Positions 1 through 64,000 of a stretch of 64,000 nucleotides of DNA are shown here, one piece after another; the stretch's first letter is position 1; each line of letters starts with the position of its first letter. The translations under genes and the position numbers were made by a program. The stretch is from Streptomyces marispadix (GTDB taxonomy: Bacteria > Actinomycetota > Actinomycetes > Streptomycetales > Streptomycetaceae). The stretch covers positions 2,728,001 through 2,792,000 of the forward strand of contig NZ_JAKWJU010000002.1 in NCBI RefSeq assembly GCF_022524345.1, in the 5' to 3' direction. The notes beneath the pieces are model-generated. The model was not told where the DNA came from and ran no database searches. It saw nothing but the letters and a program-made list of their open reading frames with translations.

Positions 1-186
1 CACCGCGTGCTCACCGGTCGCCGCGCCGACACCGGCCACCGCTTGCTCGTCGTGCCCGGCGTGCTCGTGCCCGGCGGCGGACGCGAGCAGTTCCCGCGCC
101 CGCGCCTCGGTGAACGGCCGCGCCCCCGGCCGCCGATGGCTCTGCTGCTGCCGCCGCTGCTCCCCGTGCTCCGCGCCTTGCCCCAT
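1..186 (-). CDS. Hypothetical protein, N-terminal fragment (possibly phosphotransferase-like)
   Basis: This minus-strand reading frame starts at an ATG (184-186) and runs off the left edge, so only about 62 residues are visible. The N-terminus is rich in Gln, Arg and His. It is followed by PFTEARARELLASAA, which resembles the opening of aminoglycoside-phosphotransferase-fold proteins in actinomycetes. No catalytic motif lies inside the window, so that assignment is a guess. No Shine-Dalgarno sequence is visible upstream. Confidence 0.35.
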   Translation of the reverse strand, partial: MGQGAEHGEQRRQQQSHRRPGARPFTEARARELLASAAGHEHAGHDEQAVAGVGAATGEHAV

Positions 187-268
187 CCGGGCAGCGTAGG
201 CGGTGCCACGCCCGGTGCCCGGTTCGCACCCCGCGCCCCCGGGCCCGCTCCCCCATGCTCTTGGCGCC

Positions 269-913
269 CTACTCGTAGTACGCGGCGTCCTCGTCCGGCA
301 GCTCGAACGACCCGTACTCCGGCCGTCCCGCTCGTTCATAGGTGTGGATCGCGATGCCGGTGCCTGTCGTCATGGAGTCCTTGAGCCTCATCGCCGTCGG
401 CAGCGCACCGTCCCCGAAGAGCCGTTCGCCGTTGCCGAGGACGACGGGATACGTCAGCAGATGGAAGACGTCGATGAGGTCGTGCGCCATGAGAGACCGG
501 GCGAGTGCACCGCTGCCGTGGATCTGGAGTTCGCCCTCCGGCTGCTCCTTCTTCAGCTCGGCGATGCGCTCCGGGACGTTCTCGCCGAGCAGCGTGGTGT
601 TGTACCAGTCGGCGGACGTGAGCGTCGTCGAAGCCACGTACTTCGGAAGGGTGTTGAGCTTGGTCGCGACCGGGTCGTCGGGGTCGGTGACGCGCGGCCA
701 GTGCGCGGCGAAGATCTCATACGTACGGCGTCCCAGCACGAAGCCCTGGGCCTCGGCGAAGTTCCTGGAGATGAAGGTGCCCAGGTCGGCGTCCACATAG
801 GGGACGACCCAGCCGCCCTGCTGGAAGCCGCCGGTGGTGTCCTCGTTGGGGCCGCCGGGCCCCTGCATGACGCCGTCCAGGGACAGGAACGTGGTGAGCG
901 TGAGAGTAGTCAT
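269..913 (-). CDS. Dihydrofolate reductase family protein (RibD C-terminal fold)
   Basis: The 214-residue protein has the fold shared by DHFR and the C-terminal reductase domain of RibD. It opens with [17 protein letters not shown], has [13 protein letters not shown] at residues 61-73, and carries a glycine turn [11 protein letters not shown] that normally binds NADPH. Members of this family are soluble NADPH-dependent reductases of mostly unknown substrate, so folate reduction should not be assumed. The gene stands alone, downstream of and in the same direction as the Hsp90-like gene but separated from it by about 180 bp. The start is the ATG at 911-913; no clear Shine-Dalgarno precedes it. 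Confidence 0.85.
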
Positions 914-1090
914 GCGGAGGAGGACCGGCGGCCGGGGCGTAACTCATCGAGCCCGGCGGGGGATGCCGTACGGATGCGGTGCCGCGCGGATGCCCCACGG
1001 ACGCCGTACGGACGGCGCTTGAACAGCGCGCACGGACGGCGGACGGACCCCGCGGAGCCGGCTCGCGCCCGCTTCACCCGGCCCCGGCCG

Positions 1091-4000
1091 TCATTCGAAC
1101 CAGCGTGCCCGCTCCAGCTCCGCCACCCGCCCCGGGTCCTCCAGCAGCGCGGCCACCTCGAAGCGGCGGCCCCAGCGGCCCGCCGCCCACGCCAGACCCG
1201 CGGCGACGCCCTCCAGCGTCGCCGCGTGCAGCACGCCGTCCGAGGTGCGCCGCCACTCCACGTCCACGCCGTCCACGACCAGTTCGTCGTGTTCGTAGTA
1301 CGTGCGCGGCGCCTCCGGAAGCAGCAGACGCACGGCGTCCGGGACCTCCCGCTCCGTGCCCTCGCCGGAGGCCGCCGCGTCGATGCGTCCGGGCACCGTC
1401 TCGCTGAGCCGCCGCACCTCCAGCACCGCCGCCAGATCCGCGGCGTGCGCGGGAGGCACCGGCAGCAGCCGTCGGTCGCCCGCCGCGGGCACCAGATCGG
1501 GCGCGTCGGCGATCACGGCCTCGTCCCTCGGCACGACCTCGACGGCGCCCGTTCCGGCCCTTACGGCACACAACTCCTCGGGCAGCGTGACCTCTTCGGG
1601 GTCGAGCCGTGCCAACAGCCCGTAGAGACCGTGGAGCCGGGAGTGGTCCACCTCCGACTCGGGGTCGGCCAGGCGCCGCAGCAGCTCCGCCGCGCCGCCC
1701 GGCTCCTCCAGCAGCGCCGCCGCGGACGTGCGGATGCCGAGCGCCCGCAGCACCTCGGCGTCGCCGAACCCGGCGTCGGCCTCCTCGTACAGCCCCTCCA
1801 GCAGCGGATCGCCGCCTGCGGCGCGCAGCCCGGCGGGCCGCCGCCCGTCCAGTACGGGGTGGCCGCGCAGCCACCACGCGGTGTACGGGCGTACGGTCTC
1901 CGTCACGCCGCCGGGCAGCAGCACCCGTACGGGCTGGGTCAGCGCGTCCCGCAGCGGCGGACGCGCGAGCATCGCCAGCGCCTCCGGCCAGCAGTCGTCG
2001 TCGACGAGGTCCAGGTCGCGCACGGCCACCAGCTCGGAGGCGACGGGCGGCACGGCCATGTCGAGGCCGGGCTCCTCCCCGTCCCCGCCCTGAGCGGAGG
2101 AGAGCTGGTCCAGTACGTCCTCGCACCACACGTCCACGGCGTCGAGGAGGCCCGGGTCGTCCGGTTCGGCGAAGTCGCCCTCGCGCGGCTCCAGTTCGTC
2201 AGGATCGAGCACCACGTCGACGGCCCTGACCAGCACGAAGTCCGCCTGCACGCCGACCGCGGTCAGTGGCTGCTCGCCCCAGCGCTCCGCCAACTCACCG
2301 TCGCATGCGGCGAGTTCGCCCTCGCGGATGACGCTTTCGAAGTCGCTGCCGGGATAGACGAGTTCACCGGCCGGCGCGGGCTCACCGTCCTCGTCGGGCA
2401 GAGCCAGCGCCCCCAGCCACGGCTCGTCGCCGGGACCCAGCCCCGCGTCCCTCGCCAGCCCCAGTACGACCTCCGCCAACTCCTCGGCGTCCAGGGGGCC
2501 TTCGCCCTCCTCCGCGAGGTCCCACGCGTCGCCGTCGTCCAGCGAGGCCGCCACCGCCGCCCTCACCTGCGGGGTCGTCAGCACGGCCCGCGGTGTGGCG
2601 GCCGTCGCCCCCAGCTTCTCCAACAGCGGGTGCACAGCGTCCTCGTGGGCGACCTTCAGGCCGAGCCGTGACAGCCGCCCCGCCCGCTCCGGCTCCATCG
2701 ACGAACCCGGCGACGGCAGCAGCACCTGGCGCGGCCCGATCGCCGTCCGAGTGCCGGGGCCCGCCAGCGGCACCGGAAGCCCCGTCAACCGGTCGGGGTC
2801 GACGCCGGCCAGCGACTCGTACAGGCGCCGCCACCACTGAGGGGGCCGCACCACTCCCGCGAGCCGGTCGATGACCTCGCCCAGCGGCACCCTCGCGACG
2901 TCCAGCGCCCGCAGCACCGCTCGCCGTTCCATCCCGGCTGGCAGCAGGCTCGGGAACAGCTCCGCCAGCACTCCGACCGTGGCGGCGCCCGCGCCTTCGG
3001 CGATCTCCGCCTCGCGCGGACGCAGCACGACCGGTTCGCCGTCCTCGTCCTTACCGGCACCCGCCAGGAACCGCACACTTGGAAGCTTCGACAGCAGCAA
3101 CCGCCGCAGCCCGCCGTCGAGTTCGCCCTTGCCGAGCGGGCCGGGCACCAGGTCCACGACGTCCGCCGTCACCGGACGCCAGTCACGCAGCAGCCGCACA
3201 TAGGCGTCCGCGGCGCGCTCCAGCAGGAAGTCCGTGAGCGGGCCGGGCGCGACGTGGCGCCGCGTCGGCTCCAGCGGGAAGCTCGCGATCAACAGCGCGG
3301 GCAGGCCCAGCGGTTCGTCCGTCGGCGTCGGCGCGTGTACGCAAGGCGCCGTCGGGGGCCGCACGGGAGCACCGTCGTCCACCGGCACGGCCCACGTCAC
3401 CGACCACGCCGCGCGCATGCGCTCCTCGACGGGCCGGTCCTGAAGCAGCGCGGCGTCCGCCACTCCGCTGTCGCTCTCGACGCGCCAGCGCCGTACGCCT
3501 CCGTCGCCCCGGCGTACCTCCACGAACGGGCCGTCCGTATGGCGGGTGAGCGTCCTGGCGCCCTCGTCGGTCTCCACCACGACCTCGTCGAGTCCGGGCA
3601 GCGTCAGCAGCAGCGCGTCGTCGACCTCCGCCAGCAGCCGCTCCGCCAACTCCCTCGCGCCCGCGTCCCGCAGCGGCAGCACCACCGCGGTGTCGTAGCC
3701 CTCGGGTGCCTCTCCCTCGGTGGGCAACGGCAGGCGCAGCAGCGGCGCGTGGCCCTCACGGCGGCGCAACTCCTCGGCGAGCGCGGGCACTTCGCGTGCC
3801 GCGTCCAGAACCATCTCCCGCGCCTCGTCCAGCGACCAGCGCACCCCGCCCCCGGCGCCCAGTACGGCGGGCTCGTCGCAGACGGAGAGCACCGCGGAGA
3901 AACCCACCCCGAACCGGCCCACGGCGGCGGCGTCCTGGGTGTCCCGCTTGGCGGAGGCACGCAGCGTGGACAGCGACTCGACGCCCTCGGCGTCCAGCGG

Positions 4001-4261
4001 CGCACCGGTGTTGGACGCCACGAGCACACCGTCGCGCAGGGTGAGGCGCAGCCGCCCGGGGGCATCGGCGCGGGCGGCCGCGTCGGAGGCGTTCTGCGCG
4101 AGTTCCACGACGAGCCGGTCGCGGTAGCCGCCGAGCGCCAGCTCCTGCTCGGCGTTGGCGTCCTCACGGAACCGCGCGGGCGAGGCGATCCAGGCGTCCA
4201 GCACACCGCGCCGCAGCCGCGCCGTCCCGAACGGGTCCGCCGGCGTCTCTTCCTGCCCCAT
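1091..4261 (-). CDS. Large Hsp90/sacsin-type GHKL ATPase protein
   Basis: This 1056-residue protein has a GHKL ATP-binding domain near its N-terminus. An N-box (VVELAQNASDAAARAD), a G1 box (GVLVASNTGAPLD) and a G2 box (GRFGVGFSAVLSV) are all within about the first 130 residues, as in Hsp90 and sacsin repeats. The remaining 900 residues are acidic and Leu/Ala rich with no enzyme motif I recognise. Two upstream in-frame starts exist (4279 GTG and 4276 ATG), but the ATG at 4261 is preceded by GGAGGAGG at ideal spacing, so I chose it. A chaperone-like role is inferred from the ATPase only. Such sacsin N-terminal ATPase-like proteins are conserved in streptomycetes but uncharacterised as far as I know. 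Confidence 0.85.
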   Translation of the reverse strand: MGQEETPADPFGTARLRRGVLDAWIASPARFREDANAEQELALGGYRDRLVVELAQNASDAAARADAPGRLRLTLRDGVLVASNTGAPLDAEGVESLSTLRASAKRDTQDAAAVGRFGVGFSAVLSVCDEPAVLGAGGGVRWSLDEAREMVLDAAREVPALAEELRRREGHAPLLRLPLPTEGEAPEGYDTAVVLPLRDAGARELAERLLAEVDDALLLTLPGLDEVVVETDEGARTLTRHTDGPFVEVRRGDGGVRRWRVESDSGVADAALLQDRPVEERMRAAWSVTWAVPVDDGAPVRPPTAPCVHAPTPTDEPLGLPALLIASFPLEPTRRHVAPGPLTDFLLERAADAYVRLLRDWRPVTADVVDLVPGPLGKGELDGGLRRLLLSKLPSVRFLAGAGKDEDGEPVVLRPREAEIAEGAGAATVGVLAELFPSLLPAGMERRAVLRALDVARVPLGEVIDRLAGVVRPPQWWRRLYESLAGVDPDRLTGLPVPLAGPGTRTAIGPRQVLLPSPGSSMEPERAGRLSRLGLKVAHEDAVHPLLEKLGATAATPRAVLTTPQVRAAVAASLDDGDAWDLAEEGEGPLDAEELAEVVLGLARDAGLGPGDEPWLGALALPDEDGEPAPAGELVYPGSDFESVIREGELAACDGELAERWGEQPLTAVGVQADFVLVRAVDVVLDPDELEPREGDFAEPDDPGLLDAVDVWCEDVLDQLSSAQGGDGEEPGLDMAVPPVASELVAVRDLDLVDDDCWPEALAMLARPPLRDALTQPVRVLLPGGVTETVRPYTAWWLRGHPVLDGRRPAGLRAAGGDPLLEGLYEEADAGFGDAEVLRALGIRTSAAALLEEPGGAAELLRRLADPESEVDHSRLHGLYGLLARLDPEEVTLPEELCAVRAGTGAVEVVPRDEAVIADAPDLVPAAGDRRLLPVPPAHAADLAAVLEVRRLSETVPGRIDAAASGEGTEREVPDAVRLLLPEAPRTYYEHDELVVDGVDVEWRRTSDGVLHAATLEGVAAGLAWAAGRWGRRFEVAALLEDPGRVAELERARWFE

Positions 4262-4600
4262 GACCGCCTCCTCCATCACACGGCACCTCGCGTCCCGCGT
4301 CGTGACGGTACGGCATCAGCGGGGCGGCCCGTTCCGGCGAGGTGCCCGTAGCGGACGGGCAGGCCGCGGAAGGGAAACCGTTGAGGCGGTGGCCAAGTCA
4401 CGGCGGCTGCGCCGCGGCGCCGGCACCCGGGCACCTGCGTTTCGGCTCAACTCATGGGCGGCGAGAGCGCGTTGGGGCGAGGGCCCGGCGTACGGACGGC
4501 TCCGCAGGCGGCCTGCTCGCCCGACGGGGCCGCCCATGGAACGGGACCGGACGACCCAGCGGCCCGTGAGGTGAAGCGGAACCGCGGGACCCGCGGCCCG

Positions 4601-4690
4601 GCCCGGATCAGCCCGGCCCGGCCCGGATCAGCCCGGCTCGGCAGGGCCCGGCTCAACTCGGCCCGGCCCCGTCCGGCTCGGCCCGGCTCA
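4601..4690. repeat. Degenerate 10-bp tandem repeat in a 410-bp intergenic gap
   Basis: About nine consecutive 10-mers follow the pattern GCCCGGNTCN. The first 40 bases are nearly two identical 20-bp copies (4601-4620 and 4621-4640). The array fills the end of the gap between the 5' end of the Hsp90-like gene (4261) and the 3' end of the DUF3027 gene (stop at 4688-4690), reaching its stop codon. The rest of the gap (4262-4600) holds no gene I can support. Confidence 0.7.
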
Positions 4691-5647
4691 GGACAGCTCG
4701 TCTGCCCGTGTCTCGTCGACCACCGGGGGCGGCGGCTGCGGCGGCTTCGGCATGACCGCCGCCTCCGAGTGGCCCCCGCAGCCGTACGCCAGGGACACCA
4801 CATGGCCGTCCGCCGGGCTGTACTCGTTCGCGCAGACGCCGAACGCCTGCCGCAGCGGCCCCGCGAGCGGCATCAGAAAGCCGCACGTCACACAACTCGC
4901 CGGTGCGGACTGGGCCATGGCCGTGTCCGCTCCGTACTCCTCGTCCCAGCGGTCTGCCGACGTCTCCAGTCCGTAGCGGGAGAGCACACGGGGGCGGCCC
5001 ATGCCCAGCTCCTCGGCGACCGCCGTGATCGTGCCCCGCTCCGGGGGCGTGACCGTCTCGGCAGGCGACCCCGGTTCGATCTCGGCGTCCACCGCCTCGG
5101 CGACCTCTTCGACGCCGGGCGTCACGGTCGCTCCGGCTGCTCCGGCGCCCGCCGTACGGGCCGTGGTCTCCGCACCCTCCGGGGGCCCGGCGCCGAGGGC
5201 CGCTTCGGCACCCGCGGACGCCTCCTCGGACTCTCCGACCTCGCCCGCTCCTCCGGGCACCAGCCGCGGATCGTCCGCCTCCGTCGGCAGCAGGTCCCCG
5301 GGTCCGAGGTCGCCCGGCCGCAGCCGCTCGCTCCAGGGGACCCACTCGGGAGCCAGCAGCGCATCGGGCCCGGGCAGCAGCACCGTCTCGTCCAGCGTGA
5401 CGGTCTTGGCACGTGACGCCCTGGTCAGGGTGGCGGCCCAACGCCAGCCCCGATAGGCCGACTCCAGGCATTCGAAGAAGTGCGTGACGACACGGTCCCC
5501 GTCGGCGACGGCCTCGATGTGGTCGCCGACCTGCCCGGGCCCCGCCGCCGCCTCCACGGCCTCGCGGGCGAGCGCGACGGCTTCGGCGCAGAGCCGGTCC
5601 GGGGCAGGGGTGCGGCGGGTACGGCCGCTTCGCGTCGCGGCGGTCAT
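4688..5647 (-). CDS. DUF3027 domain protein
   Basis: The 319-residue protein matches the actinobacterial DUF3027 family: CAEAVALAREAVEAAAG, then GDRVVTHFFECLESAYRGW and RASRAKTVTLDETVLLPG, which are the conserved core. The middle third is a low-complexity acidic and Ala/Gly/Glu segment. The C-terminal part has a cysteine cluster (ASCVTCGFLMPL, then VCANEY and YGCGGHSE) that could bind zinc. Function is unknown. The frame is open for another 300 bases upstream, but the family start matches the ATG at 5645-5647. A GGAGAG motif lies rather far upstream (about 20 nt). It is divergent from the MFS gene at 5979. Confidence 0.85.
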   Translation of the reverse strand: MTAATRSGRTRRTPAPDRLCAEAVALAREAVEAAAGPGQVGDHIEAVADGDRVVTHFFECLESAYRGWRWAATLTRASRAKTVTLDETVLLPGPDALLAPEWVPWSERLRPGDLGPGDLLPTEADDPRLVPGGAGEVGESEEASAGAEAALGAGPPEGAETTARTAGAGAAGATVTPGVEEVAEAVDAEIEPGSPAETVTPPERGTITAVAEELGMGRPRVLSRYGLETSADRWDEEYGADTAMAQSAPASCVTCGFLMPLAGPLRQAFGVCANEYSPADGHVVSLAYGCGGHSEAAVMPKPPQPPPPVVDETRADELS

Positions 5648-5978
5648 GCTGCACTCACAAGAATCGTCTCTCCTACGCCATAGCGCCGTTGTCGGCGTGC
5701 ACTCCCGTACGGCGGCCGGGTAGAGGACGCTTCCCCTGCCTTCGGCGGGGACGCCCCTTGGTTTGCGGACGGAGCGGGACCTGGGAGCCGCTGCGAACGT
5801 CCGCGCCCCGCTCGGGGCCGTGCGGAGCACACCGGCGACCACGCTACCCCACGGAATCGCCCGGCCGCCCCGGAGGGATTCCCTGCGCCCCCGACGACGA
5901 ACCGCCCGCCCCGTGCGGACTGTCCGTCCGGCGTGGACTGTCCGCATCCGTCACCCCGCCTGGGGCAGACTGAAGCTC

Positions 5979-7358
5979 GTGGCTGCCGGGCCGGGACGCG
6001 CACGTCGTCTGCTCGATGGAGCCGCGCGTGCCGTACGACGGCCACCCGCGGCGGCGGCCCGTCGCCTCCGGCGCTTCACTCACGGCGAGGGCGCCGGTGA
6101 GTCCGGCCTCGGCAGGCTCATCGAACTCCATGCCGTGAACTCCGCCGGCGACATGCTGATCACCGTCGCCCTCGCCTCCACGGTCTTCTTCTCCGTACCG
6201 ACCGGTGAGGCCCGTGGGCGGGTGGCGCTCTACCTCCTGGTGACGATGGCGCCGTTCGCGCTGCTCGCGCCCGTGATCGGGCCGCTGCTGGACAGGGTGC
6301 CGCACGGCCGCCGCGCCGCGATGGCCGCGTCGATGCTGGCGCGTGCGCTGCTTGCGCTGGCGATGTCCGGCGCGGTGGAGACGGGACGCCTGGATCTGTA
6401 TCCGGCGGCGCTGGCGGTGCTGGTGTCGTCGAAGGCATACGGGGTGGTGCGCTCGGCGGTGGTGCCGAGGCTGCTGCCACCCACCTTCTCGCTGGTGAAG
6501 GCCAATTCGAGGGTCACGCTGGCGGGACTCGTGGCCACGGGCGCCGCGGCGCCGCTCGGTGCGGGGCTGCACCAGTTCGGGGCGGCGCTGCCGCTGTACG
6601 CGGCGTCCGCCGTGTTCGTGCTGGGCATGTTCCTGTCCTTCTCGCTGCACGGCAGGGTCGACTCGGCGAAGGGCGAACGCAAGGCCCGGCTCGCGCCCCG
6701 CCTCGCCCCGGGCCCCTCCCGTGCTGCCGGCGGGCGGGCCGCGAAGGACGGCAAGCGGCCCGGACTCCGTACCGTCGGCCCGTCCGTGAGCAACGCGCTG
6801 ATCGCCAACTCCGCACTGCGCGGCCTCTCCGGCTTCCTCACCTTCTTCCTCGCCTTCCTCCTGCGCGATCAGCCGCTCACCGGGCTGTCCGGCGCGGTGT
6901 CGCTGGGTCTGGTGGCCGTCGCGGCGGGCGGCGGCAACGCCCTCGGCACGGCGATCGGCGCCTGGCTCAAGTCCAGAGGACCGGAAGTGATCATCGCGGG
7001 GGTGATGGGGTGCGCCCTCGCCGCCACCGTCGCCGCCGCACTGGTCTACGGGACGGTCACGGCCGCGCTCGTCACGGCCGCCGCCGGTATCTCACAGGCC
7101 CTGGGCAAGCTGTCGCTCGACGCGCTGATCCAGCGGGACGTGCCGGAGGAGGTCCGCACATCCGCGTTCGCTCGTTCGGAGACGCTGATGCAGATGTCGT
7201 GGGTCGTCGGCGGCGGCCTGGGCATCTCGCTGCCGCTGATCGCGCCGCTGGGGATGGCGGTGGGTGCGGTGGTGATCGCCGCGGGGGCCCTCTTCTCCGT
7301 ACGGAGTCTGCTGCGGGCGGCCAGACGACACGGAGCCACGCGGCCCCGGGTGGCCTGA
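5979..7358 (+). CDS. MFS transporter
   Basis: This 459-residue integral membrane protein of the major facilitator superfamily has about ten to twelve hydrophobic helices. Conserved pieces include LIELHAVNSAGDMLITVALASTVFF (first helix region), APVIGPLLDRVPHGRRAAM (the loop 2-3 signature) and LSLDALIQRDVPEEVRTSAFARSE late in the protein. The family is a conserved actinobacterial MFS group with no assigned substrate. The GTG start at 5979 is preceded by CAGACT (5966-5971) seven bases away, so transcription may begin at the start codon. The 5648-5978 gap between this gene and the divergent DUF3027 gene holds promoters only. A 60-residue cytoplasmic loop rich in Arg, Ala and Pro separates the two halves. 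Confidence 0.85.
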   Translation: MAAGPGRARRLLDGAARAVRRPPAAAARRLRRFTHGEGAGESGLGRLIELHAVNSAGDMLITVALASTVFFSVPTGEARGRVALYLLVTMAPFALLAPVIGPLLDRVPHGRRAAMAASMLARALLALAMSGAVETGRLDLYPAALAVLVSSKAYGVVRSAVVPRLLPPTFSLVKANSRVTLAGLVATGAAAPLGAGLHQFGAALPLYAASAVFVLGMFLSFSLHGRVDSAKGERKARLAPRLAPGPSRAAGGRAAKDGKRPGLRTVGPSVSNALIANSALRGLSGFLTFFLAFLLRDQPLTGLSGAVSLGLVAVAAGGGNALGTAIGAWLKSRGPEVIIAGVMGCALAATVAAALVYGTVTAALVTAAAGISQALGKLSLDALIQRDVPEEVRTSAFARSETLMQMSWVVGGGLGISLPLIAPLGMAVGAVVIAAGALFSVRSLLRAARRHGATRPRVA

Positions 7359-7461
7359 CGCGCGCACGGCGCCCCAAGGGTGCGACGACGGCAGCAACGG
7401 GCCGGGCGCCCCGGAGGCCCGCACGCCGACGGCCGCGCGCTCCGGTGCTCCCCCGCGCCGG

Positions 7462-7467
7462 TAGCCT
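7462..7467 (+). promoter_or_regulatory. -10 box of a probable leaderless promoter for mqnB
   Basis: TAGCCT lies six bases before the mqnB ATG, and no Shine-Dalgarno sequence is present. This spacing puts the transcription start at or next to the start codon. Confidence 0.5.
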
Positions 7468-7473
7468 GCGGCC

Positions 7474-8211
7474 ATGTCCCCCGCGCGAATCCTGATCGTC
7501 ACCGCCGTGACCGCCGAGCGGGACGCCGTGGTGGCCGGTCTGGAGCGGAACGGGCCGAGCACCGACACAGGGACGGGCACGGACACCGAGGTGAACGCGG
7601 ACACCGAGCTGCACGCGGACACCGAGCTGCACGCGGACACCGAGGTGATCGCCGCCGGGGCCGGACCTGCCGCCGCCGCTGCCGGTACGGCCACCGCGCT
7701 CACGTCCGCGGCGTCGGCCGGTGCGCCCTTCACCCTCGTCGTCTCGGCGGGCATCGCCGGCGGCTTCGAACAGCCCCCGGGCACCGTCGTCGTGGCCTCG
7801 TCGATCGTCGCCGCCGACCTCGGCGCCGACACCTCCGAGGGCTTCGCGTCGGTCGCCGACCTGGGCTTCGGCAGGGCGGAGCACCGCCCGCCGCCCGCAC
7901 TCGCAAGGGACGTGGCCGAGGCGGCAGGCGCGGTGTACGGACCGGTGCTCACGGTGTCCACGGTGACCGGAACGGCCGCCCGCGCAAGGGAGTTGGCATC
8001 CCGGCACCCGGGAGCGGTCGCCGAGGCCATGGAGGGCTTCGGCGTGGCCGAGGCGGCGGCCCTGCACGGCGTGCCCGCGCTGGAGATGCGTACCGTCTCC
8101 AACTCCGTCGGCCCGCGCGACCGTGCCGCATGGCGCATCCCGCAGGCGCTGGCGGCCCTCGGGACCGGCTGCGCGGCGGCGCTGCCCGTGCTGCGAGCAT
8201 GGGAAGCATGA
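7474..8211 (+). CDS. mqnB: Futalosine hydrolase
   Basis: The enzyme hydrolyses futalosine to dehypoxanthine futalosine plus hypoxanthine in the futalosine route to menaquinone. The 245-residue protein has the nucleoside phosphorylase/hydrolase fold: ILIVTAVTAERDAV at the N-terminus, LVVSAGIAGGF at residues 88-98, and a C-terminal EAMEGFGVAEAAALHGVPALEMRTVSN block typical of this family. Residues of about 28-57 are a threonine- and aspartate-rich insertion encoded by an 18-bp tandem repeat that is not part of the enzyme core. Its stop overlaps the mqnD start (ATGA), so the two are translationally coupled. A -10 hexamer six bases before the ATG suggests a leaderless transcript. Confidence 0.93.
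   Translation: MSPARILIVTAVTAERDAVVAGLERNGPSTDTGTGTDTEVNADTELHADTELHADTEVIAAGAGPAAAAAGTATALTSAASAGAPFTLVVSAGIAGGFEQPPGTVVVASSIVAADLGADTSEGFASVADLGFGRAEHRPPPALARDVAEAAGAVYGPVLTVSTVTGTAARARELASRHPGAVAEAMEGFGVAEAAALHGVPALEMRTVSNSVGPRDRAAWRIPQALAALGTGCAAALPVLRAWEA
7576..7647 (+). repeat. In-frame 18-bp tandem repeat inside mqnB
   Basis: Four 18-bp units (7576-7593, 7594-7611, 7612-7629, 7630-7647) share the core CGGACACCGAG. The last three are nearly identical and encode N/H-A-D-T-E-L/V. They form a hydrophilic insertion between the first strand-helix and the VIAAGAGPAAAAAG segment of futalosine hydrolase. Confidence 0.85.
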
Positions 8212-9173
8212 GCGACAGCGACGACCACGGGACCGACAGCCGGAGCGCCGACGACCGGGGCGACCACCGCCCGGGCACCCACGGCCAGGGCGACGCCGGC
8301 CGGGTCTCCGCGGAGGCCACGCTGAGCATCGCCTTCTCACCATGCCCGAACGACACGTTCGTCTTCGACGCCTGGGTGCACGGCCGGGTGCCGGACGCAC
8401 CGCCGCTCGACGTGACGTTCGCCGACATCGACGTCACCAACGGCATGGCCGAACGCGGCGAGGGCGACGTGCTGAAGGTGTCGTACGCGGTGCTCCCCTG
8501 GATCCTCGGCGACTACGCGCTGCTGCCGTGCGGCGGCGCCCTCGGCCGGGGCTGCGGCCCTCTCGTACTCACCCGGCAGGAGTCGCTGCCGGGCTCGCTG
8601 AAGGGCGGGACGGTCGCGGTGCCGAGCGAGCGCTCCACCGCGTACCTGCTCTTCCGCCTGTGGGCGGCCGACCAAGTCCCGGGCGGCGTGGGCGAGGTGG
8701 TGGTGCTGCCGTTCCACGAGATCATGCCCGCCGTCCGCGACGGCGAGGTCGACGCCGGGCTCGTGATCCACGAGGCGCGCTTCACCTACCAGCAGTACGG
8801 GCTGCACAAGCTGGCCGACATGGGCGAGCACTGGGAGCACACCACCGGCCTGCCGATCCCGCTCGGCGCCATCGTCGCCCGCCGCTCGCTGGGCAGGGAG
8901 ACGCTGCTGAGGCTCGCGGAGTCGGCACGGGCGTCCGTAAGGGCGGCATGGGACGACCCGGAGGCGTCACGTCCGTATGTGCTGGAGCACGCACAGGAGA
9001 TGGACCCGTCCGTCGCGGACCAGCACATCGGGCTCTACGTCAACGAGTTCACGGCCGACCTCGGAGACGACGGAATCGCCGCGGTACGAGGGCTGTTGAC
9101 CCGCGCCGCCGCGGAGGGCCTGGTGCCCCCCTTCCCCGACGACGCACTCGCCTTCCCGCCACGGCACCCATGA
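8208..9173 (+). CDS. mqnD: 1,4-dihydroxy-6-naphthoate synthase
   Basis: This enzyme converts cyclic dehypoxanthine futalosine to 1,4-dihydroxy-6-naphthoate, the ring precursor of menaquinone in the futalosine pathway. It is 321 residues and has the periplasmic-binding-protein-like fold of MqnA/MqnD: SIAFSPCPNDTFVFDAW (about residues 40-56), TFADIDVTNGMAERGEGDVLK, then AVPSERSTAYLL and LVIHEARFTYQQYGL. An His/Asp-rich leader of about 37 residues precedes the core. The start is the ATG at 8208, which overlaps the mqnB stop as ATGA; an in-frame ATG nine bases upstream is possible. The window holds only mqnB and mqnD, so mqnA, mqnC and mqnE must lie elsewhere. Confidence 0.93.
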   Translation: MSDSDDHGTDSRSADDRGDHRPGTHGQGDAGRVSAEATLSIAFSPCPNDTFVFDAWVHGRVPDAPPLDVTFADIDVTNGMAERGEGDVLKVSYAVLPWILGDYALLPCGGALGRGCGPLVLTRQESLPGSLKGGTVAVPSERSTAYLLFRLWAADQVPGGVGEVVVLPFHEIMPAVRDGEVDAGLVIHEARFTYQQYGLHKLADMGEHWEHTTGLPIPLGAIVARRSLGRETLLRLAESARASVRAAWDDPEASRPYVLEHAQEMDPSVADQHIGLYVNEFTADLGDDGIAAVRGLLTRAAAEGLVPPFPDDALAFPPRHP

Positions 9174-9308
9174 CGGCCGTGGCGCCTGCGGCACCCGCGA
9201 TGCCGTGACGCCTCGACGACCGGCTGCGCGCGGGGGCAACGGCTGTTCGGCCACGCGGCCGGGGGTCTCGCGACCTCGCGGCCTCGCGTTCCGCGCAGGA
9301 ACGTCCGG

Positions 9309-9692
9309 CTAGACGTCGAGCTGGTCGGCGACGGCCCGCAGCATGCCGGCGATCTTGCGGCCGTGCTGCTTGTCCGGGTACCGGCCGCGCTCAAGGCCCT
9401 GGGCGACGCCGTCGAGCAGCGTCGTGAGGTCCTGGACGATGGAGGCCAGTTCGTCGGGCTTGCGCCGCTGCGCCGCCGCGACCGAGGGCGCCGGGTCCAG
9501 CACGCTCACCGAGAGGGCCTGGTCACCGCGCTGCCCGGCGACGACGCCGAACTCGACCTTCTGGCCGGGCTTCAGTGCGTCCACTCCGCTGGGCAACACG
9601 GAGGAATGCACGAAGACATCGCCGCCGTCGTCGCGGGAGAGGAAGCCGAAGCCCTTCTCGCTGTTGAACCACTTGACCTTGCCGGTAGGCAC
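9309..9692 (-). CDS. Cold-shock-domain protein with C-terminal extension
   Basis: The 127-residue protein starts with a cold-shock domain of about 66 residues that binds single-stranded nucleic acid. It has GKVKWFNSEKGFGFLS with the RNP1 motif and DVFVHSSVL with RNP2. After a short basic linker (AAAQRRKPDE), a further 50 residues form a predicted helical region (LASIVQDLTTLLDGVAQGL, then KIAGMLRAVADQL) absent from the classical 67-residue CspA type. The GTG start at 9690-9692 has GAGGAC about eight bases upstream. It lies convergent to mqnD. It is probably an RNA-binding protein; what the extra domain does is not known. Confidence 0.9.
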   Translation of the reverse strand: MPTGKVKWFNSEKGFGFLSRDDGGDVFVHSSVLPSGVDALKPGQKVEFGVVAGQRGDQALSVSVLDPAPSVAAAQRRKPDELASIVQDLTTLLDGVAQGLERGRYPDKQHGRKIAGMLRAVADQLDV

Positions 9693-10124
9693 GTCTGTCC
9701 TCGTCCTCGTACTGCCGGGCAGCCTCGGCTGCGTCCTGAAACCTGTGCTCTCGTCCTGAATCTGGCTCCGAAGAGCAAGTTGAGCGGGCCGATGACCCGC
9801 TCACCACCAAGGCTAATCCCCCGGTGCCCGGTGACCAGGGGTACTCCCCCACGCTCTGTGGGTGCACCCCCACCCGGGCCCTGGGGCCCAGGGGAGTCGC
9901 CGAGCGGTTCCTCCGTGTCCTCCGTATTGCCCACCGATCTACCCTCGCGGCGTGAACACTGAAACGTCCCGGCCCGGTGATCTTCTCGTACGACCAAGGC
10001 GGTACGCCCCCTCCGGCGGCGCGGGCTGCTGGGCGGCACGAGCCGGGGAGCACCCGCAGGCCACAGTGGTCGCCTCCGCCTCGCTCGTCCCCGGTGCAAC
10101 GGCCCGCTCTTCTCCTGCGGCGGA
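9693..10124. other. 432-bp intergenic region without a supported gene
   Basis: This lies between the start of the cold-shock gene and the end of the HAD gene, both on the minus strand. It should contain the cold-shock gene promoter and leader. A plus-strand frame beginning with a GTG near 9953 is open for about 60 codons but shows no recognisable protein family and no ribosome site, so I do not call it. Confidence 0.4.
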
Positions 10125-10817
10125 TCAGCGCCGCGCGCAGTGACCGGCGAACCAGCCGGGGAAGTCCGGGAGTCCGCCCTCGAGTACGACCGCGGCGCCC
10201 GCCGCGCGCAGTTCGTCCGCGCCGCACGGGCCCGTCGGCACCGCGACCGACAGCGCGCCCGCCGTCATCGCCCCTCGTACGTCGCCGGTGTGGTCGCCGA
10301 CGTAGACGCTCGCGCCGAACTCGCGCAGCGCCTCGGCCTTGGCCTCGGCCCAGAGCCATCCGGCGACCGCGTCGGGCTCGATGCCGAGATGTTCGAGGTG
10401 GAGCTTGGCGTTGGGCTCGTGCTTGGCGGTGACGACGACGGCACGGCCGCCCGCTGCCCGCACTGCCGCAACGGCTTCGCGGGCGCCGGGCATCGCGGGC
10501 GACGGCTCGACCGCGTACCGGGGATACAGCTCGCGGTAGCGGTCGGCGGCCCGCGGGATCTCGCCGTCGGGGAACCAGTGCGCCAACTCCTGCTCCAGGG
10601 GCGGCCCCAGGCGGGTCACGGTCAGAGCGGAGTCGATGTACGTGCCGGTCTCGGCGGACAGCGCCTCATAGGTGGCCTTGATGCCGGGGCGGCTGTCGAT
10701 GAGCGTCATGTCGAGGTCGAAGCCGACTGTGGGGACCGGGACTTGATCCGAAACGGGGGCCGAAGCGGGGGCCGTGCCGCCGGTGACGCCCGTTGAGTGC
10801 AGCTCGTGCGAAGCCAT
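10125..10817 (-). CDS. HAD-superfamily hydrolase (phosphoglycolate-phosphatase-like)
   Basis: This 230-residue soluble phosphatase of the haloacid dehalogenase superfamily shows motif I GFDLDMTLIDS (nucleophile D34 and acid/base D36), motif II in VVVTAKHEPNAK (Thr and Lys), and motif III/IV in SVYVGDHTGDVRGAM. A helical cap domain lies between I and II, as in subclass IA enzymes such as Gph. The substrate is not evident. I prefer the ATG at 10817 over the one at 10826, because GAGGGAG sits about ten bases before the former and only one base before the latter. It is followed closely by the nitrilase-family gene in the same direction, with a gap of about 40 bp. Confidence 0.88.
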   Translation of the reverse strand: MASHELHSTGVTGGTAPASAPVSDQVPVPTVGFDLDMTLIDSRPGIKATYEALSAETGTYIDSALTVTRLGPPLEQELAHWFPDGEIPRAADRYRELYPRYAVEPSPAMPGAREAVAAVRAAGGRAVVVTAKHEPNAKLHLEHLGIEPDAVAGWLWAEAKAEALREFGASVYVGDHTGDVRGAMTAGALSVAVPTGPCGADELRAAGAAVVLEGGLPDFPGWFAGHCARR

Positions 10818-10859
10818 ATGGGCCATTCTCCCTCGCCGTTCGGCGGTCGCCGGTGCCGG

Positions 10860-11780
10860 TCAGAGGCTGGTTCGCCGCTGGGAGCGTGGATCGTCCACCG
10901 TCGTACCGCTGTTGAGGACTCCGTCCATCGCCCGCCCGCGCCAGTGCTCGGTGGAGTCGTACAGCGGTGCCCCGGTGTCGAGCGTGGAGATCAGCACGCC
11001 CGTACGGTTGCGCGGCAGCCGTCCGGTGGTGACGCCGTCGGCGCGTACGAAGAAGGCGCCCCAACCGCTCTCCCTTGCCGAGGAGTTGGGACAACTGATC
11101 CATACGTGGTTCGCCGCCGCGTGGCCCGTGACCGCCGCGGGCATGGTGATCCCGGGGTATGTCCCGGCGGAGTTGAGGTGCAGCACGTCCTCGCCGATGT
11201 GCTCGCGGATCGCGGCGACCTTGCCGGGGCTCATGTGCGCGGCGTGGAAGGAGTGCAGCACGAGCTGCGCGCCTCGCCGCTTGTAGTCGCGGTACAGCTC
11301 CGGGAAGCGGTAGTCGTAGCAGATCAGCGTGGCGCAGCGGACGCCGCGCACCGTGAAGAGCACCGGGTGGTCGCCGGGTGTGTAGTGGGCGAGGTCGCCC
11401 GTGCGTCCCTCGGGGTCGCCGGAGCAGAAGCGCTTGTCGTAGCGGTCGACGAGCGAGCCGCGGTCGTCGATGACGTACAGGCTGTTGTGCGGCTTGTGTT
11501 GGCCGGTGAGGCGGTGTGCGGAGCCGAGAACGGCCCAGATCCCCAGTTCGGCGGCGAGTTCCATCACGCGCAGCGTGCAGGCTTCGAGCAACTCCCAGTC
11601 GAATCCCCGGTGATCGGGGAAGTCCACGCCCGCGTAGCCCGACAGGGACGCCTCGGGGAAGTGGGCGATATCGGCGCCCTGTTCCTTCGCGGACCTCAAC
11701 TGTCTTGCGATGTGGCGGCAGTTGCGGTCGATGCGGGCGTCGACGGGGAACTGGCACGTCGCCACCGTCAGCGTCGTCAC
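10860..11780 (-). CDS. Carbon-nitrogen hydrolase (nitrilase superfamily)
   Basis: The 306-residue cytoplasmic amidohydrolase has the full Glu-Lys-Cys triad of the nitrilase superfamily: E43 in HFPEASLSGY, K116 in YDKRFC and C154 in LICYDYRFPE. The length fits the beta-ureidopropionase/N-carbamoyl amidase branches, but the substrate cannot be read from the sequence. The GTG start at 11778-11780 follows AAGGGGAG with good spacing. It lies 47 bp downstream of the membrane-protein gene and 42 bp upstream of the HAD gene, so the three may be co-transcribed. Confidence 0.9.
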   Translation of the reverse strand: MTTLTVATCQFPVDARIDRNCRHIARQLRSAKEQGADIAHFPEASLSGYAGVDFPDHRGFDWELLEACTLRVMELAAELGIWAVLGSAHRLTGQHKPHNSLYVIDDRGSLVDRYDKRFCSGDPEGRTGDLAHYTPGDHPVLFTVRGVRCATLICYDYRFPELYRDYKRRGAQLVLHSFHAAHMSPGKVAAIREHIGEDVLHLNSAGTYPGITMPAAVTGHAAANHVWISCPNSSARESGWGAFFVRADGVTTGRLPRNRTGVLISTLDTGAPLYDSTEHWRGRAMDGVLNSGTTVDDPRSQRRTSL

Positions 11781-11827
11781 ATCCGGACTCCCCTTCTTCT
11801 CCGCCTCGTCGGGGCTCCTCGGCCCGG

Positions 11828-13009
11828 TTACGGCTTCGGGCGCCGGGCACGCCAGACGAGGAACAGCGCGCTCGCCACGGCCGCGACGCGCAGCACCACC
11901 GGACCCGCCTCCGTCAGCGCCCGGCCCAGCTCCTTGCCGCCCTGCGCTATCGGCTCGCCCCACCGCCCTTCGGTGCGGCCCCACAGCCACAGCGCCGTAC
12001 CGGCCGCCACGAGCCCCGGCATCCCCGCCGCCGCCCACTTGGCCTCCGTACGGCTCAGTCGCGGCGACCACCAGGCGGCCAGCCAGCCCACGCCGAGCGC
12101 GATCAGCGAACCGGCCACGGCACCGCCGGCCAGTACCGCTGCCGCCGCCAACTCCACGACGCCGCCCACTCGGGGGCCGGAAGTCCCCACCCGCGCACGA
12201 CCCGGCAGCAGCCGCCGGGCGCGGCCCGCGGCGCCGTCCCCGGCGGCGCCTTCGCCCGGCGCGCCCTCGCCTCTCTCGTCGTCCGGTGCCTTGCGTGCCG
12301 CCGGGACCGTGCTCCTGGGCCGGGAGCCCCCGGGCTGCGCGGCGTCCTCCTCGCCGCCGCCTGGCGGGGGCTTGAGCAGCTCGGGCAGCTCGATGCCGCC
12401 GACGAAACCGGGCACCGGCTCGCCGAACGTACGGCTGCCGCCGCCGTCTCCGTACGGGGTGGGATCGACGCGCCACCAGTCGGGGTCGGACTCCTCGGGG
12501 CCAAGCTCGTCCATGCCCGCGAGATGGGGCGCGCCCGCACCGTACGAGGCCGTGGACGCCGGGGGCGGCGCGGGCTCGGGCGGGCGCTTGCGGAGCGAGA
12601 TCTTCGGGCGCTTGACGAGCCGGTCGCCGCCGGACTCGCTCCCGGACGAGCCCTCGCCTGAGGGGCGGTGCACGTATCGGCCCTCGCCCCCGGCGGCCGG
12701 CGCCTCCGAGGAACCGGAGAACCCGCCCGAAGCGCCGGACCCGCCCGCGTCACCGGAAGTCCCCGAGCCGCCCGAAGACCCCGAGCCGCGGGCAGCCACG
12801 ACCTCCTCGGGCTTCCCCAGCCGCGCGAGGATCTTCTTCACCGCGGCCTTGCTCTCGGCGCCGCCCTCCTCCGCCCTCATGCGGTCGATCTCGCCGCGCA
12901 GGCCGGTCACCAGGCGTGCCCGTTCCGCGGCCGTCATCGGCGTGCTGTGGGCCAGGTCACCGATCCGGCTCAGATAATCGAATACGAGCTTGTCGCTCTC
13001 GATCCCCAC
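11828..13009 (-). CDS. Membrane protein with N-terminal helical HAAS-like domain
   Basis: This 393-residue protein has three parts. Residues 1-65 are a charged helical domain (KLVFDYLSRIGDLA, then AAVKKILARLGKPEEVVAAR) resembling the HAAS/DUF1700 signalling domain that often precedes membrane segments. The middle 200 residues are disordered and rich in Gly, Ser and Pro. The last 120 contain about three to four hydrophobic helices (such as VVELAAAAVLAGGAVAGSLI, then WAAAGMPGLVAAGTALWLWG). The start is taken at the GTG 13007-13009, which matches related proteins beginning with GLENDKLV-like sequence; the frame stays open further upstream. Function is unknown. It is divergent from the helicase-associated gene. 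Confidence 0.75.
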   Translation of the reverse strand: MGIESDKLVFDYLSRIGDLAHSTPMTAAERARLVTGLRGEIDRMRAEEGGAESKAAVKKILARLGKPEEVVAARGSGSSGGSGTSGDAGGSGASGGFSGSSEAPAAGGEGRYVHRPSGEGSSGSESGGDRLVKRPKISLRKRPPEPAPPPASTASYGAGAPHLAGMDELGPEESDPDWWRVDPTPYGDGGGSRTFGEPVPGFVGGIELPELLKPPPGGGEEDAAQPGGSRPRSTVPAARKAPDDERGEGAPGEGAAGDGAAGRARRLLPGRARVGTSGPRVGGVVELAAAAVLAGGAVAGSLIALGVGWLAAWWSPRLSRTEAKWAAAGMPGLVAAGTALWLWGRTEGRWGEPIAQGGKELGRALTEAGPVVLRVAAVASALFLVWRARRPKP

Positions 13010-13092
13010 CAATTCCCCAACGACTGCTAGCCCTTGGCGCCTGCCCTGCCGTTGCCAGGCTCGTCCCCGACGGTACCCTGCGCCGCCCGCGC

Positions 13093-13098
13093 TAACGT
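13093..13098 (+). promoter_or_regulatory. -10 box of a probable leaderless promoter for the helicase-associated gene
   Basis: TAACGT lies seven bases before the ATG at 13106. No ribosome-binding site is visible between them. Confidence 0.45.
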
Positions 13099-13105
13099 GG
13101 GCTGG

Positions 13106-15718
13106 ATGAGCACCGAGCACAGCGGCGGCAGCAGCGCCGCACCCCGTACGCTCGCCGACGATCTGCGCGCACGCGACGACGCGGCGCTCGCCGAGCTGCT
13201 GCGCACCCGCCCGGACCTGCTCTCGCCCGTACCCAACGACCTCACGCAGCTCGCCACCCGCGCGGGCACCCGTGCGTCCGTCGTACGCGCGGTGGAGCGG
13301 CTGGACCGATTCGCGCTACAGACGGCCGAGGCCATCGCCGTGGCCCCCGACCCTTGCCCTTACGGCACTCTCGAACGGCTCCTCGCGGGCGACGCCCCTG
13401 CGGAGACCGCCCATACGGAGGACGCCGCCACGGAGCCAGCTCCCGCCGGTCCCCCGACCGCCGCCGTACGGGAGGCAGTCGCCGCCGAACTGCCGCGTGC
13501 CCTGCGCACCCTGCGCGAGCAGGCCCTGCTGTGGGGCGACGACGAGCGGCTCCATCTCGTGCGCACCGCACGGGAGTTGCTCACGCCCTCCCCGTCCGCG
13601 CCGTCGCCCACGGGGCTCGGCCCGACCCTCGCCGAGGCCACCGCGGGCATGTCGCCGGGCCGGCTCCAGGACATCCTCGCCCACGCCGGACTGCCCGCCA
13701 CCCACGACCCGGTGAGCGCGCTCGCGTCGCTGACCGGGCTGTTCGCCGACCGCGACCGCACCGAGGCGCTGCTGGACCACGCCCCGGCCGAGTCGCTGCT
13801 GATGCTCGAAAAGCTGCGCTGGGGCCCGCCGTACGGCTCCGTGCAGAGCGATCTGCCCTCGCCGCCGGTGACTTGGCTGCTCGACCGGGGGCTGCTGGTG
13901 AGGACCGCGCCGCGCACCGTCGTACTGCCCCGTGAGGTCGCGCTGCACCTGCGCGGCGGCCGTGCGCACCGGGACGTAGAACCCCTCCCTCCGCCGCTGG
14001 CGGTGCGACGCGAGTATCCGCAGGAGGCCGTGGACCAGACGGCCGCGGGCCAGGCGCTGGCCGCCCTCGGCACCCTGGAGGACCTGCTGTCCGACTGGGC
14101 GGGCGATCCGCCGTCCGTGCTCCGCGCGGGCGGCCTCGGCGTGCGGGACCTCAAACGGACGGCCGCCGTGCTGGACGTGCCCGAGCCGACGGCGGCGTTC
14201 TGGGTCGAACTCGCCTACGCCGCGGGCCTGTCCGCCGCCGACGGCGAAGCCGACGAGGGGTACGCGCCCACACCCGCGTACGACGAGTGGCTGGCCAGGC
14301 CCGCACACGAACGCTGGTCCCATGTGGTGCTGCGCTGGCTCACCGGGACCCGCGTACCGGGCCTCGTCGGCGGGCGCGACGCCAAGGGACGTGCCCTGTC
14401 CGCGCTCGGCCAGGGCCTCGACCGCGGACTCACCGCCGAAGTGCGCCGCCGCACCCTGGAGTTGCTCACCACCCTCGACGGCGGCTCGGCGCCCACCCAG
14501 CACTCCGTGCTGGAGCGGCTGCGCTGGGAGCGCCCGCTGCGCGGCAACGGCGGCAACGGCGGGGACGCGGGGACCGGAGGCGGCGGCAGCCGAGGCAACG
14601 TCGGTGCTGCGGGCGCCACTTCGGGTGATCTGCGCACACGGCTCGCCGAATGGACCCTGCACGAGGCCGAGTTGCTGGGGCTGACGGGCCGCGGCGCGCT
14701 CGCCTCCTACGCACGGGAACTGCTCTTCCCCTGCGGCACCCGCACGCCCGCGGAGCTGGAGGCAGCAGGGGCACGCGCCGCGGACCGGCTCGCACCGCTG
14801 CTCCCCGAACCGCTCGACCACATCCTGCTACAGGCCGATCTGACGGCCGTCGCACCCGGCCCGCTGGAGCGCCCGCTCGCCGCCATGCTGGGCGTGCTGG
14901 CCGACGTCGAGTCCAAGGGCGGCGCCACCGTCTACCGCTTCACGCCCGGCTCCGTACGGCGCGCCCTCGACGCCGGACGCACCGCGAGCGACATCCACGC
15001 CTTTCTCGCCGCGCACTCGCGAACTCCCGTGCCGCAGCCGCTGAGTTACCTCGTCGACGACGTCGCCCGCAGGCACGGCAGGCTGCGGGTGGGCGCCGCC
15101 TCCTCATACGTACGCTGCGACGACGACGCCCTGCTGACCGAGATCACCGCCGACCGGCGCTCCGCGCCGCTGCGGCTGCGGCTGCTCGCGCCCACCGTGC
15201 TCGCCTCGCCCCTGCCGCCGGACCAACTGCTCGCGAAGCTACGGGAGATGGGCTACGCACCGGCCGCCGAGTCCGCCGAGGGCGATGTGCTGATCGCCCG
15301 TACGGACTCCCACCGCACTCCACCGCGCACCCCGCCCGAGCCGGTGCCCGACGGCCCACCGGTGCCGGACGCGGCGCTGCTGGCCGCCGCCGTGCGGGCG
15401 ATCAGGGCGGGCGACCACGCGGCGACGGCGCCGCGCAGACCGGCCAAGGCGTCCGGGCGCATGACGAAGACTCCCGCGGACCCCGGCGGCTCGCTGCCCC
15501 GTACCACGTCGGCGGACACGATCGCCACGATGCGTTCGGCGGCGGTGTCGGGCGACGCGGTGTGGATCGGCTACGTCAACGCCGACGGCGCCGCGAGCCG
15601 CCGGGTGATCGCCCCGGTGCGGGTGGAGGGCGGCTTCGTCACGGCGTACGACCACACGGCGGAGGAGATCCGCACCTATCCGCTGCACCGGATCACGGGC
15701 GTCGCCGAACTGGCCTGA
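13106..15718 (+). CDS. Helicase-associated protein (XPB/Ssl2-like helicase C_3 family)
   Basis: This large 870-residue protein belongs to the family annotated as XPB/Ssl2-like, helicase-conserved C-terminal domain. It begins MSTEHSGGSSAAPRTLADDL, continues with winged-helix-like segments (LTQLATRAGTRASVVRAVERLDRF), and ends with a conserved WYL/helicase-like tail (DAVWIGYVNADGAASRRVIAPVRVEGGFVTAYDH). I see no Walker A or DEAD-type box, so it is not itself a helicase motor. A glycine-rich linker (GNGGNGGDAGTGGGGS) interrupts the middle. In actinobacteria this gene type lies near the XPB helicase, as here (18684). The inferred role is a partner or regulator in DNA repair. Confidence 0.82.
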   Translation: MSTEHSGGSSAAPRTLADDLRARDDAALAELLRTRPDLLSPVPNDLTQLATRAGTRASVVRAVERLDRFALQTAEAIAVAPDPCPYGTLERLLAGDAPAETAHTEDAATEPAPAGPPTAAVREAVAAELPRALRTLREQALLWGDDERLHLVRTARELLTPSPSAPSPTGLGPTLAEATAGMSPGRLQDILAHAGLPATHDPVSALASLTGLFADRDRTEALLDHAPAESLLMLEKLRWGPPYGSVQSDLPSPPVTWLLDRGLLVRTAPRTVVLPREVALHLRGGRAHRDVEPLPPPLAVRREYPQEAVDQTAAGQALAALGTLEDLLSDWAGDPPSVLRAGGLGVRDLKRTAAVLDVPEPTAAFWVELAYAAGLSAADGEADEGYAPTPAYDEWLARPAHERWSHVVLRWLTGTRVPGLVGGRDAKGRALSALGQGLDRGLTAEVRRRTLELLTTLDGGSAPTQHSVLERLRWERPLRGNGGNGGDAGTGGGGSRGNVGAAGATSGDLRTRLAEWTLHEAELLGLTGRGALASYARELLFPCGTRTPAELEAAGARAADRLAPLLPEPLDHILLQADLTAVAPGPLERPLAAMLGVLADVESKGGATVYRFTPGSVRRALDAGRTASDIHAFLAAHSRTPVPQPLSYLVDDVARRHGRLRVGAASSYVRCDDDALLTEITADRRSAPLRLRLLAPTVLASPLPPDQLLAKLREMGYAPAAESAEGDVLIARTDSHRTPPRTPPEPVPDGPPVPDAALLAAAVRAIRAGDHAATAPRRPAKASGRMTKTPADPGGSLPRTTSADTIATMRSAAVSGDAVWIGYVNADGAASRRVIAPVRVEGGFVTAYDHTAEEIRTYPLHRITGVAELA

Positions 15719-15816
15719 GCAGGCACGCCCGGACGTCCGAACCGGCGTGAGACCAGGGCGGCATGACGCCCACAGCCTGCGGGGGACTCCCGAACTCCCC
15801 TGCCACGCCGACGAGT

Positions 15817-16782
15817 TCAGCGCCGCGACCGGCGCAGCGCCCCAGCCGTGACACCGGCCCGTTCGCGCAGCAGGACACGCAGCGTATTGGCGTGCTCGTA
15901 ACCCACCCTGCGGGCGACGGCCTCCAGCGACAGCCCGGTCGTACGCAGCAGATGGGTGGCCTGCTCGACCCGCAGATCCTGCACGAAACGCACCGGCGAG
16001 GTCCCGAGGGTGCGCTGGACCGCACGCTGAAGGGTGCGCTCGCTGACGCCCGCCGCAGCGGCGCCCTCCTTGATGGCGACCGGCTCCCCGAGGTGCAGCC
16101 GGGCCCAGCGTTCGAAGGCCGCGACGACGGGGTCGCTCTGCGCCAGCGCGCTGGGGATCGTGTACGCCGACTGTGAAGGCCGCTCGTCGACGACCAGATA
16201 GCGGGCGACGAGATCCGCGAGCGCGGGGCTGGTCATGCGGACTACCGCCAGCGCGAGATCTACGTGCCCGAAGGCGGCGCCCGCCGTCGTCACCCCCCGC
16301 GAGGAGGTGACCATGCTGGTCTCCTCCAGTACGACGGCCGGGTAGCGCTTGCGGAAGACGGGCGCGAGCCACCAACTGGTCGTCGCCCGGCGCCCGTCGA
16401 GCACTCCCGACTCGGCCAGCAGGAAGGTCCCCGTACACGCGGACGCGACGGGTACACCTCTGCTCCTCGTCTCACGCACCAGCCGGCGGGCGGACGCCGA
16501 CTCGGGCCCCGAGACATGCGCGGTCAGCGCCTCCGGTCCGCGCTCCGCGAGCGCGGGCACCAGCAGCAGCCCGGCGTCCTCCGCCGCCGACACGGGTCGC
16601 GTGGTGACCGTGTGCCCGGCGCCCGTACGGACCCTGCGCCGGAAACCCACCGTCGTGACCCGCCGGGCGGGCGGGGGCTGCGGCAGTTCGCCGCGCATGG
16701 AGTCAGCGGCGGCCAGCACGTCGAGGATCGAGGACAGCCCGGTGTCGAAGACCCCGTCGTAGGCGAGCACAGCGATGTCCAT
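15817..16782 (-). CDS. GlxA-type AraC-family transcriptional regulator
   Basis: The 321-residue regulator has an N-terminal DJ-1/PfpI-like domain (MDIAVLAYDGVFDTGLSSIL, with C116 in ASACTGTFLLAESG at the elbow) and a C-terminal AraC double helix-turn-helix of about 85 residues (EGAAAAGVSERTLQRAVQRT, then VARRVGYEHANTLRVLLRE). This GlxA architecture senses small molecules. It is divergent from the thioesterase gene, 120 bp away, which it may control. The start is ambiguous: the ATG at 16782 fits the domain best, while an in-frame GTG at 16812 is also possible. Neither has a clear Shine-Dalgarno. Confidence 0.87.
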   Translation of the reverse strand: MDIAVLAYDGVFDTGLSSILDVLAAADSMRGELPQPPPARRVTTVGFRRRVRTGAGHTVTTRPVSAAEDAGLLLVPALAERGPEALTAHVSGPESASARRLVRETRSRGVPVASACTGTFLLAESGVLDGRRATTSWWLAPVFRKRYPAVVLEETSMVTSSRGVTTAGAAFGHVDLALAVVRMTSPALADLVARYLVVDERPSQSAYTIPSALAQSDPVVAAFERWARLHLGEPVAIKEGAAAAGVSERTLQRAVQRTLGTSPVRFVQDLRVEQATHLLRTTGLSLEAVARRVGYEHANTLRVLLRERAGVTAGALRRSRR

Positions 16783-16902
16783 GTCGGAAGCGGTATCGGA
16801 GGTGTCGTTCACGACACTGGGAACGGCCGTGCCGCGACCGTAGGTTCGCTGCGTACGCCCGGATTCACCGCGTACGCACACCCACGACGAGGGAGCACAG
16901 CC

Positions 16903-17451
16903 ATGTCCCGACCCGAAGCCGCGCCGACCGCGACGGCGACCGGAACGTCCATCGATCCGGCCGGTACGCGCTCACGCACCCACACCTGGGAACGCCCCAC
17001 GTCATACGCGGACGCGGGCGGGCGCTCCGGTCTCGAACTGCTGCGTCTCGGTCTGGAAGGCGGCCTCCCCCAGGCACCGATCTGCGGCACCCTCGGCTTC
17101 AGACTCGTAGAGGTGGACGAGGGCCGCGTGGCCTTCGAGGGCGAACCGGGCGAGCATCTGCTGAACCCCATGGGCACGGTCCACGGCGGCTTCCTGGCCA
17201 CACTCCTGGACTCCGCCCTCGGCTCCTCCGTGATGAGCACGCTCCCCGCGGGACGGGCGTACACCACGGTCCAGCTAGGAGTGAACCTGGTGCGCCCGGT
17301 GTTCGGCGACACCCCCGCACTGCGCTGCGAGGGCACCGCCGTCCATGTGGGACGTACGACCGCCACGGCAGAGGCACGGGTGACGGGCGCGACCGACGGC
17401 CGCCTCTACGCACACGGCACCACCACGTGTGCGGTCTTCACGCTCCCGTGA
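16903..17451 (+). CDS. PaaI-family hot-dog thioesterase
   Basis: This 182-residue protein has a hot-dog fold acyl-CoA thioesterase domain of the PaaI type. The signature is NPMGTVHGGFLATLLDSALG (about residues 88-107), where the HGG turn and following Asp form the active site. It is followed by YTTVQLGVNLVRPV and ATAEARVTGATDGRLYAHGTTTCAVF. The N-terminal 40 residues are a variable extension. The start is the ATG at 16903 preceded by GAGGGAG. It is soluble and probably hydrolyses a CoA thioester; the substrate is unknown. The divergent GlxA-type regulator is the likely controller. Confidence 0.9.
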   Translation: MSRPEAAPTATATGTSIDPAGTRSRTHTWERPTSYADAGGRSGLELLRLGLEGGLPQAPICGTLGFRLVEVDEGRVAFEGEPGEHLLNPMGTVHGGFLATLLDSALGSSVMSTLPAGRAYTTVQLGVNLVRPVFGDTPALRCEGTAVHVGRTTATAEARVTGATDGRLYAHGTTTCAVFTLP

Positions 17452-17572
17452 CACCGCGAGCAGGCGGCACCCGCCCCCTGAACAGGCACGAGAGCGGAGG
17501 CAGAGACGGAAACGGAAACCGAGGCGACGGCCGGATCAGAAGCAGGAGCCGAAGCAGAAGCAGGGAAAGCAC

Positions 17573-17902
17573 ATGAGCGACGGAATCCCGGCCACGACGG
17601 TGGTCAACCTCAAGGGCCACCGCGACGACCCGGCCTACGCCGACGTCGTCTACGTCGGCCGTCCCATGCACCGCGGCGGATGGCACCTGGAGGGCTCGCC
17701 GCTGGCGAGCCCCTTCCGGCCCGGCCGGGACGGCACACGGGCAGAGGTGCTGGAGAAATACCGTGAGCATCTGCTGGGCCGCGAAGACCTGCTGGCCCTG
17801 CTGCCGGGGCTTCGCGGACGCAGACTCGGCTGCTGGTGCGTCCCCGAGCCGTGCCACGCACAGGTGATCGCGGAACTCGCGGACGCGGGGACCGCCCCCT
17901 GA
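17573..17902 (+). CDS. DUF4326 domain protein
   Basis: A small 109-residue protein of the DUF4326 family. It contains TTVVNLKGHRDDPAYADVVYVGRPM, then LASPFRPGRDGTRAEVLEKYREHL, and ends with the cysteine signature LGCWCVPEPCHAQVIAELAD. Function is unknown; family members occur in many bacteria and phages, and the Cys/His pattern suggests metal binding. AGGGAAAG sits just before the ATG at 17573. The 120 bp between the thioesterase stop and this start are purine-rich with degenerate GAAGCAG repeats. The gene faces the SLOG gene across 66 bp. Confidence 0.85.
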   Translation: MSDGIPATTVVNLKGHRDDPAYADVVYVGRPMHRGGWHLEGSPLASPFRPGRDGTRAEVLEKYREHLLGREDLLALLPGLRGRRLGCWCVPEPCHAQVIAELADAGTAP

Positions 17903-17968
17903 CGCGAAGCGCGGGGACCGTCCCCTGCTGAGGGGCGCGGGCGAACATCCCTGAGCGTGCTGGGCGGT

Positions 17969-18460
17969 TCAGCCGCGGGAGGCGCCCGCCGGCCACACGA
18001 CGTCGACGGCGAGCCCGGCGCTGCGCGCCCCGGCGACGACGTCCGCCGTCGTGCCCGCCTTCTCCTCCGAGCCCGGCTGGCCGTCCCAGATGGCGACCAG
18101 CCGGTCGGCGCGTTCCAGGAGCACCGCGTTCGCGGCCTCGTATGCCTTGCGGTCGGCGTTGGCGTACGGCAGCACGATCACCTCGTCGGCCGCGGCGGTG
18201 AGGCGGTCGTAGGTCTCTGCGTGTTCCGGTTTCACCGTGGCCTGCCGGTAGTCGCGGCTGGGCAGCACGGCCACCAGCCGTCCGCCCGCGGCGAGCACCG
18301 ACTCCGCGAAGAGCGAGTCCGCGCCCGCGGCCACACATGACAGACCCACCAGTCCGGAGGGCTCGAACATCCGCAGCAGCCGCTCCAGTTCCGCCCGTAC
18401 CAGCGGCACCGTCTCCTCGGACAGCTCCATGTGCCCGGTTACCGCAACTTTCGTCGCCAT
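17969..18460 (-). CDS. SLOG/LOG-like nucleotide-binding protein
   Basis: This 163-residue single-domain protein has a Rossmann-like SLOG fold. It begins VAVTGHMELSEETVPLV, has the glycine-rich loop GLSCVAAGADSLFAESVL, a second block RLVAVLPSRDYRQATV, and ends with EAANAVLLERADRLVAIWDG. SLOG proteins bind nucleotides or nucleotide-derived ligands; some cleave N-glycosidic bonds, but the LOG catalytic PGGxGT motif is absent, so a sensing role is more likely. The ATG at 18460 is preceded by AAGGAGAG. The stop is convergent with the DUF4326 gene. The start is divergent from XPB, with AT-richer sequence around 18535-18565 in the intervening 220 bp. Confidence 0.75.
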   Translation of the reverse strand: MATKVAVTGHMELSEETVPLVRAELERLLRMFEPSGLVGLSCVAAGADSLFAESVLAAGGRLVAVLPSRDYRQATVKPEHAETYDRLTAAADEVIVLPYANADRKAYEAANAVLLERADRLVAIWDGQPGSEEKAGTTADVVAGARSAGLAVDVVWPAGASRG

Positions 18461-18683
18461 CCCGGTCGCTCTCCTTCGTCAGTTCCGTTCAACGCGCCCT
18501 CGGATACGGTCACGCATCTCATACGGACCACTACACCTTGTGTCCGGACGTATAACCGTATAGGCGCTTGGACTTCATGCGTGGCCACACGCACGGCAGG
18601 CGCCCGTGTGGACCCATGGGGCACACTGGACGTTTGACCCGGACGCACCCGAACGGGCGGGGCTCGAGACGGAGGAACGACGC

Positions 18684-20372
18684 GTGAACGGTGGCCCGCT
18701 GATCGTCCAGAGCGACAAGACGCTGCTGCTGGAGGTCGACCACGAACAGGCCGACGAGTGCCGCCGCGCCATCGCCCCCTTCGCCGAGCTGGAGAGGGCG
18801 CCCGAGCACATCCACACGTACCGGCTCACACCGCTCGGCCTGTGGAACGCCCGTGCCGCCGGGCACGACGCCGAGCAGGTCGTGGACGCGCTCGTCGCGC
18901 ACGCCCGCTACCCGGTGCCGCACGCGCTCCTCGTCGACGTCGCCGAGACCATGGCCCGCTACGGGCGGCTGCGGCTGCTGAAGCACCCCACGCACGGGCT
19001 GGTCCTGGAGAGCAGCGACCGGCCGGTTCTGGAAGAGGTGCTGCGGTCGAAGAAGATCCAGCCGCTCGTCGGGGCGCGCATCGACGAGGACACCGTCGTC
19101 GTGCATCCCTCCGAGCGCGGCCAGATCAAGCAGGTGCTGCTGAAGCTGGGCTGGCCCGCGGAGGACCTGGCGGGCTACGTGGACGGCGAGGCGCATCCCG
19201 TGGCCCTCGACGAGGACGGCTGGTCGATGCGCCCGTACCAGCGGCAGGCCGTGGACGGCTTCTGGCACGGCGGCTCCGGCGTCGTCGTGCTGCCGTGCGG
19301 CGCGGGCAAGACGCTGGTGGGCGCCGGTGCGATGGCCCAGGCGCAGGCCACGACGCTGATCCTGGTCACCAACACGGTCGCGGCACGGCAGTGGAAGTCG
19401 GAGCTGGTGCGCCGCACGTCGCTCACCGAGGACGAGATCGGGGAGTACAGCGGCACCAGGAAGGAGATCCGGCCGGTCACCATCGCCACGTACCAAGTGG
19501 TGACGGTGAGGCGGAAGGGCATCTATCCGCATCTGGAGCTGTTCGACTCCCGCGACTGGGGCCTGATCATCTACGACGAGGTGCACCTGCTGCCGGCGCC
19601 CGTCTTCAAGTTCACCGCCGATCTCCAGGCGCGGCGCCGCCTCGGCCTGACCGCGACGCTCGTACGGGAGGACGGCCGCGAGTCGGACGTCTTCTCGCTC
19701 ATCGGCCCGAAGCGTTTCGACGCCCCGTGGAAGGAGATCGAGACGCAGGGCTACATCGCGCCCGCGGACTGCGTGGAGGTGCGGGTGAGCCTCACCGACT
19801 CCGAGCGGCTGGCGTATGCGACGGCCGAGACGGAGGAGAAGTACCGCTTCTGCGCCACGACCGGCAGCAAGCGCCGCGTCACCGAGGAGCTGGTGCGGCG
19901 GCACGAGGGCCAGCAGACGCTGGTGATCGGGCAGTACATCGACCAGCTCGACGAACTCGGCGAGCACATCGGCGCGCCCGTCATCAAGGGCGACACCAGC
20001 AACAAGCAGCGCGAGAAGCTCTTCGAGGCCTTCCGCCAGGGCGAGTTGAGCACCCTGGTCGTCTCCAAGGTCGCCAACTTCTCCGTCGATCTGCCGGAGG
20101 CGACCGTCGCCATCCAGGTATCGGGGACGTTCGGGTCACGGCAGGAGGAGGCACAGCGGCTGGGCCGCATCCTGCGCCCCAAGGCGGACGGGCACGAGGC
20201 GCGCTTCTACTCCGTCGTCGCCCGGGACACCATCGACCAGGACTTCGCCGCCCACCGGCAGCGCTTCCTCGCCGAACAGGGCTACGCCTACCGCATCGTC
20301 GACTCCCACGACCTGCTGACGGCCCAGCCGGAAGCCGCCCCCGACGCGGCCCCGGAGAGCGAGACCGAGTAG
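18684..20372 (+). CDS. XPB-type DNA repair helicase
   Basis: This 562-residue superfamily 2 DNA helicase is the bacterial homologue of XPB/ERCC3. An N-terminal helicase-associated domain (about 1-165, containing LKHPTHGLVLESSDRPVLEEVL) precedes the two RecA folds. Walker A is PCGAGKT (204-210), the DEVH box is at 298-301, the SAT-like motif is GLTATLVREDGRE, and motif VI is QEEAQRLGRILRPK. The REDGRE element is the XPB RED motif. It unwinds DNA with 3'-5' polarity in known homologues. The GTG at 18684 was chosen because GGAGGA precedes it; an earlier in-frame start at 18606 has no such site. Its end overlaps the convergent glycosyltransferase gene. Confidence 0.93.
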   Translation: MNGGPLIVQSDKTLLLEVDHEQADECRRAIAPFAELERAPEHIHTYRLTPLGLWNARAAGHDAEQVVDALVAHARYPVPHALLVDVAETMARYGRLRLLKHPTHGLVLESSDRPVLEEVLRSKKIQPLVGARIDEDTVVVHPSERGQIKQVLLKLGWPAEDLAGYVDGEAHPVALDEDGWSMRPYQRQAVDGFWHGGSGVVVLPCGAGKTLVGAGAMAQAQATTLILVTNTVAARQWKSELVRRTSLTEDEIGEYSGTRKEIRPVTIATYQVVTVRRKGIYPHLELFDSRDWGLIIYDEVHLLPAPVFKFTADLQARRRLGLTATLVREDGRESDVFSLIGPKRFDAPWKEIETQGYIAPADCVEVRVSLTDSERLAYATAETEEKYRFCATTGSKRRVTEELVRRHEGQQTLVIGQYIDQLDELGEHIGAPVIKGDTSNKQREKLFEAFRQGELSTLVVSKVANFSVDLPEATVAIQVSGTFGSRQEEAQRLGRILRPKADGHEARFYSVVARDTIDQDFAAHRQRFLAEQGYAYRIVDSHDLLTAQPEAAPDAAPESETE

Positions 20373-21647
20373 CAGCGGACGGCAGCCGCCGCCAGCAGCG
20401 CCAGCGTCAGCAGCGCGTAAGGCGAGGCGAGCGGCTGGAGCCACCATCCGAGTCGCAGGTCGTCCGCGCCCTGCTTCGGTACGAGCCACAGCGTGCGCGC
20501 CGAGAAGACCGCCGCCAGGGCGAGCACCACGCCCTGGCCCGCTCCGGCCCGCGCCCGCTCGGCGGCCAGCAGCACCAGCAGCGGCACGCACCACACCCAG
20601 TGGTGGGACCAGCTGATCGGGGAGACGAGCAGCGCCGTGAACGCGCTGACCATCACCGACCACCCGGGCCGCCCCTGACGCACATGCACCCGCCGGGCCA
20701 GCAGCAGCCCGCCCGGCGGCGGCGGCAGCGGCCGGGAGCACCCAGAGCATCCCGGGGTCGGCGGTGTGCGCGAGGCGGGCGACGAGGCCCTGGAGCGACT
20801 GGTTGTCGACGATCCACACCTTGCCGACCCTCGCCGTCTCGAAGATCCGCCGGGTGAAGAACTCCCAGCTCGCGGACGGCAGTACGAGCGCTCCCGCCAG
20901 TACCGTCCCGGCGAATCCCGCGAGCGCGGTGAGGCCCGCCCGTACCCGCCCGGTCAGCAGCAGATGGACGGCGAAGACGGCGGGTGTGAGCTTGATTCCG
21001 GAGGCGATGCCGACGGCCAGGCCCTTGGCGCGTGCACCGTCGGGGCGCCCCAGGTCCCACAGGACCAGGCAGACGAGCAGCAGATTGATCTGGCCGAAGA
21101 CGAGCGTCTGGAAGACGGGCTCCAGCCACAGCGCGGCGGCGGTGGCGGCGAGCACCACGGCAGTACGGCTGCGAAGGCCGGTGCCCCGTACGTTCCATGG
21201 GGCGCGTCCATCGCCCTGGGCGTCCTCCGCCAGGCGCAGGGAGAGATGGACGAGAAGGGCGAGGAGGGCCGTGTTGCCGACGAGGAACGCCGCCTTGGCG
21301 ACGGCCGTCGGGAGCCACGCCGCCGGTACGAACAGCAGCGCGGCGAACGGCGGGTAGGTCGCCGGGAGGTTCCAGGCCGTGACCGTGAAGCCGTAGAGAT
21401 CGCCGCCCCCGGCGACGGCGGCGCCCTCGGCCCGGTAGACCAGAAGGTCGGCCATCGGGCAGCGCTGCACCAGGCAGAGCGCGGCCAGCGCCGCCAGCGA
21501 GAGCGTGAGCAGCGCGGCGGCGGCGGAGGGCAGGCGCCAGTCGCCGGTGCGGTCGCCGGTCTTCCGATCGCCCGTCTTCCGGTCGCCGGTCGTTGCGTCG
21601 TCACTCGTGCCCTTGTGTCCAGCTCGTGCGTCCGGCCGCCGTGTCAC
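20288..21647 (-). pseudogene. GT87-type membrane glycosyltransferase (DUF2029), one-base frameshift
   Basis: This is a polytopic membrane glycosyltransferase of the GT87/DUF2029 group, which transfers mannose or arabinose from polyprenyl-phosphate donors in actinobacteria. The N-terminal 300 residues read well in one frame: GDLYGFTVTAWNLPATYPPF, VFQTLVFGQINLLLVCLVLW, ASGIKLTPAVFAVHLLL, FFTRRIFETARVGKVWIVDN. At about 20708-20735, within a GCC/GGC-rich run, the conserved continuation (SVMVSAFTALLVSPISWSHH, then WVWCVPLLVLLAAERARAG) moves to another frame. That needs one surplus base, or two missing, in the sequence. A sequencing error in this run or a real pseudogene are both possible. The GTG start at 21647 has AAGGGAGAG upstream. 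The 3' end overlaps XPB by 85 bp. Confidence 0.75.
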
Positions 21648-22007
21648 CTGTGCCGCTCTCCCTTCCGATGGTGTCCGCCCCGTGGCTGAAGCCCGTACTC
21701 GATGCGGTACTCGATGCCGTGCTCGACGCGGGGCTCCATGCCGTACTCCAAGTCCGTGCGGGAGACCCGTAGCCGAGATCCCTGCGGGCGATCCGTCCAT
21801 GCAGTCCGTCTGTGCAGTCCGTACGCGGACCGGTGCGCGGAAAATCCGTTGGCCCGGCTCCGCCCGGCGGGGCTAGGCTTTCGCGTCTGCCGCCTCCCGC
21901 CTCCAGGTCCGGGGGGACCCCGACCGCTCGGAAACCGGTCGGCCTTCCTTCCGCACCCGTACACACCCGCGCTTCGCGCATGCCGCGTCGCGTCCGGAGG
22001 CAACGCC

Positions 22008-24089
22008 GTGTCCGCCCCTGCCCACTCCAGCCACACCCGCAACCCCCTCGACGACGAACGGGCCCATCTGGCCGCTTCCCGCGCCGCTCTGCGTGCCATG
22101 CGCGCGGACGCCGAAGCTCTCGACATCACCGACGTCGCGGCCAACTGGGTCAACGCCGAGGTGCTCCGCTCCGAACTCGACGCGCGCATCAGATCCCTCG
22201 CCGACCTCGCGCACACTCCGCTGTTCTTCGGCCGCCTCGACTACGTACCGGACCGGACCTTCTATATCGGCCGCCGCCATGTGCACGACGCGGAGGGCGA
22301 CCCGATGGTCGTCGACTGGCGGGCGCCGGTCTCCCAGCCCTTCTACCGCGCGTCGAAGAAGGACCCGCAGGACGTCGCGATGCGCCGCCGCTTCGGCTAC
22401 GCGGGCGGCGAGCTGACCGCGTACGAGGACGAGCATCTGACCGACCCCGCCGAGGCCGAGACCGTCTCCCGGCTGCTCCAGGCGGAGATCGAGCGCCCCC
22501 GCGTGGGGCCCATGCGGGACATCGTGGCGACGATCCAGCCCGAGCAGGACGAGATCGTACGAGCGGGGATCGAGGGTTCGCTGTGTGTGCAGGGCGCGCC
22601 CGGCACCGGCAAGACGGCCGTGGGCCTGCACCGCGTCGCCTATCTGCTCTACACCCATCGCGAGCGGCTGGCCCGTACCGGCACCCTCGTCGTCGGGCCC
22701 AACTCCTCCTTCCTGCGCTACATCGAGCAGGTGCTGCCCGCGCTCGGCGAGATGTCCGTACGGCAGGCGACCGTCGCGGAGCTGGTCTCACACGTACCGG
22801 TCCGCGGTGAGGACACCGCCGTGGCCGCGCACATCAAGGGCGACGCGAGGATGGCGGAGGTGCTGCGCCGTGCGGTGCGTTCCGGGGTGAGCATGCCGCA
22901 GGAGCCGTGCGTGGTGGTGCGAGGGTCCCGGCGCTGGCGGGTCCCCGCGCATGAACTGGCGGGTCTTATCGAGGAGTTGCTGGCCCGCGACATGCGGTAC
23001 GGGGCTGCGCGCGAGGCCCTGCCGCAGCGCATCGCGCACGCGGTGCTGGTGCGCATGGAGCAGGCGGGCGAGGCACCCGACGACCGGGTGCAGGACGCGG
23101 TGGCGCGGAACGCGGCGGTGAAGGCCGTGGTGAAGGCGTGCTGGCCTGTGGTGGACCCGGCGAAGCTGGTGCTGCGGCTGCTGTCCGACGCGAATTTCCT
23201 CGCCGAGCAGGCCGACGGCATCCTCACCGAGGAGGAACAGAAGGCGGTGCTGTGGGCCAAGCCCCCGCGAGGGGTGGGATCGGCGCGCTGGTCGGCGGCC
23301 GACGCCGTGCTGGTGGACGAGGTCGACGACCTTGTGAGCCGGACGAGTTCGCTGGGGCACGTGGTGCTGGACGAGGCACAGGATCTGTCGCCGATGCAGT
23401 ACCGGGCGGTGGGCCGTCGCTGCTCCACCGGCTCCGTCACGGTCCTCGGCGACATCGCACAGGGCACCACGCCCTGGGCCACGGCGAGTTGGGAGGAGGC
23501 GCTGCGCCACCTGGGCAAACCGGCCGCCGCCGTCGAGGAGTTGACCCTGGGCTTCCGTGTGCCGCGTCAGGTCATCGCCTATGCCTCCCGGCTGCTGCCG
23601 CAGATCGCCCCTGAGCTGAAGGAGGCCACGTCGGTGCGGGAGTCTCCTGGAGACTTCTCCGTACGGGCCTGTGCGCGCGGCGAGTTGGACGAGGCGGTCG
23701 TAGAGGCGTGCCGCGCGTCCCTGCGGCACGAGGGCTCCATCGGGCTGATCGGCGCCGGTGACCGGCTGCCCGCGCTGGCCCGTGCGCTGGAGGACGCGGG
23801 GCTGTCGTATCTCGCGCCGGGTACGGAGACCAGCGAGGGCTCCCGTCTCACCCTCGTACCGGCGGCGCTGGCCAAGGGCCTGGAGTACGACTACGTGGTG
23901 CTGGACGAGCCCGCCGCGATCGCCGCCGCCGAGCCGGACACCCGTACGGGGCTGCGCCGGCTCTACGTATGCCTCACCCGTGCGGTCTCGGGGCTCACGG
24001 TGCTGCACGCCGAGCCGCTTCCGGAGGCGCTGGCGGAGCCGTACGGGGCGGAGGAGACGACCGGGGCGGCCGAGGCAGCGGGGGCGTGA
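22008..24089 (+). CDS. HelR-like UvrD-family ATPase (RNA polymerase recycling, rifamycin tolerance)
   Basis: This 693-residue superfamily 1 helicase-like ATPase has HelD/HelR architecture. The N-terminal coiled segment (DDERAHLAASRAALRAMRAD) is followed by FGRLDYVPDRTFYIGRRHVHD and VVDWRAPVSQPFYRASKKDP, blocks typical of the HelD family. Walker A is GAPGTGKT (196-203), motif II is HVVLDEAQDLSP, and the C-terminal domain has YDYVVLDEP with LRRLYVCLTRAVSGLTVLH. HelR proteins in streptomycetes displace rifamycin-stalled RNA polymerase and confer tolerance; assigning HelR rather than HelD here is an inference from length and sequence. GGAGG lies seven bases before the GTG start. I looked for the rifamycin-associated inverted-repeat element upstream and found none convincing. 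Confidence 0.8.
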   Translation: MSAPAHSSHTRNPLDDERAHLAASRAALRAMRADAEALDITDVAANWVNAEVLRSELDARIRSLADLAHTPLFFGRLDYVPDRTFYIGRRHVHDAEGDPMVVDWRAPVSQPFYRASKKDPQDVAMRRRFGYAGGELTAYEDEHLTDPAEAETVSRLLQAEIERPRVGPMRDIVATIQPEQDEIVRAGIEGSLCVQGAPGTGKTAVGLHRVAYLLYTHRERLARTGTLVVGPNSSFLRYIEQVLPALGEMSVRQATVAELVSHVPVRGEDTAVAAHIKGDARMAEVLRRAVRSGVSMPQEPCVVVRGSRRWRVPAHELAGLIEELLARDMRYGAAREALPQRIAHAVLVRMEQAGEAPDDRVQDAVARNAAVKAVVKACWPVVDPAKLVLRLLSDANFLAEQADGILTEEEQKAVLWAKPPRGVGSARWSAADAVLVDEVDDLVSRTSSLGHVVLDEAQDLSPMQYRAVGRRCSTGSVTVLGDIAQGTTPWATASWEEALRHLGKPAAAVEELTLGFRVPRQVIAYASRLLPQIAPELKEATSVRESPGDFSVRACARGELDEAVVEACRASLRHEGSIGLIGAGDRLPALARALEDAGLSYLAPGTETSEGSRLTLVPAALAKGLEYDYVVLDEPAAIAAAEPDTRTGLRRLYVCLTRAVSGLTVLHAEPLPEALAEPYGAEETTGAAEAAGA

Positions 24090-24181
24090 GCGCTGCCGAC
24101 TCGAACTTTGGACTGCCGCAACTGACGCCGCCGCGGGCGTAGTCGACGGAACGCGGGCGTGCCGCCCCGAGCGACGCGTGA

Positions 24182-24880
24182 TCAGCCGAGCTGGCGTATG
24201 AAGGCGATCACGAACAGCACACCGGCAACGCCGCTCGCCAGGACCGTCGGCAGCGCCCACCACGGCCTGCGCTCTCCGCGCAGTGGTGCCGTCGTACGCC
24301 GGTGCAGCTCGGCGACCCCGTACAGCAGGGCCGTGGCGGCGAAGGCGAAGGGCGTGCCCGCGGCGAAGTGCGCGAGCCAGGCGCCGGTGCGGCTGGGGCC
24401 GCCCCAGGAGTCGCCGTAGGGGCCGTGGTCCACGAAGCCGTAGAAGAGCCCACGGACGACGGAGAGCACGAGCACGCCGGAGAGCACCCACGCCAAGGCG
24501 CCGAGCAGCACGGTGAGCAGCGCGTGTCCCGCGAGCCGCCACGCGACGGTGGGTGCCGGTTCCTCCGGCGGTTCCTGCGGTTCGCCCGCTTTCCGCTCCG
24601 GTGCTTCCGGCTCCGGCGCTTGCAGCGGGAGGGCGCGCGGTTCAGGTTCCGCACACAGCGCTCTGCGAGCCGTCCAGGGCCGTCCGGCACAGGCCGCCAC
24701 GAGGGCGCCCAGCCCGGCGGGCAGCAGTGCGACGGCCTCCAACAGACGCCGCCAGACTGGAAGTCGAGAGCCCGCCGCCCCGTCGGCGCCCTGCGAAGGG
24801 GAGGGCGCCGACGGCGGCACCGCTGGGGGGACCGGGGGCGGACCGGACGGTGCCGTTGGGGAGTCGGGCGGCGTGTTCAC
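24182..24880 (-). CDS. Integral membrane protein of unknown function
   Basis: The 232-residue protein opens with a proline/serine/alanine-rich cytoplasmic stretch of about 40 residues. It has a first hydrophobic segment (LLEAVALLPAGLGALVAACAG), a charged Pro/Glu linker, and three more helices (LAGHALLTVLLGALAWVLSG, then FAAGTPFAFAATALLYGVAE, then LPTVLASGVAGVLFVIAFI). I recognise no family. The GTG start at 24880 has no Shine-Dalgarno but TAGCGT (24887-24892 on the minus strand) sits six bases upstream, consistent with a leaderless transcript. Confidence 0.7.
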   Translation of the reverse strand: MNTPPDSPTAPSGPPPVPPAVPPSAPSPSQGADGAAGSRLPVWRRLLEAVALLPAGLGALVAACAGRPWTARRALCAEPEPRALPLQAPEPEAPERKAGEPQEPPEEPAPTVAWRLAGHALLTVLLGALAWVLSGVLVLSVVRGLFYGFVDHGPYGDSWGGPSRTGAWLAHFAAGTPFAFAATALLYGVAELHRRTTAPLRGERRPWWALPTVLASGVAGVLFVIAFIRQLG

Positions 24881-25154
24881 GTCTGGACGCTAGAGCCGGA
24901 CACGCCTGCTACGCGTCACTCGCCGGAGCCATTCCAGGCCCCTACCGGGGTAGTACGTGGCGCCCGGGCCCCGGAAGCCCCGAGCGCGGTCGCCAACTGT
25001 CGGGTCCACGTTGCCCGTTGCGAACGGTGCCCGAGCCCACTGCCAATGCCCGACGCCCGGGGCCCGACACCCGATGCGTGACGCTGGGGCCCTCCTCCCG
25101 GCGCCCGTCATCCGTTGACGGTTTGCTGCTGACCGCTTGGCGTTGGCCGCTTGA

Positions 25155-25257
25155 CGTTATCTGTCATCTGTCATCTGCCAGCCGATATCTGTCATCTGTC
25201 AGCGGCTATCTGTCATCTGCCAGCGGTTGTCCGTCAGCCGTCAGCCGCTCTCCGCGA
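25155..25257. repeat. Degenerate ATCTGTCATCTGYCAGC repeat array
   Basis: The array is built from words such as ATCTGTCATCTG, CTGTCAGCGGC and CCGTCAGCCGTCAG repeated with small changes. It sits in the 423-bp gap (24881-25303) between the start of the membrane-protein gene and the 3' end of the FGGY kinase gene; the rest of the gap shows similar low-complexity GACACCCGACACCC sequence and no gene. Words of 10-12 bases recur in inverted orientation in the array near 51.8 kb. Confidence 0.7.
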
Positions 25258-25303
25258 TCTGTCACCCGCCACCCGTCACGCGCCTCCCGACACCCGACAC
25301 CCC

Positions 25304-26794
25304 TCACCCGTCGGCGTGCTGCCGTGCCGCCAGCGCGTGCACCGTTTCGCGCGTCGAGGGATACAGGCCGAGATAGTGCTCGTACAGCTCGTCGTAGACG
25401 CGGGAGCGCTCAGGGTCCGGTACGACGGTGGAGCGGTGCGGATTCCAGTCCGCGATGTCTTCGCGACGTGCGAGGCCCGTGCCGACCGCCGCCAGGAACG
25501 CGTCGCCGTGTGCCGCGCCGACGGTGTGCCGCGGCACGGACTGCTCCAGCCCCGTGACGTCCGTGACGATCTGCGTCCACAGGTCACGCGCACCGCCGCC
25601 GACCGCCACCAGCCGCCGCAGATCGCCGCCCGCCTCGCGCATGGCGGCGAGATTGTGCCGTACGCCGAAGGCCGTGGCCTCCAGCGCCGCCCGGTAGAGA
25701 TGGGCGCGGCCGTGCCGCAGCGTCAGACCGGCGACCACGCCACGCGCGTCGGGGTCGAAGACCGGCGTGCGTTCGCCCGCGAAGTACGGCAGCATCAGCA
25801 GCCCTTCGGCGCCGGGCGGCAGCGCCGCGGCCTCCTGGGTGAGCGTGCCGTAGTCAGCGCCGGTCAGATCGCGGAGCCATGCCGTGATCGCACCGGAGGT
25901 GGCCATGCCCGCCGCGAGGCAGTAGGTGCCCTCGTACGCCCCGGCCGTCGACCACAGCCGTACGTCCGGCACGGGTTCGCCGACCACGTCGACCAGGAAC
26001 ATCGTCGTCCCGTACATCAGCATCAGATCGCCGGGCGAGGTCGCTCCGGCGGACGCCGACTCCGCCCATGCGTCGACGGTGCCCGCCACGACGGGCGTGC
26101 CCGCGGGGATGCCGGTGGCGGTGGCCGCTTCGGCGGTCACCTCGCCCACCACCTCCGCGGGCCAGACGAGTCGAGGCCACTGAAGGCCGGGGGCCACCTC
26201 CTCGCACCACTCCTCGATCCAGCCGCCGCCGCGCAGGTCGTGCAGCGGGTCGCACTGGCTGGCCGAGTGGTGGTCGAGCACATAGGCCCCGGTGAGACGG
26301 CGCACGAGGTACGAACTCGCCATGTACCAGCGGCGCATACGCCCGTAGACCTCCGGCTCGCGCTGCCGCACCCAGGCGAACTTCGGGCCCAGTGCCTGGC
26401 TGGTGAGCGCGGAGCCGCAGCGCCGCATGATCTCGTCCTGGCCGTAACGGGCGGTGAGTTCGGCCACCTGGTCGCCCGCGCGGGTGTCGACGCCGTAGAG
26501 GATCGCCGGGCGCAGCGGCTCGTCGGCATCGCCCGCGGGCAGCAGGCAGGGGCCGATGCCGCTGACTCCGACCCCTCCGAGGCGCTCGTTTGCCGGTGCC
26601 CCGGCGAGGAGTTCGGCCGCCAGCTCGGTGAAGTCGCGCCACCACACCTGCTCCGCGTCGTGCTCGACCCAGCCGGGGCGCGGGCTCGATGTGGTGTGTT
26701 CTCTCACGGCCTGTGCGACGAGGTGTCCGTCGGAGCGGGTGAGCACGCCCTTCGAGCTGGACGTGCCGATGTCGATGCCGAGCAGCAGGGTCAC
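25304..26794 (-). CDS. FGGY-family carbohydrate kinase (candidate D-ribulokinase)
   Basis: This 496-residue ATP-dependent sugar kinase begins with LLLGIDIGTSSSKGVL, the phosphate-1 motif of the FGGY fold. It contains GVDTRAGDQVAEL and VVAGTVDAWAES (with the catalytic Asp) and ends with the adenosine-binding LVAVGGGARDLWTQIVTDV. Xylulokinase, fuculokinase and ribulokinase all look alike at this level. Because the upstream gene is a FucI-type isomerase with a four-base overlap (GTGA) and no aldolase is present, I infer phosphorylation of D-ribulose to D-ribulose 5-phosphate, which enters the pentose phosphate pathway directly. It is the last gene of the operon. The GTG start at 26794 overlaps the isomerase stop. 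Confidence 0.85.
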   Translation of the reverse strand: MTLLLGIDIGTSSSKGVLTRSDGHLVAQAVREHTTSSPRPGWVEHDAEQVWWRDFTELAAELLAGAPANERLGGVGVSGIGPCLLPAGDADEPLRPAILYGVDTRAGDQVAELTARYGQDEIMRRCGSALTSQALGPKFAWVRQREPEVYGRMRRWYMASSYLVRRLTGAYVLDHHSASQCDPLHDLRGGGWIEEWCEEVAPGLQWPRLVWPAEVVGEVTAEAATATGIPAGTPVVAGTVDAWAESASAGATSPGDLMLMYGTTMFLVDVVGEPVPDVRLWSTAGAYEGTYCLAAGMATSGAITAWLRDLTGADYGTLTQEAAALPPGAEGLLMLPYFAGERTPVFDPDARGVVAGLTLRHGRAHLYRAALEATAFGVRHNLAAMREAGGDLRRLVAVGGGARDLWTQIVTDVTGLEQSVPRHTVGAAHGDAFLAAVGTGLARREDIADWNPHRSTVVPDPERSRVYDELYEHYLGLYPSTRETVHALAARQHADG

Positions 26795-28245
26795 GCCACC
26801 GTCCTTTCCCCTCGTGCGTCGCCGAATCCCGCAGCGTCGCCGAATCCGTCGTAGCGGATGCCGAGTTGGGCGCACACGGCGTGCAGCTCGGCGACGTGGT
26901 CGCCTGGCACGGCGTGGATGTGGTTGGCGCCGAACTTCGAAAGGAACTCCTCCGCCTGGCAGTTGAGCGATGCGAACGCGTGCGGCCACTCCCATGTCGA
27001 GGCCCGCATCATGCGCTCGTTGGTCTCCTCGTCGTAAGTCTCGAAGCCGCCGCGCATCACGTGCATGCGGTACGCGCCGTCGTGCCGGGTCAGCCGTGCG
27101 AACGTCATCTCGCCGGGTGCGGCGAGGTGTTGTACGGAAGCGCCTCCCGCCGGGAAGTAGAAGACCTCCGGGTGGAGGCTGACGTGCCGCATGTTCTCGG
27201 CGGGGTCGTCGGAGCGTGCCGCGTACCAGGTGGCGTGCTGACCGGAGTTGCACAGGTCCCAGACGTCCTTGTCGGCGTGGTAGTGGCGCACGTCGGCGAA
27301 GAGCACCGGGTCGCCGGTGAGCAGCTTCAGTATCTGCATCGTCAAGGCGGCGTCCATGTCGGCCTCGGTGGAGGTGACATGGGTGTCCTTCGGTCCCTCC
27401 CAGTCGTAGGGGTCGTTGAGGAACGCCTCGGCGACGTCCATCGTGCAGAAGTTCGCGGTCAGTTCGGGCTGGCCCTTGATCCCGGAGAAGTCCAGGTTCC
27501 ACTCGTCGATCAGCTCGCGCATCGCGTAGTACGTACGGATCTGCCGCTCCAGGAGCTGCGGGGTGAGGCGGTCGCCGTCGTAGTGGACGGCGGCGGCGTG
27601 CTTCTCCAGCCATTCGCGGGCGGCGGTGACGCGCTTCTGGCCGGCGTTCTCGCTGCGGCGTACGACCTCCCACTGGTCGATCTCCTCGACGTCGACGCCG
27701 AAGGTCCTCATCCACTGGTCGGTGTTGGCCGTGGCGGTGTACATCCCCATGGGGCGCCCGCCCACGCGCCCGAAGGTGGAGCCGCGCAGGCCCGTCACGG
27801 CCGACGCCGCCCTCACATGGGTGAGTATCCGCTCGCGGACGGCCGGGTCCTCCAGGTCGCCCCACGCACGTGCGTGCGTGCGGCCGAGCTGGTCGAGGGC
27901 GCCGCCGCCCGCCAGCATGCCGACCATGCCCGGGAATCGGGGATCGATGTTGGCGACGAGCAGCAGCGGGCCCGGCGTCGACTCGGCGGCCAGGGCGGTG
28001 AAGTGCGGGAACGTCCACACGGAGTGGTGGAGGATCGTGATGTCCGGATGGCGGTCGGCCACCCAGCGTGCCTGTGAGACGGCGAGGGAGTTGCTGCCGA
28101 CCTGCTCCGGTGAGACGAACACCTCGTGCCCCGAGTCCCGCAGCACGCCCGCGAGTCGGGCGGCGGACCGCTCCACGTGGTCGTGGACGTCGCGCTGAAC
28201 GTAGTCGCGGCCGTCGGTGACCGGGAGCAGACCGATGCGTGCCAT
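26791..28245 (-). CDS. L-fucose/D-arabinose isomerase family protein
   Basis: The 484-residue protein belongs to the FucI-like ketol-isomerase family, which interconverts L-fucose/L-fuculose or D-arabinose/D-ribulose using Mn2+. The likely metal ligands are E294 (TSTEADMD), D318 (FADVRHYH) and a C-terminal histidine in ANHIHAVPGDH (441-443). It is shorter than E. coli FucI (about 590 residues), matching the compact FucI-like subgroup. GGAGG lies five bases before the ATG at 28245. It is translationally coupled to the downstream FGGY kinase and follows the two permease genes after an 80-bp gap. In context, D-arabinose is the most economical substrate. Confidence 0.85.
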   Translation of the reverse strand: MARIGLLPVTDGRDYVQRDVHDHVERSAARLAGVLRDSGHEVFVSPEQVGSNSLAVSQARWVADRHPDITILHHSVWTFPHFTALAAESTPGPLLLVANIDPRFPGMVGMLAGGGALDQLGRTHARAWGDLEDPAVRERILTHVRAASAVTGLRGSTFGRVGGRPMGMYTATANTDQWMRTFGVDVEEIDQWEVVRRSENAGQKRVTAAREWLEKHAAAVHYDGDRLTPQLLERQIRTYYAMRELIDEWNLDFSGIKGQPELTANFCTMDVAEAFLNDPYDWEGPKDTHVTSTEADMDAALTMQILKLLTGDPVLFADVRHYHADKDVWDLCNSGQHATWYAARSDDPAENMRHVSLHPEVFYFPAGGASVQHLAAPGEMTFARLTRHDGAYRMHVMRGGFETYDEETNERMMRASTWEWPHAFASLNCQAEEFLSKFGANHIHAVPGDHVAELHAVCAQLGIRYDGFGDAAGFGDARGERTVA

Positions 28246-28325
28246 GGAAATCCTCCAGACGTCGATACGTGGCTGAGTTCTGCGTGCTGCTTCTGTGTGC
28301 TGCTTCAAGTGGTGTGCGCTGCCTG

Positions 28326-29135
28326 CTACTTCAGGCCGGACGTCTTCACGGACTCGACGATCTGCCGCTGGAAGCCGAAGAAGAGGACCAGCATCGGCGC
28401 CGCGGCCACCACCGCGGCGGCGAGTATGTAGTTCCAACTGGCCGCGTACTGCGACTGGAACGAGCTGATCGCGAGCTGCACGACCGTGAGGTCCGGGTCG
28501 TTGGTGGCGACCAGCGGCCACAGGAAGGAGTTCCAGTTGGCGAGGAAGAAGAAGATCGCCAGGGCGGAGAGTATGGGCTTCGACAGCGGCAGTACGACGG
28601 AACGGTAGACGCGCCAGTGGCCGCAGCCGTCGACGATCGCCGCCTCCTCCAGTTCCCGTGGAAGCTGGAGATAGAACTGCCGCAGCAGGAAGATCCCGAA
28701 CGCGTTGAAGATCGACGGGATGATCAGCCCCGCGTAGCTGTCGAGCATGCCGAGCTGCCGTACGACGACGAACAGCGGGATCAGCACCACGGGCGCGGTG
28801 ATCAGCAAAGTCGAGAAGATCACCGTGAACAGCGCCTCACGCCCCGGGAACCGCAGTCTCGCCAGCGCGTACGCGGCCATCGAGTGCAGGAACAGCGCCA
28901 CGACGGTGACGACGGCCGAGACGACGAAGCTGTTCAACAGGTAGCGCGCGAAGGGCACTTCGGTGAAGACGTAGGCGAAGTTGCCGAATGTCACGTCGTG
29001 CGGGACCAGCCTGCCGTCGTTGACGTCGTCACGCGGCTTCAGCGAAGCCGTGACCATCCACAGGACGGGGAAGAAGGCCGCCACGGCCAGCACCCCGGTG
29101 AGCGCCGTCAGCGCCCAGCGGGCCCTATCGGTCAT
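28326..29135 (-). CDS. Carbohydrate ABC transporter permease (MalG type)
   Basis: This 269-residue inner-membrane permease has six predicted helices. The coupling-loop motif that contacts the ATPase is EEAAIVDGCGHWRVYRSVVLP, and the C-terminus FFGFQRQIVESVKTSGLK is typical of the CUT1 MalG-like partner. It overlaps the upstream permease by 11 bp. No ATPase gene is in the locus, as is usual for streptomycetes, where a shared MsiK-type ATPase energises many CUT1 importers. Confidence 0.93.
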   Translation of the reverse strand: MTDRARWALTALTGVLAVAAFFPVLWMVTASLKPRDDVNDGRLVPHDVTFGNFAYVFTEVPFARYLLNSFVVSAVVTVVALFLHSMAAYALARLRFPGREALFTVIFSTLLITAPVVLIPLFVVVRQLGMLDSYAGLIIPSIFNAFGIFLLRQFYLQLPRELEEAAIVDGCGHWRVYRSVVLPLSKPILSALAIFFFLANWNSFLWPLVATNDPDLTVVQLAISSFQSQYAASWNYILAAAVVAAAPMLVLFFGFQRQIVESVKTSGLK

Positions 29136-30102
29136 CGTCGAACCTCCCGCCCCTCGTCGCCTTGAAGATGGCCCCGGAGCAGAGGAGCATCGCCAGCACG
29201 AGGACCGTGCCCATGGCGGATGCGTAGCCGTACTCCCCGAAGACGAAGGCCTGTTGGTAGATGTAGAAGATCGCCAGCGAGGTGCTGTTCGCCGGTCCGC
29301 CCTCGGTGAGCACGAAGACCAGCTCGAAGCCGCCGGTGATCGCGGCCACCGTCGACATCAGCAGCACGAAGAAGCTGGTCGGCCTCAGCAGCGGCCATGT
29401 GATGGTGCGGAACTGCGTCCAGGGCCCGGCGCCGTCGATGCGCGCCGCCTCGTAGTACTCCCTGGGAATCTCCTGGAGACCTGCGAGGAAAATGATCATG
29501 TAGTAGCCCATCATCACCCAGACGAAGACGGCGATGACGGAGTAGAGCGCGGTGGAGGGGTCGCCCAGCCAGGAGTGCCCGGCGAAACCGGCCGCCCGCA
29601 GGCCCTGGTTCACCACCCCCACCTGGTCGTCGAACATGAACTTCCACAGCAGGCCGACGACGACCAGGCTGATGACGTACGGCAGGAAGAACAGCGTCCG
29701 GAAGACGCCGACGCCCGGAACGCGCTGCCGTACCAGCAGCCCCAGCCCCAGGCTCACCACGAACAGCAGCGGCACCAGCACCACCACGTAGACGCCGGTG
29801 ATGCGCATGGACTCCCAGAACAGCGGATCGTCCATCATGCGCGCGTAGTTGCCGAGGCCGACGAACTCGTACGAGCCGAAGCCGCTGACCTGGAAGAAGC
29901 TCAGCACCACGGAGAGCACCATCGGCAGGCCCACGAAGACGGCCAGGCCCAGCGCGTCGGGAGCGATGAAGAGCCCGGCGGCGATCCACTCGCGGTGCCG
30001 GCGGCCGAGGCGCCTGCGCGGACCGGGGCCGTCGGCGCCGGGGGCCGCCTTCGCGGTGGTCGGGGCGGCCGCCTGTGACCGGGCCGTGCCGTGCAGGGTC
30101 AT
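29125..30102 (-). CDS. Carbohydrate ABC transporter permease (MalF type)
   Basis: The 325-residue permease starts with a 40-residue Ala/Pro/Arg-rich cytoplasmic tail, then six helices beginning WIAAGLFIAPDALGLAVFVG. The EAA loop is REYYEAARIDGAGPWTQFRTI. This is the MalF-like partner of the following gene in a CUT1 importer. Its ATG overlaps the stop of the binding-protein gene (ATGA), and its end overlaps the next permease, so expression is tightly coupled. Confidence 0.93.
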   Translation of the reverse strand: MTLHGTARSQAAAPTTAKAAPGADGPGPRRRLGRRHREWIAAGLFIAPDALGLAVFVGLPMVLSVVLSFFQVSGFGSYEFVGLGNYARMMDDPLFWESMRITGVYVVVLVPLLFVVSLGLGLLVRQRVPGVGVFRTLFFLPYVISLVVVGLLWKFMFDDQVGVVNQGLRAAGFAGHSWLGDPSTALYSVIAVFVWVMMGYYMIIFLAGLQEIPREYYEAARIDGAGPWTQFRTITWPLLRPTSFFVLLMSTVAAITGGFELVFVLTEGGPANSTSLAIFYIYQQAFVFGEYGYASAMGTVLVLAMLLCSGAIFKATRGGRFDDDR

Positions 30103-31532
30103 ATCAGGCTCGCCCCCTTGTAGCTGCGCACATACGCCTCGACGGACTGTGCGGCGCGCGCCGCCTCTTCACCGACGTCGCGCCCGGCGAGCATCGAGCC
30201 CTGGAGGGCGTCCGACATCGCCTTGTAGACGACGGGCGGATAGCGCGGTTCGGGGCGGCCTCCGGGGAAGACCTCCTCCTTCATGTACTTCATCGCCCAG
30301 TCGTCGTAGCCGCCGCGCTCGGTGCCGCGCCGCAGCGCCGACTTGCGCGGCGCGATGTCGCGCTTGGCCTCGATGCACCAGTCCGTGATCCGGTCGACGC
30401 ACTCGTCCTCCATCGTCCCGAGCGCCCACGCGCAGAACTCGGCCGCGGCCTGCGGATCACGGCCCTTGGCGTTGGCGCAGAACGACCAACCGCCCAGCGC
30501 GGTCGTGTACTTGCCGCCCGGCGGAAGCGGATGCTTGAACATCCCGTACTCGAGGTCCGGCGCGAAGGCCTTGAGGCTCGCGATCTCCCAGATGCCGCTG
30601 TGCCACATTCCGGCGCGGCCCGCCTTGAAGCCGGAGATCATGTCGTCGCCGGCGGGCGCCGTCGTGGGGGTGATGCCGCTGCGTACGGCGTCCTGCCACA
30701 ACTGGAGCGCCTGGCGTACGGGACGGGAGTCGACGGTGACGGCGCCGTGCTCGTCGAGGACGTCGCCGCCGCCCAGCCACATCCACGAGTACCAGAGGAA
30801 GTTCTGGAGATAGCCGGGAAGGGTCTTCAGCACGAGCCCCGCACGGGTCTTCGTCGTCAACTTCTCGCCCACGTCCAGCAGTCGGTCCCATGTGGTGGGA
30901 ACGTCGCCCTCGGACAGGCCCGCCTTCTCCCACACGCCCACGTCGTAGAAGACGGCCAGCGGCTCGACCTCCATGGGCAGTGCGTAGACCTTGCCGTCGA
31001 CCATGCGGCTGTCGAGCGTGTCCGGGTGGTAGTCGTCCAGGGCCCGCCTGTCCATGTACGGGGTGAGGTCGGCGAGCACGCCGCCGTTGTAGTAGCGCAG
31101 GAAGTCGCCGGGGCTGGCGAGGAAGATGTCGGGGCCGTCGCCCGCGGCGAAGGCGGTGGGGAGCTTCGAGCCGTTCTGATACGTCGGCGGCGGCATGTAC
31201 AGCAGCTCGATCTGCCTCTTGTGGGACCGGTTCCACTTCTCCACCAGGTCCGTGAACCACTTGCTCTGCGCGTTCAGCGCCGGGTCCTCGGAGCGCTGCG
31301 GTGCGTAGAAGTTCCAGAAGCGCATCGGCCCGTCGTCCGCGCTCGCGCTGCCGCCGCAGCCGGAGGTGACGGCCGCGGCCGCTCCGGCGGCGCCCGCGGC
31401 CAGCAGCCGCCGCCGGGTCATCCGGGAGTGCGAAGTCCCCGTCGTGACAGTCGTGTTCGCCGTGCCAGTCGTGTTCGCCGCGCCCGTCGCGCCCGTCGCG
31501 CCTGTCGTGCCCGCCGTCTTGCTCGTGTCCAT
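30099..31532 (-). CDS. Extracellular sugar-binding lipoprotein of an ABC importer
   Basis: The 477-residue solute-binding protein carries an unusual Thr/Gly/Ala low-complexity lead of about 35 residues, followed by a Tat-like lipoprotein signal: RRR (40-42), a hydrophobic run and the lipobox TSGC with C59. The mature part is a family 1 binding protein (MRFWNFYAPQRSEDPALNAQ, then GDGPDIFLASPGDFLRYYNG). GGGGGAG precedes the ATG at 31532, which supports this start over the in-frame ATG at 31421, where the signal would begin directly. It lies 14 bp after the GH172 gene and should deliver the sugar to the two permeases. Confidence 0.92.
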   Translation of the reverse strand: MDTSKTAGTTGATGATGAANTTGTANTTVTTGTSHSRMTRRRLLAAGAAGAAAAVTSGCGGSASADDGPMRFWNFYAPQRSEDPALNAQSKWFTDLVEKWNRSHKRQIELLYMPPPTYQNGSKLPTAFAAGDGPDIFLASPGDFLRYYNGGVLADLTPYMDRRALDDYHPDTLDSRMVDGKVYALPMEVEPLAVFYDVGVWEKAGLSEGDVPTTWDRLLDVGEKLTTKTRAGLVLKTLPGYLQNFLWYSWMWLGGGDVLDEHGAVTVDSRPVRQALQLWQDAVRSGITPTTAPAGDDMISGFKAGRAGMWHSGIWEIASLKAFAPDLEYGMFKHPLPPGGKYTTALGGWSFCANAKGRDPQAAAEFCAWALGTMEDECVDRITDWCIEAKRDIAPRKSALRRGTERGGYDDWAMKYMKEEVFPGGRPEPRYPPVVYKAMSDALQGSMLAGRDVGEEAARAAQSVEAYVRSYKGASLI

Positions 31533-31546
31533 GGCCGCAACTCCCC

Positions 31547-32626
31547 CTAGTCCACTTCGAGTTCGAGGAGTCCGGGAGTCTCGGGACGCCCGGAGGCGTC
31601 CGGCGAGTCCAGATAGAACAGCGCGGTCGAGGCGATGTCGTCGCTCGTCGGCCGGTACCGGTGCCGCAGCCCGTTGCCGTTGCCCGGCCCGATCCCCAGG
31701 GACTGCACGGTCACCCGCAGGTCCTCCGAGAAGCGGACGGGGTCGGGGACGTGCCACCGGTACATCCCGAACCGCTGCTGGCTCGCGTAGAGCCCGTCCG
31801 GACGCAGGATCTGGTTCAGCCCCAGATACGGCGTGGTGTACGCGGTGTAGCCCTGCCCCTCGACGTCGAAGTTCCAGGCGCCGCCGAAGTAGTCCTCCGT
31901 GCCGGTGCCGCAGATCGTCGGGAATTCGCCGTCCCCGTCGAGGTAGAACTTCACCTCGCCCTCGCCCCACCAGCCGGGGCTGTTGGTCCCCCAGGCCAGA
32001 TACGTCCCCACGTACTGCCCGCGCCCCTCGACGCCCTCCAGCAGCGTGTGCGTCTCCCCGTACGGAACGGGCCTGCTGCGCCGCCAATGGGCGTGCAGGA
32101 AGCAGGAGTCGGCGGGCACGTCGCCCGACTCGTAGTCGATCTGGTAGTAGAGGACGACCGTCTCGGCGGAGAGGTTCTCCAGCGTGAGGCGGGCGCGCTC
32201 GTAGAAGGGCATCGGCCAGTACGAGTTGAAGCCGCCGTTCGGATTCGCGGCGACGAGCTGCGACGAGACCTGGCTGAAGACGTTCCAGCCGTTGCAGAAG
32301 AAGTCGCCGAGCGGCACCTCGACCGCGGGCTGCGCGGCACCGTCCCAGTACGCACGCAGCAGAGTGCCGCGCCAGGCCCGGTGGGGCGCCGTGGTGCACC
32401 AGATGTGCCGCACCGTGCCCGGCCCGGCGATGTCGGCCAGCTCGGCCGTCTCACCGGGGGCGATCTCGATGCTGGGCGAGATCTTCCAGCCCCGGCCCAG
32501 GCCACCGGCGGCTTGTGCGCCGGTACCCTCGGTGGCCCGGCCGCCCGCGCCCTTGGCGCCGGTGAAGTTCTCCGGACTGACGGAGCGGGTGATCTTGTCC
32601 GAACGCCTGGCCAACTCGTCGAGCAT
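31547..32626 (-). CDS. GH172 (DUF2961) furanosidase
   Basis: The 359-residue protein is a DUF2961 member, a family now classed as GH172, whose characterised members act on alpha-D-arabinofuranosides and fructofuranosides. Hallmarks are ISPSIEIAPGETAELADI, PGTVRHIWCTTAP, VPLGDFFCNGWNVFSQVSS and FPTICGTGTEDYFGGAWNF. The first 45 residues (RRSDKITRSVSPENFTGAKG) are also typical. No signal peptide is present, so it likely acts in the cytoplasm on imported oligosaccharides. GGAG lies five bases before the ATG at 32626; a GTG six bases earlier is possible. It is the first gene of the six-gene operon and divergent from the LacI gene. Confidence 0.88.
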   Translation of the reverse strand: MLDELARRSDKITRSVSPENFTGAKGAGGRATEGTGAQAAGGLGRGWKISPSIEIAPGETAELADIAGPGTVRHIWCTTAPHRAWRGTLLRAYWDGAAQPAVEVPLGDFFCNGWNVFSQVSSQLVAANPNGGFNSYWPMPFYERARLTLENLSAETVVLYYQIDYESGDVPADSCFLHAHWRRSRPVPYGETHTLLEGVEGRGQYVGTYLAWGTNSPGWWGEGEVKFYLDGDGEFPTICGTGTEDYFGGAWNFDVEGQGYTAYTTPYLGLNQILRPDGLYASQQRFGMYRWHVPDPVRFSEDLRVTVQSLGIGPGNGNGLRHRYRPTSDDIASTALFYLDSPDASGRPETPGLLELEVD

Positions 32627-32674
32627 GGACACTCCGTGGGTCGAAAGCGCGGGGGTGGCGATAGGGGATCAGGG

Positions 32675-32688
32675 TGAAATCGATTTCT
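32675..32688. promoter_or_regulatory. Putative LacI-type operator O1
   Basis: TGAAATCGATTTCT contains a perfect 12-bp palindrome GAAATCGATTTC (32676-32687). It lies about 50 bp upstream of the GH172 start and has the same half-site as the second palindrome at 32795. Confidence 0.7.
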
Positions 32689-32793
32689 TCACTTGCCGTT
32701 CGAGGGCCGTGCTCATCGAGGGGAGCAGAGGGGGACGACGGCGGCAGGGGACGTCGGATGGGCAGAGCTCAACAGGTGTGCTCGCGGCTCCTG

Positions 32794-32822
32794 TTGAAAT
32801 CCATTTCACGCGAACGTAGGGT
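32794..32822 (+). promoter_or_regulatory. Putative promoter of the lacI-type gene
   Basis: TTGAAA (32794-32799), a 17-bp spacer and TAGGGT (32817-32822) form a good housekeeping-sigma promoter reading towards the regulator gene. The -35 box lies inside operator O2, which suggests autorepression. Confidence 0.55.
32795..32808. promoter_or_regulatory. Putative LacI-type operator O2
   Basis: TGAAATCCATTTCA is a palindrome with 6-bp arms TGAAAT/ATTTCA and a central CC. Together with O1 it gives a consensus TGAAATCSATTTCA, of the size and symmetry expected for a LacI-family repressor. The 120-bp spacing would allow DNA looping across the divergent region. Confidence 0.72.
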
Positions 32823-32895
32823 TCACCGCAGAAGGTGTCAAGAGGTTGGGCACAGCGGCTCCCACCAGCCGGTGCGCAGCGTGTAAGGAGTCCCG

Positions 32896-33906
32896 GTGGC
32901 AAACATCAGCGATGTGGCACGTACCGCCGGAGTCTCTCCCGCGACCGTCTCCCGGGTCTTCAACGGCGGCCGGGTCACCGCCGAACGCGCCGAGCGCGTC
33001 CGCAAGGCAGCCGCCGAACTCGGCTTCTCCCCGAACCGCGTGGCCCGCTCGCTGCGCATGCAGCGCGCCAGCGTCATCGGCCTGCTCATCCCGGACATCG
33101 AGAACCCGTTCTTCACCTCCCTCGCCCGCGGCGTCGAGGACTCCGCCCAGCGCACCAACCTCTCGGTGGTGCTGTGCAACACCGACGAGGACGTGGAGAA
33201 GGAGCGCCGCTACCTCGACATAGCCCTGGCGGAACAGATGGCGGGCGTGATCGTGGCCGCCGCCTCCCGCAAGCGCACCGACCTCTCGGCGCTCACCGCC
33301 CGCGGCATGCCCGTCGTGGCCGTCGACCGCCGTCCACGCGCCGCCGCCGTCGACGCCGTGATGGTCGACAACCAGCACGGCGGCGAGGACGCCACCGCCC
33401 ATCTGCTCGAACGCGGCTACCGCCGGGTCGCCTGCATCACCGGGCCCGCAGGCGCCTCCACCTCCGAGGACCGGCTCGCGGGATACCGAGCGGCGATGCA
33501 CGAGGCCGGCGTCCCCGACGACTGGACCCGCGCCCACACCAGGCACGCCGACTTCCGCGTCGACGGAGGGTACGCGGCCATGCGCGAACTGCTCGCCCTG
33601 CGTACGCCGCCGGACGCCGTGTTCGTCGCCAACAACCTGATGACCGTGGGCGCGCTCCAGGCCCTGCGCGAAGCGGGCATCGAGCCCCCGGAGTTCGGCG
33701 TCCTCTCCTTCGGCGACGTTCCGTGGGCCTCCCTGGTCAGGCCGCCCCTGACCACCGTCCAGCTTCCCTCGTACGACCTGGGCGCCTCGGCGGCGGCACT
33801 GTTGCAGGACCGACTGGCGGGCTCGGACAAGCCGCTCCAGACGGTGGTGCTGCGCACCGTGCTCCAGCCCCGCGAGAGCACGCGGGGGCCGGACGGGGCG
33901 GGCTGA
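32896..33906 (+). CDS. LacI-family transcriptional regulator
   Basis: The 336-residue regulator has an N-terminal LacI helix-turn-helix (ISDVARTAGVSPATVSRVFNG, residues 4-24) with a hinge helix region (ARSLRMQRASVIGLLIPDIEN) and a periplasmic-binding-protein-like sensor domain. AAGGAG lies six bases before the GTG start. It is divergent from the GH172-importer-isomerase-kinase operon, and two matching palindromes lie between them. I infer that it represses both directions until a pentose or oligosaccharide ligand binds. Confidence 0.93.
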   Translation: MANISDVARTAGVSPATVSRVFNGGRVTAERAERVRKAAAELGFSPNRVARSLRMQRASVIGLLIPDIENPFFTSLARGVEDSAQRTNLSVVLCNTDEDVEKERRYLDIALAEQMAGVIVAAASRKRTDLSALTARGMPVVAVDRRPRAAAVDAVMVDNQHGGEDATAHLLERGYRRVACITGPAGASTSEDRLAGYRAAMHEAGVPDDWTRAHTRHADFRVDGGYAAMRELLALRTPPDAVFVANNLMTVGALQALREAGIEPPEFGVLSFGDVPWASLVRPPLTTVQLPSYDLGASAAALLQDRLAGSDKPLQTVVLRTVLQPRESTRGPDGAG

Positions 33907-34075
33907 CCGGGCGGCGCGTGCGGGGCTGACCGGGCCCGGCCGGGCCTGGCGCTGCGGCGCCGGTCGAGGCGGCGGCGCTGCACGGGGCTGTGGGCGGCCC
34001 GACCTCACTCGACGAGCGATTGTCGGTGCGCGGTGGGAGCCTGATTCGTGTCAGGGACCTCCGAAGGGAATCGCC

Positions 34076-34867
34076 ATGATCACCACTGACTACTCCGTGG
34101 GCTCCCCCTGCTGGCTCGATCTCGGCGTGCGCGACTCGGCTGCCGCGAAGAGCTTCTACGGCGGGGTCTTCGGCTGGACGTTCCAGCCGTTCGGATCGGG
34201 TGAGGAGGAGTTCGGCCTCTTCAAGTCCGACGGCAGATCCGTGGCCGCTCTCGGACCGCTCGACGAGGGCGCCCGCTCGGCCTGGATGATCTACTTCAGC
34301 ACCCCCGACCTCGACGCGGCCTCCAAGAGCATCCGCCAGGCGGGAGGCACGGTCCGCGTAGAGCCCTTCGACGTCAACGACCAAGGGCGGATGGCCCAGT
34401 TCACCGATCCGCAGGGCGCCCAGTTCGCGGCCTGGCAGGCGGGCAAGACTTCGGGTCTGGAGGTCGTGGACGAGCCGAACTCACTGATGTGGGTCGAGCT
34501 GTACACCACCGACTCAGCCCGTGCGAAGGAGTTCTACAAGGGGCTCTACGGCTGGGAGTTCACGGACATGCCGATGCCCGGCGACCAGGGCGGCACCTAC
34601 ACGATCCTCGGCCCCTCCGGCGCTCCCCAGGAGCGTATGCACGGCGGCCTGATGGAGGTCCCGTCCGAGGCCCTCGCCCTGGCGGGCGGCCAGCCGTTCT
34701 GGCACCCGGTCTTCCACACCACCGACTGCGACGCGACGATCGCCAAGGTGAACGAGCTGGGCGGCAACGTGGTCATGGGCCCGGAGGACGCGGAGGGCGT
34801 GGGACGCATGGCGGTCTGCCTCGACCCGTTCGGCGCGGACTTCGTGGTGCTGACGCCGTCCATGTGA
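34076..34867 (+). CDS. VOC-family protein with two glyoxalase-like domains
   Basis: The 263-residue soluble protein consists of two tandem vicinal-oxygen-chelate modules (about 8-125 and 138-262). Each starts with a similar beta-strand (SPCWLDLGVRDSAAAKSFYG and LMWVELYTTDSARAKEFYKG) and ends with a conserved strand (MAQFTDPQGAQFAAWQ and MAVCLDPFGADFVVLTP). Such proteins are metal-dependent enzymes or antibiotic/metabolite-binding proteins; activity cannot be told from sequence. The ATG at 34076 is preceded by GAAGGGAA. The gene stands alone. Confidence 0.88.
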   Translation: MITTDYSVGSPCWLDLGVRDSAAAKSFYGGVFGWTFQPFGSGEEEFGLFKSDGRSVAALGPLDEGARSAWMIYFSTPDLDAASKSIRQAGGTVRVEPFDVNDQGRMAQFTDPQGAQFAAWQAGKTSGLEVVDEPNSLMWVELYTTDSARAKEFYKGLYGWEFTDMPMPGDQGGTYTILGPSGAPQERMHGGLMEVPSEALALAGGQPFWHPVFHTTDCDATIAKVNELGGNVVMGPEDAEGVGRMAVCLDPFGADFVVLTPSM

Positions 34868-35035
34868 CGGGACGGTTCCGGCGGTCACGGGCCACCCCGC
34901 TCCGCGCTTGGCCGCTACGGCTACGGCTACGGCTAGCAACTCGCGCCCGGGGGCGGGGTGTTGCACCTGGGCCGCGGGTGCCGTCCGTACGGTCGAGCAC
35001 GCACGCACTTCCGGGCGCGGGCCCTGCCCGCCCCC

Positions 35036-35749
35036 TCACGCATCCAGCGCCTCGCGCCACTCCCTCACCAGGCGGGCGTCGGCCGGGCCGGACCAGCCGG
35101 TGGGGCGGGCCGCCGTGCCGATGTGGAAGGCGGTGACGCCTGCCTCCGCGAGTGGTGCGACATGTTGCAGTCGGAGGCCGCCGCCCGCGACGACCGTGGG
35201 GCCGTGGCCCGGTTCGGCCGCGGCGGACCGGGCGGCCTCCGAGCGCAGCACGTCCAGGCCCTCGTCGACTCCCGCCGGCGATCCGGCGGTCAGATATGCG
35301 TCCGGCCCGTGGCCCGGCTCCGCGAACTCCGTCAGCGCCTCACGGAGTCGGGCGCGGTCCGCCGCGTGGTCGACGGCCCGGTGGAAGGTCCAGGGGCAGG
35401 GGCCGATGACGTCGGTGAGGGCGGTGATCGCATGCAGGTCCGGGTGGCCCTCGGCGTCGAGGAATCCCAGTACGAACTCGTCGGCGCCCTCGGCACGCAG
35501 GGCCCGCGCCTGTGCGCGGAGCACGTCGAGCGCGGCATCGTCGCCCACCGTGAATCCGGCGTTCCCGCGCAGCATGACCCGTACCGGAAGGTCAACCGCG
35601 GCGCGGACGCGGGCGAAGGTCTCGCGCGGCGGGGTCAGGCCGTCGGCGGCCATGTCGGTGACCAGTTCGAGGCGGTCGGCCCCTCCCGCGTGTGCCGCCC
35701 GTGCGTCGTCCGCGTCGAGGGCGATCACCTCGAGAATTGGTCTAGACAT
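35036..35749 (-). CDS. cutC: CutC family protein
   Basis: The 237-residue TIM-barrel protein of the CutC family has LEVIALDADDARAAHAGGADRLELV at the N-terminus, VRVMLRGNAGFTVGD, and CPWTFHRAVDHAADR in the middle, with a C-terminal VVAGGGLRLQHVAPLAEAG phosphate-site-like loop. CutC was named for copper homeostasis in E. coli, but that role is disputed and the family probably has an enzymatic function. The ATG at 35749 has no Shine-Dalgarno. It is divergent from the HD-domain gene, 69 bp away. Confidence 0.88.
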   Translation of the reverse strand: MSRPILEVIALDADDARAAHAGGADRLELVTDMAADGLTPPRETFARVRAAVDLPVRVMLRGNAGFTVGDDAALDVLRAQARALRAEGADEFVLGFLDAEGHPDLHAITALTDVIGPCPWTFHRAVDHAADRARLREALTEFAEPGHGPDAYLTAGSPAGVDEGLDVLRSEAARSAAAEPGHGPTVVAGGGLRLQHVAPLAEAGVTAFHIGTAARPTGWSGPADARLVREWREALDA

Positions 35750-35818
35750 GTATGTACTCTGTCACACGGTGCCCCGCACCGGAAGTCGGCACCGCCGCCC
35801 AGGTGCACAATCGCCGTC

Positions 35819-36673
35819 ATGGCGACAAACGACGAATCCGGAGCCGGAAGCACCGAATCCGCCGAGGGCCCCAAAGGGCCGACGGAGCCCGACAGGCCCG
35901 GCCAGCCTGGGACTTGGGGCCCCGGAGCCACCCGTCCCGGTATCGATCCCGGCGTCGGTCCCGGTTCCGGTCCCGGGGCCGCCGGCCCGCGTGGCGACTC
36001 CGGCAGCGAGACCCGCGACAAGACCCGCGACCGCCTGCTCTCACGCTGGAACGCGCTCCTCGTCAGCGCCCGCGGAGGCGAGCCGGACCCCGATCCCGCC
36101 CCCTACGGACGGAACCTGATCGAGCGATGGTCGGAACCGCAGCGCCGCTACCACACCGTCGACCATCTCCTGGACGTGCTCAACCGCGTCGACGAGCTCG
36201 CCCCGCACACCCCCGGGGCCGACATCGATGCCGTACTGCTCGCGGCCTGGTTCCACGACGCCGTCTACCGGCCTGACCGCAGCGAGAACGAGGAGCGCAG
36301 CGCCGCCCTCGCCGAGCGCGCCCTGCCCGAGGCCGGAGTGCCCCGGTCCCTCACGGACGAGGCGGCCCGGCTGGTGCGGCTCACCGTCGACCACGATCCG
36401 GACGAGGGCGACGTCAACGGGGAGCTGCTGTGCGACGCCGATCTGGCGGTGCTGGCCGGATCGCCGGGCGAGTACGCGCAGTACGCTGCCGCGGTGCGCC
36501 AGGAGTACGGCTTCGTGCCCGACGGTCCCTTCCTGGAAGGGCGCGCCGAGGTACTTCGTCAACTCCTGGGCCTGCCAAGGCTGTTCCGTACCCCGTACGG
36601 ACGGGAACGGTGGGAGCATGTGGCCCGGCGCAACATGGAGACCGAGATGGAACTGCTCGTCACCGGGGATTGA
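35819..36673 (+). CDS. HD-domain metal-dependent phosphohydrolase-like protein
   Basis: This 284-residue protein has a disordered Gly/Pro-rich N-terminal 65 residues (GPGATRPGIDPGVGPGSGPG) and a C-terminal HD-type domain. Candidate metal ligands are H112 and H116 in RYHTVDHLLDVL and the H146-D147 pair in AAWFHDAVYRPDRSENEERSA, plus LTVDHDPDEGD further on. This matches the family of predicted HD phosphohydrolases conserved in actinobacteria and fungi, whose substrate is unknown. CACAAT (35806-35811) seven bases before the ATG suggests leaderless transcription. Confidence 0.85.
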   Translation: MATNDESGAGSTESAEGPKGPTEPDRPGQPGTWGPGATRPGIDPGVGPGSGPGAAGPRGDSGSETRDKTRDRLLSRWNALLVSARGGEPDPDPAPYGRNLIERWSEPQRRYHTVDHLLDVLNRVDELAPHTPGADIDAVLLAAWFHDAVYRPDRSENEERSAALAERALPEAGVPRSLTDEAARLVRLTVDHDPDEGDVNGELLCDADLAVLAGSPGEYAQYAAAVRQEYGFVPDGPFLEGRAEVLRQLLGLPRLFRTPYGRERWEHVARRNMETEMELLVTGD

Positions 36674-36867
36674 CGGGCAACGGACTTGCGACCGGCCGAT
36701 GTTGCTGGGCAATCTGAACTGCCAGCTTGGCCCGGTCCATGCCGAACCCCCACGGCCGAGAACGACGTGCAGGCGTACCGGCGCAGCGACGGTCACTCAG
36801 CGACGCACGCCGCACCACATCTCCACATCAGCCAAGAGGCCACTCACCAAAGAGGATCGCAGGCCAC

Positions 36868-37488
36868 GTGGTCACTTCTTCCACCACCACCGGCAAGGAC
36901 TCGGGCTCGCCCGACCCGTCGTTCGACGAGGTCTTCTGCGAGCTGCTGCACCGGCTCTACCGGCGGGCCGCCATGCTCTCCGGGACACGGCAGTCAGCGG
37001 AGGACGCCGTGCACGAGGTCTACCTCAAACTGGCCGCGCGCCCCGAGAACTTCCTCGCCCATCCAGAGCCGTACGCATACGCCTTCGCCTCGCTGCTGAG
37101 CGTCGTACGCGACAACTGGCGCAAGGAGCGGCGCCAAGTGCTCGTCGCCGACGTCGAGTTCGCGGGTGACGGGGCCGGTGCCGGCGGCGGCAGGGCGGGC
37201 ACGGCTGGCGGCGGAGCGCCTCCGCCGGGTGCGCAGTGGGACGACGGTGGCCTGGAGCGCAGGGCCTCGGAGATCGAAACCGTCCGTCTTCTACGGCAGT
37301 TGACCGTGCGGCAGGCCGGTGTGGTCGTACTCGTCGACCTGGACGGCTACACGATCGACCAGGCCGCGAAGATTCTCGGCCTGCACCGTGGCACCGTGGC
37401 GCTGACCCGCAGGCGTGCGCTGGACAAGCTACGGGGATCGCTGCGCCAGCGGTCCGGCCGCCGGGGAGGAGAACGCCATGCGTGCTGA
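36868..37488 (+). CDS. ECF-type RNA polymerase sigma factor
   Basis: The 206-residue sigma-70-family factor contains only regions 2 and 4. Region 2 (about 20-92) includes VFCELLHRLYRRAAMLSGTR and AEDAVHEVYLKLAARPENF. A Gly-rich linker (98-128) follows. Region 4 (138-190) carries the helix-turn-helix LDGYTIDQAAKILGLHRGTV. The GTG at 36868 is preceded by AGAGG and GCAGG motifs; the frame is open upstream but non-conserved. Its last 11 bases overlap the downstream membrane-protein gene, indicating coupling as for a sigma/anti-sigma pair. Confidence 0.87.
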   Translation: MVTSSTTTGKDSGSPDPSFDEVFCELLHRLYRRAAMLSGTRQSAEDAVHEVYLKLAARPENFLAHPEPYAYAFASLLSVVRDNWRKERRQVLVADVEFAGDGAGAGGGRAGTAGGGAPPPGAQWDDGGLERRASEIETVRLLRQLTVRQAGVVVLVDLDGYTIDQAAKILGLHRGTVALTRRRALDKLRGSLRQRSGRRGGERHAC

Positions 37489-38158
37489 GCGACGCGAGGA
37501 GACGGCCGCGGCCCTCCGGGAGCGACTGCGGGCGGCCGACGCGATGATCGACGTACCGGACGGCCTGTGGGAGCGGGTGCGCGAGCCCCGCCGGGACGTC
37601 ACGCCGGTCACCGCGCACGCGGGCGGCGAATCACGGCTGCGCCGGCGCCCGCTGCCGATGGCGGTGATCGCCGTGGCGGCTGCGGCGGTCGCCCTCGTCC
37701 TGTGCGGTACGTGGTGGCTGGTCGCGCCCTCCATCGGGCCCGGGACCGTTCAGGGAGCGGCGGCCGACCCGTCCTCGGGGAGTTCGGACGCGCAGAAGGA
37801 CTCGGGGCCGATCACGCTGCGGGTCCACAACGTCGAGAAGGCATGCCAGAAGCTGCGCACCCTGGAGTGCGCGCTGCGGGTCGCGAGAAGCCCGTACGAG
37901 CCGTACGCGGACCCCGGCAACTCGGCGGGCCGTACCTGGCACGGCGACAAGCTGACCGCGACATGCGTGGTCACCGACGGCCAGCTCGTCACGGACGAGA
38001 AGGGCGTCTCGTCGCGTCGCTGGTACCGGGTCGAGAAGGCCGGTGGCGGTGGCGGCGGCAAGGGCTTCGAGGGCTGGCTGCCGGGCGTGCGCACGCGCAA
38101 CTCGACCGAGGTACGGCTGTGTTCGGGCGACGAGAGACCCCCGGGGTACGGGAGCTGA
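37478..38158 (+). CDS. Single-pass membrane protein, probable partner of the ECF sigma factor
   Basis: The 226-residue protein has a charged cytoplasmic N-terminus (RREETAAALRERLRAADAMI), one transmembrane helix (about 60-83, MAVIAVAAAAVALVLCGTWW), and a 140-residue external domain with three cysteines (KACQKLRTLECALRV, then ATCVV) and a Gly-rich turn. GGGGAGGAG gives a strong ribosome site before the ATG at 37478. Topology and the overlap with the sigma gene suggest an anti-sigma or sigma-partner role, but the zinc anti-sigma motif HxxxCxxC is absent, so this is inference. Confidence 0.7.
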   Translation: MRAERREETAAALRERLRAADAMIDVPDGLWERVREPRRDVTPVTAHAGGESRLRRRPLPMAVIAVAAAAVALVLCGTWWLVAPSIGPGTVQGAAADPSSGSSDAQKDSGPITLRVHNVEKACQKLRTLECALRVARSPYEPYADPGNSAGRTWHGDKLTATCVVTDGQLVTDEKGVSSRRWYRVEKAGGGGGGKGFEGWLPGVRTRNSTEVRLCSGDERPPGYGS

Positions 38159-38605
38159 GCACGTACGGGAGCACACGTACTCGGCGGCACCTGCGCCGGG
38201 GCACGTACGGGAGGCAACCAGGCGGGGGCACGTACGGAACCCGGCGCACGCGGACCGGGTTTGCGCCCGGCCGAGCCGGACGGCCGGAATCGGTCCGGCG
38301 GGCGGCCCGCACACGAGACACGACGGCGCGGGACCGCGGCGCGGTGTCGGGACGCCGGGCGGGTGCGGCGTGGCCGTGATCCGTACGACGGTGCTGGCCA
38401 CGTCACCCGCCACGGGCGCCCCGGCACTCCCCCGAGTGCGCGCGGCACGTGATCCGCGCTGTCCGTCCTGCCCCGTGGACCAGGACACCCGGTACACGCA
38501 CGGGGACGCCCCCGCGTATGACATCCGTCATTGAGAGCTGCGTCACACTCCACGGCGTCGCATTCCTCTCGTGCGCCGGGCGGCCGACGGGCCCACGATT
38601 GACCC
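38159..38605. other. 447-bp intergenic region, no supported gene
   Basis: The first 80 bases contain three to four degenerate copies of GCACGTACGGGAG (around 38160-38245). The remainder is GC-rich with no conserved reading frame. It should contain the promoter of the TIGR03086-family gene close to its right end. Confidence 0.4.
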
Positions 38606-39169
38606 ATGGAACTGATCGACGCCTTCGAGACGGCCTTCAAGGAATGGGACCGGCTGGTGCACGAGGTCGGCGAGCAGCAGTGGGACGACCCCACCCCGTG
38701 CACCGACTGGAACGTACGGGACCTGGTCAACCACCTCGTCAGCGAACACCTTTGGGCACCCCATCTGCTGAACGGCGAGACCCTCGACGAGGTCGGCGAC
38801 CGCTACGACGGCGACGTCGTCGGCGACGCACCGGTCGCGGTGTGGGAAGAGGCAGCAAGCGGCTCACGCTCCGCCTTTCACCGGAAGGGGGCGCTCCGCG
38901 GCGATGTCCACGTCACCGGCGGCAAGACCCCGGCCGAGGAGTACGCCTGGCAGATGACGACCGACCTGACCGTGCACGGCTGGGACCTCGCACAGGCCGT
39001 CGGCGTACGGTCCCGGATGCCCGACGAACTCGCGGACGCGGTCTACGACCACATCGCGCCGCAGGCCGGGAGCTGGCACGAGGCGGGGATCTTCGATCCG
39101 CCGGTGCCCGTGCCCGACGACGCGGTGCCGCAGGACCGCTTGGTGGCGCTGCTCGGACGGCGTCCCTGA
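38606..39169 (+). CDS. TIGR03086-family (DinB/maleylpyruvate-isomerase-like) protein
   Basis: The 187-residue four-helix-bundle protein has the actinobacterial TIGR03086 signature: WDDPTPCTDWNVRDLVNHLVSEHLW (metal-binding H43 and H48) and QMTTDLTVHGWDLAQAVG with a third histidine. Related mycothiol-dependent maleylpyruvate isomerases bind Zn2+ with three histidines, and the same triad appears here. The enzyme activity, possibly mycothiol-dependent, is unknown. The start is the ATG at 38606. Confidence 0.88.
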   Translation: MELIDAFETAFKEWDRLVHEVGEQQWDDPTPCTDWNVRDLVNHLVSEHLWAPHLLNGETLDEVGDRYDGDVVGDAPVAVWEEAASGSRSAFHRKGALRGDVHVTGGKTPAEEYAWQMTTDLTVHGWDLAQAVGVRSRMPDELADAVYDHIAPQAGSWHEAGIFDPPVPVPDDAVPQDRLVALLGRRP

Positions 39170-39283
39170 CGGAACACCCCGCCGGTCGCCCGTGCCTGTT
39201 CCTGGGCCTGTGCCCGTGCCCGTGCCTGTGCCGGTCTCCGGTGCAGCCGTACCGCCAACGCGCGTACGCCCGGCGGCCGTCCG

Positions 39284-39562
39284 TCAGCCGCCCGGCGAAG
39301 GCCCGCGCCTCCTGGGCCTTCGCAGGCCCGCGTCCGTGAGGCGGCGCAGCAGCTCCTTGGAGCCGACCTCCACGGCACCGGCCGAGACGGCCGCCGCGTA
39401 GCGGGCGCTCGGGACGTCGTAGTGGTCGCGGTCGAAGGCGCGGCGCGGACAGCCGATCGCCGCCGCGAAGGTGTGCAGCTCGTCGAACGAGACGTCGCTG
39501 ACCAGGTGCGACCACAGCCGCCCGTCGCCCGGCCAGACGGGCGGATCTATATAGACGGTCAC
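39284..39562 (-). CDS. DUF4031 domain protein
   Basis: A 92-residue protein matching the small DUF4031 family: VTVYIDPPVWPGDGRLWSHL, then SFDELHTFAAAIG and FDRDHYDVPSARYAAAVSAG. Function is unknown. The frame continues upstream, but the family starts here and TGGAG lies just before the GTG at 39562. It follows the zinc-binding hypothetical gene in the same direction after 214 bp. Confidence 0.85.
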   Translation of the reverse strand: MTVYIDPPVWPGDGRLWSHLVSDVSFDELHTFAAAIGCPRRAFDRDHYDVPSARYAAAVSAGAVEVGSKELLRRLTDAGLRRPRRRGPSPGG

Positions 39563-39590
39563 AGCTCCACACCCCGGGGTGCCGCCCATG

Positions 39591-39671
39591 CGCACGCCCC
39601 GACTACGGGCGTCCCCACTCCGGGCGCCTCGTTCCGGGCGCCCCCGGCTTCGCACGCCCCGACTACGGGCG
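39591..39671. repeat. 21-bp direct repeat, 60 bp apart
   Basis: Two identical 21-bp copies (39591-39611 and 39651-39671) containing CGCACGCCCCGACTACGGG flank related GGGCGCC words. They lie just upstream of the DUF4031 gene. Confidence 0.7.
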
Positions 39672-39776
39672 CCGCGCCGGGCGTTGATCCCGCCCGTGCG
39701 TCCGCCCGTACGTTCACCAGCACGTCCGCCTGCGCGCACGTACGCACACCCGTGAGCCGCGGGACCTCCCGCTCGC

Positions 39777-40133
39777 TCAGAGGCACTTGCTCAGCGCTCC
39801 CACGCGGGCGACCGACGTGGTGGTCTTGCTGCACACCCAGTGCGGGTCCTCGCCCAGCGGAGGCTCGACCTCCAGCGCGTGCGGATCGGAGCCGAGGCAT
39901 ACGGGGCACAGCGGCCAGCGTCCGTAACGGTCGAGCAGGGCGTCCTGCACGTCCTGCGCTATCAGACCGTTCACGAAGGCGATGCCCTCGGGCCACTGCT
40001 CGACCCACCACCTGCGGTGGGAGACCGCCTCCTCCACGAGCGAGACCACGTCCGCCTCGGCCACCTTGCCCGCCTCCAGGTCGGCGAGTACGAGAGCCCG
40101 GGCCGTGTGAAGTGTCTGCTCAAGCTGGTCCAT
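39777..40133 (-). CDS. Conserved hypothetical protein with a CxxC motif
   Basis: The 118-residue protein has an N-terminal helical half (LEQTLHTARALVLADLEAGK, then VVSLVEEAVSHRRWWVEQWPEG) and a C-terminal half with C76-x-x-C79 (PLCPVCLGSDPHAL) and C101 (HWVCSKT), likely a zinc ribbon. Similar proteins of this length are common in streptomycetes; I do not know a function. It is divergent from the RpiR regulator. Confidence 0.75.
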   Translation of the reverse strand: MDQLEQTLHTARALVLADLEAGKVAEADVVSLVEEAVSHRRWWVEQWPEGIAFVNGLIAQDVQDALLDRYGRWPLCPVCLGSDPHALEVEPPLGEDPHWVCSKTTTSVARVGALSKCL

Positions 40134-40335
40134 GTCTCCATTGCACCAAACAGCCGGTGACGGGTGCGGCGGTCTCGGCCACCCGCTGCGTACTACCGGC
40201 GTACGCCCCGAGGCCCGGCGTACGACAGCGCGCGAACCCCCGCGGACACCCCGCAGGGCAGGCGGAGATCGGGAAAAGGAGCGGCAGAGGATTCATGACG
40301 GACCCGTGCCCGTGGCTCTTGACGGGGACACGACG

Positions 40336-40349
40336 GGAAAATACCTTCC
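40336..40349. promoter_or_regulatory. Inverted repeat upstream of the RpiR-type regulator
   Basis: GGAAAATACCTTCC has arms GGAA/TTCC and ends four bases before the ATG at 40354. A similar word, GGAAAGTTTC, follows just inside the coding region. This may be an autoregulatory site. Confidence 0.4.
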
Positions 40350-40353
40350 ACCG

Positions 40354-41421
40354 ATGACCACGTACCTGAAGGAAAGTTTCGCCAGAAACAACAGGGCGCA
40401 CACCAGACCAGGCGGTGCCAACGCCGCCGGGAACACTCCCCACGGGGGCTCGCCCCACCCCACCGGCAGCCGCGGAAGCGGTGCCGCAGCCCAGCCGGCC
40501 GCCCGCCCGGCCGCTCGTCCCGCACCCGCGGGAAGGCCCGGCCCGCCCGGACCGGGCGCACTCGCCGCCAAGGTGCGCACCATGGCCCCTTCGATGACGC
40601 GTTCCATGCAGCGGGTCGCCGAGACCGTCGCGGGAGACCCCGCCGGATGCGCACAGCTCACCGTCACCGGCCTCGCGGAACGCACCGGCACCAGCGAGGC
40701 CACCGTCGTACGGACCTCACGGCTGCTGGGCTATCCCGGATACCGGGATCTGCGCCTCGCGCTCGCGGGGCTCGCCGCCCAGCAGGAGTCCGGCGCCGCG
40801 CCGTCGGTCACCGCCGACATCGCGGTCGACGACCCGATAGCCGACGTGGTGGCCAAGCTGGCGCACGACGAGCGGCAGACCCTCGCCGACACCGCGGCGG
40901 GCCTGGACACCGTGCAGTTGGAGGCGGCCGTTACGGCCCTGGTCGGCGCGCGCCGCGTCGACGTATACGGAGTCGGCGCCTCCGGCCTCGTCAGCAAGGA
41001 CCTCGCCCAGAAGCTGCTGCGCATCGGACACGTCGCACACGCGGAGGCCGATCCTCATCTGGCCGTCACCACGGCGGTGCAGCTCGGCGCGGGCGATGTG
41101 GCGATCGCCATCACCCACTCGGGCCGTACGGTCGACGTGATCGAACCGCTGCGCGCGGCCTTCGACCAGGGCGCGACCACGATCGCGATCACGGGCCGCT
41201 CGGACGGTGAGATCGCGCAGTACGCCGATCATGTGCTGACGACGTCCACGGCGCGCGAGAGCGAGCTGCGGCCCGCCGCGATGTCGAGCCGTACGAGTCA
41301 ACTGCTCGTCGTCGACTGCCTGTTCATCGGCGTCGCACAGCGTACGTACGAAAGCACGGCGCCCGCGCTCTCCGCCTCCTACGAGGCACTGGCGCACCGG
41401 CATTCGCCACGGCCACGCTGA
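40354..41421 (+). CDS. MurR/RpiR-family transcriptional regulator
   Basis: The 355-residue regulator has a Pro/Ala-rich N-terminal 65 residues, an RpiR helix-turn-helix (about 70-145: VRTMAPSMTRSMQRVAETVA, then GLAERTGTSEATVVRTSRLL) and a SIS sugar-phosphate-binding domain (195-330: VDVYGVGASGLVSKDLAQKL, then AIAITHSGRTVDVIEPLRAA). The next two genes make a MurNAc 6-phosphate etherase and a PTS permease, so the expected ligand is MurNAc 6-phosphate, as for E. coli MurR. The start is the ATG at 40354; the upstream part of the frame is not conserved. Confidence 0.88.
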   Translation: MTTYLKESFARNNRAHTRPGGANAAGNTPHGGSPHPTGSRGSGAAAQPAARPAARPAPAGRPGPPGPGALAAKVRTMAPSMTRSMQRVAETVAGDPAGCAQLTVTGLAERTGTSEATVVRTSRLLGYPGYRDLRLALAGLAAQQESGAAPSVTADIAVDDPIADVVAKLAHDERQTLADTAAGLDTVQLEAAVTALVGARRVDVYGVGASGLVSKDLAQKLLRIGHVAHAEADPHLAVTTAVQLGAGDVAIAITHSGRTVDVIEPLRAAFDQGATTIAITGRSDGEIAQYADHVLTTSTARESELRPAAMSSRTSQLLVVDCLFIGVAQRTYESTAPALSASYEALAHRHSPRPR

Positions 41422-41949
41422 CGGCACCGGCTCGCGACGGCACACCGTGAGCAGCACGGCGGCGACGCGGGCGCACTGACCGGTACGGCACACGGCACAC
41501 GGCACACGGCACGACACGTACGGCGCATGGCAGCACGGCACATGTGCGTTCCAGTCCCGGAACCCGGCCCGGGCTGGTTCGGCCCGTCGCCTTGCACCAC
41601 CGGACGCGCAGGGCCGCCGTCGGCGGGGCCAGGCCGAGGGCTCCGGCCCGCCCATGTCCGGCAGTTCGTGCCCGTACAGGCCGTGTCTACGCGGTTGGTG
41701 CCCACGCAGTCCGTGCCCACGCAGTCCGCGCCCACCGGTCGCTCACGTGAGCCCTTGGCCGCATACGCACCCGCGCCGGTACCGAGCGCGGCCGTGTACC
41801 GACGCGACCGTTTCCGAGCCCGACCGTGTCCGAGCCGAGTACGTGCCCGTTATCCGCACCTGCATCCCAGTCTGGTCCGGAATACGATCCGAACCTGAGT
41901 CCGCATCCGCATCCGCGTCCGCGCGAGTCAGAAAGAGCCGCTCCTCCCC
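41422..41949. other. 528-bp intergenic region with short repeats
   Basis: No gene is supported. It holds an 8-bp repeat of GGCACAC words (about 41487-41515), a 15-bp repeat based on TGCCCACGCAGTCCG (about 41690-41735), and CATCCGCATCCGCGTCCG just before murQ. The murQ promoter should lie here. Confidence 0.45.
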
Positions 41950-42906
41950 ATGACCTCCACCGCCGACACACCCCACTCCTACAGCGAGCTGCGAGCACAG
42001 CTCGAGACGCTGACCACGGAGGCGTTCCGCAGCGAACTGTCCGAAATCGACCGGCTGCCCACGCTGGAGATCGCCCGGATCATGCAGGGCGAGGACGCCA
42101 CCGTGCCCGGCGCCGTCGCCGCGCAGCTCCCGCAGATCGCCGCCGCCATCGACGCCACGGCCGAACGCATGGCCCGCGGCGGGCGGCTGATCTACGCGGG
42201 CGCGGGCACCGCGGGGCGCATGGGCGTGCTCGACGCCAGCGAGTGCCCGCCGACCTTCAACACCGACCCGTCCGACGTGCTCGGGCTCATCGCGGGCGGC
42301 CCCGGCGCGATGAGCAGATCCGTCGAAGGCGCCGAGGACAGCAAGGAACTGGCCTCCGCGGACCTCGACGCCCTCCAGCTCACGTCGGACGACACCGTGG
42401 TCGGCATCTCCGCGTCCGGACGCACCCCCTATGCGGTAGGAGCGGTCGAGTACGCACGCGGCACGCACGGCGCGCTCACCGTCGGCTTCTCCTGCAACGC
42501 CGACTCGCCGCTGGGGGACGCGGCCGATCTGCGCATCGAGGTCGTCGTGGGGCCCGAACTGCTCACCGGCTCGACGCGGTTGAAGGCCGGTACGGCTCAG
42601 AAGCTCGTCCTGAACATGCTGTCGACGATCACCATGATCCGTCTGGGCAAGACCTACGGGAACCTGATGGTCGACCTGCGGGCCAGCAACGAGAAGCTCC
42701 GGGCGCGTTCGCGGCGCATCGTCTCCCTCGCGACGGGCGCCTCCGACGACACGATCGAGGCCGCTCTCACCCAAGCGGGCGACGAGGTGAAGAACGCGAT
42801 CCTGATCATCCTGGGCGGCGTGGACGGCCGTACGGCGGCCCGCCTGCTCGACGACGCGGACGGACATCTGCGGGCCGCGCTCCGCGCGGCGGCCGACGAG
42901 GGCTGA
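41950..42906 (+). CDS. murQ: N-acetylmuramic acid 6-phosphate etherase
   Basis: MurQ removes D-lactate from MurNAc 6-phosphate to give GlcNAc 6-phosphate, a peptidoglycan recycling step in the cytoplasm. The 318-residue protein has the SIS fold with LIYAGAGTAGRMGVLDASEC and PPTFNTDPSDVLGLIAGG. Catalytic candidates E98 and E129 keep the 31-residue spacing of the E. coli pair. The C-terminal segment KLVLNMLSTITMIRLGKTYG and NLMVDLRASNEKL is also diagnostic. It lies between the RpiR regulator and the PTS permease gene, 101 bp before the latter. Confidence 0.95.
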   Translation: MTSTADTPHSYSELRAQLETLTTEAFRSELSEIDRLPTLEIARIMQGEDATVPGAVAAQLPQIAAAIDATAERMARGGRLIYAGAGTAGRMGVLDASECPPTFNTDPSDVLGLIAGGPGAMSRSVEGAEDSKELASADLDALQLTSDDTVVGISASGRTPYAVGAVEYARGTHGALTVGFSCNADSPLGDAADLRIEVVVGPELLTGSTRLKAGTAQKLVLNMLSTITMIRLGKTYGNLMVDLRASNEKLRARSRRIVSLATGASDDTIEAALTQAGDEVKNAILIILGGVDGRTAARLLDDADGHLRAALRAAADEG

Positions 42907-43007
42907 CAGTGGATGCCAAGCGGCTGGCCGCCGCCGGCTGCTGCGGCTAGCTCGCTCGACCGCACCACGTTCCGGGTCCCCCGGACCGCCAGAGAGCGAC
43001 CCCGCCG

Positions 43008-44789
43008 ATGAGCACAGACAGCAACCGTCAGACCGCCGAGGCGCTGCTCCCCCTCGTAGGGGGCCCGCAGAACGTCCTCTCCGTCACCCACTGCATGACA
43101 CGGATGCGGCTCGGCCTCGCCGACCGCGATCTCGTACAGGACGCGGCACTGCGGGCGCTGCCCGAGGTCGTGGGCGTCGTGGAGGACGACGACGCGTTCC
43201 AGATCGTCCTCGGTCCGGGGAAGGTCGCCCGGGTCACCGCCGAACTCCAGGCCCTTGCCCGTACGTTCGAAGCGGCGGACGGATCGGCGCCCGCCGGCGA
43301 GAGGGGCCCGGCCGCCCCCGGGAGCCAGGTCACCGCCGACGGCACGCGCCCTGCGGGGGACCCGCCCGTGAGCCCCGTCACCGCCGGTGAACTCGCCGAG
43401 CGCGGCGCCGCCCTCCGGGCCGAGCGCAAGCGCCGCAACGCCACGCCGGTCAAGCGGATGCTGCGCCGCGTCGCCAACATCTTCGTCCCGCTGATCCCCG
43501 CGCTCATCGGCTGCGGCATCGTCGCCGGTCTCAACGGCATCCTGACCAACCTCGTCAGCAGCGGCAGCGCCCCCTGGGCCGCGGGGATCGTGCCCGCGCT
43601 GACGGCGGTCTCCACCGGGTTCATGTCGCTCATCGCGGTCTTCGTCGGCATCAACACGGCCGCGGAGTTCGGCGGTACGCCCGTACTGGGCGGCGCGGCG
43701 GCGGCCGTCATCGTCTTCGCGGGCGTCTCGAAGGTGTCCGCGTTCGGGGAGAAACTCGCCCCCGGGCAGGGCGGCGTGCTCGGCGCGCTCTTCGCGGCAC
43801 TGCTCGCGGTCTACGTGGAGAAGTGGTGCCGTCGCAGGGTGCCCGAGGCCGTCGACGTGCTGGTGACGCCCACCGTCACCGTGCTCGTCTCGGGCCTGGT
43901 CACTCTCTTCGGGCTGATGTACGTCTGCGGTCTGGTCTCCACCGGGATCGGCCACTTCGCCGACTGGCTGCTGCTGCACGGCGGAGGCGTCGCCGGGTTC
44001 GTGCTCGGCGGGCTCTTCCTGCCCCTGGTGATGCTCGGCCTGCACCAGGCGCTCATCCCCATCCACACCACGCTGATCGAGCAGGACGGCTTCACGGTGC
44101 TGCTTCCCGTGCTCGCGATGGCGGGCGCGGGCCAGGTCGGCGCGGCACTCGCCGTCTACGTCAGGCTGCGCCGCAACACCTCCATCCGCAGGACCATCAA
44201 GTCGGCGCTTCCGGCGGGGGTGATGGGCGTGGGCGAGCCGCTGATCTACGGGGTGTCGCTGCCGCTCGGCAGGCCGTTCGTCACGGCGTGCGTGGGCGGG
44301 GCGGTCGGCGGCGGCACGGTCGGGCTCTTCCACCAGCTCGGCACATCCGTCGGCTCCACCGCGATCGGCCCGTCCGGCTGGGCGCTCTTCCCGCTGCTCA
44401 AGGGGAATCAGGGGCTCGGCGCCGTCGCGGCCGTCTACGGGCTGGGGATGGCGACGGGCTATCTCGCCGGGTTCGTGCTGACGTACTTCTTCGGCTTCAG
44501 CAGGCAGATGCTCACGGAGCTGAACGTGGCGCCGGAGACGGAGACCGCCGTCGCGGGTGCCGGGGCGGTCGCAGGCGCACGTGCCGGTGCCGGTTCCGGT
44601 GCCGAGACAGGCGTGGGAACCGCGAGCGCGCCCTCAGCCGGGAGCACGGTGGTCGCCTCGGGCACGCCACGCACAAGGCGGGAGGACGGGCCCCGGGACG
44701 CCACCGGAACGCGGGCCGCCCCGGACGAGCCGGACGAGGACGACGAGGGCGGTGGCGGCGGGGAGCCCAGACAGCCGGTCGGCGTCTGA
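43008..44789 (+). CDS. PTS transporter EIIBC, probable MurNAc permease
   Basis: The 593-residue membrane protein starts with an EIIB domain carrying the phosphorylated cysteine C29 (SVTHCMTRMRLGL). A Pro/Gly-rich linker follows, then an EIIC domain with about ten helices (IFVPLIPALIGCGIVAGLNG, LGLHQALIPIHTTLIEQDG, MGVGEPLIYGVSLPLGRPF). IIB-IIC order without IIA matches MurP, which needs a IIA from elsewhere. The last 85 residues are a hydrophilic Ala/Gly/Thr extension not needed for transport. Location after murQ and the RpiR gene supports MurNAc as substrate; GlcNAc or another amino sugar is the alternative. Confidence 0.88.
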   Translation: MSTDSNRQTAEALLPLVGGPQNVLSVTHCMTRMRLGLADRDLVQDAALRALPEVVGVVEDDDAFQIVLGPGKVARVTAELQALARTFEAADGSAPAGERGPAAPGSQVTADGTRPAGDPPVSPVTAGELAERGAALRAERKRRNATPVKRMLRRVANIFVPLIPALIGCGIVAGLNGILTNLVSSGSAPWAAGIVPALTAVSTGFMSLIAVFVGINTAAEFGGTPVLGGAAAAVIVFAGVSKVSAFGEKLAPGQGGVLGALFAALLAVYVEKWCRRRVPEAVDVLVTPTVTVLVSGLVTLFGLMYVCGLVSTGIGHFADWLLLHGGGVAGFVLGGLFLPLVMLGLHQALIPIHTTLIEQDGFTVLLPVLAMAGAGQVGAALAVYVRLRRNTSIRRTIKSALPAGVMGVGEPLIYGVSLPLGRPFVTACVGGAVGGGTVGLFHQLGTSVGSTAIGPSGWALFPLLKGNQGLGAVAAVYGLGMATGYLAGFVLTYFFGFSRQMLTELNVAPETETAVAGAGAVAGARAGAGSGAETGVGTASAPSAGSTVVASGTPRTRREDGPRDATGTRAAPDEPDEDDEGGGGGEPRQPVGV

Positions 44790-44899
44790 GCCGTGTGGCG
44801 AGCGGACTCGCCCCCCGCGAACACCCGCCTGCAGGCTGCCGGTTGCCGCGCCCGTCCGCTCTCCCGGCCCTGTTCCCGCCCGCCGCCGTTCCCGTACCC

Positions 44900-45589
44900 C
44901 TATGTCTCCGCAGCGCCGTCCGCGCGTATGAACACCCCCGCGCGGGCGGCGGCATGAGCGGCGTCCGCGGCCCGCACCGCGACTTCCGCGTCGGCCGGTT
45001 CCCCGGAGATGAACAGCCGGTAGTAGAGCGGCGCGACGGCCGCGCGCACGACCTCCCGCGCATCCGTGCCCTCGGGCAACTCCCCGCGTTCCACCGCACG
45101 TTCGACGACGGGAGCCGCCTGACGGTGACGCCCGGCCAGAAAGCCGTGGAGGGCGCGGGCGGTCGCCGGATCGTGAACTGCCGCCGACACCAGGGCTCTT
45201 GAGACTCTGCCCGCGTGCGGGTCCTCGAAGTGCGTGACCACGAGCGAGGTCAGTTCCCGCAGATCACCGAGTACGCCGCCGGTGTCGGGCACGGGCCACG
45301 GCTCGTCCGACGCGAGGTCGAGGGCGTCGGCGGCGAGCCCGGCCGCGTTTCTCCAGCGCCGGTAGACGGTCGTCCTGTGCACGCCGGATCTGGCGGCCAC
45401 GCCCTCGATAGTCAGCCCGCCGTAACCCCGTTCGGCGATCTCCGCGAGCGTCGCCTCCCTGACGGCCGCGCGTGTACGTGCCGTACGGCCGCCGGGGCGG
45501 GTGCTGCCGTGCGCGCGAACGCCCCCGTCCTGTGGCTCTGTGCCGCCCGTCGCCTGGCCCAACCCGCGCCTCCGTAAACGGCGTTGCAC
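44900..45589 (-). CDS. TetR/AcrR-family transcriptional regulator
   Basis: The 229-residue repressor has a TetR helix-turn-helix (about 45-85: AVREATLAEIAERGYGGLTI, EGVAARSGVHRTTVYRRW) and a helical ligand domain. The GTG at 45589 has GGGGA eight bases upstream, while the GTG at 45595 is too close to it. The frame extends further but is not conserved. It is divergent from virginiamycin B lyase, so it likely controls that gene. Confidence 0.88.
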   Translation of the reverse strand: MQRRLRRRGLGQATGGTEPQDGGVRAHGSTRPGGRTARTRAAVREATLAEIAERGYGGLTIEGVAARSGVHRTTVYRRWRNAAGLAADALDLASDEPWPVPDTGGVLGDLRELTSLVVTHFEDPHAGRVSRALVSAAVHDPATARALHGFLAGRHRQAAPVVERAVERGELPEGTDAREVVRAAVAPLYYRLFISGEPADAEVAVRAADAAHAAARAGVFIRADGAAET

Positions 45590-45684
45590 CGTCACGTTCC
45601 CCGTGTCAGTCTCCCGTCGGCAGCTTAACGCAACACTGTCGCATTTAGCCCGGAACGGTCCCTGGGGCCCATCGGCCCGCAGAC

Positions 45685-45706
45685 CCAACGGCACGTGATC
45701 CGTTGG
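45685..45706. promoter_or_regulatory. Inverted repeat between TetR gene and vgb
   Basis: CCAACGG and CCGTTGG form perfect 7-bp arms around an 8-bp centre (45692-45699), 46 bp before the vgb start. Flanking GGCCCGYAGACC words are also repeated. It is a candidate TetR operator. Confidence 0.5.
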
Positions 45707-45752
45707 CCCGTAGACCTACGAGGCCTTCCGACGTACGAGGGAGCACACCCGC

Positions 45753-46706
45753 ATGACGAAGACGCTCGTCGTTGAAGAGATCGCGCTCACGGAGGGCGTC
45801 GACGCCGGTGCGGGTCCTTACGGCATCGACTCCGGCCCGGACGGCGCGATCTGGTTCACCCTCGTCCACGCCGGTGCGATCGGACGGCTGGAGCCGCGGA
45901 GCCGTGCGCAGAGCGTCCACCGGCTCGACGCCTCCGACAGCGGACCGACCGTCGTCACGCCCGGTCCGGACGGTGCGATGTGGTTCTGCCGTACGCACGA
46001 TCACAGCATCGGGCGCATCGCGATGGACGGCAGTGCGCGCAGGTTCGTGCTGCCCGGCGCCGACTCCGCCCCGTACGGCATCACTTGGGGCCCGGATGAT
46101 GCGCTGTGGTTCACCGAGACCACGGCGAACCGGGTCGGCCGCATCACCGTCGACGGCGAGGTGACCGGCTTCCCGCTGCCGATCGCCGGTGCCTTTCCGT
46201 CGGCGATCGCCGCGGGCGCCGACGGGGCGCTCTGGTGCACGCTCAATCAGGCCGACGCCGTCGCCCGCATCACGACGGCGGGCGAGATCACGTCCTTCCG
46301 GCTGCCGACGGAGGGCGCGGCACCGGTCGGGATCGCCGCGGAGGCGGGCGGCGTGGACGGCGGCAGCCGCGGGCACGAGGGCGGCGCGGGCGCCCTGTGG
46401 TTCGCCGAGATCGGGGCGGGAGCCGTCGGCCGTATCACCACCACCGGTGACATCACCGAATTCCCGCTGCCCGACCGGGAGTCGCGCCCGCACGCCGTGG
46501 CCGTCGACGCCACCGGCGCGTGCTGGTTCACGGAGTGGGCCACCGGACGCATCGGGCGCATCACCCCGGAAGGCGACGTCACGGAGGCGGCGCTGCCCTC
46601 GCCGTCCGCCGAGCCGCACGGTCTGACTCTCGGCCCGGACGGTGCCGTCTGGGCGGCGCTGGAGTCGGGAGCGCTGGCACGCGTGACCGTCGCCGGTGAG
46701 GAGTGA
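45753..46706 (+). CDS. vgb: Virginiamycin B lyase
   Basis: Vgb linearises streptogramin B antibiotics by an elimination reaction. The 317-residue protein is a seven-bladed propeller built from repeats of the type PYGITWGPDDALWFTETTANRVGRI. The catalytic residues of the staphylococcal enzyme appear at matching spacing: H247 (RPHAVA), H289 (EPHGLT) and E304 (AALESG). A short Gly-rich insertion (about 197-214) interrupts one blade. Chromosomal Vgb homologues are common in streptomycetes; some inactivate streptogramins, but others may have another role. The start is the ATG at 45753, preceded by GAGGGAG. Confidence 0.9.
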   Translation: MTKTLVVEEIALTEGVDAGAGPYGIDSGPDGAIWFTLVHAGAIGRLEPRSRAQSVHRLDASDSGPTVVTPGPDGAMWFCRTHDHSIGRIAMDGSARRFVLPGADSAPYGITWGPDDALWFTETTANRVGRITVDGEVTGFPLPIAGAFPSAIAAGADGALWCTLNQADAVARITTAGEITSFRLPTEGAAPVGIAAEAGGVDGGSRGHEGGAGALWFAEIGAGAVGRITTTGDITEFPLPDRESRPHAVAVDATGACWFTEWATGRIGRITPEGDVTEAALPSPSAEPHGLTLGPDGAVWAALESGALARVTVAGEE

Positions 46707-46709
46707 CGT

Positions 46710-46837
46710 ACGCGGGCACGCCTGAACGCGGGCACGCCTGAACGCGGGCACGCCTGAACGCGGGCACGCCTGAACGCGGGCACGCCTGAACGCGGGCACG
46801 CCTGAACGCGGGCACGCCTGAAGGCGGGTACGCCGGT
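46710..46837. repeat. 16-bp tandem repeat (minisatellite), seven perfect copies plus one degenerate
   Basis: The unit ACGCGGGCACGCCTGA repeats without change at 46710-46821 (7 x 16 bp), followed by a decayed copy to 46837 and a half copy. It begins three bases after the vgb stop codon. Because 16 is not a multiple of three it does not encode a regular peptide repeat. No unique spacers separate the units, so it is not a CRISPR array. Confidence 0.95.
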
Positions 46838-46964
46838 ACGCGGGTACACCGCCGTGGTGACACGCAGGCACGGCATCCGGAAACGACAGCGGCGCGGCGG
46901 GGACGAGGGGCGCCGAGCGGCCGACGTGGTTTCCCCGGGCCCCCGGCTGGCGGATCATGGGCGC

Positions 46965-48206
46965 ATGGGTGTAGAGAGCAACGGCCACGGGGTGACCGAA
47001 CGGCGGGCCGTCCCGAGGGCGTTGGCGTTCTGGCTGGTGGCAGCCGCCTTCACGACGACGATGCTCGGCACGACGCTGCCCACCCCGCTGTACGTCCTCT
47101 ACCAGCGCGAGCTGCACTTCTCCACCCTCATGGTCACCGTCGTCTTCGCCACGTACGCGGTGGGCGTGCTGGCGGCGCTGCTGCTCTTCGGCCATGTGTC
47201 GGACGAAGTCGGCCGCAGGCGGACCCTGTTGCCCGGGCTGGCGCTGTCGGTCCTCAGCAGCGCCGTCTTCCTCGCGGCGGACGATCTGACGCTGCTCTTC
47301 GCCGGGCGGCTGCTGTCCGGGCTGTCGGCCGGGATCTTCACGGGGACCGCGACCGCGGCCCTGGTGGACCTCGCGGGAGGCCGCAGCACCGGACGGGGCA
47401 GCCTCGTCGCCACGGTCGTGCAGATGGGCGGGCTGGGCAGCGGGCCGCTGGTGGCGGGGGTGCTCGCCGAGTTCGAACCGGAGCCGCTGCTGCTGCCGTT
47501 CGCCGTCCACCTGGGGCTGCTCGTACCGGCGGTGGCCGGCGTGTGGTTCATGCCGGAACCGGTGGAGGGCGCCGTGCGCCGCCCCCGCCTGCGGGTGACG
47601 AAGCCGGGGGTCCCGCACGGAATGCGCGGCACCTTCGTACGGGCGGGCATCGCCGGATTCGCGGGCTTCGCGGTGCTGGGCCTGTTCACGGCCGTGTCAC
47701 CGTCGTTCCTCGGGAAGCTGCTGGGGATCGAGGACTTCGCGCTCCAAGGCGCCGTCATCTTCACGGTGTTCGCGGCCTCGGCCGTCGGTCAGATCGCGCT
47801 GGTGCCGAAGTTCGGGGACACATCGCTGCCGCTGGGCTGCGCCGGGCTCGTCGTGGGGATGGGCCTGCTGACGGCCGGGTTCGCCGAGCTGTCCTTCGAA
47901 CTGCTCGTCACGGGCGGGGTGATCGCGGGACTCGGGCAGGGCATGAGCTTCCGCGCCGGGCTCGCGGCCGTCAACGCGGAGGCCCCCGTCGAGCGGCGCG
48001 CCGACGTCGCGTCGACGTACTTCGTAGTGCTCTACGTGGCGCTGTCCCTGCCCGTGATCGGCGTGGGCGTGGCCGCCGACCTCGTGGGGCTGCGGGCGGC
48101 GGGGATCGCCTTCAGCGTGGTCGTGGCCGTGCTCGCGGGCTCGGTGCTCGTGGCGCTGCTGCGTGCGGGGCAGCGTACGGGCGGAGGGGAAGGGGCGCGC
48201 ACCTGA
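46965..48206 (+). CDS. MFS transporter
   Basis: This 413-residue major facilitator has twelve predicted helices: FWLVAAAFTTTMLGTTLPTP, then GHVSDEVGRRRTLLPGLALS (loop 2-3 signature), and VNAEAPVERRADVASTYFVV. It resembles drug or sugar efflux carriers; substrate unknown. The ATG at 46965 is preceded by GATCAT six bases upstream. An open frame reaches back into the repeat region but is not conserved. It is downstream of vgb, separated by the minisatellite. Confidence 0.88.
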   Translation: MGVESNGHGVTERRAVPRALAFWLVAAAFTTTMLGTTLPTPLYVLYQRELHFSTLMVTVVFATYAVGVLAALLLFGHVSDEVGRRRTLLPGLALSVLSSAVFLAADDLTLLFAGRLLSGLSAGIFTGTATAALVDLAGGRSTGRGSLVATVVQMGGLGSGPLVAGVLAEFEPEPLLLPFAVHLGLLVPAVAGVWFMPEPVEGAVRRPRLRVTKPGVPHGMRGTFVRAGIAGFAGFAVLGLFTAVSPSFLGKLLGIEDFALQGAVIFTVFAASAVGQIALVPKFGDTSLPLGCAGLVVGMGLLTAGFAELSFELLVTGGVIAGLGQGMSFRAGLAAVNAEAPVERRADVASTYFVVLYVALSLPVIGVGVAADLVGLRAAGIAFSVVVAVLAGSVLVALLRAGQRTGGGEGART

Positions 48207-48280
48207 CGAGGCGCGGGGGCTCGACAGACGCGGCGGCCCGAACAGGCCCGGCGCGGGCGGGACTTGGAGCCGGGCGTCGC

Positions 48281-49789
48281 CTACGATCCGCCGGTCCCGC
48301 CGGTCCCGCCCGGCTCGTGTGCCGCGGGCGCTACGTCCACGAGACCTACGTCCGTATGCCGGGACTCCTCCGAGTACAGGAACGCCACGAGCGACACCGC
48401 CGCCGTAGCCGCCATGAAGGCCGCGACCAGCCAGGGGTCGCCGTCCGCGTAGCCCAGCAGCGCCGCCGCCACGAACGGCGAGAATCCGGCCAGCGCCGCG
48501 CCCGTCTCCCGTGACGCCGCGAAGCCCGTGTAGCGCACGCGGGCCCCGAACAGCTCGGCGTAGAAGACCGGTTGGACGGCGATCATCGGCGCCAGGCCCA
48601 GCGCCGTGGCCACGATCATCGCCAGCCAGATGACGACGGGCACCCCGGTGTCCAGCAGCAGGAAGAACGGATACGCGAACAGCCCGGTGAAGACCACGCT
48701 GAAGAGATTGAGCGGCCTGCGCCCGATCCGGTCCGACAGCGCTCCGTACAACGGCTGTAGTGCGATCACCACGAGCCCGAACGAGATGACGCCCGTCAGC
48801 GCGACCCACTTGGGCTGCCCGACCTCGCTCGTCAGATACGAGACGGAGAACGTCGCGTAGATGTACACCACCGAGGTGTCGCAGATGTGCGCGCCGACCC
48901 CCACCAGGAAGCTGCGCGGATGGCGCCGCAGCGCCTCTCGCACCGGCAGCTTCACGACCTCGCGGTTCTCCTGCATGCGGCGGAAGACGGGCGATTCGGC
49001 GACGCGCAGCCGCAGATAGAGCGATACGCCGATCAGCACGAAGCTGAAGAGGAACGGCAGCCGCCACCCCCAGGCGTTCAGGCTCGCCTCCGGAAGCATC
49101 CCCACGAAGAGGAAGACGACCATCCCCATGACGAGCCCGGCCTGCACGCCCGCCTGTGCGAACGAGGCGTAGTAGCCGCGGCGTTCGGCGGGCGCGTGCT
49201 CGGCGAGGAGGGTCGAGGCGCCGCCGAACTCGGCGCCCGCGCCCAGCCCTTGGCACACGCGCATCAGCGTGAGCAGTACGGGGGCCGCGACGCCGATCGA
49301 CGCGTATGTGGGCAGCAGGCCGATCAGGCCCGTGGACAGGCCCATGACCAGCGTCGTCAGTACGAGCGTCGACCGCCTGCCGATGCGGTCGCCGAGCGCA
49401 CCGAAGAGGAAGCCGCCGACGGGGCGGAAGACGAAGCCGACGCCGAAGGTCGCGAGGCCGACGAGGGTGCCGGCGGCGGGGTCGTCCTGGACGAAGAAGA
49501 GCTGGTTGAAGACGAGCACGACCGCCGTGCCGTAGATGAAGAAGTCGTACCACTCCAGCGCGGTGCCCACGACGGACGCCGTCACCACGCGCCGCAGCTC
49601 GCGGTCCGTGCGCATGGTGCGGGCCGCCTGCGGCGGACCGGAGACCGGCGCCGGAGGATCGCCGGGAGTCGTCCCGGCCGAGGTCGGGGACTCGGCCGGA
49701 GCGGGGGTCGTGGCCGGAGTCGGGGACTCGGCCGGAGTCGGGGTCGTGGCTGGATTCGGGTTCGTGGTCGGTGGTGGTTCCTCGGACAT
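48281..49789 (-). CDS. MHS-type MFS symporter (organic acid/osmolyte)
   Basis: This 502-residue member of the metabolite:H+ symporter branch of MFS shows VTASVVGTALEWYDFFIYGT, FGALGDRIGRRSTLVLTTLV, MRVCQGLGAGAEFGGASTLL and EHAPAERRGYYASFAQAGVQ, all diagnostic. The branch carries proline, betaine, citrate, ketoglutarate or shikimate. Residues 1-55 are a Pro/Thr/Ala repeat (TPAESPTPATTPAPAESPTS) encoded by degenerate 18-bp repeats at about 49677-49761. It is divergent from the IclR regulator gene, which probably controls it. Confidence 0.9.
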   Translation of the reverse strand: MSEEPPPTTNPNPATTPTPAESPTPATTPAPAESPTSAGTTPGDPPAPVSGPPQAARTMRTDRELRRVVTASVVGTALEWYDFFIYGTAVVLVFNQLFFVQDDPAAGTLVGLATFGVGFVFRPVGGFLFGALGDRIGRRSTLVLTTLVMGLSTGLIGLLPTYASIGVAAPVLLTLMRVCQGLGAGAEFGGASTLLAEHAPAERRGYYASFAQAGVQAGLVMGMVVFLFVGMLPEASLNAWGWRLPFLFSFVLIGVSLYLRLRVAESPVFRRMQENREVVKLPVREALRRHPRSFLVGVGAHICDTSVVYIYATFSVSYLTSEVGQPKWVALTGVISFGLVVIALQPLYGALSDRIGRRPLNLFSVVFTGLFAYPFFLLLDTGVPVVIWLAMIVATALGLAPMIAVQPVFYAELFGARVRYTGFAASRETGAALAGFSPFVAAALLGYADGDPWLVAAFMAATAAVSLVAFLYSEESRHTDVGLVDVAPAAHEPGGTGGTGGS

Positions 49790-49937
49790 CGCCGTCTCGA
49801 TTCATCCGTCCCTGCCGCCTGGGCCGCCACGGGCAGGCTCCGGCACGCCGCCTCCACCGCGTACGCGACGGCCGTCGACGGCTGCGGGGAGCCGTCGACA
49901 GCCCTCGGCCAGCGACAGTCATACTGCTCGACTGTCG

Positions 49938-49965
49938 TTCCGCACGGCGGAATCAGATTCCGGAA
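49938..49965. promoter_or_regulatory. Overlapping palindromes, candidate IclR operator
   Basis: Three overlapping symmetric elements lie here: TTCCGC-ACG-GCGGAA (49938-49952), GGAAT-CAG-ATTCC (49949-49961) and TTCCGGAA (49958-49965). They are centred in the 347-bp region between the divergent MFS and IclR genes, which otherwise holds no gene. Confidence 0.6.
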
Positions 49966-50124
49966 ACCGGCCCGGGGTTCCGAGATGCTGCCACAGCCCC
50001 CCAAGGCTGTGAACCCGCGCGGCAGTGGCGGGAGTACGCCGAAGAGGCCCGTCCGACCGCCTGGCGCCGCCCCGCCGCCCGTCCTCGCTTTCCCGGACCG
50101 GAACGCCGCCGCGCCGCCGCTGCC

Positions 50125-50130
50125 TAGACT
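50125..50130 (+). promoter_or_regulatory. -10 box of a probable leaderless promoter for the IclR gene
   Basis: TAGACT lies six bases before the ATG at 50137. There is no Shine-Dalgarno sequence in between. Confidence 0.5.
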
Positions 50131-50136
50131 GGGCCG

Positions 50137-50922
50137 ATGGCCAGCAATGGGCACCGCACGGCGGCGGACAAGACACTCGATGTGCTGGAGGCTCTGTCCG
50201 CGCACCGCACCGTCGCGGCGATCTCCGAGGCCACGTCGCTGCCCAAGCCCACCGTCCACCGGATTCTCCAGACGCTCGTGGAACGCGGCTTCGCCCGCTC
50301 GCTCGGCCGCGGCAGCTACGCGGGCGGCCCCCGCATCCTCACGCTCGTCGGCAGCCACCAGCGCGAAGGCGATCTCGCCGACCAGGCCCGGCCCGTATTG
50401 GAGGCGCTGCGCGAAGAGACGGACTGGACGGTCCACTTCGCGCTGCTCAGCGGCGACGAGGCCGTCTACGCCGCCAAGTTGGAGGCCGACAAGCCCTACC
50501 GGCTCGCCTCCCGTGTCGGCATGAGCCTCGCCCTGCACTCCACTTCCGTGGGCAAGTCCGTACTCGCCACACTCCCCGACGACTCCGTCCTCGCCCTCCT
50601 CAAACGCACGGGCATGCCCGTACATACGGAACATACGCGCACCGATCCGGAACAACTGCTGGCCGAACTCTCCTCGGTACGCGAACGCGGCTACGCCGAG
50701 GACCGCGAGGAGAACGAGACCGGCGTCGTCGCCGTGGGCGCACCCGTCTTCGACCACTCGGGGCTCGCGCTCGGCGGCATGAGCGCTGTCACCCTGAGCA
50801 ACTTCGCGGACGAGTCGTCGCTGACCCGGCACGGGAAGGCCGTGGCCGCGGCGGCGGAACGCTTCTCACTCACCCTGGGCGCACCGGCACACCGCTGCAC
50901 GCTCACCCCACGAGGGGCCTGA
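50137..50922 (+). CDS. IclR-family transcriptional regulator
   Basis: The 261-residue regulator has an N-terminal winged helix (KTLDVLEALSAHRTVAAISE, ATSLPKPTVHRILQTLVERG) and a GAF-like effector domain (LEALREETDWTVHFALLSGD, then ALHSTSVGKSVLATLPDD and RERGYAEDREENETGVVAVG). IclR proteins commonly control uptake or breakdown of small organic acids. It is divergent from the MHS symporter gene, with overlapping palindromes between them. Confidence 0.9.
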   Translation: MASNGHRTAADKTLDVLEALSAHRTVAAISEATSLPKPTVHRILQTLVERGFARSLGRGSYAGGPRILTLVGSHQREGDLADQARPVLEALREETDWTVHFALLSGDEAVYAAKLEADKPYRLASRVGMSLALHSTSVGKSVLATLPDDSVLALLKRTGMPVHTEHTRTDPEQLLAELSSVRERGYAEDREENETGVVAVGAPVFDHSGLALGGMSAVTLSNFADESSLTRHGKAVAAAAERFSLTLGAPAHRCTLTPRGA

Positions 50923-51114
50923 GGGCGAACGGATCGCCGGCGGTGGGGATCGCCGTCGGCGGAGGGCGCCGCCGGCGGGACATGGTCGTCTGAGGGCACG
51001 TGGTTGGCTGAGGGCACGTGGTTGATGGGCGCGTGCTTCTGGGGGAGGCTGTAGGACCGCGCCTTCCGGCATCCGACCGGTACGGGCGAGGGCGGGCGAG
51101 GTGAGGAGGGCACG

Positions 51115-51729
51115 GTGCTACGCCATGTACGCGCTGTGCGCCCTGCACGCCCTGTGCATATCGAGCGCCCTGTGCATCCCGAGCACCCTTCGCGCCAGTC
51201 GGTCGCCGATGGTGAACCGCCGCCCGCGCCCGCCCAGGCGCGTACGACGGCTCGGGCGCATGCGACCAGCCCGGCGGGTACGGCCGCGAGCCCGGCGTAC
51301 TCACGTCGGCAGCGACGGCTGCCGGGCATCCTGCTCGCGGTACTGCTGGCAGTGTTCGGCGGCACCGCGGCCGTGCCGCAGCAGACGGCCGTGCCGCAGC
51401 AGACGTCGGCCGCCCCGGGCGCCTCGGGCATCTCAGCCGCCCGAGCCGCCCATGCGGTTCAACTCGCCTACTCCGGCGGGCAGTCGGCCAACCCGTACTC
51501 GACGGGCACGCACCACCAGCAGCCGCCGCAGCATCTCCATGGCGCGATCGCACACCCCGCGCACGCCGCCACTCACGCGCCTCTCCCGCTGCTTCCCGCC
51601 GTGGAGCAGTACACCCGTGAGCCCCGGCGCGGCTCCCTGCTGCCGCAGCGTCCACGGCTCGCCCCCGTTCAGCTCGCGCACCGTTCGCCCTGCCAGGGCC
51701 GCGCCCCTCCTGCCCGCACAGGCATCTGA
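51115..51729 (+). CDS. Secreted or membrane-anchored hypothetical protein
   Basis: The 204-residue protein has a basic N-terminal region of about 65 residues, one hydrophobic helix (LPGILLAVLLAVFGGTAAV) and a His/Pro/Gln-rich outer part (YSTGTHHQQPPQHLHGAIAH). The C-terminus RRGSLLPQRPRLAPVQLAHR is basic. AGGAGG five bases before the GTG at 51115 supports this frame and start. I recognise no domain. It may be a secreted peptide-like protein; no neighbour gives a clue. Confidence 0.6.
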   Translation: MLRHVRAVRPARPVHIERPVHPEHPSRQSVADGEPPPAPAQARTTARAHATSPAGTAASPAYSRRQRRLPGILLAVLLAVFGGTAAVPQQTAVPQQTSAAPGASGISAARAAHAVQLAYSGGQSANPYSTGTHHQQPPQHLHGAIAHPAHAATHAPLPLLPAVEQYTREPRRGSLLPQRPRLAPVQLAHRSPCQGRAPPARTGI

Positions 51730-51900
51730 CAGTCGACGACCGACAACTCACGTCTGACGGACGACAAGCAGCAATTCACGGCTGACGGACGACGACTGAC
51801 GGACGACGGACGACGGACGACGAATAACAACTGGCAGATGCCAACTGACAGATGACGGCTGACAGGTAACAACTGACGGCTGACAACTGACAGATATCCG
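51722..51900. repeat. Degenerate CTGACGGACGAC / CTGACAGATGAC repeat array
   Basis: A 180-bp array of related words (CTGACGGACGAC, ACTGACAGATGAC, CTGGCAGATG, CGGCTGACGG) lies between the secreted-protein gene and secDF. It is unusually AT-rich and A/C/G-biased for this chromosome. The same words occur in inverted orientation near 25.2 kb. Confidence 0.75.
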
Positions 51901-51999
51901 ACTTTGTCATCCCACGACACCGTTCCACGGTGTCGCATTCCCCCACGCCCACCCGCGCCCCTCCCGGGGCCAGGTGTGCCTGTGCAGGAGGCAATCCCC

Positions 52000-54483
52000 A
52001 TGACTCGCGCCAACAGGGTGCGGGCGACGATCGCGCTTGCCGTGATGGCCCTCGCCGCGTTCCTCGCCGTGACCAAGCAGCCCCGCCTCGGCATCGACCT
52101 TCGAGGCGGTACCCAGATCGTCCTGGAGTCCCGCGACTCCGCGAGAACCGAAGCGACCCCGTCCACGACCGACGACACGATGGAGGTGCTGCGCCAGCGC
52201 GTCGACGCACTCGGGGTCGCCGAGCCCAGCCTCGTACGTTCCGGGGACGACCGCATCATCGTCGAACTCCCCGGCCTCCAGGACCCGAAGCAGGCCGCCG
52301 AAGTACTCGGCCGCACCGCCCAGCTCACCTTCCACCCCGTCGAGGGCGTCCCGGAACGGGCCCCAGAAACCGGCCGGGACGACGACCACGCCGACAAGGA
52401 CCAGAAGAACGACGACAAGCCCGGCGACGACAAGCCCGGCGGTGCACGGGACGGCCACGATCCACAGGACACGGCCGACATCCCCCGCACCGATGAGTCG
52501 GGCCGCCCCGTGAAACTCGGCGGCACCGCCATGACCGGCGTGGAAGTTGAGTCCGCCAGGGCGGCGGTCGATCCGCAGCGCGGCTCCGGCTGGTTCGTCG
52601 ACCTCGCCTTCCGCGACAAGGGCGAGCGGGAGTGGGCCGATCTGACCGGCAAGGCGGCCTGTTCCCCCGCGGGCGACCCGCAGCGCCGTGTGGCGATCGT
52701 CCTGGACGACAAGGTCATCTCGTCCCCGCAGGTCGACCCGTCCGTCTCCTGTCGGCACGGAATCTCCGGCGGCAGCACCCAGATCACCGGCGACTTCGGC
52801 GAGAAGGAGGCCAAGGAGCTGGCCACCCTGATCGAGGGCGGCGCACTGCCCGTCCCGGTCGAGGTGATCGAACATCACACCGTGGGCCCGACGCTGGGCG
52901 CCGACGCGATCGAGGCGAGCGCCTGGGCCGCGGCCACCGGAGTCCTCCTCACCTCCGGCTTCGTGATCTGCGTCTACCGGCTGTTCGGCGCGCTCACCGC
53001 CGTGGGTCTGCTCTGCTACGGGCTGATCTCGTACGCGGCGCTGCTGGCGTTCGGAGCGACGCTCACCCTCCCCGGCCTGGCCGGTTTCGTACTCGCGATC
53101 GGCATGGCGGTCGACGCGAACGTCCTGGTCTTCGAACGTGCCCGTGAGGAGTACGAGTACGCCGGGCGCGGCAGAAGCCTGCGCACCGCCGCGGCGAAGG
53201 GCTTCCGCGGCGCGTTCGGCGCGATCCTCGACTCCAACGTCACCACGCTGCTTGCCGCACTGCTGCTCTTCACTCTCGCCTCGGGGCCGGTACGCGGCTT
53301 CGGCGTGACGCTCTCGATCGGCGTGCTCGCCTCGATGATCAGCGCCCTCGTCGTCACGAGGTCGCTGGTGGACCTGACGGTCGCCCGGCGCTTCGTACGC
53401 GCCCGGCCGCGGCTCACGGGCCTGGCGGGACTGGGCCGCGTACGTACCCGGCTGACGAAGCGGAACCCGGACTGGATGCGGTACGGGAGGCGCTGGCTCG
53501 CGGTCTCGGGCGCGGCCGTCGTACTCGCGGTGTGCGGAATCGTGCTGCGCGGGCTGGACTTCGGGGTCGAGTTCACGGGCGGGAGGCTTGTGGAGTACTC
53601 GACGAGCCAGCCCGTGGACCCCGAGGCGGCGCGTTCCGCGCTCGCCGACGCGGGACTGCCGGACGCCGTCGTCCAGAACTCCGGCGGAGGCTCCGGAACC
53701 GGAGGCCCCGGTCACGGCGGCGGCGGCGAGATCACGGTGCGAGCCGAGAGCCTCACCGGCGCCCAGGAGGAGACCGTCCGCTCGACGCTGGCCGATCTCG
53801 GCGGCGGCACGGAGAAGGTACGCGACGAGCTGTTCGGCCCGAGCCTCGGCGACGAGCTGCGGCAGAACGCGCTGATCGCACTCGGGGTGGCGCTCGGGGC
53901 CCAACTGCTCTATCTGGCCTGCCGCTTCCGCTGGACGTTCGGCGCCTCCGCGGTGCTCGCGCTCGCCCATGACGCGGTGATCCTCGTCGGCGCCTTCGCC
54001 TGGCTGGGCAAGCCCGTGGACGGCGTCTTCCTCGCGGCGCTGCTGACCGTCATCGGCTACTCGGTCAACGACTCCGTCGTCATCTTCGACAGGGTCCGCT
54101 CCGAGTGGCGCGGCGAGGGCCATACGAAGGCGCACGGCGACGCGCGGGGCGGACGCCGCGGACGGAGGAAGTCCTTCCGCGACGTCGTCAACACCGCGGT
54201 CGTCCAGACCGTGCCGCGCACCCTCAACACGGGCATGGGCGCGCTGTTCATCATCGCGGCGCTCACACTGCTGGGCGGCGACTCGCTCGGCGACTTCGCG
54301 CTCGCCCTGCTCGTGGGCATCGCGGTGGGCTCGTACTCGTCGCTGTTCGTGGGCGCGCCCCTCGCCGTCGAGTTGGAGGCCCGTACGGGTACGCCGCCCC
54401 GCACGGCCCGGGGTCCCGCACCGCAGAAGCGCACGAAGCCCAGCACACGCCGCTCCCCGAACGACAACGGAGCCCGCGTGTAG
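52000..54483 (+). CDS. secDF: Fused protein translocase subunit SecDF
   Basis: This 827-residue fusion of SecD and SecF uses the proton-motive force to help release exported proteins from the Sec channel. The SecD half has one N-terminal helix, LGIDLRGGTQIVLE (30-43), the P1 domain interrupted by an Asp/Lys/Gly-rich insert (about 120-170), and GFVLAIGMAVDANVLVFERA. The SecF half begins GLDFGVEFTGGRLVEYSTS and has VNDSVVIFDRVRSEWRG. GGAGG precedes the ATG at 52000. Streptomycetes usually also have separate secD and secF genes, so this is probably the second, fused paralogue; that other locus is not in the window. Confidence 0.92.
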   Translation: MTRANRVRATIALAVMALAAFLAVTKQPRLGIDLRGGTQIVLESRDSARTEATPSTTDDTMEVLRQRVDALGVAEPSLVRSGDDRIIVELPGLQDPKQAAEVLGRTAQLTFHPVEGVPERAPETGRDDDHADKDQKNDDKPGDDKPGGARDGHDPQDTADIPRTDESGRPVKLGGTAMTGVEVESARAAVDPQRGSGWFVDLAFRDKGEREWADLTGKAACSPAGDPQRRVAIVLDDKVISSPQVDPSVSCRHGISGGSTQITGDFGEKEAKELATLIEGGALPVPVEVIEHHTVGPTLGADAIEASAWAAATGVLLTSGFVICVYRLFGALTAVGLLCYGLISYAALLAFGATLTLPGLAGFVLAIGMAVDANVLVFERAREEYEYAGRGRSLRTAAAKGFRGAFGAILDSNVTTLLAALLLFTLASGPVRGFGVTLSIGVLASMISALVVTRSLVDLTVARRFVRARPRLTGLAGLGRVRTRLTKRNPDWMRYGRRWLAVSGAAVVLAVCGIVLRGLDFGVEFTGGRLVEYSTSQPVDPEAARSALADAGLPDAVVQNSGGGSGTGGPGHGGGGEITVRAESLTGAQEETVRSTLADLGGGTEKVRDELFGPSLGDELRQNALIALGVALGAQLLYLACRFRWTFGASAVLALAHDAVILVGAFAWLGKPVDGVFLAALLTVIGYSVNDSVVIFDRVRSEWRGEGHTKAHGDARGGRRGRRKSFRDVVNTAVVQTVPRTLNTGMGALFIIAALTLLGGDSLGDFALALLVGIAVGSYSSLFVGAPLAVELEARTGTPPRTARGPAPQKRTKPSTRRSPNDNGARV

Positions 54484-54661
54484 GGAGGCCGGACAAAGGC
54501 CCGCCGACCGGATCGGCCTGATGAGGCCCTGCCGGACGGAACCCGCCCGAGCGGAGACCGCCCGACGTGAACCTCCGGGCGTGAACCGTCCTCGAAAACG
54601 GGGTTCAACGAATCCGAACCTCAACGGGCCCCCGGTGCGGGGCACTTGCCCCGCACGCACG

Positions 54662-54697
54662 CCGAGGGCGGCACCCCTTCCGGGATGCCGCCCTCGG
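54662..54697 (-). terminator. Stem-loop terminator downstream of groEL
   Basis: Two 16-base arms (54662-54677 and 54682-54697) pair with a single wobble around a 4-base loop, 47 bp beyond the groEL stop. There is no U-tract, as is usual in actinomycetes. It may also serve the convergent secDF transcript. Confidence 0.75.
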
Positions 54698-54743
54698 TCC
54701 GTGTCCGCGCCGGGAGGCTGCGTATGGCTTTCCGACCCTCAGG

Positions 54744-56501
<1,758 letters not shown>

Positions 56502-56520
56502 TCACCGACCCGGTCCTTGA

Positions 56521-56547
56521 CTGTCACTCTCACTCGTAGAGTGCTAA
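56521..56547. promoter_or_regulatory. CIRCE operator 1 (HrcA binding)
   Basis: The left arm CTGTCACTC, a 9-bp spacer and the right arm GAGTGCTAA form this element. The right arm is a perfect match to the CIRCE consensus; the left arm matches in the CACTC core. Confidence 0.85.
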
Positions 56548-56555
56548 CGCAATGA

Positions 56556-56582
56556 TTAGCACTCGACCCCTGCGAGTGCAAG
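56556..56582. promoter_or_regulatory. CIRCE operator 2 with overlapping groEL promoter
   Basis: A perfect left arm TTAGCACTC, a 9-bp spacer and GAGTGCAAG form the second CIRCE, eight bases from the first. On the minus strand TTGCAC (56577-56582), a 17-bp spacer and TAATCA form a promoter embedded in this operator. Confidence 0.87.
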
Positions 56583-56708
56583 CGCACCCAGGACATCACA
56601 CGGGGCCGGGACGTACGCAAGCGCGCGGCACGCGCCGTGCGCGCCGGGCGGCACGAAACCGACGGGCGGCCTCCGGCCGGCGCGCGGGCCGACCCCTCCG
56701 GACAGCAC

Positions 56709-56745
56709 CGAGGGGCCGCACTCCCTCATGGAGTGCGGCCCCTCG
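56709..56745 (-). terminator. Strong stem-loop terminator after the cold-shock gene
   Basis: Perfect 16-bp arms (56709-56724 and 56730-56745) surround a 5-base loop, 49 bp past the stop of the cold-shock gene and upstream of the groEL promoter. No U-tract follows. Confidence 0.85.
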
Positions 56746-56793
56746 TACGGCTGTTGTTACGGCTGTTGCAGCTCTGCGCAGTGTTGCGGGTGC

Positions 56794-56997
56794 TCAGGCA
56801 GTCACACGGACCATGTCCGCCTGCGGCCCCTTCTGACCCTGCGAGATCTCGAACTCGACCCGCTGTCCTTCGTCCAGGGTGCGGTAGCCGTCCATCTGAA
56901 TCGCGCTGTAGTGGACGAATACGTCTGCACCACCGTCGACCGCGATGAAGCCGTATCCCTTCTCCGCGTTGAACCACTTGACGGTGCCCTGAGCCAT
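56794..56997 (-). CDS. Cold-shock protein (CspA type)
   Basis: A 67-residue single-domain cold-shock protein: [20 protein letters not shown] contains RNP1 (KGYGFI), and [10 protein letters not shown] is RNP2. It binds single-stranded RNA/DNA as an RNA chaperone. GGGGAG lies nine bases before the ATG at 56997. A -35/-10 pair at 57123-57150 would give a leader of roughly 120 bases, as is common for cold-shock mRNAs. A strong terminator follows. Confidence 0.95.
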
Positions 56998-57122
56998 CCC
57001 TAACTCCCCTATTACTGGCCCTTGCACGAGCCCGCACTTCACGAACCCGGGTCAGACCTCACCTCCGGCGCCGCACCGCAGACATGCGGGGGCGAACCGC
57101 CGGAACGCGTCGACCGCGGCTG

Positions 57123-57150
57123 AATGTATCTGCACGGACGCCCTCTGCAA
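57123..57150 (-). promoter_or_regulatory. Putative promoter of the cold-shock gene
   Basis: On the minus strand TTGCAG (57145-57150), a 16-bp spacer and TACATT (57123-57128) resemble a housekeeping promoter. It lies in an unusually AT-rich 493-bp gap (56998-57490) that otherwise holds only hairpins. Confidence 0.5.
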
Positions 57151-57192
57151 CAGGTCACGAGGACGAGAATTCTGAGCGCCGACCGATGCCTC

Positions 57193-57221
57193 AAAAACCC
57201 GCAATCCCCGATCAAGCGGGG
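57193..57221 (-). terminator. Hairpin followed by a five-T run
   Basis: On the minus strand CCCCG-CTTGAT-CGGGG (57206-57221) is followed by ATTGCGGG and TTTTT (57193-57197); an alternative CCCGC/GCGGG pairing sits directly before the T-run. It could end readthrough from the MoaD operon before the cold-shock promoter. Confidence 0.45.
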
Positions 57222-57367
57222 CAATCATGGCCGGGCATAGCGTGCCAACACGACAATTCACGCCTCGATTTCAGGCACAACTTGTCGCGTTCTCATATGC
57301 TCCCGGCACGTGCCGGGTGAGTCACTGGGGTGGGATTCTGCGTAACCCTATCGCGTCCCCACACGCG

Positions 57368-57414
57368 GAACCGCCCCCTCCGCTTCGTTCACGTGTTCCC
57401 AGAGGAGGCGGTTC
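57368..57414 (-). terminator. Stem-loop after the MoaD-family gene
   Basis: Thirteen-base arms (57368-57380 and 57402-57414) pair with one mismatch around a 21-base loop, 76 bp beyond the MoaD stop. It is the likely terminator of the riboswitch-controlled operon. Confidence 0.6.
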
Positions 57415-57490
57415 GACGGTAAGCGATCGGCGCCGGGCGCAAGGGGCCTTCACCGACCTCTCACGAGACCTCAGCAGGGCCGAGACCTCA

Positions 57491-57766
57491 TCAACCCCCG
57501 GCCACCGCGGGGATGATGGAGACACCGGCACCGTCCGGCGTCGGGGTCTCCAGGCCCTGCTCGAAGCGGACGTCGTCGTCGTTCACGTAGACGTTGACGA
57601 AGCGGCGCAGCTTGCCCGCGTCGTCCAGCACGCGGGCGCCGATGCCCGTGTGGTTGCGCTCCAGGTCGGCCAGCACCTCGGAGAGGGTCGCGCCCTCGGC
57701 GCTCACCTCCGCCTGCCCGCCGGTGTAGGTACGCAGGATCGTCGGGATACGGACGTTCACGCTCAT
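57491..57766 (-). CDS. MoaD/ThiS-family sulfur carrier protein
   Basis: The 91-residue ubiquitin-like protein has a beta-grasp fold (VNVRIPTILRTYTGGQAEVS, FVNVYVNDDDVRFEQG, VSIIPAVAGG) and the C-terminal Gly-Gly that is thiocarboxylated in sulfur carriers such as MoaD, ThiS and CysO. Its ATG overlaps the stop of the threonine-synthase-like gene (ATGA), so the two are made together under a SAM-I riboswitch. In context it most likely supplies sulfide to that PLP enzyme for homocysteine synthesis; a molybdopterin role is unlikely, as no moa gene is near. In known systems an activating E1-like enzyme and a JAB-type protease are encoded elsewhere. Confidence 0.88.
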   Translation of the reverse strand: MSVNVRIPTILRTYTGGQAEVSAEGATLSEVLADLERNHTGIGARVLDDAGKLRRFVNVYVNDDDVRFEQGLETPTPDGAGVSIIPAVAGG

Positions 57767-59058
57767 GATGCGAGACCAGCCTCTCGGAAGGAGTCCAGGT
57801 TGGGACGGATGACGGCGGTCGGACCGGTGGTGGGTGCCACCGCGTCCAGGGTCTTGAGGCCGTCGCCCGTGTTGAGGACGACGGTCGTGAGGGCCGGGTC
57901 GAGCCTGCCCTCCTCGATCAGCTTCTTCGTGACGCCCACGGTGACGCCTCCCGCGGTCTCGGCGAAGATGCCCTCGGTCCGCGCGAGCAGCTTGATCGCG
58001 TCGACGATCCGCGGGTCGTCGACATCCTCCACCGCGCCGCCCGTACGGCGTGCGATGTCCAGAACGTACGGGCCGTCGGCGGGGTTTCCGATGGCGAGCG
58101 ACTTGGCGATGGTGTCGGGGCGCACAGGCCGTACGACGTCGTGCCCGTCCTTGAAGGCGCGGGAGACCGGGGAGCATCCCTCCGCCTGTGCGCCGAAGAT
58201 CCGGTAGGGCCTGTCCTCGACCAGGCCGAGGGCGATCAGCTCCTTCAGGCCCTTGTCGATCTTCGTGAGCTGCGAGCCGGAGGCGATGGGGACGACGAGC
58301 TGGTCCGGGAGGCGCCAGCCGAGCTGTTCGCAGATCTCGTACGCGAGGGTCTTTGAGCCCTCCGCGTAGTACGGGCGGAGGTTGACGTTGACGAAGCCCC
58401 AGCCCTCGCCGGCGGGGTCGCCGATCAGCTCGGAGCAGAAACGGTTCACGTCGTCGTAGTTGCCCTCGATGCCGACGAGTTCGCCGCCGTAGACGGCCGC
58501 CATGACGACCTTGCCCTGCTCCAGGTCGTGCGGGATGAAGACGCACGAGCGCAGGCCCGCGCGGGCGGCGGCGGCGCCGACCGCGCCCGCGAGGTTGCCC
58601 GTCGAGGAGCAGGAGAGGGTGGTGAAGCCGAAGGCGCGTGCGGCCTCGACGGCGATGGCGACGACGCGGTCCTTGAAGGAGTGCGTCGGGTTGCCGGAGT
58701 CGTCCTTGATGTGCAGGGAGCCGGTGACGCCGAGTTCACGGGCGAGCCGGTCCGCCCTTACGAGCTTGGTGAAGCCGGGGTTGGTGTTGGGCTTCGCCGC
58801 CACGTCCTCGGGGACGGGCAGCAGCGGTGCGTACCGCCAGATGTTGTCGGGACCCGCCTCGATGCGCTTGCGCAGCCCCTCCGTGTCGCCGCCGGGGAAG
58901 TCGTACGCGATCTCCAGCGGCCCGAAACACGCCTCGCAGGCGAAGACCGGGCCGAGTGGGGTGCGCTCGCCGCACTCGCGGCAGGAGAGCGCGGCGGCGG
59001 GGCCGAGCGAGACCCCCACGGTGTCGGCGGGAGTGCCGGCGGCAGCTTGAACAGCCAT
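57763..59058 (-). CDS. Threonine-synthase-like PLP enzyme, probable homocysteine synthase using a sulfur carrier
   Basis: The 431-residue fold-type II PLP enzyme has an N-terminal zinc ribbon (C26, C29, C41, C44) and the Schiff-base lysine K129 in PTHSFKDRVV. Further conserved blocks are CSSTGNLAGAVGAAAARAGL and VVPIASGSQLTKIDKGLKEL. By similarity it would be called threonine synthase (thrC). A SAM-I riboswitch upstream and a coupled MoaD-type carrier downstream argue instead that it replaces the phosphate of O-phosphohomoserine with sulfide to give homocysteine, a route described in Streptomyces (MetM with carrier MetO, as I recall). No hom or thrB gene is adjacent. The ATG at 59058 fits the family. 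Confidence 0.85.
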   Translation of the reverse strand: MAVQAAAGTPADTVGVSLGPAAALSCRECGERTPLGPVFACEACFGPLEIAYDFPGGDTEGLRKRIEAGPDNIWRYAPLLPVPEDVAAKPNTNPGFTKLVRADRLARELGVTGSLHIKDDSGNPTHSFKDRVVAIAVEAARAFGFTTLSCSSTGNLAGAVGAAAARAGLRSCVFIPHDLEQGKVVMAAVYGGELVGIEGNYDDVNRFCSELIGDPAGEGWGFVNVNLRPYYAEGSKTLAYEICEQLGWRLPDQLVVPIASGSQLTKIDKGLKELIALGLVEDRPYRIFGAQAEGCSPVSRAFKDGHDVVRPVRPDTIAKSLAIGNPADGPYVLDIARRTGGAVEDVDDPRIVDAIKLLARTEGIFAETAGGVTVGVTKKLIEEGRLDPALTTVVLNTGDGLKTLDAVAPTTGPTAVIRPNLDSFREAGLAS

Positions 59059-59079
59059 GATTCGGCGAGGCCCTTTCTC

Positions 59080-59226
59080 CTCATCTTCCCCGTGACGTAT
59101 CTCGCCACGAGCCGGAATTGGCACCTTCCCGAGCCGGGAGCCTCGCGATGTCATGTCGCTGGTACGAGACCGGCTGGAGGGTTGCCGGGGCTTCAACGGG
59201 CCGTTCCCTCTGCCCCTCTGGATGAG
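59080..59226 (-). ncRNA. SAM-I (S-box) riboswitch
   Basis: Read on the minus strand, the 147-nt element has P1 formed by CTCATC (59221-59226) and GATGAG (59080-59085). The conserved core follows in order: CAGAGGGGCAGAGGGA, then GGCCCGTTGAAGCCCCGGC and AACC of the P2 kink-turn and pseudoknot, a P3 arm, GGAAGGTGCCAATTCC of P4 and the J4/1 region GGGGAA. This is the SAM-I consensus, not SAM-IV. The GAGGAG next to the 3' strand of P1 lies about 18 bases before the start codon, so ligand binding could hide the ribosome site. It controls the threonine-synthase-like and MoaD genes. Confidence 0.93.
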
Positions 59227-59373
59227 CGGTGTGAAGTTGTCACGCGGCGGCGCCGAGGCACCGGGCCGGACCCGGCATGCGCTCGCCGTCGGCGTTGTTC
59301 AAGACTGTAACCGACAGGCCTGTACGGCGAGACAGGCGTCCGAACCGCGAGATGGATCACAGGGAGTGGCCGC

Positions 59374-60471
59374 GTGCTGGAGGAAGTCGAGCGGTGGCTG
59401 GAGCGGCGATCGTACTCGTGCGGCGACCGTCCGCTGCCGCGGCTGCTGGCGGCCAAGCGGGCCACGGGCTCCCGTGTCAGCGTCGTGCTGCCCGCGCTGA
59501 ACGAGGAGCGGACCGTCGGCCGGATCGTGTCGGTGATCCGGCATGAGCTGATGGCGCGGGATGCGACGAACCTCACGCCGACGAACCTCACGCCGACGAA
59601 CCTCACGCCGACGGACCGCAAGCCGACGGACCGCGAACTGACCTGCCCCGAACTGACGGGCCGCGCGCCGGCGGACGCCGGGGCGCACGCGCTCGTCGAC
59701 GAGCTGGTGGTGCTGGACTCCGGCTCGACGGACCGTACGGCCGCGGTCGCCGCCGCGGCAGGCGCCAGAGTCGTACACCGCGACGAGGTGCTGCCGAGGC
59801 TCCCGGCGCTGCCCGGCAAGGGCGAGGTGCTGTGGCGTTCGCTGCTGGCGACGAGCGGCGACGTCGTCTGCTTCGTCGACGCCGATCTGGAGGACTTCAC
59901 CGCCGACTTCGTCTCCGGTGTCGTAGGGCCGCTGCTCACCGATCCCCGGCTGTGCCTGGTGAAGGCGATGTACGACCGGCCGCTGGGCGGCGACCCGGCA
60001 GGCGGCGGCCGGGTCACGGAGCTGGTGGCGCGCCCGCTGCTCAATCTGCACTGGCCTCGCCTCGCGGGGTTCGTGCAGCCGCTCGGCGGGGAGTACGCGG
60101 CCCGTCGCGAACTGCTGGAGCAATTGCCCTTTCCCGTGGGCTACGGGGTCGAACTGGCGCTGCTCGTCGACTCGTTGCACACCGCGGGGCTCGACGCGCT
60201 CGCGCAGGTCGACGTCGGCGTGCGGCGCCACCGCCACCAGGACGGGCAGGCCCTCGGGCGGATGGCGGCCGCGATCCACCACACGGCACAACTGCGGCTT
60301 GCGCGCGGCAGCCGCATGGTCCGCCCGACGCTGACTCAGTTCGAACGGAGCACGGAGGGCGCGGGCGGCTTCGGCTCCGGCGGGTTCGCGGCACGCAGCC
60401 ACGAGGTCGACACCGTCGAGCGGCCACCGATGCGGGAGATCGCGGAGTACGCGGACCGCCGCGCGGCATAG
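59374..60471 (+). CDS. gpgS: Glucosyl-3-phosphoglycerate synthase
   Basis: This 365-residue GT81/GT-A glycosyltransferase transfers glucose from an NDP-glucose to 3-phosphoglycerate, the first step to glucosylglycerate and, in mycobacteria, to methylglucose lipopolysaccharide. Motifs: VSVVLPALNEERTVGRIV, VVLDSGSTDRTAAVAAAAGA, DVVCFVDADLEDFTADF (metal-binding DxD-like) and FVQPLGGEYAARRELLEQLP. Residues of about 65-99 are an extra insertion built from seven pentapeptide repeats (TNLTP-like). AGGGAG lies seven bases before the GTG start. It is divergent from the riboswitch operon and followed by otsA. Confidence 0.92.
   Translation: MLEEVERWLERRSYSCGDRPLPRLLAAKRATGSRVSVVLPALNEERTVGRIVSVIRHELMARDATNLTPTNLTPTNLTPTDRKPTDRELTCPELTGRAPADAGAHALVDELVVLDSGSTDRTAAVAAAAGARVVHRDEVLPRLPALPGKGEVLWRSLLATSGDVVCFVDADLEDFTADFVSGVVGPLLTDPRLCLVKAMYDRPLGGDPAGGGRVTELVARPLLNLHWPRLAGFVQPLGGEYAARRELLEQLPFPVGYGVELALLVDSLHTAGLDALAQVDVGVRRHRHQDGQALGRMAAAIHHTAQLRLARGSRMVRPTLTQFERSTEGAGGFGSGGFAARSHEVDTVERPPMREIAEYADRRAA
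59566..59670 (+). repeat. In-frame 15-bp tandem repeat inside gpgS
   Basis: Seven 15-bp units: three identical copies of ACGAACCTCACGCCG (59566-59610) followed by four diverged copies to 59670. They encode TNLTP three times, then TDRKP, TDREL, TCPEL and TGRAP, forming a loop before the conserved VDELVVLDSGSTD strand. Confidence 0.95.
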
Positions 60472-60515
60472 GCCCGCCCGGGCGCACGTCACGTTTGTAC
60501 GGATCGCGGCACGGC

Positions 60516-60521
60516 TAGGCT
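60516..60521 (+). promoter_or_regulatory. -10 box of a probable leaderless promoter for otsA
   Basis: TAGGCT lies six bases before the otsA ATG; TTTGTA at 60494-60499 could be the -35. No Shine-Dalgarno sequence is present. Confidence 0.5.
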
Positions 60522-60527
60522 CGGGCC

Positions 60528-62099
60528 ATGGTCGCCGAACGCGCATCCCAGCAGGCCCCGCAAGCCCTGGCAGACGTACTGGTGGCGTCTAACAGGGGCC
60601 CCGTCTCCTACTCCTTGGCCGGGGGTACCACCCAGGCCGGAGGCTCTGGGGGAGGATCGCTCTCCGCGAAGCGCGGCGGCGGCGGACTCGTCTCGGGGCT
60701 CTCGGCCATCGCAACGCAGGGGGCGTCGCCACCGGGTGCGGGGGAAGCCGCGGAAGGTTCCGGCGGAGGCGCCGTCTGGGTCTGCGCGGCTCTCGGCGAC
60801 GGCGACCGCGAGGCGGTGCGCCGCTCCGGCGGCAAGCTCGACCCGGCGGACACCGGCGGCCACTCCGTACGGATGCTGGACATCCCCGCCGGCACCTTCG
60901 CCGACGCCTACAACGGCGTCGCCAACTCCGTGCTGTGGTTCGTCCACCACATGCTCTACCAGACGCCTCTGGAGCCCTCCTTCGGCGCGGAGTTCGAGCG
61001 CCAGTGGGCCTCCTACGAGGAGTACAACGCGGCCTTCGCCGACGCCCTCGCCGAGGAGGCCGCCGACGGCGCCACGGTGCTCGTGCAGGACTACCACCTG
61101 ACGCTGGTGCCGGGACTGCTCCGCGAACGCCGTCCCGACCTGCGCATCGGGCACTTCTCCCACACTCCCTGGGCACCGCCGGACTACTACCGGATGCTGC
61201 CCGACGCCGTCGCCGGGCAGGTGCTGCGCGGGGTGCTGGGCGCCGACCGCGCCGCGTTCCTCACCCGGCGCTGGGCGCGCGGATTCGCGGACTGCTGCGC
61301 GCAGTTGCTGGGCGCCTCCGTCACGGAGGACGAGTCGACCGGCGAACTCCAGGTCGCCTGCGACGGCCGTACGACCCGCCTCGGCGTGCACGGGCTGGGC
61401 GCGGACCCGGAGTTCCTGCGGGAGCGGGCCGGGCGCGAGGACGTCGACGAGCGGATCGCCATGCTGCGCGAGGAGATCGGCGTCGACGAAGGCGGCAGGC
61501 CGCGCCGGGCGGTCGTGCGGGTCGACCGCACCGAGCTGTCGAAGAACATCGTGCGGGGACTGCACGCCTACGAGCGGCTGCTCGCCGACCGCCCCGAGTG
61601 GCACGGCCGCGTCGTGCACCTCGCCCTCGCCTACCCCTCGCGGCAGGACCTCGCGGTCTACCGCGACTACATGAGCGAGGTCTCAAGAGTCGCCGACGCG
61701 ATCAACTCGGCTTACGGGACGGAGAGCTGGACGCCGGTCGTGCTGTTCCTGAAGGACGACTTCGCACGCTCACTCGCCGCCTACCGGCTGGCGGACGTGG
61801 CACTCGTCAACCCCATCCGCGACGGCATGAACCTCGTCGCGAAGGAGGTCCCTGTCGTCTCGGACGACGGGTGCGCACTGGTCCTCTCCCGCGAGGCGGG
61901 CGCATACGAGGAGCTGGGCGAGGACGCCTTCACGGTCAATCCGTACGACATCGCCGACACGGCGAGGGCGCTGCACGAAGCCCTGACGATGGACCACGGG
62001 CGACGGGCCGAGCGCACGAAGCGGCTGGCCGCGGCGGCGACGGCGACGCCACCGACGCGCTGGTTCCTCGACCAGCTCGCGGCGCTGCGGGAGGGTTGA
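60528..62099 (+). CDS. otsA: Trehalose-6-phosphate synthase
   Basis: OtsA joins UDP- or GDP-glucose to glucose 6-phosphate to make trehalose 6-phosphate in the cytoplasm. The 523-residue GT20 protein begins VLVASNRGPVSY, has a Gly/Ser-rich variation of the loop before GGGGLVSGLSAIA, then WFVHHMLYQTP, VQDYHLTLVPGLLRERRPDL, GHFSHTPWAPPDYYRMLP, VDRTELSKNIVRGLHAYERL and DGMNLVAKEVPVV with a C-terminal LSREAGAYEELGEDAFTVNP. All donor- and acceptor-site blocks are present. otsB follows on the opposite strand, convergent, 55 bp away. Confidence 0.96.
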   Translation: MVAERASQQAPQALADVLVASNRGPVSYSLAGGTTQAGGSGGGSLSAKRGGGGLVSGLSAIATQGASPPGAGEAAEGSGGGAVWVCAALGDGDREAVRRSGGKLDPADTGGHSVRMLDIPAGTFADAYNGVANSVLWFVHHMLYQTPLEPSFGAEFERQWASYEEYNAAFADALAEEAADGATVLVQDYHLTLVPGLLRERRPDLRIGHFSHTPWAPPDYYRMLPDAVAGQVLRGVLGADRAAFLTRRWARGFADCCAQLLGASVTEDESTGELQVACDGRTTRLGVHGLGADPEFLRERAGREDVDERIAMLREEIGVDEGGRPRRAVVRVDRTELSKNIVRGLHAYERLLADRPEWHGRVVHLALAYPSRQDLAVYRDYMSEVSRVADAINSAYGTESWTPVVLFLKDDFARSLAAYRLADVALVNPIRDGMNLVAKEVPVVSDDGCALVLSREAGAYEELGEDAFTVNPYDIADTARALHEALTMDHGRRAERTKRLAAAATATPPTRWFLDQLAALREG

Positions 62100-62153
62100 C
62101 GCCCGCCGGGCCGCCGGGCGCCGCACACTGACGCCGCGCGCTCGACCAGCCCG

Positions 62154-62999
62154 TCACGCAAGCGAGTCGGCGAGCTGACCCAGCAGTCCCACGAGGCCCG
62201 CGGGACCGTCGACGACGATGTCCGCGCGCTCGGCGATCTCCGGCACGGACTCGCCCGTGTCGCCTCCGCCGCTGCACACCAGCACTCCGGGCATGCCCTC
62301 GCCGCGCAGCTTCTCCACGGCGGCGAACGCGGCGAGGTCCCCGAGGTCGTCGCCGCCGTAGAGCACCGCCTCCGCGCCGACTTCACGCAGGTGCGCGGTG
62401 AGGGCGGCGCCCTTGTCGATGCCGGGTGCGCGCAACTCCAGGACCATGCGGCCCGGTTCGACCACGAGGCCGTGACGTTCGGCGAGGGCGTGCAGCGGGG
62501 CGCGCAGCGCCTCGAAGGCGGCCTCGGGGTCTTCCGTACGCCGGGTGTGTACGGCCACGGCGCGGCCCTTGTCCTCGATCCACGTGCCGGGCATGGCGTT
62601 CGACTCGTCCAGCAGGCGCGGGAGTTCGTCGCGTACGGCCGCTACGCCGGGAGGCGGCGGTGCCGCACTGAGCGTGCCCGTGGCGGCGTCCCAGCGCTCC
62701 GCGCCGTAGGCACCGAGCACGGTGAGGTGTTCCAGGCCCTCGGCGCCCGCAAGCCCCCCGTAACGGACGGCGGCTTCGGCGGGCCGACCGGTGACCACTG
62801 CCACCCCGCGAAGTCGTGGTGCGAGGCGGGAGAGGACGGGCACGGCTCCGGGGTGTGCGCGTGCGTCGGCCGGGTCGGCGACGATCGGGGCGAGGGTGCC
62901 GTCGAAGTCGAGGGCCACGACGGCGAGTCGGGGCCGGGAGACGATCGCGGCGAGCCCTTCGCGGCCTTCGTCGGTACGGGGCGTCGGTAGCGAGGCCAT
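62154..62999 (-). CDS. otsB: Trehalose-6-phosphate phosphatase
   Basis: OtsB removes phosphate from trehalose 6-phosphate. The 281-residue HAD-fold enzyme has motif I ALDFDGTLAPIV (D31 nucleophile, D33), motif II VAVVTGRP, the cap with GTWIEDKGRAVAVHTRR, and motif IV LYGGDDLGDLAAF. TAAGGT (63006-63011) is six bases before the ATG at 62999, suggesting leaderless transcription. It is convergent with otsA. Confidence 0.94.
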   Translation of the reverse strand: MASLPTPRTDEGREGLAAIVSRPRLAVVALDFDGTLAPIVADPADARAHPGAVPVLSRLAPRLRGVAVVTGRPAEAAVRYGGLAGAEGLEHLTVLGAYGAERWDAATGTLSAAPPPPGVAAVRDELPRLLDESNAMPGTWIEDKGRAVAVHTRRTEDPEAAFEALRAPLHALAERHGLVVEPGRMVLELRAPGIDKGAALTAHLREVGAEAVLYGGDDLGDLAAFAAVEKLRGEGMPGVLVCSGGGDTGESVPEIAERADIVVDGPAGLVGLLGQLADSLA

Positions 63000-63159
63000 G
63001 GCGCGACCTTACCCGCCCGGGGAGGGCGCTTCGCGTGGCTCCGTGCGCTCCTCGACGGCCGAGTCCTCCACGGCCGAGTCGCCGTCGGTAGACGAGGACC
63101 GCGCCGTCGTCGGTGCGGGCGGCGCTGCGGCTCGGGGACCGGGGCTGCGGGCCCCCGGG

Positions 63160-63456
63160 TCAGCGGCGGGCCCGCTGGGCGTCGCGGCGGCGGCGCAGCC
63201 GGTTGACGGTCACCGGGTCGTGCTCGATGGCGCGCGGATCGTCCAGGAGGGCGTTGAGCAGTTGGTAGTAGCGGGTGGGCGACATGTCCAACTGCTCGCG
63301 TATGGCGCGTTCTTTCATGCCGGGGCCCGGCCAGCCGCGCCGTTCCACGGCGAGTACGGACAGGTCGCGCTCGGAGAGCCCGGACGGCGACCGGTCCTGG
63401 TCCTCGGGAGCTTCGCTCTCCGGGGGCTGCTGCTCGCCCCCCTGCCCTTCGCTCAT
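63160..63456 (-). CDS. DUF3263 domain protein
   Basis: A 98-residue protein of the actinobacterial DUF3263 family, with a disordered acidic N-terminus and a small helix-turn-helix-like domain: LSERDLSVLAVERRGWPGPG, then KERAIREQLDMSPTRYYQLL and NALLDDPRAIEHDPVTVNRL. Likely DNA binding, but the function is unknown. TAGGTT lies six bases before the ATG. It sits 160 bp upstream of otsB in the same direction. Confidence 0.88.
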   Translation of the reverse strand: MSEGQGGEQQPPESEAPEDQDRSPSGLSERDLSVLAVERRGWPGPGMKERAIREQLDMSPTRYYQLLNALLDDPRAIEHDPVTVNRLRRRRDAQRARR

Positions 63457-63508
63457 GCCTCCAACCTAACGCCGTGCTCTCCCCCGGCACATCGTCCGGG
63501 CCTGCCGC

Positions 63509-64000
63509 TCAGCTCTCCCGTACGGCGTAGTCCTCCGCCTCCGCACGCCGCTGGAGGGCGCTGAGCACCTTCACCGGATCGGCGTCCGCGGCGACGGCCT
63601 TGCCGATGCCGCGCTTGATGTCGCCGCTCACCTTCGCCCACGAGACCTTGCCCACCGGGTAGAACTCGGCGCTCAGCAGCTCCTGTTGGAAGCGGCGCAG
63701 CGGCTTGTGCCCCGCGCGCTCGCGCATACGGTCGTTCGCGGAGGTCGTCACGGGGAGCAGGTCGTAGCGGTCGGCGAAGTCGTAGTGGTTCTCCTCGCTG
63801 AAGACGAAGTCCAGGAAGCGGCCCACGTCTTGGCGTCTGCCGTTCTCCTTGAACGCCATCACCCAGTCCGCGACGCCGAGCGTCGCGCCCGAGGGCCCTT
63901 CCGCGCCGGGCGGCACCGCCGTGCCGTACTTCACGCCCCGGCGCCTGGTCTCCCTCAGCAGCGTCGGATGGCCGTTGAGCATGCCGACCTCGCCGCGGGT
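63509..64000 (-). CDS. ABC-type extracellular solute-binding protein, C-terminal part
   Basis: The frame enters from the right edge and stops at 63509, giving about 163 residues of a family 1 sugar-binding protein C-lobe: LGVADWVMAFKENGRRQDVG, RFLDFVFSEENHYDFADRYD and LLPVTTSANDRMRERAG are typical of the hinge and C-terminal helices. The N-terminus and signal peptide lie outside the window, so substrate and lipobox cannot be judged. Confidence 0.82.
   Translation of the reverse strand, partial: TRGEVGMLNGHPTLLRETRRRGVKYGTAVPPGAEGPSGATLGVADWVMAFKENGRRQDVGRFLDFVFSEENHYDFADRYDLLPVTTSANDRMRERAGHKPLRRFQQELLSAEFYPVGKVSWAKVSGDIKRGIGKAVAADADPVKVLSALQRRAEAEDYAVRES

Follow-up and report, generated by a model that had tools for sequence, protein, structure and literature searches.

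Why does a gene for a threonine-synthase-like enzyme stand behind a SAM-I riboswitch and directly before the gene of a sulfur carrier? The locus that raises this question lies in a window of 64,000 nucleotides (the whole stretch of DNA analysed) from Streptomyces marispadix (contig NZ_JAKWJU010000002.1, positions 2,728,001 to 2,792,000). We conclude, with a probability of about 0.9, that it is a metM-metO operon under the control of a SAM-I riboswitch, providing an O-phosphohomoserine-dependent route to homocysteine that uses the MetO thiocarboxylate. Judged from its sequence, the gene very probably belongs to the methionine pathway, and the label ‘threonine synthase’ is a likely misannotation. 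The MetM/MetO interpretation had been put forward in the preliminary description, along with the statement that such a pathway had been described in Streptomyces; the interpretation is supported, and the pathway is real and already known in the same genus, going by the excerpts of PMC12172450 that describe it. According to these, Hasebe et al. (2024, Appl Environ Microbiol 90:e01247-24) identified MetM of Streptomyces strains as a homocysteine synthase, which converts O-phosphohomoserine to homocysteine; the excerpts also liken metO of S. albulus to a sulfur carrier gene and place a SAM riboswitch upstream of metM.

Both genes lie on the reverse strand. The first, metM (57763..59058), runs from an ATG at 59058 to a TGA at 57763 (431 codons) and encodes a threonine-synthase-like PLP enzyme of 431 residues with an N-terminal Cys4 element. 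The second, metO (57491..57766), runs from an ATG at 57766 to a TGA at 57491 (91 codons) and encodes a ThiS/MoaD/CysO-type sulfur carrier of 91 residues with a Gly-Gly end. The stop codon of metM and the start codon of metO overlap as ATGA, the carrier terminates in VAGG and it matches PF02597 (ThiS, 62.5 bits, cut-off 22.5), which confirms the earlier claim of a Gly-Gly carrier gene overlapping the threonine-synthase-like gene in this way; the limits given for the whole element, 57491-59226, were accurate to within two bases. The metM product matches PF00291 and, in a profile search, TIGR00260 thrC (265.6 bits, cut-off 167.1), a model that passes MetM and ThrC alike. NCBIfam was tried as a means of telling the two enzymes apart and failed, the next model being PRK08197 at 253.2 bits, below its cut-off of 303. 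The three top named database matches to MetM are 94% identical to it and all come from Streptomyces, and the named entries among the best 120 database matches are annotated as threonine synthase. The AlphaFold2 model of MetM has a mean pLDDT of 90.8; in a Foldseek search with it, threonine synthases took the first 21 places among the PDB structures, led by 2zsj_A (E 1.8e-29, 34% identity). For MetO the top PDB matches are 3dwg_C (105.3 bits) and 4n6e_B (100.4 bits), the former of which we take to be CysO of M. tuberculosis (entry title: 9.5 kDa culture filtrate antigen).

The preliminary description had reported a clear SAM-I aptamer before the threonine-synthase-like gene and proposed that it be scored with the Rfam SAM model. 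An Rfam scan matched RF00162 at 59228-59078 on the reverse strand over the full model (1-108) with 79.0 bits (E 6.1e-17, cut-off 44.4), ending 19 nt before the ATG, so that the claim stands. One arm of this aptamer (59078..59228) is enlarged by an insert relative to the Rfam consensus. The window has no other gathering-level Rfam match, and this is the sole RF00162 match reported from the 6.7 Mb genome, for which 150 of the 417 first-look candidates were scored. The 19 nt that separate the aptamer from the ATG (59059..59077, reverse strand, GAAAGGGCCUCGCCGAAUC) likely contain the ribosome binding region; within them GAUGAGGAGAAAGGGCCUC is identical in the window and in eight other compared leaders of the genus. 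Folded by itself the 199-nt leader gave a z of 0.18, and 107 of 200 shuffled sequences were equally or more stable. A 7-nt pairing seen by eye between the enlarged aptamer arm and the region before the AUG was dropped because it is not conserved in all leaders of the genus. Inspection of related loci by eye also showed, at L153 and L038, a GAGGAG or GAGAGGA that resembles a Shine-Dalgarno sequence and overlaps the aptamer at its 3' end, and at L127, L129 and L048 a hairpin with a T run downstream of the aptamer. SAM most likely turns the switch OFF. Elsewhere in the window, a gene at 59374-60471 that appears glycosyltransferase-like (the name being guessed from its sequence) contains a 15-base unit repeated three times in tandem and in frame (TNLTP) at 59566-59610.

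MetM and ThrC can be told apart by their substrate loops. The MetM form, NxNxRxxYxEGSKT (scored as NxNxRxxYxEG[ST][KR][TS]), was present in 127 of 130 MetM rows (loci L027-L156) and in none of six ThrC rows, all of them from Actinomycetota, and the ThrC form NSxNxxRxEGQKT (NSxNPxRxEGQKT) was present in all six ThrC rows and in none of the 130 MetM rows; the window protein carries the MetM motif and lacks that of ThrC. Of the exceptions (L062, L065 and L076), L062 and L076 retain RxYYAEGSKT and in L065 the loop was not found in the matched stretch. Alignments show the ThrC-form loop also in the Aquifex and Bacillus ThrC proteins of solved structure. A midpoint-rooted maximum-likelihood tree, built from the six ThrC rows and 52 of the 130 MetM rows, places the two kinds in separate clades at 100/100, with the window protein in the MetM clade. 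The N-terminal Cys4 pattern CRxC...CxxCFGPLE fits 111 of the 130 MetM rows; among the remaining 19, the last pair is longer by one residue in 14, and cysteines have been lost from the other five, all cyanobacterial (L123, L142, L147, L148 and L156). In four of these five metO adjoins, and the sequence of L147 ends 113 nt downstream. The motif and a MetO neighbour together offer a simple means of discriminating MetM from ThrC across the six phyla encountered among the best 80 of 589 relatives.

Comparison with a bona fide ThrC of the same genome, which the preliminary description had suggested, was possible: a separate ThrC (L002; TIGR00260, 306.1 bits) is 37% identical to the window protein. 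Its gene directly follows that of homoserine dehydrogenase, and after it comes the gene of a GHMP-family kinase, presumably homoserine kinase. In this genome, which is 98.93% complete, the best match to MetX was 22.1 bits over only 54 of 351 positions, and MetA/HTS gave no match. Of three ThiF-family proteins that exceed the Pfam cut-off, two pass no NCBIfam model; the third is identified by the MoeZ model (744.8 bits, cut-off 647), which gives the genome an E1 capable of charging a carrier. A mec-cysO-cysM cluster lies elsewhere in the genome, its Mec belonging to PF14464. The CysO frame of the genome (L010:2700-3305, reverse strand) extends about 24 residues beyond Gly-Gly and MetO stops at Gly-Gly; several other MetO proteins have a few extra residues after it.

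The distribution of metM was followed in 296 Actinomycetota genomes, that of the window included, with at most five first-look candidates scored per genome. The window MetM found a match at 1e-60 in 112 of them, and after four rows at 34-39% identity (G034, G179, G195 and G267) had been dropped there were 108 MetM genomes. The match is at least 379 bits in 107 of these and is split over two contigs in G127; it is also cut in G017, G058 and G159. ThrC was found at 1e-60 as well in 103 of the 108, and was not found at that threshold in G058, G097, G149, G274 and G275. At the loci taken from whole genomes (50 of the 112 genomes, window included) metM is followed by metO on its own strand in 42 cases. 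Leaving the window aside, 37 of the remaining 49 have a SAM-I match upstream of metM, none being found at L040, L046, L047, L049, L050, L051, L054, L056, L062, L064, L065 and L070. From named genomes the best 80 of 589 relatives were kept, and these belong to Actinomycetota, Cyanobacteriota, Chloroflexota, Aquificota, Armatimonadota and Nitrospirota. Among them metO lies downstream of metM at 75 of 80 loci; it was not seen at L095, L132, L145, L147 and L153, and in L132, L147 and L153 the sequence after metM is only 801, 113 and 594 nt. An RNA scan of 40 of these 80 loci, 20 cyanobacterial and 20 non-cyanobacterial, found SAM-I at 15 of the latter, including both Chloroflexota scanned (not at L081, L140, L145, L149 and L155), and at none of the 20 cyanobacterial loci. 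Across the 296 genomes MetM and MetX occur together in 22, MetM only in 86, MetX only in 81 and neither in 107 (Fisher p 8e-5, kinship ignored). The threshold for MetX was E 1e-30, and the model cut-off of 500 bits was not reached by any match in the 296 genomes and 14 controls. As kinship is uncorrected and the MetX calls all fall below the model cut-off, this mutual pattern is a tendency only. Among the nine sampled genomes of the genus of the window, three have MetM together with MetX at E 1e-30 (G107, G161 and G182) and six, including that of the window, are without MetX.

In eight genomes whose metM has no adjacent metO, a search for the carrier gave top scores between 61.8 and 108 bits in seven, and of only 31 bits in G245 (84% complete). 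The match is the single one in G204, G022 and G003, and lower-scoring ones, from 26.7 to 50.7 bits, accompany it in G037, G007, G111 and G175. Six of the seven best matches adjoin cysM, and the one of G037, close to the end of its contig, adjoins mec and moeZ. Both Frankia genomes have a single match, adjoining mec and cysM, and Hydrogenobacter (L145) and Pseudanabaena (L095) each have a single match with no cysM or mec within 1.5 kb. Since the best or sole carrier sits beside cysM or mec/moeZ where metO is absent at metM, it is plausible, by elimination only and with about an even chance, that one carrier serves both cysteine and methionine synthesis. The loci of the best carriers beside cysM or mec/moeZ (L169-L175, L186 and L187) come from nine MetM genomes without adjacent metO, and in five of them the carrier is the sole match.

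Thiocarboxylated MetO is reportedly the sulfur donor for MetM in Streptomyces. If the window operon works in this way, the C-terminal glycine of MetO would be adenylated and thiocarboxylated, most likely by the MoeZ of the genome (E1 plus rhodanese), and O-phosphohomoserine, which would be supplied by the homoserine kinase of the threonine branch, would be bound by MetM. On PLP, elimination of the phosphate would be followed, probably in this order, by addition of the MetO thiocarboxylate to the gamma carbon to yield homocysteine, which may be freed from the carrier either by thioester hydrolysis or by an S-to-N shift and a JAMM protease. In a Nitrospirota locus (L155:1161-6032) CysM-like, ThiF, MetM, MetO, ThiF and JAB genes are consecutive, an arrangement that points to the protease being used in some lineages. 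Homocysteine would be methylated to methionine and, at high SAM, the aptamer would be expected to fold and the operon to be shut, given the predicted OFF sense.

Plants join cysteine to O-phosphohomoserine, and S. marispadix could similarly obtain homocysteine mainly by transsulfuration, with a PRK07811-type enzyme joining the two compounds and a lyase freeing homocysteine. A protein of this type is present, as L011 passes the cystathionine gamma-synthase model PRK07811 (676.3 bits, cut-off 513), and this, like the 22 of 296 genomes that have both MetM and MetX, is a point against the metM-metO operon as the route to homocysteine; the 20 cyanobacterial loci scanned without finding SAM-I and the five of 108 MetM genomes lacking a ThrC match at 1e-60 weigh on the same side. 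The second strong PF01053 protein, however, is a PRK07582 cystathionine gamma-lyase, which suggests the reverse direction; a third (L013) reaches 28.3 bits. No cystathionine beta-lyase model was above its cut-off for the two strong proteins (best 25 of 43 and of 42 models), and MetX and MetA, the makers of the usual substrate, were not found in this 98.93% complete genome, so that we regard transsulfuration as very unlikely to be the main source. The frequency with which MetO adjoins MetM (42/50 and 75/80 loci, the latter among the best 80 of 589 relatives) and the presence of a ThiS-family carrier in all eight and all four searched genomes without adjacent metO (that of G245 being weak, 31 bits) also argue against MetM using free sulfide in the cell, with MetO accessory or feeding another acceptor. 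This we consider unlikely, although metO was not seen beside metM in 8/50 and 5/80 loci (best 80 of 589) and sulfide was tried as the sulfur source, citing Hasebe et al., for a relative from Microcystis (excerpts of PMC12172450).

The same relative from Microcystis, which shares 51.6% identity with MetM of S. albulus, bears on whether the window gene might encode an additional threonine synthase under SAM control, or a bifunctional enzyme, its adjoining carrier serving something else. According to the excerpts of PMC12172450 it was active in vitro both as a threonine synthase and as a threonine deaminase and gave only an unidentified peak near methionine, with no methionine rise in cells and no clear homocysteine, and this result is a warning against assigning one function to the whole family. 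The assignment in Streptomyces depends on the 2024 study as this paper describes it. The window protein itself passes the TIGR00260 thrC equivalog cut-off and shares with its named relatives, among the best 120 matches, the annotation discussed above. Nevertheless, a second threonine synthase is highly improbable, because a canonical ThrC is already encoded beside homoserine dehydrogenase, ThrC also occurs in 103/108 MetM genomes, the ThrC loop motif is missing from the window protein, and the SAM-I switch and adjoining MetO found in many lineages fit methionine. In the excerpted text of PMC12452182 thrC appears only under T-boxes in Bacillota, and no catalytic work on threonine synthase beyond PMC12172450 was found in the literature searched.

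Relatives of the window MetM may also account for methionine synthesis in Aquifex. In 2018 three species were listed as being without a known homocysteine route, Aquifex aeolicus among them (an excerpt of PMC5764234). A protein of A. aeolicus, P0162, is full-length, 85% identical to the Hydrogenobacter MetM used as query, and has, besides the Cys4 element, the loop motif of MetM; it is not the solved Aquifex ThrC (2zsj), the two matching each other with 197 bits. Other Aquificaceae with MetM are L140 and L145 (best 80 of 589 relatives). An Acidimicrobiaceae MAG (L078) has MetM with metO, and Acidimicrobium ferrooxidans, a second of the three species in the 2018 listing (PMC5764234), is a member of this family. 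P0162 is a concrete candidate for filling the gap in homocysteine synthesis that the excerpt of PMC5764234 states for Aquifex. We think the odds somewhat better than even that MetM fills this gap in both Aquificota and Acidimicrobiaceae and that, in several actinomycete lineages without adjacent metO, one CysO-type carrier feeds both cysteine and methionine. If the Microcystis result holds, the function of the family is not uniform and the Aquifex reading is therefore weakened. The presence of MetM in A. aeolicus and Acidimicrobiaceae may be new, though Hasebe et al. 2024 may already state it; a connection between the Aquifex gap and MetM was not found in the portion of the literature searched, most subscription papers lying outside it.

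The closest known system is MetM/MetO of S. albulus which, on the excerpted account, shares with the window the threonine-synthase-like enzyme, the carrier gene, the upstream SAM riboswitch and apparently the genus; no difference in kind was found. The fold of MetM is common to ThrC (PDB 2zsj, 6cgq, 1uim and 2d1f), from which the window enzyme is set apart by the motif of its substrate loop, by the N-terminal Cys4 element and by its genomic context and regulation. The CysM/CysO route transfers carrier-borne sulfur onto a phosphorylated amino acid by means of a PLP enzyme of the Pfam family of MetM. The likeness to CysM/CysO/Mec+ of M. tuberculosis (PDB 3dwg) extends to the carrier, chain 3dwg_C being the closest in the PDB to the window MetO, but the window enzyme is ThrC-like rather than CysM-like, its expected acceptor is O-phosphohomoserine, and the genome has its own mec-cysO-cysM cluster. 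In Wolinella succinogenes the acceptor enzyme is said to be a MetY-type O-acetylhomoserine sulfhydrylase of an unrelated PLP fold. That route (Krishnamoorthy and Begley 2011) resembles the one proposed here in making methionine via a carrier thiocarboxylate, whereas, in contrast to HcyS/MetY, the window enzyme belongs to PF00291 and not to PF01053.
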